Origin: a virus | DNA: 21,638 nucleotides | Reading direction: 5' to 3' (one strand) | Virus record (IMG/VR): IMGVR_UViG_3300021963_000750 | Location: 1 to 21,638 of that record | Part shown: positions 1-21,638 of the stretch, piece after piece | Layout of the letters: the number at the start of each line of letters is the position of its first letter | How positions within the stretch are numbered: position 1 is the first letter of the stretch | Position numbers and translations under genes: made by a program | Notes under the pieces: generated by a model | Database searches by the model: none | What the model saw: only the letters and a program-made list of their open reading frames with translations | What the model was told of the DNA's origin: nothing

Positions 1-950
1 CAGGTAATGTAGGTATTGGAACTACATTAGTTTCACCGACTACTAAACTACAGGTTGATGGTGATGTAACAGCAAGATTCTATTATGGAGATGGTAGAAA
101 TCTAACTAATATAGGTGGTGTCTCTATCTCCACAAATACCACCAACCAAGCACAATTAATTCCTTATGTGACTGGAACTGGTTCTACTGCAGGATTTGGT
201 GTAACCACTGGTGGATTAGTATTTAATCCTTCTACCACTAGACTTGGTATTGGAACCACAAATCCATCACAAACCCTACATATTCAAGGTAATACAAGAA
301 TTACTGGAGCACTCTTTGCTAGTGATATAAGTGGTATAAGTACAAGTGGAACTTCAGGTCAAGTATTGCAATCTGTTGGAACTGGTATTAGTTGGGTTAA
401 TTTCTCTGGTGGGGGTTCATTATCAATTTCTACAAATACCACCAACCAAGCACAATTAATTCCTTATGTGACTGGAACTGGTTCTACTGCAGGATTTGGT
501 GTAACCACTGGTGGATTAGTATTTAATCCTTCTACCACTAGACTTGGTATTGGAACCACAAATCCATCTTATAATCTACACGTAAATGGTTCCTTTGGTG
601 CAACTACAAAGTCATTCATTATTAATCACCCAACAAAAGAAGGTAAAAAACTTCAATATGGTTCATTAGAAAGTCCTTATCACGGAATTAGATTGACTGG
701 CTCTTCTACAATTAAAACTGGAAAGTGTATTGTTGAATTACCTGATTATATTCATACCTTTGTAAAAGAAGAGGGTATAAATATTCATATCACAAATGTC
801 AAACACGGAAAAGTTCTTTGGGTTGATGAAGTAAATATTACAAATAATAACTTTATTGTTAAGACTGAAGAAACTTCTGGAGAATATGATTTTTATTGGG
901 ACTTTACTGCGATTAGAAATGATGTTGAAGATATGGTTGTAGAGTTTTGA
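1..950 (+). CDS. Tail fibre-like structural protein, 3' part (5' end outside window)
   Basis: The reading frame is open from the window edge (first complete codon at position 3) to the TAA-type stop region at 948-950, so the gene begins upstream; the GTG at 168 is an internal codon. The visible part contains fibre-type repeats ending in GIGTTNPS followed by a 'LHV.G' strand, a motif common in phage fibres and S74-bearing proteins. One repeat of about 46 residues occurs twice, 100 residues apart. The last ~120 residues (FIINHPTKEGKKLQYGSLES, then a 'VELPDYIHTFV' segment) match a C-terminal domain I recognise from many phage fibre proteins. It probably forms part of a trimeric fibre or adhesin on the virion. 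Downstream genes on the same strand are also adhesin-like. The family assignment is from motif memory; the exact fibre cannot be named. Confidence 0.75.
   Translation, partial: GNVGIGTTLVSPTTKLQVDGDVTARFYYGDGRNLTNIGGVSISTNTTNQAQLIPYVTGTGSTAGFGVTTGGLVFNPSTTRLGIGTTNPSQTLHIQGNTRITGALFASDISGISTSGTSGQVLQSVGTGISWVNFSGGGSLSISTNTTNQAQLIPYVTGTGSTAGFGVTTGGLVFNPSTTRLGIGTTNPSYNLHVNGSFGATTKSFIINHPTKEGKKLQYGSLESPYHGIRLTGSSTIKTGKCIVELPDYIHTFVKEEGINIHITNVKHGKVLWVDEVNITNNNFIVKTEETSGEYDFYWDFTAIRNDVEDMVVEF
132..568 (+). repeat. 137-bp exact direct repeat inside the fibre gene (132-268 and 432-568)
   Basis: Positions 132-268 and 432-568 are identical base for base, offset by exactly 300 bp, so the repeat keeps the reading frame and encodes the same ~45 residues. 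Nucleotide identity, including synonymous positions, points to recent duplication or ongoing gene conversion rather than old protein repeats. Confidence 0.95.
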
Positions 951-983
951 TACTTATGAAAATAATTAAAGGAGGAAATTAAG

Positions 984-2195
984 TTGGCAACGCACTATAA
1001 TGTGAGAACGGTAACTGATGGATTAGTATTAGCACTTGATGCTGCGAACTCAAAAAGTTTTGATAGTGCTGAAAATTTACTTACTTATAGTGAGCAGTTT
1101 GATAATGCTGCATGGGATAAACAGTTTTCCACAGTTACCGCAAATTCGGTTGCTTCTCCTAATGGAACCACGACTGCAGATACCTTTACCGCATCGTCTA
1201 GTGCAGCATTTATTTATAGGGCATTCAGTGCTTCTGCTCAGACATATACTTTTTCGTGTTTTGCTAAAGCAGGAACTGCTACCAGTTTTAGATTAGATTT
1301 TGTTACTGCCTCTTATACACTTGGGTGTTCCTGCATTTTTGATTTAAGTGCAGGAACTGCAGGAACTGTGACCTTATATGGAAGTTCTACGGGATTTATT
1401 GCCTCCATACAAAATTTTTCTAATGGTTGGTATCGTTGTTCTATTTCGGGGACATCTACTGCAACAACGTGGTATCCTCAAATAACTTTAGTTAATAGCT
1501 CTGGAACTAATATTTACATCTGGGGGGCACAATTAGAAACAGGTTCAACGGCAAGTTCTTATTATGCAACAATAGCATCTATAAAAACACGAGGAACCAC
1601 CTGGACTGATTTGAGTGGTAATGGGAATAATGGAACACTAGTAAATGGACCGACTTATAATAGTTCTAATGGTGGGTCTTTGGTTTTTAATGGGAGTAGT
1701 CAATATGCAACTACACCAGCAATCAATCTTACTACTGCCGGAACTGTATCTGCTTGGTTTTATAAAACCGGCACAGGGACGCCTGACGGTGCTAATATAG
1801 TTGATATCTTTTCTAATGTATCCTCCAATGGAGCAAATGGTTGGTCATTTGCATTGAACACCAGTACAAATAAAATTGATTTTTACATTGCAAATAATGG
1901 TGGATTTGGTGTTGAAGATTTTTCTACTCAAACAATATCAAACAACACTTGGTACAACGTTTTCGTCACATATAATGGGTCAAATAAAATTATCTACATA
2001 AATGGTGTTCAAGATTCCACTTTTGCGAGCAGTGTTAATGGAAATGCAACAACAAATTGGAGTATCGGATCTAGAAACACAGGTGCTCGTAATTTTCAAG
2101 GAAATATCGCACAAGTCTCAATATACAACAGAGCACTCTCCACAGCAGAAGTCTCACAAAACTATAATGCTCTCAAAAGTCGTTATGGCATTTAA
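984..2195 (+). CDS. LamG-like adhesin with an extra N-terminal beta-sandwich module
   Basis: Starts at TTG 984, chosen because GGAGG at 971-975 lies 8 nt upstream and the translation (MATHYNVRTVTDGLVLALDA) aligns with the start of the paralogue at 2947. Of 403 residues, about 1-25 match the LamG paralogues. Residues ~31-196 (NLLTYSEQFDNAAWDK to IWGAQLETGSTASSYYATI) form a module often seen in phage fibre and spike proteins, probably carbohydrate-binding. Residues ~206-390 return to the LamG/concanavalin-like fold (TTWTDLSGNGNNGTLV, then FNGSSQYATTP). The C-terminus (IYNRALSTAEVSQNYNALKS) is shared with the next two genes. It likely binds glycans on the host surface or decorates the virion. 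LamG assignment is confident; the receptor is unknown. Confidence 0.8.
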   Translation: MATHYNVRTVTDGLVLALDAANSKSFDSAENLLTYSEQFDNAAWDKQFSTVTANSVASPNGTTTADTFTASSSAAFIYRAFSASAQTYTFSCFAKAGTATSFRLDFVTASYTLGCSCIFDLSAGTAGTVTLYGSSTGFIASIQNFSNGWYRCSISGTSTATTWYPQITLVNSSGTNIYIWGAQLETGSTASSYYATIASIKTRGTTWTDLSGNGNNGTLVNGPTYNSSNGGSLVFNGSSQYATTPAINLTTAGTVSAWFYKTGTGTPDGANIVDIFSNVSSNGANGWSFALNTSTNKIDFYIANNGGFGVEDFSTQTISNNTWYNVFVTYNGSNKIIYINGVQDSTFASSVNGNATTNWSIGSRNTGARNFQGNIAQVSIYNRALSTAEVSQNYNALKSRYGI

Positions 2196-3674
2196 AAGAG
2201 GTATAAACTAAAATGGGATGTTTTTCTGGTGTAGAATCAACTTGGGCATCACAACTAGATGTGGGAAGAACTCATATTGCAACCAAGGGAACGGTTCAAT
2301 CTGGATTAGTTCTGAATCTTGATGCTGGTGCTTCTAGTTCTTATTCTGGTATTGGAAACACTTGGACTGATTTGAGTGGTAGTGGAAATAATGGAACTCT
2401 TGTGGGTGGTGTGGGTTATGCTGCAACTAATGGGGGTTCTTTGACTTTTAATGGAAGTAGTCAGTATGTGTCGGGAAGCATAGCAACAATAAACAGTTGG
2501 TCTATGTGTTTATGGTATTTTTCTACTGATATTACATCTAAATCAGTTTTTTATACGTTTTCTGGAACAACAACTGCTACTGGTTTGGGTTTTGGCGGAA
2601 CATTTGATGCAAATACAAATAATAGATGGTATTTTTTAGATGGAACTAACATTTTTAGTAGCGCCAATACTGCAATAACAACTAATACTTGGTATTATCT
2701 TGTAGTTACCAAAAGTTCGACTACATATAATCTTTACACAAACGGTTCTCTATCATTGAATACTACTGGTGTAGATTTATCTTTAACTCAATATAATTTA
2801 GCAAGAAGAGGGAATGGAGAGTGGTATTCTAAAGGAAATATCGCCCAGGCATCAATATACAACAGAGCACTCTCCGCAGCAGAAGTCTCACAAAACTATA
2901 ATGCTCTCAAGAGTCGTTATGGCATTTAAAAGAGGTATAAACTAAAATGGCACTTATTCATAACACAAACTCAGTAACTTCAGGATTAGTATTAGCACTT
3001 GATGCTGCGAATCCTAAGTCATATGGGGGTTCTGGAAACACTTGGAGTGATTTGAGTGGTAATGGAAAAAATGGAACACTAGTAAATGGACCGACTTATA
3101 ATAGTGCGAATGGAGGTTCTTTAGTTTTTAATGGGACTAATCAGTATTCTAGTATTTTCGCACCTTCTCCTTTTTTGGGAACTTCACTATTTACTTTTGA
3201 AATTTGGGTAAATTTTACAAGTATTACTGGAAATTTTGGTGGTACAAATAAATCTGCATCTTTATTTAGTGGCGGAACAGGAACAGGAACTGGACAAGCG
3301 GAATTTTCAATATTATCTTTAAATAACACTTCTTTTACTCCAAATACTATTTCCTTTAGTCGGGGCGGTGGGGCAACTACTGGTAGCTTAAGCATCAACA
3401 TCTCTTCTTTGATATCTAATGGAAGTTGGTATCAAATTGTTTTGGTTCGTTCTACACTGAATTCGCAAACAGTATATTTAAATAGTTCTTCAATTGGAAT
3501 TGGAACTGTATCTAACAGTTTTTCGGACGGAACAACATCTTTTGGTGCTCTCCCCGGAAATACTTCTTTTTCTCAATACTTAAATGGAAGAATATCAAAT
3601 ATAAAAATATACAACAGAGCACTCTCCGCAGCAGAAGTCTCACAAAACTATAATGCTCTCAAGAGTCGTTATGG
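2121..3674 (+). repeat. Shared 3'-end and leader module of the LamG genes (2121-2216, 2855-2950, 3607-3674)
   Basis: A 96-bp stretch covering the last codons, stop, leader and ATG is repeated at 2121-2216 and 2855-2950 with two substitutions. Its first 68 bp recur at 3607-3674 and are identical to the second copy. These blocks could support homologous recombination between the three genes, swapping the variable middle parts. Confidence 0.93.
2213..2929 (+). CDS. LamG-like adhesin, second tandem paralogue
   Basis: A 238-residue protein beginning 17 bp after the preceding gene, with an AAGAGGT ribosome-binding sequence just upstream of the ATG. It has its own N-terminal extension (MGCFSGVESTWASQLDVGRT) before the shared core 'SGLVLNLDAG', then WTDLSGSGNNGTLVGG and a FNGSSQYV strand typical of LamG-like (Laminin_G_3-type) domains, ending in IYNRALSAAEVSQNYNALKS. 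It lacks the ~170-residue insert of the first paralogue. The last ~75 bp and the intergenic stretch repeat those of its upstream neighbour. Probable role: glycan-binding virion appendage. The N-terminal extension could attach it to a different partner than its neighbours; that is inference. Confidence 0.8.
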   Translation: MGCFSGVESTWASQLDVGRTHIATKGTVQSGLVLNLDAGASSSYSGIGNTWTDLSGSGNNGTLVGGVGYAATNGGSLTFNGSSQYVSGSIATINSWSMCLWYFSTDITSKSVFYTFSGTTTATGLGFGGTFDANTNNRWYFLDGTNIFSSANTAITTNTWYYLVVTKSSTTYNLYTNGSLSLNTTGVDLSLTQYNLARRGNGEWYSKGNIAQASIYNRALSAAEVSQNYNALKSRYGI

Positions 3675-3684
3675 TCTAATATAA
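2947..3684 (+). CDS. LamG-like adhesin, third tandem paralogue
   Basis: A 245-residue LamG-like protein. The N-terminus (SGLVLALDAANPKSYGGSGN) matches the first paralogue, followed by TWSDLSGNGKNGTLVNGPTY and a FNGTNQYS strand. The middle (~60-200) is unlike the other two, while the C-terminus (IYNRALSAAEVSQNYNALKS) is the same. The ATG lies within the repeated stretch shared with the 2213 gene, including the same AAGAGGTATAAACTAAA leader. The stop codon TAA (3682-3684) falls inside a TATAAATA late-promoter box for the next gene. Probable virion glycan-binding protein; receptor unknown. Confidence 0.8.
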   Translation: MALIHNTNSVTSGLVLALDAANPKSYGGSGNTWSDLSGNGKNGTLVNGPTYNSANGGSLVFNGTNQYSSIFAPSPFLGTSLFTFEIWVNFTSITGNFGGTNKSASLFSGGTGTGTGQAEFSILSLNNTSFTPNTISFSRGGGATTGSLSINISSLISNGSWYQIVLVRSTLNSQTVYLNSSSIGIGTVSNSFSDGTTSFGALPGNTSFSQYLNGRISNIKIYNRALSAAEVSQNYNALKSRYGLI

Positions 3685-3687
3685 ATA
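3680..3687 (+). promoter_or_regulatory. T4-type late promoter box TATAAATA
   Basis: Exact match to the T4 late consensus TATAAATA, 20 nt upstream of the ATG at 3708. It contains the stop codon of the preceding LamG gene (TAA 3682-3684). Confidence 0.65.
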
Positions 3688-3707
3688 CAAGAAAGGATAA
3701 TAAGTAA

Positions 3708-4730
3708 ATGGCACTAAATGACAAAAATTTAATTATCACTCCCAACATTGGATCAACTTCAGACCCTAGAATTGATTTTAGAGGTGCTGATTCTACATCT
3801 GGACCTAACATAATCTCCGCAGTAGCGTATCCAATTAATAGTGGAACATTAAGTTTTGAAGGTACTGCAGGTCAGTTATTTTCAATTACAAATAATCTAA
3901 CATCAGGTTCAATATTCTCTGTTAATGATGTTTCTGGAATTCCCAGTATTGATGTAAATGCAAACGGAACCGTAAGTATGGTGTCTTATGGCGGTAGTGT
4001 CGGTCTTGGACTTACTAATCCCACTAATCAACTGCATTTATCATTAGATTCTGCAAGAAAACCTACTACTACTGTTTGGACTAATACATCAGATGAAAGA
4101 ATTAAATTGGATATTGTTCCAGCAGATTTAGACATCTGTTATAATGTCGTTAAAACTTTACCTCTCAAATACTACAAGTGGAATGATGAGGTATATCCGC
4201 CCAATGTTACAAGAGATAGACATAAAATAGGATGGATTGCGCAGGATGTAGAGATGGTATTTCCTAAAGCAGTGAATCAATTTGAATTAAGATATAATAA
4301 AAAGACTTATGAAGATTATATAGTTCCTGCTGTTGAGGAAGTATTTGGTGTAGTAACTCCAGCACAACCAGAGCGCACCGAACAAAGAGAAATCACTACA
4401 TATGAAGATTATATAGTTCCTGCTGTTGAGGAAGTATTAGACGGCGAGGGCAATGTATTTACTCCAGCACAATCAGAACACACCGAACAAAGAGAAGTTA
4501 TTACATATGAAGATTATATAGTTCCTGCTGTGGAGGAAGTATTGGGTGTAATTACTCCAGCACAACCAGAGCGCACAGAACAAAGAGAAATTATTACTGA
4601 AGAAATCATTCCAGATTGTCGTGACCTGAATGTGGACCAGATATATGCAGTAATGTACGGAGCAATTCAGAAATTAATTAATAAGATTGAAACATTAGAA
4701 GAAGAAGTTAATACTCTTAAGAACTCATAA
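3708..4730 (+). CDS. Tail fibre/spike protein with C-terminal peptidase S74 chaperone domain
   Basis: A 340-residue protein. Residues ~1-118 form a fibre-type N-terminal part with the 'VGLGLTNPTNQLHL' motif. At residue ~127 it enters an intramolecular chaperone (peptidase S74) domain: TSDERIKLDI with S128 as the expected self-cleavage serine, then LPLKYYKW, RHKIGWIAQDVEMVFPKAV, and a C-terminal helix (QIYAVMYGAIQKLINKIE) followed by a short coiled coil. In this family the domain drives trimerisation of the fibre and is then cut off. Between the AQDV part and the final helix, residues ~200-296 hold three tandem repeats starting TYEDYIVPAVEEV, an unusual expansion. It probably forms or matures a host-recognition fibre. 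The start has a weak leader, AAAGGA, 16 nt upstream. S74 assignment is strong; cleavage itself is inferred. Confidence 0.85.
   Translation: MALNDKNLIITPNIGSTSDPRIDFRGADSTSGPNIISAVAYPINSGTLSFEGTAGQLFSITNNLTSGSIFSVNDVSGIPSIDVNANGTVSMVSYGGSVGLGLTNPTNQLHLSLDSARKPTTTVWTNTSDERIKLDIVPADLDICYNVVKTLPLKYYKWNDEVYPPNVTRDRHKIGWIAQDVEMVFPKAVNQFELRYNKKTYEDYIVPAVEEVFGVVTPAQPERTEQREITTYEDYIVPAVEEVLDGEGNVFTPAQSEHTEQREVITYEDYIVPAVEEVLGVITPAQPERTEQREIITEEIIPDCRDLNVDQIYAVMYGAIQKLINKIETLEEEVNTLKNS
4305..4595 (+). repeat. Three tandem 93-105 bp repeats inside the S74 domain
   Basis: Units begin at 4305, 4398 and 4503 (31, 35 and about 31 codons). Each encodes TYEDYIVPAVEEV, a short variable linker (GVV, DGEGNVF or GVI), then TPAQ[P/S]E[R/H]TEQRE. 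The middle unit carries a four-codon insertion. Most differences between units are single bases, so expansion looks recent. Confidence 0.93.
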
Positions 4731-4733
4731 ATA
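4726..4733 (+). promoter_or_regulatory. Late promoter-like box CATAAATA
   Basis: NATAAATA-type box overlapping the stop codon of the S74 gene (TAA 4728-4730) and ending 22 nt before the ATG at 4756. Spacing resembles that of the other late boxes in this window. Confidence 0.5.
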
Positions 4734-4755
4734 ATAGTAATAAAGTATAAAACTT

Positions 4756-5418
4756 ATGTCGTTTATTGCAGGAACTCGTGTAACTGGTGCAACTGGTGGA
4801 ACTATTTCTACTATTACTGGGTATAAAGTTCATATATTTGAAACTCCAGGAATTTCTACTTTTATTCCTAGTGGTAATGGAACTATTGAGGTTCTTGTAG
4901 TTGGTGGGGGTGGTGCTTATGGTGGCGCTCAAGGTGGAGGTGGAGGTGGTGGTAACGTTTTATATAATAAGTTTATAAATGTTACTTCAGGTACTTCTTA
5001 TCCAATTACTGTTGGTTCTGTCGGTGCTGCTGGTGGAATTGGCGGTATTAGTACTGCAGTCTTTAATAATGTAACAATAATCGCCTATGGTGGTGGAGGT
5101 GGGGGAGTTGGTGGAATTGCTCCTGGAATTTCAAGTTCATTTGCTTCTGGCGGTGGTGGTGGCCGTAGTGGTGGTGCTGGTGGTGTTGGGGCAGGAATTA
5201 CTGGTCTTGGATTTTCCGGTGGCAGTAGCGGTTCTAGTTTTGGTGGCGGAGGTGGTGGTGCCGGTGGTGCCGGTGTACCCGATGGAGGTGGTGGTGGTAT
5301 AGGAGTATCTTATAGTATCACCGGAACTTCCCAATATTATGGTGGTGGGCAGGGTAGTGTATCATCATACGGAACGGGAAACACACCAGGCGCAGTAATC
5401 ATAAGATACCCTTCATAA
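4756..5418 (+). CDS. Glycine-rich adhesin-like protein, first of three tandem paralogues
   Basis: A 220-residue protein. The N-terminal ~50 residues (TISTITGYKVHIFETPGIST, then NGTIEVLVVGGGG) are the beta-sandwich start typical of phage glycine-rich domain proteins. Long Gly runs (~51-190) are broken by hydrophobic segments such as YNKFINVTSGTSYPITVG, and the protein ends GVSYSITGTSQYYGGG and AVIIRYPS. This pattern resembles polyglycine-helix adhesins such as the gp38 tips of some T4-like phages, where loops between Gly helices contact the receptor. That function is inferred from the pattern. Long antisense open frames here are a by-product of GGT/GGC repeats. No clear Shine-Dalgarno is seen. 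Confidence 0.75.
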   Translation: MSFIAGTRVTGATGGTISTITGYKVHIFETPGISTFIPSGNGTIEVLVVGGGGAYGGAQGGGGGGGNVLYNKFINVTSGTSYPITVGSVGAAGGIGGISTAVFNNVTIIAYGGGGGGVGGIAPGISSSFASGGGGGRSGGAGGVGAGITGLGFSGGSSGSSFGGGGGGAGGAGVPDGGGGGIGVSYSITGTSQYYGGGQGSVSSYGTGNTPGAVIIRYPS

Positions 5419-5421
5419 ATA
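5414..5421 (+). promoter_or_regulatory. Late promoter-like box CATAAATA
   Basis: Overlaps the stop codon (TAA 5416-5418) of the first glycine-rich gene and lies 14 nt before the ATG at 5436. The next gene junction (6049-6056) has only the weaker CCTAAATA. Confidence 0.45.
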
Positions 5422-5435
5422 TACAAAAAACTAAT

Positions 5436-6053
5436 ATGACTCTAAATATAGGACAAAGAACAACATCAGCAACTGGCGGAACTATCTCCACGATTTCTGG
5501 TTATACCGTTCATACATTTACATCTGGTGGGAATTTTGTTCCTAGTGGAAGTGGAACCATTGAGGTTCTTGTAGTTGGGGGAGGTGGTGGTCCAAGTTAT
5601 CCAGGTTATGCATCTGGAGGTGGTGGTGGTGCCGTTATCTATAATAAGTTTGTAAATGTAACTTCAGGTAATCCTTATCCAATTAATGTTGGTTCCGGTG
5701 GTGCAACTTTTACTAATGGTGGTATTAGTAGTTGTACCTTTAATAATGCTACGATAATTGCTTATGGTGGAGGTGGTGGTTCCGGTGCTCCTAATATTGG
5801 AAATCCAAGTCCAAATGCTTCTGGTGGTGCAGGTCCTACTCCTGGTGTAGGGGCAGGAGTTACTGGTTATGGATTTCCAGGAGGCCTTGGTGGAGGAGGT
5901 TATGGTGGTGGTGCTGGTGGACCTGGAGCATCTGGAGGTATAGGAGTATCTTATAGTATCACCGGAACTTCTCAATATTATGGTGCTGGTCCTTTCTGGG
6001 GTTCTGCCCCTCCAGGAACCCCAGGCGCAGTAATCATAAGATATCCAACCTAA
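5436..6053 (+). CDS. Glycine-rich adhesin-like protein, second paralogue
   Basis: A 205-residue paralogue of the neighbouring genes: TISTISGYTVHTFTSGGNFV, then GTIEVLVVGGGG, a Gly/Ser/Pro-rich middle and the shared end GVSYSITGTSQYYGAGPF and AVIIRYPT. It is the shortest of the trio; its middle differs in the number and content of Gly blocks (TPGVGAGVTGYGFPGGLGGG). The gene starts 17 bp after its neighbour. Probable surface or tip adhesin on the virion, by analogy with polyglycine adhesins. Which structure it attaches to is not visible from sequence. Confidence 0.75.
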   Translation: MTLNIGQRTTSATGGTISTISGYTVHTFTSGGNFVPSGSGTIEVLVVGGGGGPSYPGYASGGGGGAVIYNKFVNVTSGNPYPINVGSGGATFTNGGISSCTFNNATIIAYGGGGGSGAPNIGNPSPNASGGAGPTPGVGAGVTGYGFPGGLGGGGYGGGAGGPGASGGIGVSYSITGTSQYYGAGPFWGSAPPGTPGAVIIRYPT

Positions 6054-6070
6054 ATATATAAAAAAAAGAT

Positions 6071-6754
6071 ATGTCTATTTTAGTAGGTCCCGTAACATTA
6101 TCAGCAACTGGTGGAACTATTTCCAGTATTACGGGTTATATAGTTCATACATTTTCAACTCCAGGAGTTTCTACCTTTATTCCCAGTCAAAACGGAACCA
6201 TTGAGGTTCTTGTAGTTGGTGGGGGTGGTAATGGATCTGCTGGTGGGGGTGGTGCTGTTGTCTATAATAAATTTGTGAATGTAACTTCAGGTACTCCTTA
6301 TCCAATTACTGTTGGTCCTTCAGGTTCACCAACCGGGGGATTTAGTAGTTGCACTTTTAATAACTCCACAATAATTGCATATGGTGGTGGGGCATATGGT
6401 AACTATTACGATGGAAATCCTGGTCCGAATGCTTCTGGTGCTGCTGCTGGTAATGGGGGTGGTAATGGTGGAACTGGAGCAGGAGTTACTGGACTTGGAT
6501 TTCCTGGTGGTTTTCAACAACCTGGGGGATATGGTCAACCTGCTGGTGGGGGTGGAGCAAGTTCTGCTGGTAGTAATGGATTTCCTGGTGGAACTGGTAA
6601 TGGGGGCATAGGAGTATCTTATAGTATCACAGGAACTTCCCAATATTATGGTGGTGGTGGCGGTAGGGGTGCCCCGAATGGTGGACTAACTCCGACATCA
6701 TATGGAACTGGTAATGGAACCCCAGGCGCAGTAATTATCAGATACCCAGTATAA
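6071..6754 (+). CDS. Glycine-rich adhesin-like protein, third paralogue
   Basis: A 227-residue member of the trio. N-terminus TISSITGYIVHTFSTPGVST and GTIEVLVVGGGG, Gly-rich centre with Asn/Ala-rich loops (NASGAAAGNGGGNGGTG; GFQQPGGYGQPAGGGG), and C-terminus GVSYSITGTSQYYGGGGG then AVIIRYPV. The shared beginning and end with variable loops fit a receptor-contacting scaffold whose loops vary between copies. The gene is spaced 17 bp from its predecessor and followed 6 bp later by the coiled-coil gene. Function is inferred. Confidence 0.75.
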   Translation: MSILVGPVTLSATGGTISSITGYIVHTFSTPGVSTFIPSQNGTIEVLVVGGGGNGSAGGGGAVVYNKFVNVTSGTPYPITVGPSGSPTGGFSSCTFNNSTIIAYGGGAYGNYYDGNPGPNASGAAAGNGGGNGGTGAGVTGLGFPGGFQQPGGYGQPAGGGGASSAGSNGFPGGTGNGGIGVSYSITGTSQYYGGGGGRGAPNGGLTPTSYGTGNGTPGAVIIRYPV

Positions 6755-6760
6755 AAAAAT

Positions 6761-7228
6761 ATGGAAAACACAGAATATCTTTGGTACGAACCAACAACTT
6801 CTTGGAAAACTCAAGAAGAAATCAATCAATATGAATTAGAACTGATTCAACAACAACAAGAACTTGAAAGACAACAACAAGAAGAACTTGAAAGACAAGA
6901 ATTAGAACTCATTCAACAACAAGAAGAACTAGAAAGACAAAGACAACAAGAAATATATGAATATCAACTTCCAAGAGTGTATGCTCTTGTGGGAGAAGAT
7001 GGAGTAATTCAAAACACAATTCTTGCAAGTCGTGAGTTTATGAATACAAAGCCTTATGGTGATACAATTTGTATAGAAAATACAGATGAAGTCAAGAATG
7101 AACCAGGAATTGGTAGAAATTATGATGAAACACTCAATGCCTTTATTGAACCAAAACCTTATCCTTCTTGGATTCTAAATACAGAAACTGGTAAATGGGA
7201 AGCACCCGTACCAAAACCCACAACTTGA
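6761..7228 (+). CDS. Gln/Glu-rich coiled-coil protein with fibre-accessory C-terminus
   Basis: A 155-residue protein. Residues ~18-68 are almost only Gln, Glu, Leu, Ile and Arg, with two copies of an ELELIQQQ-type unit ending LERQ, predicting a long charged helix or coiled coil. Residues ~70-155 form a small domain: VYALVGEDGVIQNTILAS, then PGIGRNYDETLNAFIEPKPY and PSWILNTETGKWEAPVP. I recognise this end from small phage proteins encoded next to tail fibre genes, where 'PYPSW' and 'W.AP.P' recur. It may act as a fibre-assembly or connector protein. It starts 6 bp after the third glycine-rich gene, without a clear ribosome-binding site, suggesting translational coupling. Confidence 0.65.
   Translation: MENTEYLWYEPTTSWKTQEEINQYELELIQQQQELERQQQEELERQELELIQQQEELERQRQQEIYEYQLPRVYALVGEDGVIQNTILASREFMNTKPYGDTICIENTDEVKNEPGIGRNYDETLNAFIEPKPYPSWILNTETGKWEAPVPKPTT
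6811..6955 (+). repeat. Low-complexity CAA/GAA-rich coiled-coil repeat
   Basis: Imperfect repeats of GAATTAGAACT-ATTCAACAACAA and CTTGAAAGACAACAA units encode Gln/Glu/Arg heptad-like segments. Such tracts can change length by replication slippage. Confidence 0.75.
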
Positions 7229-7253
7229 TTTAATTTCAAAACTGTTATATAAT
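7225..7253 (+). promoter_or_regulatory. Sigma70-type promoter before the oxygenase genes
   Basis: TTGATT (7225-7230), 17-bp spacer, TATAAT (7248-7253), 20 nt before the ATG at 7274. It overlaps the end of the preceding gene and marks the switch from adhesin to metabolic genes. Confidence 0.65.
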
Positions 7254-7273
7254 ACTCAAAACAACATTAATAT

Positions 7274-7870
7274 ATGGCGAACCCTTTGATTTGGTATTCT
7301 ACGGGAATATCAAAAGAATTAGTTGATTTAATTGAAAAGGATTTAAATGAACTGAATAAAAATCTAGAGCAAGCAAAGACCTTTGGTGGTGTTACTCTAG
7401 AAAAAAGAGATAGTAGAACTTCTTGGTTGCCTTCAAATCATTGGGTAGCGGGTTTTGCATATCATCATATTCTTCGTGCAAATCGTGAAAACTTTTTATA
7501 TGATATTGCAGGATTTGATGGAGAAGCATTACAATATACGTCTTATGAAGAAGGAGAATATTATAACTGGCATATTGATGCTGGTATTGAATGTTCTTAT
7601 AAACCAACCGATAATAAGCAAGAGAACTTCGTAATTACCAATTCAGAACAAATCAGAAAACTATCATTCATTCTTCAACTTTCAGGCCCTGATGATTATG
7701 AGGGAGGTGAAGTTCAATTTATGACGAGTGATGGTAAGACCTTCTTTGCACCCAAGACTAGAGGAACTGTCATTGTATTTGATAGTAGAACTCCTCATCG
7801 GGTAAAGAAAGTCTTTTCAGGACATCGTAAATCAATTGTCTCTTGGGCAATTGGTCCGAGGTGGAAATGA
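7274..7870 (+). CDS. 2OG-Fe(II) oxygenase (prolyl hydroxylase-like)
   Basis: A 198-residue protein with the double-stranded beta-helix signature of 2-oxoglutarate/Fe(II) dioxygenases. Iron ligands are H100 and D102 (YYNWHIDAG) and H175 (SRTPHRVKKV). R185 in GHRKSIVSWAIGP is placed to bind the 2OG carboxylate. The linking strands KLSFILQLSGPDDYEGGEVQ and GTVIVFDS also fit the prolyl-4-hydroxylase/PiuC type. These enzymes hydroxylate a protein, nucleotide or small-molecule substrate using O2 and 2OG; the substrate here is unknown. Such genes are frequent in cyanomyoviruses, where host 2OG is also a nitrogen-status signal. The next oxygenase gene overlaps its stop by ATGA. Confidence 0.88.
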   Translation: MANPLIWYSTGISKELVDLIEKDLNELNKNLEQAKTFGGVTLEKRDSRTSWLPSNHWVAGFAYHHILRANRENFLYDIAGFDGEALQYTSYEEGEYYNWHIDAGIECSYKPTDNKQENFVITNSEQIRKLSFILQLSGPDDYEGGEVQFMTSDGKTFFAPKTRGTVIVFDSRTPHRVKKVFSGHRKSIVSWAIGPRWK

Positions 7871-8433
7871 GTAATAAAATAGATTGGTCGGTGATTGAGA
7901 TGCCTAATCTTATTGATGCATCTCAATTGTATGAAGATGTTCCTTGGGAGAGAGGAATGTATCGTTATGATGGTCCAGGACGAGTTTCAGTTCAACCAAA
8001 TGAAGCACAAGTTTCTGGGAGTTTAGCACGATACAATCATCCAAAATTTAAAGAAGCACACTATGAGATTATGAAAGTGATTGAAAATACAATTGGTGAA
8101 CGATTGTATCCCACTTATTATTACGATAGATTCTACTTTAAAGGTCACGAACTTGTAAAGCATACTGATAGACCTTCGTGTGAGGTCAGTATCAGTGTGA
8201 ATATTTCTCATAACTTAAATTATGATTGGCCGATTATGTTTGAGAAACCTGATGGTAGTGCTCTTTCTTGTACTATGAAACCAGGAGATGGTGCTCTATA
8301 TAAAGGGTGTATTCTTCCACATTGGAGAGAACCGATGAAAGGAAACAAAGATAGTTATTATCATCAAGTATTCTTTCATTATGTAAGAAGAAACGGACAC
8401 TGTGTTCAATATGCTTATGACCGAGGAAATTAA
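7867..8433 (+). CDS. Second 2OG-Fe(II) oxygenase-like protein
   Basis: The ATG at 7867 overlaps the previous stop (ATGA) and has GAGG at 7858-7861, so it is preferred over the upstream TTG at 7843. The 188-residue product has a likely HxD pair in ELVKHTDRPSCEVSISVNIS, a downstream His in GCILPHWREPMKG, and strands MFEKPDGSALSCTMKPGDGA and YYHQVFFHYVRR that fit a cupin-like oxygenase fold. Sequence similarity to the upstream oxygenase is low, so it is not a recent duplicate. Similar proteins occur in cyanophages as hypothetical or 2OG oxygenases. The overlap implies coupled translation and possibly a shared pathway. The substrate is unknown. Confidence 0.72.
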   Translation: MSNKIDWSVIEMPNLIDASQLYEDVPWERGMYRYDGPGRVSVQPNEAQVSGSLARYNHPKFKEAHYEIMKVIENTIGERLYPTYYYDRFYFKGHELVKHTDRPSCEVSISVNISHNLNYDWPIMFEKPDGSALSCTMKPGDGALYKGCILPHWREPMKGNKDSYYHQVFFHYVRRNGHCVQYAYDRGN

Positions 8434-8434
8434 A

Positions 8435-8635
8435 ATGATTAAAGAAATTCAAAGTTTTCAACTTACCAATATCTACGGTAAAATTTCTGCTATTCGTGAG
8501 ATTGATGGTGAATCAAATCTTTATCAAGCAGATTTTATTTTTGATACTAGTGTGGATATTTGTGAATTAAACGGGCAAGATTTAATTGATTATATTGAAA
8601 ATTTAGATTTAGATTGGGTACAGATTGAAGATTAA
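8435..8635 (+). CDS. Small protein of unknown function
   Basis: A 66-residue product from ATG 8435, starting right after the stop of the upstream oxygenase; GAGGAA at 8422-8427 serves as ribosome-binding site. ATG 8417 is an alternative start. The sequence (MIKEIQSFQLTNIYGKISAI) is followed by an acidic C-terminus (DLIDYIENLDLDWVQIED). I see no membrane segment, cysteine motif or known domain. Its spacing suggests it is co-translated with the two oxygenases. It could be a small acidic accessory protein; no function can be assigned. Confidence 0.6.
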   Translation: MIKEIQSFQLTNIYGKISAIREIDGESNLYQADFIFDTSVDICELNGQDLIDYIENLDLDWVQIED

Positions 8636-8812
8636 CTGACAGTAGTTTATTTGTCCAGTATTTTCAATACAGTATTCAACACCTTTTTTAGAAACTGTTC
8701 TAATAATTTACTTCCCAGATGGATATTAAGTAGTCTCTAGTTCATTCCGCTAACCGAATGTATCTCCTAATATAATCCTACCTCAATATGAAATGAAGTC
8801 TTCAATAGACAC
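8636..8812. other. Non-coding gap upstream of glutaredoxin
   Basis: No convincing open frame or tRNA was found. One short hairpin is visible, CATTC (8743-8747) pairing with GAATG (8756-8760) across an 8-nt loop, with no T-tract. It ends at the strong promoter for glutaredoxin. It may hold a degraded gene or leader sequence. Confidence 0.4.
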
Positions 8813-8841
8813 TTGACAAGGTGTCCCATAGTTGCTATAAT
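8813..8841 (+). promoter_or_regulatory. Consensus sigma70 promoter before glutaredoxin
   Basis: TTGACA (8813-8818), 17-bp spacer, TATAAT (8836-8841): perfect match to the bacterial housekeeping consensus, 26 nt before the ATG at 8868. Expected to be read early by unmodified host polymerase. Confidence 0.8.
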
Positions 8842-8867
8842 ATATAAAAAATATCTATAAAAAAATT

Positions 8868-9104
8868 ATGAATTTTACCGTATATTCAAAGGAAGATTGT
8901 CCATATTGCCACAAGATTAAAACTGTTTTGGAGTTGACAAATAATAACTTCGTGGTGTATAATCTTAACAAGGACTTCACCAAAGAGGAGTTCTATGCCG
9001 AGTTTGGTGAAGGTTCCACATTTCCACAGGTTATTTGTGACGACAAGAGATTGGGCGGTTGCACCGACACCGTTAAGTTTCTCAAGGAACAACAAATGGT
9101 ATAA
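8868..9104 (+). CDS. grx: Glutaredoxin
   Basis: A 78-residue thioredoxin-fold protein with the dithiol active site C11-P-Y-C14 (YSKEDCPYCHKI), the cis-proline motif STFPQV and the GGCTDT segment that binds glutathione. Length is normal for a phage glutaredoxin. It reduces protein disulfides, classically acting as electron donor to ribonucleotide reductase for dNTP synthesis in the host cytoplasm. That role fits the thyX and replication genes downstream. It has its own consensus sigma70 promoter, and its stop overlaps the next start as TAATG, suggesting coupled translation. Confidence 0.92.
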   Translation: MNFTVYSKEDCPYCHKIKTVLELTNNNFVVYNLNKDFTKEEFYAEFGEGSTFPQVICDDKRLGGCTDTVKFLKEQQMV

Positions 9105-9280
9105 TGTCTGACATAAATAATGATATAACACCGAACCGTGGTGTAGAACTTATACTTACTGGAGGAAAAAGAAAACAACCTAAACTTTTTCATCTTATAT
9201 TTGAGAAGATGATTTCCTTTCTCAAACGAGAAATAACCATCTATCTTGAATTTTCGATAAAGTCAAGGAAAGTCAAGTAG
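9104..9280 (+). CDS. Small basic protein of unknown function (58 aa)
   Basis: ATG 9104 overlaps the glutaredoxin stop (TAATG). The frame runs 58 codons to TAG 9278-9280: MSDINNDITPNRGVELIL, then TGGKRKQPKLFHLIFEKMIS and a Lys/Arg-rich C-terminus (FSIKSRKVK). I recall similar small proteins beside glutaredoxin in cyanomyoviruses but cannot name a function. The tight overlap and lack of stops in an AT-rich genome favour a real gene. The basic tail could contact nucleic acid or membrane lipid heads; that is speculation. Confidence 0.65.
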   Translation: MSDINNDITPNRGVELILTGGKRKQPKLFHLIFEKMISFLKREITIYLEFSIKSRKVK

Positions 9281-9298
9281 TTTCCCAGGAGAAAAAAA

Positions 9299-9544
9299 AT
9301 GTTGGCAACTAGTTTAGTTATAGGTTCATTCTTAACCGTACTATTTTTTATAATGGGTCTCATGTTGGGTTGGGTCGGCAGAGAATATATGATGACTCAT
9401 CAGGAAGGACCAAAGCAAATTGCCTATCATCCAGAGTTTTATAATAAGGACGGCGATCTTATTGACGAAGAAATCGTTTCTGTAAGATTTGAACCAGGAT
9501 ACTTTGATGGTATGGATGATGAAGAAGATGATGAAGAAGATTAA
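9299..9544 (+). CDS. Small single-pass membrane protein with acidic tail
   Basis: An 81-residue protein with AGGAG (9287-9291) 7 nt before its ATG. Residues ~3-25 (ATSLVIGSFLTVLFFIMGLM) form a hydrophobic helix, probably a membrane anchor. The rest is soluble and ends in a run of Asp/Glu (GMDDEEDDEED). It has no cleavable-signal pattern that I can see, so it would stay anchored. Similar small membrane proteins occur at this position in cyanophages. Function is unknown; modifying the host inner membrane during infection is one possibility. Confidence 0.7.
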   Translation: MLATSLVIGSFLTVLFFIMGLMLGWVGREYMMTHQEGPKQIAYHPEFYNKDGDLIDEEIVSVRFEPGYFDGMDDEEDDEED

Positions 9545-9586
9545 ACTCTAAATATCATTAAGATTATAATTACATATTAAACAATT

Positions 9587-10162
9587 ATGACAGCGACAAA
9601 AACAAAAGCAAAAACAACTCCATCGGTAAGTATTGATTTGCCGGCAAATCCTTTTACCTTTGAGGTTCTGAATTTAGTATCTAAGCAAAGAACCAATATT
9701 AAAAAAGTTGAGGTTCTACAAAAATATAATGACCCATCACTCAGGGCAATTTTTATCTGGAACTTTGATGAAAGTTTGACATCTGCTCTTCCAGAGGGAA
9801 TTGTCCCTTATGCAAGTGTTGGGGAACAGGGTTCATTTAGTGGAACTCTAAGTGAAAAGATTGATGATGCCGTAGGTAAAATGAATGAAATTGGTTCTAA
9901 TTCACTTGGTTCACAAGACCAGGGTTTTTCATCAATTCGTAAAGAATATTCAAAGTTTTATAATTTTATTAAGGGTGGGAATGATAGTCTGAGCTCTCTT
10001 CGTAGAGAAACTATGTTTATTAATGTTCTACAAGGTCTTCATCCTTTAGAGGCAGATATTCTGTGTCTAGTAAAAGATAAAAAACTTGAGACGAAATATA
10101 AAATCACTAAAGAAATTGTTTCTCAGGCATACCCAGAAATTGTATGGGGGGGTCGTTCGTGA
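9587..10162 (+). CDS. Conserved cyanophage protein of unknown function (DUF6433-like)
   Basis: A 191-residue protein with a Lys/Thr-rich N-terminus and middle segments 'NPFTFEVLNLVSKQRTN' and 'EVLQKYNDPSLRAIFIWNFD'. The C-terminal part (FINVLQGLHPLEADILCLVK, then YKITKEIVSQAYPEIVWG) resembles the T4-like phage family I know as DUF6433, where 'L.GLHPLEA..L...KDK.L' and 'YP..' recur. No enzyme motif is visible. An additional stretch (~85-110) is Gly/Ser-rich. The next gene starts at the stop as GTGA. The family name is from memory and less certain than the reading frame. Confidence 0.65.
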   Translation: MTATKTKAKTTPSVSIDLPANPFTFEVLNLVSKQRTNIKKVEVLQKYNDPSLRAIFIWNFDESLTSALPEGIVPYASVGEQGSFSGTLSEKIDDAVGKMNEIGSNSLGSQDQGFSSIRKEYSKFYNFIKGGNDSLSSLRRETMFINVLQGLHPLEADILCLVKDKKLETKYKITKEIVSQAYPEIVWGGRS

Positions 10163-10494
10163 GTAAAACTGTAGCAGTAGAGGAAGAAATTATGCAGTGG
10201 ACTCCAGAAGAAAAAAAAGAAACTTCTTCTCGTTACGGTTGTGAAATTATTTTTGAACGTACTAATCTTGCTCAAGTAAAAGATCCTTCTCTACCAAATG
10301 ATGCTTATCTAATTCTTTATCGTGTGGATGGTGAAAATTATGTAGACTTATGTCGTGGAACTAGAGTTAAAATCTTTGATATGTACTATGATAAGTTTGG
10401 ACCAGGATCGGTTCAAAAAATTGACTTTGGATACGGAAGAGTATCTCCTAGACTATGGGGATACCGAGCACCCGAAAAGAAAAGGCGAAAGTGA
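10159..10494 (+). CDS. Small conserved-looking protein of unknown function (111 aa)
   Basis: GTG 10159 is chosen as start: it overlaps the upstream stop (GTGA), sits ~8 nt after a G-rich run (10145-10151) that can pair with 16S rRNA, and gives MSKTVAVEEEIMQWTPEEKK. The ATG at 10144 would overlap the neighbour by 19 nt. The product contains GCEIIFERTNLAQVKDPSLP and DAYLILYRVDGENYVDLCRG, suggesting a compact alpha/beta fold, and a basic tail (YRAPEKKRRK). No domain is recognised. It is the last gene before the terminator at 10551-10580. Confidence 0.6.
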   Translation: MSKTVAVEEEIMQWTPEEKKETSSRYGCEIIFERTNLAQVKDPSLPNDAYLILYRVDGENYVDLCRGTRVKIFDMYYDKFGPGSVQKIDFGYGRVSPRLWGYRAPEKKRRK

Positions 10495-10550
10495 TTTCCT
10501 AGAAAGGCGGAAAAAAATCCCCCAAAAAATTCACCCAAAAAGGGTTTTCA

Positions 10551-10580
10551 AGAGAGGATTGACAAGTCCTCTCTTTTTTT
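10551..10580 (+). terminator. Intrinsic terminator that contains a promoter -35 element
   Basis: Stem AGAGAGGA (10551-10558) pairs perfectly with TCCTCTCT (10567-10574), loop TTGACAAG, followed by six T's (10575-10580). The loop carries the TTGACA of the next promoter, so termination of the upstream unit and initiation of the downstream one share the same bases. Confidence 0.82.
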
Positions 10581-10587
10581 GTATAAT
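10559..10587 (+). promoter_or_regulatory. Consensus sigma70 promoter embedded in the terminator
   Basis: TTGACA (10559-10564), 17-bp spacer, TATAAT (10582-10587), followed 21 nt later by the ATG at 10609. The spacer is made of the terminator's right arm and T-tract. Confidence 0.8.
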
Positions 10588-10608
10588 GGATTCAGAATAT
10601 CAATATAA

Positions 10609-10752
10609 ATGGATACTGAAAGATTAAAACTTATTATTCGGAATATGGAATTGCTTTTAGATTCTCTCAAGGCAGAGATATATTCTGATATACCACAATA
10701 CAAGTATGATGACATTAAACCAGAGGAAATTGACTATGATGAGGTTTTTTAA
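10609..10752 (+). CDS. Small acidic protein upstream of thyX (47 aa)
   Basis: ATG 10609 to TAA 10752, first gene after the consensus promoter. The product is MDTERLKLIIRNMELLLDSL, then an acidic tail rich in Tyr/Asp (YKYDDIKPEEIDYDEVF). The N-terminal half looks like an amphipathic helix. No clear ribosome-binding site is seen, and the leader is short. Similar small proteins precede thyX in cyanophages as far as I recall. Function unknown. Confidence 0.6.
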   Translation: MDTERLKLIIRNMELLLDSLKAEIYSDIPQYKYDDIKPEEIDYDEVF

Positions 10753-10755
10753 CTG

Positions 10756-10920
10756 ATGTCCGTAAGAGCAAAAAAACTTGTAAAACTATTAGAAAGATTG
10801 ATTAAGCAAGAGCACTTATATTCTAATGAACAACTTAAGCAAATGAAATCACAACTGCGAGTTGTTAAAGAAGAACTTGCAGAATTAGAAGCAAAAACAT
10901 CAAAAGGATTTGGAAAATGA
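10756..10920 (+). CDS. Small coiled-coil protein upstream of thyX (54 aa)
   Basis: ATG 10756 lies 3 bp after the previous stop; the frame ends TGA 10918-10920, overlapping the thyX ATG at 10917 (ATGA). The product (MSVRAKKLVKLLERLIKQEH to LRVVKEELAELEAKTSKGFG) is nearly all charged helix with heptad-like Leu/Val spacing, predicting a coiled coil. It is most likely co-translated with thyX. Function unknown; a dimeric regulator or adaptor is possible but not supported by a motif. Confidence 0.65.
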   Translation: MSVRAKKLVKLLERLIKQEHLYSNEQLKQMKSQLRVVKEELAELEAKTSKGFGK

Positions 10921-11672
10921 AACCAATTAAAGCAAAAGACCTTCTTGAACTTGACCGTTATATGAAAGTTGTGATGATTCGTCAGACACAACTTCCACAA
11001 ACTCTTGTTTATCAGGCAGGTAAGAATGATTATAGTGAAGACCCTATTCATACCAAGTTTCCTCCTGCGGAAAAGGAATGTGGTAAATGGGTAATTGAGC
11101 AACTTCTGGCAAATGAGAGAGGGCACTGGGGACCACTGGAGCATCCTGCCATTTCTTTGGACTGTGTTGGGTTTGTTCATAATGTAATGGTTCAGGCACG
11201 AACTCACCGTGTTGGAGTTTCTTTTGATGTTCAGTCTCAGCGTTATACCGGTCGTCGTGTATTGAAGGTTGCGACTGGTGACCTGAAACCTGAAGAGGTT
11301 TTCTATGTGCGTCCAGAAGGTCTCTATTTGGACCGTAAAGGGCACAAGTATGAATGGACGAAGGAAGACTACGAAAGGCAGTTAAAGTTCTGTCTGGCGG
11401 CATCTGAGAGGTATGCAGAGGGTTATAATACTCGTGGTATGGCAGAGGAACATCTCCGTGATTATCTTCCTCAAAACATTCGCCAGAACTTTGTTGTTTC
11501 ATTCTCTCTTCGTGCCGCACTTCACTTCCTTGACCTTCGTGCCAAACTTGATGCTCAGGTAGAAATTCAGGCATTATGTGAATCGATGGTGCCAGTAATG
11601 AGAGAATGGGTTCCAGAAATCTTCAGTTATTATGAGGAAAAGCGTCTACACAAAGCACGACTTTCTCCCTAA
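10917..11672 (+). CDS. thyX: FAD-dependent thymidylate synthase ThyX
   Basis: A 251-residue protein with the ThyX signature as RTHRVGVSFDVQSQRY (residues 95-110), a variant of the family RHRxxSxNExSxRY motif that binds FAD and dUMP. Other expected parts are HWGPLEHPAIS (~70-80), and DYLPQNIRQNF near 184-194. ThyX makes dTMP from dUMP with methylenetetrahydrofolate, FAD and NADPH, feeding phage DNA synthesis in the host cytoplasm. Length fits the family. It overlaps the upstream small gene by ATGA and is probably expressed from the promoter at 10559-10587. The long antisense frame here is a shadow. Confidence 0.95.
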   Translation: MKPIKAKDLLELDRYMKVVMIRQTQLPQTLVYQAGKNDYSEDPIHTKFPPAEKECGKWVIEQLLANERGHWGPLEHPAISLDCVGFVHNVMVQARTHRVGVSFDVQSQRYTGRRVLKVATGDLKPEEVFYVRPEGLYLDRKGHKYEWTKEDYERQLKFCLAASERYAEGYNTRGMAEEHLRDYLPQNIRQNFVVSFSLRAALHFLDLRAKLDAQVEIQALCESMVPVMREWVPEIFSYYEEKRLHKARLSP

Positions 11673-11696
11673 ATATTTTGTAAATTATTATACCTA

Positions 11697-11936
11697 ATGC
11701 CTACTTACAGATTTGAGAATACAGAAACAGGTGAAATCTTTGAGAAATGGATGCTTATGGCAGACAAAGACCCATATCTCAAAGAAAATACTCATATGAA
11801 ACCTCTTATACCAACACAAATGAATGTTGGTGAAGTGGGAGATTGGAGAAATAAACTAACCTCCAAGCATCCTTCGTGGAATGATGTACTCGGACAAGCT
11901 CAGAAAATGCCCGGTTCAACTGTAAAAAAACTATAA
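11697..11936 (+). CDS. FmdB-like small protein without zinc ribbon
   Basis: A 79-residue protein whose start (MPTYRFENTETGEIFEKWM) matches the first strand pair of FmdB/zinc-ribbon regulatory proteins. No cysteines are present, so it cannot form the CxxC zinc ribbon of the bacterial family. The C-terminus (GDWRNKLTSKHPSWNDVLGQ) looks like a phage-specific extension found in T4-like cyanophages as far as I recall. There is no clear Shine-Dalgarno; a CCTAAATA stretch at the thyX stop may be a weak late promoter. Role unknown. Confidence 0.65.
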   Translation: MPTYRFENTETGEIFEKWMLMADKDPYLKENTHMKPLIPTQMNVGEVGDWRNKLTSKHPSWNDVLGQAQKMPGSTVKKL

Positions 11937-11942
11937 ACACTT

Positions 11943-12695
11943 ATGGCAAGAAGAAAAAGAGCAGAGCAACAAAATGATGTTGGTCTTACCACTCGTCAAA
12001 CAAAGCGTAAAAAACCCTTAAGTAGTGAATATCTGGTAGATATTGACCCACTTACAGATAATCAGAAACTTTTATTTAAGTATTATGATGAAGGTAAAAA
12101 TATTTTCGCTCACGGTGTTCCCGGTTCTGGAAAAACTTTTTGTCTTCTTTATAAGGCACTCAAAGAGGTTCTAGATGAAAGAACACCTTATGAAAAGATT
12201 TATATTGTCCGTTCATTAGTCCAGACTAGAGAAATTGGTTTTATGCCAGGTGGGGAAGATGATAAGAAATCTCTCTTTGAGATTCCTTATAAGAATATGG
12301 TAAAATATATGTTTCAGATGCCTAGTGATGTAGATTTTGATATGCTTTATGGGAATTTAAAGGCACAGAATACTATTTCTTTTTGGTGTACTTCTTTCAT
12401 TCGTGGTATTACATTAGATAATTGTATTATTATTGTAGACGAGGCACAAAATTGTTCGGCACACGAGAGTTTCTCTGTAATCTCAAGATGTGGTGAAGAT
12501 ACGAAAATTATGTTTGCTGGAGACATCGAACAGAGTGATTTAGTTAAAATGAGTGAAAAGACTGGTATTATTGATTTTATAAGAGTAATTGATGCTATGC
12601 CTTCTTTTGAGAAGATTGAGTTTGGTGTTGATGATATTGTCCGCTCAAACTTAGTTCGTGAATTTGTAATTGCTAAAAAATCTTTAGGTTTGTGA
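11943..12695 (+). CDS. phoH: PhoH-like ATPase
   Basis: A 250-residue P-loop ATPase. Walker A is GVPGSGKT (residues 58-65) and Walker B is IIIVDEAQN (~162-170), followed by the sensor-like stretch KIMFAGDIEQSD. ALKEVLDE, YIVRSLVQTREIGFMPGG and the 'F.EIPY' region match PhoH family proteins. In bacteria PhoH belongs to the phosphate regulon and related proteins act on RNA; its phage function is unsettled. It is a marker gene of marine T4-like phages. The N-terminal ~25 residues are very basic (MARRKRAEQQ) and may bind nucleic acid. It follows the FmdB-like gene by 6 bp. Confidence 0.93.
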   Translation: MARRKRAEQQNDVGLTTRQTKRKKPLSSEYLVDIDPLTDNQKLLFKYYDEGKNIFAHGVPGSGKTFCLLYKALKEVLDERTPYEKIYIVRSLVQTREIGFMPGGEDDKKSLFEIPYKNMVKYMFQMPSDVDFDMLYGNLKAQNTISFWCTSFIRGITLDNCIIIVDEAQNCSAHESFSVISRCGEDTKIMFAGDIEQSDLVKMSEKTGIIDFIRVIDAMPSFEKIEFGVDDIVRSNLVREFVIAKKSLGL

Positions 12696-12728
12696 TAATG
12701 TGCTATAATATTTAAAAATGGAGATATA

Positions 12729-13406
12729 ATGTTTAATCATCTTGATAATGTACTCCCTCAACTTGAGAGAGCAACAATTGATGGGGTTCGATATTACAGC
12801 ATCCCAGATGGAGACCAACTACTCAAGTTGGTCTCTATTACCTCAGTAACCAGTCATTTTAATAAGGAAATTTTTGTCAAATGGCGTAAAAGAGTCGGTA
12901 ATGAGGAAGCAGACCGAATCACCAAGGCATCAACAAGTCGTGGAACTGATATGCATACCTTAGTCGAGAACTATCTTTATAATAGAGACCTTCCAACAGT
13001 TCAACCTCTATCAGATTTTCTGTTTAAGATTGCTAAAACAGATCTGAATAGGATTGATAATATTCATTGTCTGGAAGGTGCCATGTATAGTAAGCAACTT
13101 GGTGTGGCAGGAACAACGGATTGTATTGGGGAGTTTGATGAGGAACTTGCCGTAATTGACTTTAAGACTTCCAAAAAACCAAAACCAAGAGAATAGATTG
13201 AGAATTATTTCGTCCAGGCAATGTTTTATGGTATGGCATATTATGAAATGACTGGTATTTCGATTAAGAAACTAGTAATCATTATGGCATGTGAGAATGG
13301 TGAATGTGTTGTCTATGAAGAAAGAGACCTTAAAAAGTATATGAAACTCGTAGTTGAATATATCAAAAAGTTTGTGAATGACAAACTTGAACAGATGTCT
13401 ACTTGA
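12729..13406 (+). pseudogene. RecB-like PD-(D/E)XK exonuclease interrupted by an in-frame TAG
   Basis: A single frame runs from ATG 12729 to TGA 13406 and is broken only by TAG at 13194-13196 (codon 156). Before the stop it carries the RecB-type nuclease features RGTDMHTLVE (~71-80), LEGAMYSKQLGVAGTTDCIG and the metal-binding VIDFKTSKK (D144, K146). After it come 'IENYFVQAMFYGMAYYEM', the Q/Y motif of this family. The family usually reads '..EWIENYF' here, so TGG to TAG explains the break. The 155-residue N-terminal product would lack the last core motif and is probably inactive unless the amber codon is suppressed or is a sequencing error. It follows phoH by 33 bp, after a weak TATAAT at 12704-12709. 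Nuclease assignment is strong. Confidence 0.82.
12811..12835 (+). other. Strong hairpin inside the exonuclease coding sequence
   Basis: GAGACCAACT (12811-12820) pairs perfectly with AGTTGGTCTC (12826-12835) over a 5-nt loop. Flanking bases extend pairing with G-U and A-U pairs to roughly 14 bp. There is no T-tract, so it is not a terminator. It covers codons ~28-36. Confidence 0.7.
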
Positions 13407-13431
13407 CTAATTCATTATTATATCTTATAAT
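13403..13431 (+). promoter_or_regulatory. Sigma70-type promoter before gene 33
   Basis: TTGACT (13403-13408), 17-bp spacer, TATAAT (13426-13431), 21 nt before the ATG at 13453. The -35 element overlaps the exonuclease stop. Confidence 0.72.
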
Positions 13432-13452
13432 ACATATTATTACTGCTAAACT

Positions 13453-13767
13453 ATGACAAACATACTAGCGACGTTCCTAGAGATTAATATAGAAGATATG
13501 GAATCACCCGAATCAAATAAAGAATTAGAAAAAGCAATTGAAGATAAGTTTCTTACTCCCTCTAAGTTTGCCATAGAAATCGAAAAAATAGTTGCCGAAG
13601 AACACTGCAATTATATCGATGCCATTTGCCATTATTGTGAAATCAACGGTATTGATGTAGAATCGGTTACTAAGTTAGTTTCCAAACCTCTTAAAGAAAG
13701 ATTGAAGTATGATGCTATTAATTTGAATTTTATGAAGCGAATTTCTAAAGCGAAATTGCCTATCTGA
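13453..13767 (+). CDS. 33: Late-transcription coactivator gp33
   Basis: A 104-residue protein resembling T4 gp33, with the conserved pattern 'EIEKIVAEEHCNYIDAICHY' followed by INGIDVESVTKLVSKPLKER and KYDAINLNFM, matching the T4 order EKMVEEF..SYLEA...LEEN..... FIP..I.EKI..EA...N. gp33 bridges host RNA polymerase and the sliding clamp and is needed for late transcription from TATAAATA-type promoters, which are seen in this window. Gene order 33-59-32 is the same as in T4. It has its own sigma70-type promoter, so it would be made before late genes are switched on. Confidence 0.82.
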   Translation: MTNILATFLEINIEDMESPESNKELEKAIEDKFLTPSKFAIEIEKIVAEEHCNYIDAICHYCEINGIDVESVTKLVSKPLKERLKYDAINLNFMKRISKAKLPI

Positions 13768-14354
13768 TGTCACCCTTTGAAACTTATCAGGCATATTTGG
13801 GTATTAAAAACCATTTTTTAAATCCCAAATATAATTACTTTAAATATAAAAAAACAAGAGCAACACTAACATCGTTTAACCGTCGAGCCGATAAATACTG
13901 GTTCGAGAAAACATCGAGAAAGTATAACGACAAAGAAATAGTAGATTTTCTAGTATCAAATTTTGTAGCAGCAGACAATAGTAGTAATTTATGGATTGGT
14001 TCTTTAATAAACGGGGGAGAAAGAAACTATCAAGAGTGGATGCGACGACAGCAGAGCTTAACTTACATATTCAAGGAGCAATCAACAGAATTGTTCTCTC
14101 AGACAAAATTAGAGAATGTCTTCGACTGCTCGAAAGGTCATCCAATTCTTCTCAAAACATTTCTAAAAAGTGAATTGGCACCTGAAATAATGGTAATCTA
14201 TGATAAAATATTTTCGTATATTAGTGAGTTTGACAAGAAACTTCTGGACCCAGTATGGGAAACCGTAAGTTTAAAAATTAAGAAATACCGACCTTTTCTA
14301 AATACAGATGTGTTTCAGTACAAAAAACTTTTACGGGACATTATAAATGAGTAG
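13767..14354 (+). CDS. 59: Loader of the replicative helicase gp59
   Basis: A 195-residue all-helical protein similar to T4 gp59 in order and key stretches: 'YQAYLGIKNHF' , 'ADKYWFEKTSRKYNDKEIVD' , 'FLVSNFVAADN' with 'LWIGSL', and 'DPVWETVSLKIKKYRPFLN'. gp59 loads the gp41 helicase onto gp32-coated forks and recombination intermediates. The ATG overlaps the gp33 stop (TGATG). Being next to gp32, its protein partner, supports the call. Length is close to T4's 217 residues. Confidence 0.88.
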   Translation: MSPFETYQAYLGIKNHFLNPKYNYFKYKKTRATLTSFNRRADKYWFEKTSRKYNDKEIVDFLVSNFVAADNSSNLWIGSLINGGERNYQEWMRRQQSLTYIFKEQSTELFSQTKLENVFDCSKGHPILLKTFLKSELAPEIMVIYDKIFSYISEFDKKLLDPVWETVSLKIKKYRPFLNTDVFQYKKLLRDIINE

Positions 14355-14676
14355 TTTTTTTGATTCTGATATTATTCAGGATGAACTAAAAGAAATCAAT
14401 CAACTTCAAGAGTTTATATACAATAGTATTTTAACTTTTGGTATGATGCCTCGTGAAGATAAACTGGAACATATTGATAAAATGACAATACTGCTTGAAA
14501 AGCAGCGTATTATGTACACAAGACTTTCTCTTTCTGATGACCCCCAGGCAATTGAGATGAAAGAGAATCTGAGAAGGTCCGTTGCTCTGATGGGATTTCC
14601 ACCAGAGACTGATATGAACATTCTTTTCAGCAGTATGACAAAAACCATTGAGTCACTCAAAAAGTATCTTGACTAA
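14347..14676 (+). CDS. DUF1825-like protein between gp59 and gp32
   Basis: A 109-residue protein whose start (MSSFFDSDIIQDELKEINQL) and helical centre (EDKLEHIDKMTILLEKQRIM, then YTRLSLSDDPQA) match DUF1825, a family found in cyanobacteria and their myoviruses. It overlaps gp59 by 8 bp. Function is not known; the position between gp59 and gp32 suggests a link to replication. Its presence is one of the better clues that the host is a cyanobacterium. Confidence 0.75.
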   Translation: MSSFFDSDIIQDELKEINQLQEFIYNSILTFGMMPREDKLEHIDKMTILLEKQRIMYTRLSLSDDPQAIEMKENLRRSVALMGFPPETDMNILFSSMTKTIESLKKYLD

Positions 14677-14697
14677 TGAGTGATTTTTTGCTATAAT
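14669..14697 (+). promoter_or_regulatory. Sigma70-type promoter before gene 32
   Basis: TTGACT (14669-14674), 17-bp spacer, TATAAT (14692-14697), 42 nt before the ATG. It would allow extra expression of gp32, needed in large amounts. Confidence 0.75.
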
Positions 14698-14739
14698 ATC
14701 TAAGTAATCCAACAAATCCAAATTATCCTAAAAAATCTT

Positions 14740-15666
14740 ATGTCTAATTTCGCAAATCTAAAAAAGCAATCTAAACTTGGTTCTTTGACTGAAAAACTAG
14801 TCAAAGAAGTAGAAAAAATGAATACTTCTGGTGGTTCTAGTGATGATCGTTTTTGGTCTCTAACTGTAGATAAAGCACAAAATGGTTATGCCGTGATTCG
14901 CTTCCTTCCTGCTCCTGATGGTGAAGACCTACCATTTGTTAAAGTCTATTCTCATGCCTTTCAAGGTCCCGGTGGTTGGTTGATTGATAATTGTATCACT
15001 ACTCTCAACCAGAAGTGCCCCGTGTGTGAGCATAACTCTGGTCTTTGGAACTCTGGTATGGACTCCAATAAGGAAGTTGCACGTAAGCAGAAGCGCAAAC
15101 TGACTTATATGAGTAACATTTACGTTGTGAAAGACCCTGCCAATCCTGATAATGAAGGTAAAGTTTTCCTCTTCAAGTATGGTAAGAAAATCTTTGACAA
15201 GATCACCGAAGCGATGCAACCTGAGTTTGAAGATGAGACTCCTATTGATCCGTTTGATTTCTGGACTGGTGCCAACTTCAAACTGAAGGCAAAGAATGTT
15301 GCCGGTTATAGGAACTATGATTCCAGTGAATTTGCCGCTCAGGGTGCTTTGTTGGATGATGATGATGCTATGGAAGCAATCTGGAAGAAGCAGTATTCTC
15401 TTTCCGAGTTTGTTTCTCCCGACCAGTTCAAGTCTTATGAAGAAATGAACAAGCGTCTTGAATCTGTTCTGGGTGGAAAGACCGCTCGTACCGATTCTGA
15501 AGTTGAGGATGAGGACAACTATCGTGGTCCTGCTCCTTCTCTGACTGAAGATTTGCGTACAGAACTCAACAACCTGAAACCGACTCGTTCTGTTGTGGTT
15601 GTGGTTGATGATGATGAGGATTCTGATGAGACCTTATCATATTTCGAAAAGTTAGCATCAAATTGA
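14740..15666 (+). CDS. 32: Single-stranded DNA-binding protein gp32
   Basis: A 308-residue T4 gp32-type protein. The N-terminal basic segment with KKQSKLGS matches the LAST-like cooperativity motif. The core holds FWSLTVDKAQNGYAVIRFLP and a zinc site from H72, C85, C93 and C96 (SHAFQGPGGW, CPVCEHN). The C-terminal tail is acidic (SEVEDEDN; VVDDDEDSDET) and in this family binds gp59 and other replication proteins. It coats single-stranded DNA at forks and during recombination. T4 gp32 represses its own translation through its leader; the 42-nt leader here shows no obvious pseudoknot by eye. Ends at the hairpin terminator 15676-15698. Confidence 0.95.
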   Translation: MSNFANLKKQSKLGSLTEKLVKEVEKMNTSGGSSDDRFWSLTVDKAQNGYAVIRFLPAPDGEDLPFVKVYSHAFQGPGGWLIDNCITTLNQKCPVCEHNSGLWNSGMDSNKEVARKQKRKLTYMSNIYVVKDPANPDNEGKVFLFKYGKKIFDKITEAMQPEFEDETPIDPFDFWTGANFKLKAKNVAGYRNYDSSEFAAQGALLDDDDAMEAIWKKQYSLSEFVSPDQFKSYEEMNKRLESVLGGKTARTDSEVEDEDNYRGPAPSLTEDLRTELNNLKPTRSVVVVVDDDEDSDETLSYFEKLASN

Positions 15667-15675
15667 TATAGTAAG

Positions 15676-15698
15676 GAGGAGAGAAATCTCCTCTTTTT
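15676..15698 (+). terminator. Intrinsic terminator of gene 32
   Basis: GAGGAGA (15676-15682), GAAA tetraloop, TCTCCTC (15687-15693), then five T's. The T-tract overlaps the stop codon of convergent gene 53, so the two transcription units meet here. Confidence 0.88.
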
Positions 15699-16344
15699 AT
15701 GGCATCGTGACTCTTGTGTTCTCGGTACGAATTAATTTATCATTTACATATTGCGATGATTTATCATAAGTCATCGCTTTTCTTGTATCATTAATAACCT
15801 GCTGAAGATATGCAGGTTTAAGAACATAAATGTCTCTTTTTTTATTATTTTTTCTGACTTCATATTCATAATTACTAATACCAACAACAGGATTTAGAGT
15901 TTGTACGGGAATATTAGGGTCTGGGATGGTAAAAGTAGAATCTACTATTTTACCTGCTGGAAGTATGAGTCTTCCTCTGGAATCTTTGACTTCTATGGTT
16001 TCGTAGTGGTGAACATCATTTATGTCATTTCCGTATAATTGTTCCGAGTACCTATAGATGTCTCTATCGGAAAGAGGCCATTCATTTCTTACATTTATAA
16101 TATTGGCACCAATTAATACAACCCAATCATACTGAGAACTTCCATAAAGTTCTTCGGCAACCGTATCGGGTCTTGCTCCTTCTTGGATTTCATACTTATT
16201 GAATATGGTAAAAACATTTTGTAAGTCATCACGCAGTTTAACTCTACGGAATATATTTTTTACCAATAAGTATTCATCGGAACCCTTACTACTTGATAAG
16301 AATGATTGGTATTCTAGGTTTGGTAACTCTCTGAAGTAAGACAT
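15697..16344 (-). CDS. 53: Baseplate wedge subunit gp53
   Basis: A 215-residue protein of the T4 gp53 type: MSYFRELPNLEYQSFLSSSK, then LKNIF-type 'LVKNIFRRVKLRDDLQNVFT' and the LysM-like 'YEIQEGARPDTVAEELYGSS' with QYDWVVLIGANIINVRNEWP. In T4, gp53 completes each baseplate wedge and helps hold the wedges around the hub. Its ATG shares one base with the gp48 stop (TAATG), so the pair is translationally coupled. A convergent terminator of gene 32 lies at its 3' end. Confidence 0.88.
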   Translation of the reverse strand: MSYFRELPNLEYQSFLSSSKGSDEYLLVKNIFRRVKLRDDLQNVFTIFNKYEIQEGARPDTVAEELYGSSQYDWVVLIGANIINVRNEWPLSDRDIYRYSEQLYGNDINDVHHYETIEVKDSRGRLILPAGKIVDSTFTIPDPNIPVQTLNPVVGISNYEYEVRKNNKKRDIYVLKPAYLQQVINDTRKAMTYDKSSQYVNDKLIRTENTRVTMP

Positions 16345-17267
16345 TAGAATCCTGTTCCTTTTATAGTGGACTTATAATCACCATTCGATTCCACATAATC
16401 CTCACGATAGATTGGTGTGAGTTCTTGGAATGTTAGAGTCATATTCATATGAACCGGTGTGGCATCAGAATATGTGGCATATGTTCCTGAAGCAGTATAA
16501 TTGACTGACATAGCATTCAAGGCACATATCTTAAATTGATTCAAGAAAGGATGAGGTCTTCCACCACTCATATACTGAAGTTTAAAAACACTTGGAGATT
16601 TCAGGAATAATCCGGCAGCATCACCACCTGCTGCTCCTTTCTGTGCCGCAGATTCGGACTTAAAGAATCTAATAATATCTTTAATTTCATCCGATTCTTT
16701 TTTAGAACGAGGAACTAAATCAAATGAAAATGAAAACCCACCTCTTAGTGATACTCCACTAAAAAGAAGTTCTGTATTTGAGTTAAAAACATTACCGGTT
16801 GACCTGGAAAAAGATTGATTAAAATCTCCACTTCCAGTTAGGGCTTGTGTTGCTTTTGTCGCAAAAAGTACTTGTGCCGCACTTTGACCACCAGCAGTTT
16901 GTGCTGCTGCCCCCAATTTACTGAATAATTGTTTAACAGCATCTACTCCTGTTGCAATACCATCATTACTACTAATAATACCATTTGCTATACCCATCGC
17001 CGCAGTTTCTATAGGTCCCATATTACCTTCACCCCAACCCGCACTATTACTATCCTGAATACCTTCTGGAATTGGTAATATTACGGTTCCTCTGATGTTT
17101 TTTGTTCCATATCCGCCTTCTTCAACAACATTATCAGAACTTCTTTGTGCAAAAGAAGTTGCACTAAGATTTAATCCTGGTGGAAGATACTCATAAGATT
17201 CAATCTGCAAATAATCATCGGACTTATCAATATTCTTTAATGGATATCTAAATGCTTTCGTAACCAT
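16344..17267 (-). CDS. 48: Baseplate tail-tube cap gp48
   Basis: A 307-residue protein matching cyanophage gp48 in layout: a start with FRYPLKNIDKSDDYLQIESY and 'EYLPPG', a variable Ala/Gly-rich centre (~90-165), and a tube-like C-terminal domain with 'GGFSFSFDLVPRSKKESDEI', IKDIIRFFKSE, 'FKICALNAMSVNYTASGTYA' and MNMTLTFQELTPIYREDY. With gp54 it forms the platform on which the tail tube polymerises. It is preceded by a GATAAATA late box (17282-17289) and followed directly by gene 53. Confidence 0.9.
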   Translation of the reverse strand: MVTKAFRYPLKNIDKSDDYLQIESYEYLPPGLNLSATSFAQRSSDNVVEEGGYGTKNIRGTVILPIPEGIQDSNSAGWGEGNMGPIETAAMGIANGIISSNDGIATGVDAVKQLFSKLGAAAQTAGGQSAAQVLFATKATQALTGSGDFNQSFSRSTGNVFNSNTELLFSGVSLRGGFSFSFDLVPRSKKESDEIKDIIRFFKSESAAQKGAAGGDAAGLFLKSPSVFKLQYMSGGRPHPFLNQFKICALNAMSVNYTASGTYATYSDATPVHMNMTLTFQELTPIYREDYVESNGDYKSTIKGTGF

Positions 17268-17281
17268 TTATCTTTTTTAGT

Positions 17282-17289
17282 TATTTATC
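17282..17289 (-). promoter_or_regulatory. Late promoter-like box GATAAATA for gene 48
   Basis: On the minus strand GATAAATA begins one base after the stop of the upstream gene (17292-17290) and ends 14 nt before the gp48 ATG. Confidence 0.5.
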
Positions 17290-17871
17290 TTAATTTTGTA
17301 TTAATTTCCGATATGGGACTGATCTCAATGTTGCAAATTCCTGTTGACTCAATTCATATAACCCACTAACTAATCGATCACCATCTGCCGTATTATATTG
17401 TCTAATTTTTCCAAGATGATAATTAAATCCCAGAAATCCTTTTGGTAACATATCTCCTGCCAGAATCAGTGGATGTTGATCATAAAGAATTTTTGGAGTT
17501 TTGGCATAATAAATGTAGGTATAGTATCTTCCCTGTAATGGATATGCACTTTCAGTTCCACTTAATATTGACATAATTTCATTCATTAATCTATCCGGTT
17601 TTTCAGTTCCGTTTAATGATTTTTTGAAATCGCTAAAACGATTCGTAAGTATCTTCCCATCAATTCTTCTGGGTGCTTTTGGATTTTTACTAATATAATC
17701 ACGATCATTTTTAATGATACTGATCAATTGTTCTTTTTTTAATCTCTTATATCCACCGGTTGATCCTTTTCCACTGGCAGTTGTATAATAAATTGTGTGA
17801 AATTCTGCAATCTCAATTAATTCATCTTTTGTATAATCTCCTAATGGTTTTTCATATCCCGTGAGTGCCAT
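17290..17871 (-). CDS. Unknown protein between gp48 and the GIY-YIG gene
   Basis: A 193-residue protein. Residues ~10-62 (GDYTKDELIEIAEFHTIYYT, then GGYKRLKKEQLISIIKNDRD) could form a SAP/Rho-N-like helical pair. Residues ~110-190 form a second part with GRYYTYIYYAKTPKILYDQH, 'PLILAGDMLPKGFLGFNYHL' and RSVPYRKLIQN. I recall similar C-terminal segments in small structural or accessory proteins of cyanophages but cannot assign a role. The ATG overlaps the stop of the GIY-YIG gene (TAATG). Place in a baseplate operon suggests a virion or assembly function. Confidence 0.6.
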   Translation of the reverse strand: MALTGYEKPLGDYTKDELIEIAEFHTIYYTTASGKGSTGGYKRLKKEQLISIIKNDRDYISKNPKAPRRIDGKILTNRFSDFKKSLNGTEKPDRLMNEIMSILSGTESAYPLQGRYYTYIYYAKTPKILYDQHPLILAGDMLPKGFLGFNYHLGKIRQYNTADGDRLVSGLYELSQQEFATLRSVPYRKLIQN

Positions 17872-18515
17872 TATTTTATCCTAATAAATTTTCCACCTTG
17901 TTTAAGGATATAGTATCTAGAAAGTCCTGTTTTTTCCATAGTTTCAGTCATAGATGCATATACATTCCCATTATAAAGAACTGGTTTCCGATTACTACTT
18001 GGTCGTCCTTTCATAATTTTACTATGTCTTTTATGTTTTTCTTTATCAGTTCTATTTCTTTCCGCCATTTTTTTTAAATTTTCAGTATAGTAATACGTTG
18101 GTCTTGGATTATTTTTTAATTTTTCTTTCCAAGTATTTGATATTTTTTGTTTTACTTCTTCTGGGAGTTTTTTCCCTTTCAAACTTATTTTATTTGCTGC
18201 ACCTATTTTTGCTCTAACTTCTGGTCTTTTTGTTGGACTATCATTACCACACATTTTGGGAGGAGCATTACCACCATCAGCAATATTCATTAAAATTCCA
18301 GTTTCATCACATTTTTTACCAAACACAGCAATCATATAGATTTCGTGTTTGAATGCTTCTTCTTCTGTTAGATTTTGTTTGAGTTTTATTATTTTACTTT
18401 TGTCTTTTGGTGGAATACAATTTTTACCTCTATGATCGTATAATCTATTTCCCTTACCTTTACCGATATAGTATGGAGTTTTATCTTCTCTTAAATATGC
18501 ATAAGTATAAAACAT
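17871..18515 (-). CDS. GIY-YIG homing-type endonuclease (first copy)
   Basis: A 214-residue protein with the GIY-YIG nuclease domain at ~2-95: [20 protein letters not shown] (Y and YIG-type residues), NRLYDHRGK, and [19 protein letters not shown] with the catalytic Glu. The C-terminal half has basic, NUMOD-like DNA-binding segments (KKLPEEVKQKISNTWKEK; HSKIMKGRPSSNRKPVLYNG) and an IENR1-like helix pair (ASMTETMEKTGLSRYYILKQ). Free-standing enzymes of this kind cut a phage genome lacking the gene and so spread by repair. It lies between gene 4 and the unknown gene, with a GATAAATA box overlapping the gene 4 stop. It resembles the second GIY-YIG gene at 20859-21494 in its first ~90 residues but not after. 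Confidence 0.9.
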   Translation of the reverse strand: MFYTYAYLREDKTPYYIGKGKGNRLYDHRGKNCIPPKDKSKIIKLKQNLTEEEAFKHEIYMIAVFGKKCDETGILMNIADGGNAPPKMCGNDSPTKRPEVRAKIGAANKISLKGKKLPEEVKQKISNTWKEKLKNNPRPTYYYTENLKKMAERNRTDKEKHKRHSKIMKGRPSSNRKPVLYNGNVYASMTETMEKTGLSRYYILKQGGKFIRIK

Positions 18516-18537
18516 ATTTTTTCATCCCGAACTAATA

Positions 18538-19002
18538 TTATTTATCCCCGAATAATTCTTTTTCTGTAAGTATCTTAAACTCATATTTTCTATCAGCACA
18601 CCAATTCTTTGCTGCTTCCCATTTTGCTTGATTGATTGCCCACATTTTTACCGAGTAAGCCCAAGACTTTGTTCTTCTTTTTGGGTTTGTTTCAGGCATT
18701 TTTAAATCTTTTGCTGGTTTGATTTCAACAACAAGTGTTCGTGTGTTTCCATCTTTGTCTTTATATTTCACAAAAAAGTCAGGAAAGTATCTGTGATACC
18801 TATTGTCCATTGGTGAACGATAAGGAATAAAAAATTCTTCACTTTTCCAACTATTCACACTTTCAGTTAAATCGCAATATTGCATAAACTTCAACTCATA
18901 AGAAGAGCGATATACAATATTGGATACATCGCCACCATACTTTTGTGGATTACGAGGACGAAATTTTCCTTGATTATATTTACTATCTCCGTTATGAGAC
19001 AT
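18538..19002 (-). CDS. 4: Head completion protein gp4 (TnsA-like nuclease fold)
   Basis: A 154-residue protein resembling T4 gp4/50 in order: NIVYRSSYELKFMQYCDLTE, 'VNSWKSEEFFIPY', RYFPDFFVKY, 'LVVEIKPAKDLKMP' and a C-terminal WAINQAKWEAAKNWC and KILTEKEL. The residues E36, D75 and ExK 93-95 are placed as in TnsA-type PD-(D/E)XK endonucleases. In T4, gp4 finishes the head before tail joining, probably by trimming or shaping the packaged end. The start lies 5 nt from the palindrome that separates it from gene 54. Confidence 0.85.
   Translation of the reverse strand: MSHNGDSKYNQGKFRPRNPQKYGGDVSNIVYRSSYELKFMQYCDLTESVNSWKSEEFFIPYRSPMDNRYHRYFPDFFVKYKDKDGNTRTLVVEIKPAKDLKMPETNPKRRTKSWAYSVKMWAINQAKWEAAKNWCADRKYEFKILTEKELFGDK
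18539..18546 (-). promoter_or_regulatory. Late promoter-like box GATAAATA for the first GIY-YIG gene
   Basis: Minus-strand GATAAATA overlaps the gp4 stop codon (TAA 18540-18538) and ends 23 nt before the endonuclease ATG. Confidence 0.5.
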
Positions 19003-19007
19003 ACATA

Positions 19008-19023
19008 GTATAAGATCTTATAC
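19008..19023. promoter_or_regulatory. 16-bp perfect palindrome between divergent genes 4 and 54
   Basis: GTATAAGATCTTATAC reads the same on both strands. Each strand offers TATAAGAT, a relative of the late box, pointing toward gene 4 (ATG 19002) and gene 54 (ATG 19034). It may be a two-way late promoter or a binding site for a dimeric protein. Confidence 0.55.
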
Positions 19024-19033
19024 GCTTATTTAG

Positions 19034-19933
19034 ATGGCTGGTAATTCTTATCAAATATCTCCACTTTATACGTCAATAGAAGACGTAAATAGAAAATATT
19101 TAAATAGTTTGTCTCTAACGAGCCAATTTAAAGTATCTATGTTTTTGTCTTCTGGCGGTTCCGGAAATGATACTTTGGCGAACTATTTAAGTAAATGTGG
19201 ATTGACTGAAACTAAAGATAAACTTAAATACGATTTTATGTGTGCCGAAGCAGTTCTTCCTGGATCAACTTTTGATGTTGGCGAAGAATCTGGAAGTCGT
19301 CAAGGTGTTATAGAAAGATTTCCAACTCGTAGAATTTTTTCAGATTTTAATTTGACTTTTTATGTTGATGCTGAATATAAATTAATTCGTTTATTTGAAG
19401 AATGGATGAATTTTATTGACCCAATTTATGATAATGCTGGTGGATATACTGCAAGTCCTGCTGGACAAGTTAGATTTTTAGATAATAATAGTTATTATAG
19501 ACTTAGATATCCAGACACTTATAAAAAAGTAATTGCTATATCAAAATTTGAAAGAGATATGGTCAATTCTCCAAATGTAAAAGGTGGTGGGGGAACAAAA
19601 GACTATACAACGTTAACATATCAATTTACAGATGCTTTTCCTACAAATATTACGGCACTTCCATTATCTTATGAAGGAAGTACAATCACAAAAACTACTA
19701 TAAATTTTACTTATTCTAGATATGTCGTAATGTCCCACAAAGGAGATAATACTAGCAATAGTCGCATTCAGGTTGGTTCTGGAAATGTAGCAAGAAATGC
19801 TTCCCAAGAAGCACTTCAAACAACAATTAAGGCTGGTGGTTCAACAACTAACTCCTTTGATACTCAAAAAATACAGGAAGATCTTGGATTTAGAGACTTT
19901 AATCCCAATCCTTCATCTTCTGGTGTTGCTTAA
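19034..19933 (+). CDS. 54: Baseplate tail-tube initiator gp54
   Basis: A 299-residue protein of the gp54/tail-tube-like fold. The first ~130 residues include 'SLTSQFKVSMFLSSGGSGND', 'YDFMCAEAVLPGSTFDVGEE' and RFPTRRIFSDFNLTFYVD, followed by LIRLFEEWMNFIDPIYDN, all typical of gp54 and the tube protein gp19 family. With gp48 it caps the baseplate and starts tube polymerisation. The C-terminal Ser/Asn-rich end is likely disordered. It diverges from gene 4 and is followed by gene 26. Confidence 0.88.
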   Translation: MAGNSYQISPLYTSIEDVNRKYLNSLSLTSQFKVSMFLSSGGSGNDTLANYLSKCGLTETKDKLKYDFMCAEAVLPGSTFDVGEESGSRQGVIERFPTRRIFSDFNLTFYVDAEYKLIRLFEEWMNFIDPIYDNAGGYTASPAGQVRFLDNNSYYRLRYPDTYKKVIAISKFERDMVNSPNVKGGGGTKDYTTLTYQFTDAFPTNITALPLSYEGSTITKTTINFTYSRYVVMSHKGDNTSNSRIQVGSGNVARNASQEALQTTIKAGGSTTNSFDTQKIQEDLGFRDFNPNPSSSGVA

Positions 19934-19939
19934 TAAATA
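19932..19939 (+). promoter_or_regulatory. Late promoter-like box AATAAATA before gene 26
   Basis: Overlaps the gp54 stop (TAA 19931-19933) and ends 26 nt before the gp26 ATG. Confidence 0.45.
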
Positions 19940-19965
19940 ATCACAACTGAACTTAATCATTCAAA

Positions 19966-20694
19966 ATGCCTTTACCTAAAATTGCTACACCACAATATAC
20001 TCTTGATTTGCCATCAACAGGAAAAACTATCAAATATCGCCCATTTTTAGTCAAAGAAGAAAAAATACTTATTCTTGCTCTTGAAAGTGAAGATGTGAAA
20101 CAAATTACATCGGCAATCAAACAAATTTTAAAGGATTGTATTATTACGAAAGGTATTAAGGTAGAAGAACTTCCTACTTTTGATATTGAATATATCTTTC
20201 TAAATGTTCGTGGACATTCCGTTGGTGAAGCAATTGAACTGATTGTAACTTGTAGTGATGATGGAACAACCGAAGTTCCAGTTAAGATTTATATTGACGA
20301 AATTCAAGTTCAAAAAGACCCAAATCACTCTACTGATATTAATTTGGGTGATGGATTGGTGTTAAGAATGAAGTATCCATCTTTGAACGAATTTATCAAG
20401 AATAACTTTGATTTTAGTTCAAATGATGTTTCTTCTATTGAAAAGTCATTTGATATTGTTTCTTCTTGTATTGATATAGTCTTTAATGCCGATGAATCTT
20501 GGGCGGCAGCAGATTGTACCAAAAAAGAACTTAATGATTGGATTGAGACTTTGACTTCACAACAGTTCCAAGAAGTAGAAAAGTTTTTCAATACGATGCC
20601 TAAACTTGCACACACTTTCAAAGTGACTAATCCAAATACAGAAAAAGAAAGTGAAGTTACGTTGGAGGGATTGACAAGTTTTTTCGGTTCATAA
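19966..20694 (+). CDS. 26: Baseplate hub protein gp26
   Basis: A 242-residue protein matching the T4 gp26/T4 baseplate family: 'MPLPKIATPQYTLDLPSTGK', 'YRPFLVKEEKILILALESED', AIKQILKDCI, 'PTFDIEYIFLNVRGHSVGEA' and a C-terminal TFKVTNPNTEKESEVTLEGL. In T4, gp26 takes part in hub assembly with gp51. The next gene starts on its stop codon (TAATG), so gp26 and gp51 are translationally coupled, in agreement with a joint role. Confidence 0.9.
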   Translation: MPLPKIATPQYTLDLPSTGKTIKYRPFLVKEEKILILALESEDVKQITSAIKQILKDCIITKGIKVEELPTFDIEYIFLNVRGHSVGEAIELIVTCSDDGTTEVPVKIYIDEIQVQKDPNHSTDINLGDGLVLRMKYPSLNEFIKNNFDFSSNDVSSIEKSFDIVSSCIDIVFNADESWAAADCTKKELNDWIETLTSQQFQEVEKFFNTMPKLAHTFKVTNPNTEKESEVTLEGLTSFFGS

Positions 20695-20867
20695 TGGCTC
20701 ATATGGATCTTGAGTCATATTTTAAAATCAATTTCTCTTTGATGACACATTATCATTGGTCACTAAATGACATTAATGATATGATTCCCTGGGAACGGGA
20801 CATCTACCTGGCATTATTAAATCAGTTTGTAGAAGAAGAAAACTTAAAGGCACAACAGTCAAGTTAA
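20694..20867 (+). CDS. 51: Baseplate hub assembly protein gp51 (C-terminus altered by insertion)
   Basis: A 57-residue protein starting on the gp26 stop (TAATG): [40 protein letters not shown] and a tail ending NLKAQQSS before TAA 20867. The pattern 'W.L..I..M.PWER.IY...L' fits small cyanophage gp51 proteins that follow gp26. T4 gp51 is longer. The last codons overlap the antisense 3' end of the second GIY-YIG gene by 9 bp, and the 27 bp encoding ~EEENLKAQQ reappear at 21610-21636 in an open frame, so the original C-terminus likely lies beyond the cassette. The last two residues may come from the insertion. Confidence 0.8.
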
Positions 20868-21494
20868 AATATTATTTTTATTTGAGTTTTCAACTTTTAT
20901 AATATCTTTATGTTTTTTTCTTTTTCCTGTATAAAGACAGTAAATATTACCAACACTATAACCATTTTCTTTTGCCCAAGTACTCAATCCACACAATATA
21001 ATCACATTTCCATTTGCAAAGGTGAGTTTCCACCATTTAGATGAATGGTGTTTCTCGCCTTTGATTGCTTCGCTCTTTTTTCTTCTGGTTTCTTGTGAGG
21101 CAGATTTTCCATAATTGTGATTTTTGTCTCCCTTCTGAGCATCACTTATTTTTATTTTATGTTCTTTTGAAAGAACTTTATTTTTATTTTTTCTTCTTAA
21201 ATTTTCTTTGAATTCTAAAGAACGAACAGCACCACTTGCACCATCTCCTCCATTAGTTCTATTATGGAGAATACCAGTTCCTAAATCTTTCCTACCAAAG
21301 ACAGCAATCATATAGACTTCGTGCTTAAATGCTTCTTCTTCGGTTAAGTTGTTTTTAAGTATTAGTATTCTTGATTTATCTTTTGGTGGTTTGGTGCCCT
21401 TATATCTTCTTCCGTATGCCCTATTGTCTTTACCTTTTCCTATGTAATAAGGTGTTCTATCTTCACGCAAATATGCGTAAGTATAATAAATCAT
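20859..21494 (-). CDS. GIY-YIG homing-type endonuclease (second copy)
   Basis: ATG 21494 is preferred to 21515 because it matches the start of the first GIY-YIG gene (M-[I/F][10 protein letters not shown]) and lies 24 nt after a perfect late box. The 211-residue protein has [20 protein letters not shown], '[10 protein letters not shown]', [20 protein letters not shown] and [14 protein letters not shown], covering the GIY, YIG and catalytic Glu regions. The C-terminal part contains NUMOD3-like repeats ([34 protein letters not shown]) and a helix-turn-helix-like end ([20 protein letters not shown]). It is antisense to gene 51 and overlaps its last 9 bp. Probable free-standing homing enzyme specific for gene 51. 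Confidence 0.9.
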
Positions 21495-21518
21495 TTTTAC
21501 TCTAATAGACGGCATTAG

Positions 21519-21526
21519 TATTTATA
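21519..21526 (-). promoter_or_regulatory. T4-type late promoter box TATAAATA for the second GIY-YIG gene
   Basis: Minus strand reads TATAAATA, 24 nt before the ATG at 21494; nearly the same spacing as for the first GIY-YIG gene. Confidence 0.65.
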
Positions 21527-21553
21527 TTAAAAAGGAGGGATTTTCACCCTCCT
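21527..21553 (-). terminator. Minus-strand intrinsic terminator upstream of the endonuclease
   Basis: On the minus strand AGGAGGG (21553-21547), a 7-nt loop, CCCTCCT (21539-21533) and then T's (21532-21529). It would stop minus-strand transcription arriving from beyond the window before the endonuclease promoter. Confidence 0.6.
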
Positions 21554-21580
21554 CCTGAAGATTGCCGTCTATCAGGTATT

Positions 21581-21603
21581 AATATTTATGGGGCATAAAT
21601 ATT
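21581..21603. promoter_or_regulatory. Palindrome of two back-to-back CATAAATA late boxes
   Basis: AATATTTATG (21581-21590), GGG, CATAAATATT (21594-21603). The plus-strand box 21594-21601 points to the second gene 51 copy; the minus-strand box 21590-21583 points to the endonuclease. Confidence 0.6.
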
Positions 21604-21638
21604 CTTGACAGAAGAAGAAAACTTAAAGGCACAACAAA

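Follow-up and report, generated by a model that had tools for sequence, protein, structure and literature searches.

In Escherichia coli, one sequence of the frd-ampC region serves both as the end of one operon and as the control region of the next operon. The frd-ampC terminator is located after the promoter and doubles as an attenuator, whereas the element described here, which lies in front of the thyX operon of a T4-like cyanophage, has the -35 hexamer in the loop of the terminator.

The closest known kind of element is the promoter-early stem-loop (PeSL) of T4-type phages, a composite promoter/stem-loop element that has been linked to gene shuffling (PMC4503421, which cites Arbiol 2010 and Comeau 2014, 'Composite conserved promoter-terminator motifs', for the originals). 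The same article reports few PeSLs in cyanophage S-PM2. From its sequence the thyX element is predicted to work like a PeSL. Both combine a sigma-70 early-type promoter with a stem-loop terminator in phages of the T4 superfamily, and both border variable gene blocks and coincide with breaks in homology. However, RB49, a PeSL phage, has its parts in tandem: at 12 of 59 strong terminators a -35 begins 14-32 nt downstream of the end of the stem. The -35 of the cyanophages mostly lies within the hairpin and begins 12-21 nt ahead of that end. RB49 also contains stems, without a T-tract, that occupy the spacer or surround the -10. The inserted cassettes of the cyanophages were not flanked by two copies of the element. 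Strict membership in the PeSL class was rejected, because both the tandem geometry of RB49 and the flanking by two copies were missing. The overlap geometry differs from that of the RB49 PeSLs; the original PeSL descriptions are represented here through PMC4503421, and an earlier description of the overlap is possible.

A second described system is the recycling termination of bacteria. Single-molecule work has revealed that intrinsic termination leaves most bacterial polymerases on the DNA, from where they can restart at nearby promoters, with an efficiency that is expected to depend on the distance between terminator and promoter (PMC6978380, PMC11347151). The thyX element resembles these cases in that a terminator lies near the next promoter and reuse of the polymerase is conceivable, but there the two elements are separate and their distance is variable, whereas at thyX the distance is zero and bases are shared.

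Anatomy and conservation of the thyX element

The window, i.e., the whole stretch of 21,638 bases that was analysed, is a fragment of a T4-like cyanophage, and its gene order agrees with that of Synechococcus phage S-SRM01 (Kyanoviridae, Serangoon Reservoir). On the 3' side of the element two small genes are followed by thyX, phoH and an exonuclease gene. The features are compiled in Table 1.

Table 1. Positions of the thyX element, its neighbouring genes and related elements in the window.
Feature	Position	Strand	Evidence or remark
Consensus extended -10 promoter upstream of glutaredoxin	8808-8841	+	-35 in 7-bp hairpin GACACTT-GACA-AGGTGTC
Upstream gene, 116 aa, PHROG 485	10144-10494	+	Unknown function; last gene before the terminator
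Hairpin left arm AAGAGAGGA	10550-10558	+	Sequence, terminator scan, RNA fold, covariation in relatives
-35 hexamer TTGACA inside hairpin loop	10559-10564	+	Sequence, scan, conservation
Loop TTGACAAG between the arms	10559-10566	+	TTGACA plus AG (10565-10566)
Hairpin right arm TCCTCTCTT	10567-10575	+	Scan, fold, covariation; also first half of promoter spacer
T-tract (T7)	10574-10580	+	Predicted release site for upstream transcripts; also second half of promoter spacer
G between T-tract and -10	10581	+	Sequence
-10 hexamer TATAAT	10582-10587	+	Sequence, scan; 17 bp from -35
First downstream gene, 47 aa, PHROG 878 family	10609-10752	+	Unknown function
Second small downstream gene, 54 aa	10756-10920	+	
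thyX, flavin-dependent thymidylate synthase	10917-11672	+	Pfam Thy1, E 1e-35
Looser element upstream of gp32 (ssDNA-binding protein)	14651-14697	+	Stem AGTCACTCA/TGAGTGATT, T-tract, TATAAT

An earlier note on this DNA had proposed that a terminator and a promoter in front of the thyX operon are built from the same bases, with the -35 in the hairpin loop, a 17-bp spacer and TATAAT. It was verified by sequence, scan and folding that this layout is correct to the base, and sequence and conservation both point to the predicted double use. The whole fused element comprises 38 bp. The promoter matches a strong sigma-70-like consensus at 12 of 12 positions with a spacing of 17 bp and is one of three such promoters in a 20-kb scan, in which the hairpin ranked top among the terminator-like sites; the predicted start of transcription is at about 10593-10595. 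Positions 10550-10575 fold into a hairpin with 11 pairs at minimum energy and -15.7 kcal/mol (z of -2.9 to -3.8, varying with the segment folded), which together with the T7 should be able to act as an intrinsic terminator. In the fold of lowest energy the TT of the -35 pairs with the AG (T-A and one T-G). The -35 is thus located in the hairpin loop as the note had stated, but the full loop of 8 nt did not hold, since the minimum-energy loop is GACA. None of the Rfam families searched had a match in the window.

A scan for thyX relatives yielded 80 loci, three of which were left out because they had too little upstream sequence. The informative set consisted of 79 loci, namely 77 IMG/VR relatives, S-SRM01 and the window. 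The fused architecture was present in 78 of them. Most of these are rather closely related, with thyX sequences that share 92-99% identity with that of the window, and are redundant and not fully independent; the only locus devoid of it was L251, in which the element has been lost. Although the 78 sites had been chosen by promoter and T5 alone and the hairpin was not a criterion, the predicted hairpin enclosed the -35 in all 32 distinct cores, with a median of -14.0 kcal/mol. TTGACA was present at 61 of the 78 loci, and both TTGA[C/T] and a spacing of 17 bp were kept at all 78, regardless of whether the loop comprised 6 or 8 nt. An alignment of 20 sequences was gapless, because the spacer is always 17, and in this alignment TTGA, the T-tract (T28, T30-T33) and TA..AT were invariant. 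The syntenic site of S-SRM01 had the same layout with a different stem (AAAGGAGGG-TTGATT-CCCTCCTTT-TTTTATGA-TAAAAT). In the more distant phage B23 the element was not seen at thyX.

Putative punctuation of transcription

Most probably, as judged from its sequence, the element fuses an intrinsic terminator with a sigma-70-type promoter and serves as constitutive punctuation between operons in a T4-like cyanophage. We infer actual termination, actual initiation, their timing and a benefit of insulation as follows. Upstream transcripts would form the hairpin and would be released at the T-tract (about 10576-10582), and the host RNA polymerase holoenzyme would start the thyX-operon transcript at about 10594, some 12 nt downstream, with the hairpin loop serving as the -35 and the right arm and T-tract serving as the spacer. 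The fusion would insulate the downstream operon from whichever cassette lies upstream. Because the element is self-contained, it could also mark a boundary, and insertion or exchange of cassettes on its upstream side would leave both units undisturbed. Several observations count against the punctuation, namely the loss in L251, the result for B23 and the close relationship of most of the 78 loci (thyX at least 92% identical). In addition, by strict criteria Syn9 had no fused element and S-CRM01 only one weak match at background level, indicating that the trait is patchy. Moreover, cyanobacterial promoters often function without a -35, and therefore the hexamer in the loop could matter less than assumed.

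It is tempting to speculate that a polymerase is retained on the DNA after termination at the T-tract and restarts at the promoter, so that upstream transcription would feed the thyX operon. The predicted release site is only about 12-18 bp away from the predicted start, and the retention of polymerases after intrinsic termination would fit. However, according to PMC6978380 and PMC11347151 such a reinitiation has not been demonstrated in vivo even for E. coli, and the sequence does not require it, as an ordinary promoter would be conserved alike; it is thus possible but rather unlikely. Only tentatively, the zero distance of terminator and promoter in cyanomyoviruses might be regarded as a polymerase relay that chains operons without read-through. 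If true, cyanomyoviruses would offer a naturally selected example of termination-coupled reinitiation, a process that is known in vitro but not in cells, and for which the element is a compact natural test bed.

Probable exchange of upstream cassettes at the element

The gene directly 5' of the element varied among the relatives, and the downstream operon was kept. The upstream neighbours belonged to unrelated families and included a PHROG 485-like gene, an S-adenosylmethionine decarboxylase-like gene, an endonuclease-like ORF and several small ORFs, names that in the relatives were assigned by eye from the sequence. The loci L236 and L237 were identical over 430 bp starting at the left arm of the hairpin, and L237 contained about 830 bp of extra DNA immediately before the hairpin. 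Insertions abutting the hairpin were also revealed by comparison of the window with L260, L259 and S-SRM01, and of L243 with L305. L236 and L243 shared about 90% identity upstream of and across the T-tract, and their sequences diverged from the -10 on. Homology breaks or gene indels at the element, as in PeSLs, were therefore present. Comparison of pairwise identities on either side of the element yielded mismatched pairs, which were also many at the control junction before thyX, and the breaks given here are therefore exact breakpoints. The best reading of these sequences is that the element represents a module boundary where upstream cassettes are inserted, and it could be used as a marker for sites of cyanophage gene-cassette exchange. 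In L237, a 236-aa endonuclease-like ORF (about 2050-2761) has been inserted after the S-adenosylmethionine decarboxylase-like gene and ahead of the fused element. An origin of L243 as a simple two-parent recombinant was weakened, as L236, L243 and L305 have homologous upstream DNA in common and their first downstream ORFs encode related proteins.

The same insertions in L237, L305, L260, L259 and S-SRM01 and the divergence of L236 and L243 would also be in accord with a mobile recombination cassette, i.e., a PeSL in the strict sense, for which the role in transcription would be secondary. But a second fused copy was not found at the far end of the inserted cassettes, the strict fused elements number just 0-4 per genome, and the stems are too divergent to be good substrates for homologous recombination. 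It is therefore unlikely that mobility is the main role of the element.

The earlier note had further suggested that termination and initiation may exclude each other and thereby form a switch between the upstream genes and the thyX cluster. A terminating or read-through polymerase would occlude the promoter, or a bound holoenzyme would block the upstream polymerase, and the anatomy dictates that the footprints of the two necessarily overlap. This claim found no support, because the upstream neighbour differs across phages while the element is retained, which fits general punctuation. In addition, the hairpin forms in RNA and the promoter is double-stranded DNA, so that they do not compete structurally and only a steric interference of polymerases is possible, and neither a bistable feature nor a regulator site was found. 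A switch is thus very improbable, and punctuation is the preferred reading.

Covariation and occurrence in other phages

Covariation was analysed with the ten sequences that have a 6-nt loop. Two-sided changes were found at 7 of 7 stem pairs, and 97.1% of the cells were paired. Double-change cells numbered 26, whereas shuffles gave 8.2 (0/500) and slid registers no more than 9. In the thyX tree the stem arm next to the -35 had changed at least 21 times, and the 17-bp spacing had never shifted. Relatives thus rewrite the letters and keep both predicted functions, indicating that evolution preserves the overlap. The simplest account of the sequences is that hairpin and promoter are both under selection at the same bases. 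One set of bases would then be selected for two regulatory codes, that of an RNA hairpin and that of a DNA promoter: the stems covary, but both hexamers (-35 and -10) and the distance between them are held constant. That terminator and promoter came to lie together by chance, as might happen in a genome that is compact and rich in AT, can be dismissed for the thyX element. A few weak look-alikes do occur in shuffled genomes (0-1 per genome), but covariation and conservation over 32 distinct cores rule chance out; two dinucleotide-shuffled versions of the window contained no such element.

The note had also recommended a search in other cyanophages and elsewhere in the genome. Other cyanophages did contain the fused element, at the 78 thyX loci described above and at further cyanomyovirus sites. 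Elsewhere in the genome it was found in a close relative, the near-complete G001 (233,886 bases), which was used for a whole-genome survey and has two more elements of the same kind on the coding strand in addition to the thyX element and a looser one at gp32; the window itself had the looser gp32 element. A pattern scan of IMG/VR for TTGACA, T5 and TATAAT, which was blind to hairpins, yielded 126 sites. About a quarter of these had a stem of at least 6 pairs around the -35, compared to about 3% after left flanks had been swapped between sites. Of 30 contigs with such a hairpin, 27 were cyanomyovirus-like, versus 42 of 90 other contigs. Among 227 strong terminators of six cyanomyoviruses, 27 had a TATAAT that started at most 16 nt from the stem end, where an upstream control predicts about 3; in T4, RB49 and KVP40 together it was 1 of 175. 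In S-SRM01 and P-SSM2, as many as 9 strong terminators were directly followed by TATAAT. The strict fused elements, 0-4 in each cyanophage genome, compare with 0-1 in shuffled genomes; none was present in T4 or KVP40, and RB49 had one weak match. The results extend composite promoter-terminator elements to cyanophages, in a geometry that was not seen in these three non-cyanobacterial T4-type phages.

The -35 of the gp32 element is TTGACT within a 17-nt hairpin loop. S-SRM01 has a shorter stem at the same place, AAGGG/CCCTT around TTGACA (L005, 18695-18728). The hairpin at 8808-8841 has no T-tract and is thus not a terminator. Both looser elements, at 14651 and 8808, could have arisen by chance. 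Repeated relatives of the 8808 element, GGGCAC-TTGAAAACRG-GTGCCC-TTT-TATAAT, were present in S-SRM01 and G001. In RB49 (L127, L155-L160) many early promoters had a palindromic spacer, GGGGATCGGTGATCCCC, or a stem around the -10, GGGTGTATAGCATAATACACCC, in both cases without a T-tract. In P-SSM2 (L189-L201; e.g., record 53940, 132740, 245577) several terminators were directly followed by TATAAT, often as TGCTATAAT, and their loops were no longer -35-like; possibly these sites are fused elements dependent on an extended -10.

What the first reader, a model, noticed from the sequence alone, without database searches (positions are those of the whole stretch)
20694..21638. GIY-YIG cassette that splits gene 51 and leaves a 27-bp coding duplication
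The last codons of gene 51 (20831-20857) recur exactly at 21610-21636 after a cassette holding an antisense GIY-YIG gene, a terminator and promoters. The second copy is in an open frame (EEENLKAQQ..), so it probably is the original 3' end. The upstream copy keeps gp51 almost complete but ends with new residues (SS) and a stop. This looks like an insertion that preserves its target gene by duplicating the end of it. Homing endonuclease genes usually avoid damage by intron splicing or intergenic position; a duplicating, transposon-like footprint would be unusual. An assembly artefact at the window edge is the main alternative.
Basis: partly seen in the sequence, partly recalled or inferred. Interest (0 to 1): 0.75.

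Follow-up and report, generated by a model that had tools for sequence, protein, structure and literature searches.

The report
Phage homing cassette carrying rescue tail
A selfish DNA-cutting gene sits at the end of gene 51, a baseplate assembly gene, in this T4-like cyanophage, and in relatives it comes with its own replacement copy of that gene's end and an altered presumed cut site, so it can spread without breaking the gene, much like an engineered 'home-and-rescue' gene drive.

Summary
In detail: 27 bp of the 3' end of gp51 (20831-20857) recur exactly at 21610-21636 behind an antisense GIY-YIG/NUMOD3 homing-endonuclease gene (HEG). It is not an assembly artefact. Sixteen distinct gp51 loci carry the cassette, with the HEG in either orientation, and all keep a second tail copy; 137 cassette-free gp51 genes do not. 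The downstream copy is the native end: 39/39 identical to empty relative L275 and 36/36 to cultured phage S-SRM01. In clear cases the upstream copy is a foreign tail that travels with the HEG. The same arrangement, more plainly, occurs at a tail-lysozyme gene. The downstream copy always follows a late promoter (NNTAAATA) and overlaps the next gene's start. A block about 50-75 bp upstream, inside gp51, separates carriers from empties (Trp in 14/16 carriers; Tyr in 138/138 empties) and is the likely cut site, altered in carriers. Best reading: a free-standing HEG cassette bringing a cut-proof 3' end of its target gene, leaving the native end as leader of the next gene. Precedent exists in fungal mitochondria; I found none described in phages.

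The parts
19966..20694 (+). gp26-like baseplate hub gene upstream; used for the phage tree
   Evidence: PHROG baseplate hub E 9e-79; tree
20694..20867 (+). gp51, baseplate hub assembly catalyst, target gene; intact but with a new end (SS stop)
   Evidence: PHROG E 1e-24; empties end ..AQQ(S/N)NG*
20754..20780 (+). cassette-linked block in gp51 (HWSLNDIND, against (K)YSLTEIE(N/G) in empties); presumed cleavage/recognition site in altered, immune form
   Evidence: Trp 14/16 carriers against 0/138 empties, Fisher 4.6e-18; flanks near-identical to empty L001 on both sides
20831..20857 (+). upstream (left) copy of the gp51 tail
   Evidence: exact repeat
20858..20867 (+). cassette-derived end of gp51 (GTCAAGTTAA), shared with cassettes L086-L088, absent from empty L001
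20859..21515 (-). GIY-YIG/NUMOD3 homing endonuclease gene; its stop codon overlaps the end of gp51
21505..21514 (-). 3' arm of the conserved outer stem upstream of the HEG start
   Evidence: covariation: 7 of 9 pairs with changes on both sides, score 0.493 against 0.167 shuffled
21563..21572 (-). 5' arm of the conserved outer stem
21534..21552 (-). G+C-rich hairpin followed by U-run on the minus strand: intrinsic terminator inside the outer loop
21519..21526 (-). late promoter TATAAATA for the HEG, inside the outer loop just before the 3' arm
21583..21590 (-). second late-promoter-like CATAAATA, upstream of the outer stem
21594..21601 (+). late promoter CATAAATA facing the next gene, 9 nt before the tail copy
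   Evidence: present in 16/16 carriers, 6-10 nt before the copy; absent before the tail in 137 empties
21610..21638 (+). downstream (right) copy: native end of gp51, normally running on to a stop that overlaps the next gene's ATG; cut off by the record end
   Evidence: from its first GAA, 28/28 identical to empty L001

Best explanation
A mobile free-standing HEG cassette targets gp51. Inferred: the enzyme cuts empty gp51 alleles within the KYSLTEIEN-coding block; carriers have an altered block and are not cut. Repair copies the donor from upstream of that block, through a donor-supplied gp51 3' end with stop, the HEG and a late promoter, and rejoins the recipient at its own native 3' end. Shown by comparison: gp51 stays complete through the upstream tail, and the displaced native tail lies between a late promoter and the next gene's start, where it can act as that gene's leader and initiation region. 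Later recombination can make the two tails alike again, as in this window. HEG expression is probably held to late infection by the outer stem, terminator and internal TATAAATA, as for T4 I-TevI.
For: Sixteen distinct carrier loci all have the second copy. The right copy equals the empty allele: L039/L275 39/39, L091/S-SRM01 36/36, window/L001 28/28. At the lysozyme gene the body is 88-89% identical to HEG-less relatives (L233, L241), the upstream tail 56-62%, the upstream tails 81-86% to each other, and the downstream remnants 81-93% to HEG-less relatives. Trp/Tyr block: 14/16 against 0/138; mismatches in carrier/empty pairs peak there. On a gp26 tree carriers need 8 changes of state (at least 7 forced by supported branches), and the Trp block follows the carrier state in 6.4 of 7 independent pairs, never the reverse. 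Late promoter 8-10 nt before the right copy in 15/16. Stem covariation. I-TevI precedent for hairpin and late promoter: PMC2988022. Late promoter NATAAATA in cyanophages: PMC2984593.
Against: No cleavage was tested, so the cut site is inferred from association. In the window both tails are native over 27 bp, so tail replacement is not visible here except for the last codons; within-locus copies are more alike than expected (19.9 against 18.25 of 24, p 1e-4), which points to homogenisation or repeated local duplication. KN-type tails also occur in some native lineages (S-SRM01). The leader role of the right copy is inferred; L093 has lost 15 nt of it. The GIY-YIG model is of low confidence (pLDDT 69) and structure searches were weak.
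Confidence: 0.74

Rival explanations
1. Transposon-like insertion with a target-site duplication: the HEG DNA entered gp51 and staggered-end repair duplicated 27 bp of the target.
For: In the window both copies match the empty allele over 27 bp.
Against: In L039, L091, L233 and L244 only the downstream copy matches the empty site and the upstream one is a different, cassette-linked sequence. Repeat length varies (about 24-72 nt). GIY-YIG enzymes leave 2-nt 3' extensions (PMC2988022).
Confidence: 0.08
2. Each lineage's cassette arose by local tandem duplication of its own gp51 tail, kept because the second copy supplies the initiation region of the next gene; no foreign tail is carried.
For: Within-locus copies resemble each other more than between loci; window, L086, L089 and L090 pairs are nearly identical.
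Against: L039 and L084 share one upstream tail but have different downstream tails, each fitting its own next gene; the lysozyme tails are clearly foreign; the same HEG family, promoter spacing and altered block recur at nearly all gp51 loci.
Confidence: 0.13
3. Assembly artefact: the 27-bp repeat joins unrelated contigs at the record end.
For: The record ends 2 bp after the repeat.
Against: Same layout on 15 other distinct contig loci that continue into the next gene.
Confidence: 0.01
4. The insert is a group I intron (or trans-splicing element) and the two copies are exon pieces.
For: HEGs of this kind often sit in introns; an Intron_gpI match lies elsewhere on L244.
Against: No Rfam intron match in the cassettes tested; the HEG is antisense in most loci; gp51 has its own stop before the insert.
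Confidence: 0.02

Closest known systems
Fungal mitochondrial mobile endonuclease ORFs with C-terminal duplication (Allomyces atp6; Glomus atp6, atp9, cox2, nad3; PMC3630166)
   Same: Endonuclease ORF behind a donor-supplied gene end fused in phase to the resident gene, with the native end left downstream; foreign end and native end diverge; the atp9 element is also GIY-YIG.
   Different: Organelle rather than phage; much longer ends in some; no late promoter or next-gene leader; no cassette-linked altered cut-site block reported in the parts I read.
Free-standing seg-type GIY-YIG HEGs of T4 (segA-segG; PMC2988022)
   Same: GIY-YIG HEG between conserved genes, presumed cut site in the neighbouring gene away from the insertion point, carrier allele presumed resistant.
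   Different: The T4 review describes intergenic placement and no duplicated gene end (the word stem 'duplicat' does not occur in it).
T4 I-TevI / segB / Aeh1 mobE expression control (PMC2988022)
   Same: Hairpin before the start codon with a late promoter placed so that late transcripts escape the hairpin.
   Different: Here the loop also holds a terminator, and a divergent late promoter serves the displaced neighbour gene.
Engineered home-and-rescue gene drive (HomeR, PMC7968924)
   Same: Homing element in an essential gene that also restores the gene.
   Different: Natural, phage-borne, recombination with co-infecting genomes; function inferred only.

Membership tests
Free-standing GIY-YIG homing endonuclease gene | GIY-YIG-type domain with NUMOD-like DNA-binding repeats | tested here: met
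   NUMOD3 9e-13; PHROG homing endonuclease 1e-12; invariant YTYAxLRE..PYYIGKG, R and E residues in 11 homologues. No Pfam GIY-YIG hit above cut-off.
Free-standing GIY-YIG homing endonuclease gene | Sporadic presence at one site, shared with and absent from close relatives | tested here: met
   16 carriers, at least 7 changes of state on the gp26 tree; window upstream 98% identical to empty L001
Free-standing GIY-YIG homing endonuclease gene | Site-specific cleavage of cassette-free alleles | not testable with these tools
   Only an association of an altered gp51 block with carriers
Tail-replacing mobile endonuclease ORF (fungal mitochondrial type) | Upstream gene end differs from native, downstream end matches relatives without the element | tested here: met
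   L039/L275, L091/S-SRM01 and lysozyme loci L233, L244; only partly visible in the window itself
Tail-replacing mobile endonuclease ORF (fungal mitochondrial type) | Common descent with the fungal elements | not tested
   Likeness of arrangement only
Transposon with target-site duplication | Both flanking copies equal the empty site, fixed length | tested here: not met
   Upstream copy differs from the empty site in several loci; lengths vary
Group I intron | Conserved catalytic core around the HEG | tested here: not met
   No Rfam match in the cassettes tested

The most novel reading that the evidence does not exclude
T4-like cyanophages carry a family of natural home-and-rescue drives: HEG modules with a shared regulated 5' unit that insert at the ends of several different phage genes (gp51, tail lysozyme, at least one more), each time with a cut-proof foreign 3' end of the target, an altered cut site, and at gp51 a new late promoter for the displaced neighbour.
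Probability: 0.6. Interest if true: 0.8.

Novelty: new variant of a known kind. Interest (0 to 1): 0.7.

Why it matters
How a HEG can settle inside an essential gene without a splicing element is usually answered by 'it does not, it sits between genes'. Here a phage HEG settles at a gene end and repairs the damage with its own copy, as described before for fungal mitochondria. The many carrier and empty alleles, with near-identical pairs such as window/L001 and L039/L275, make homing, cut-site immunity and tail rescue directly testable. The element also rewires expression of the neighbour gene.

Tried and rejected
Assembly artefact: rejected by 15 other loci. Target-site duplication: rejected where copies have diverged. 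Group I intron: no Rfam match in the cassettes tested. Conserved mini-ORF in the right copy (TTG/ATG start): present in window, L039, L084, L087, L088 and L188, but not in others such as L090 and L091, so not a general feature. Universal bracketing by this HEG family: of 131 distinct HEG relatives (40-83% identity) only the gp51 set, the lysozyme loci, L230, L189, L187 and L185 show bracketing repeats, so most relatives are ordinary. HEG structure model (pLDDT 69) gave only a weak fold match, to I-HmuI, E 0.048. A CNNNG cleavage motif in the block was examined but is only weakly informative. Literature searches found no phage case of a duplicated target-gene end; the library lacks most subscription papers.

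Full report
What is there. The window is a complete linear virus record of 21,638 bp from a T4-like cyanophage. Its right end holds gp26-like and gp51 baseplate genes. gp51 (20694-20867) is followed by an antisense HEG (20859-21515) whose stop codon overlaps the end of gp51. The last 27 bp of the shared gp51 tail recur exactly at 21610-21636, and the record stops two bases later.

Not an artefact. Fifteen other distinct loci carry a HEG of 59-83% identity next to gp51 (48% in L188), and each keeps a second copy of the gp51 tail that runs on to a stop overlapping, or lying next to, the start of the next gene. In two of them (L021, L031) the HEG lies on the same strand as gp51 and its reading frame runs through the second tail. 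In 137 cassette-free gp51 genes no second tail sits at the start of the next gene.

Which copy is native. The empty relatives L001-L004 end in AAGGCACAACAAA(G/A)TAATGGTTAG, so the window's second copy is the original end. L039's downstream copy is 39/39 identical to the end of gp51 in empty L275 and the identity continues into the next gene; its upstream copy is different. L091's downstream copy is 36/36 identical to the cultured phage S-SRM01, which has no cassette. L039 and L084 share one upstream tail but have different downstream tails. At a second target, a tail-lysozyme gene, L233 and L241 are 88-89% identical to HEG-less relatives (DSL-LC02, DSL-LC03, S-SRM01 and L177) up to the last 24 codons, where identity falls to 56-62%, while these foreign tails are 81-86% alike among L233, L241 and L244 and the downstream remnants of L233 and L244 are 81-93% identical to the HEG-less relatives. 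So the upstream end is donor-supplied and the downstream end is native. In the window itself the upstream tail has become, or stayed, native up to CAACA; only the final GTCAAGTTAA is of cassette type. Within-locus similarity of the copies is above chance, so homogenisation is likely.

A linked block inside gp51. Codon 22 (20757-20759) is Trp in 14 of 16 carriers and Tyr in all 138 empties with the motif (Fisher 4.6e-18); codons 28-29 are also strongly linked. The two carriers with Tyr are changed at codons 28-29 (L039) or at codon 29 only (L188). Window and L001 are identical, or nearly so, on both sides of the block, and in ten carrier/empty pairs mismatches peak there. On a tree of the upstream gp26 region carriers are scattered (8 changes, at least 7 on supported branches) and Trp follows the carrier state in 6.4 of 7 independent pairs, never the other way. 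I infer that this is the enzyme's target, altered in carriers. That inference has no biochemical test here.

Expression. A late promoter of the cyanophage type NATAAATA (PMC2984593; some with CTAAATA) lies 8-10 nt before the right copy in 15 of 16 carriers and 6 nt in L093, in both HEG orientations, and never in the 20 nt before the tail in 137 empties. The displaced native tail is therefore probably the leader of the next gene's late transcript. Before the HEG start an outer stem shows strong covariation (90% of cells paired, score 0.493 against 0.167, 0/500 shuffles). It encloses a terminator hairpin and TATAAATA, folds well (z -6.4, -7.2 and -3.9), and the same unit stands before the HEG at L230, L233 and L244. 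This resembles the control of I-TevI (PMC2988022).

Mechanism. Shown: cassette presence and absence, identity of the native end, foreign upstream end in several loci, linked block, promoter position. Inferred: cleavage at the block, homing by double-strand-break repair that copies block, tail and HEG and rejoins at the native tail, and leader function of the native tail.

Compared with what is known. The arrangement matches fungal mitochondrial mobile ORFs with C-terminal duplication (PMC3630166). T4 free-standing HEGs share the enzyme type and remote cut sites, but the review of them mentions no duplicated gene end. It works like a home-and-rescue drive (PMC7968924). I therefore file it as a new variant of free-standing phage HEGs. 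Limits: metagenomic contigs, a sample of carriers found through HEG similarity, tails of only 24-72 nt, and a literature library without most subscription journals.

Noticed in passing
window 17871-18515 (-): A second GIY-YIG HEG of the same family (44% identical to the first) lies between gp53-like and gp4-like genes; S-SRM01 has a homologue at the same place (76%). No bracketing tail duplication was seen there.
   Followed up: partly
L230:191-260 and 924-990: A HEG of the same family is bracketed by a nearly identical ~67-bp repeat of the upstream gene's end (..TPLNYIRDRIIEWFPN*), with the same regulated 5' unit: a probable third target.
   Followed up: partly
L189:2452-2500 / 3259-3307; L187:2444-2486 / 3263-3306; L185:2347-2381 / 3312-3346: Other HEG relatives are bracketed by 35-49 bp repeats; in L189 the repeat is the terminator region after the upstream gene, in L185 it looks like part of the downstream gene.
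   Followed up: no
L093, right copy: The native tail remnant has an in-frame 15-nt deletion, so it tolerates loss.
   Followed up: no
L244:3880-4141: Rfam abiF RNA and group I intron matches downstream of the lysozyme cassette.
   Followed up: no
window 1-6950: Many diverged internal repeats, including glycine-rich segments, in the left third of the window.
   Followed up: no
window 17602-17643 (-): Sub-threshold Pistol ribozyme match (24.3 bits against 34.5), probably chance.
   Followed up: no
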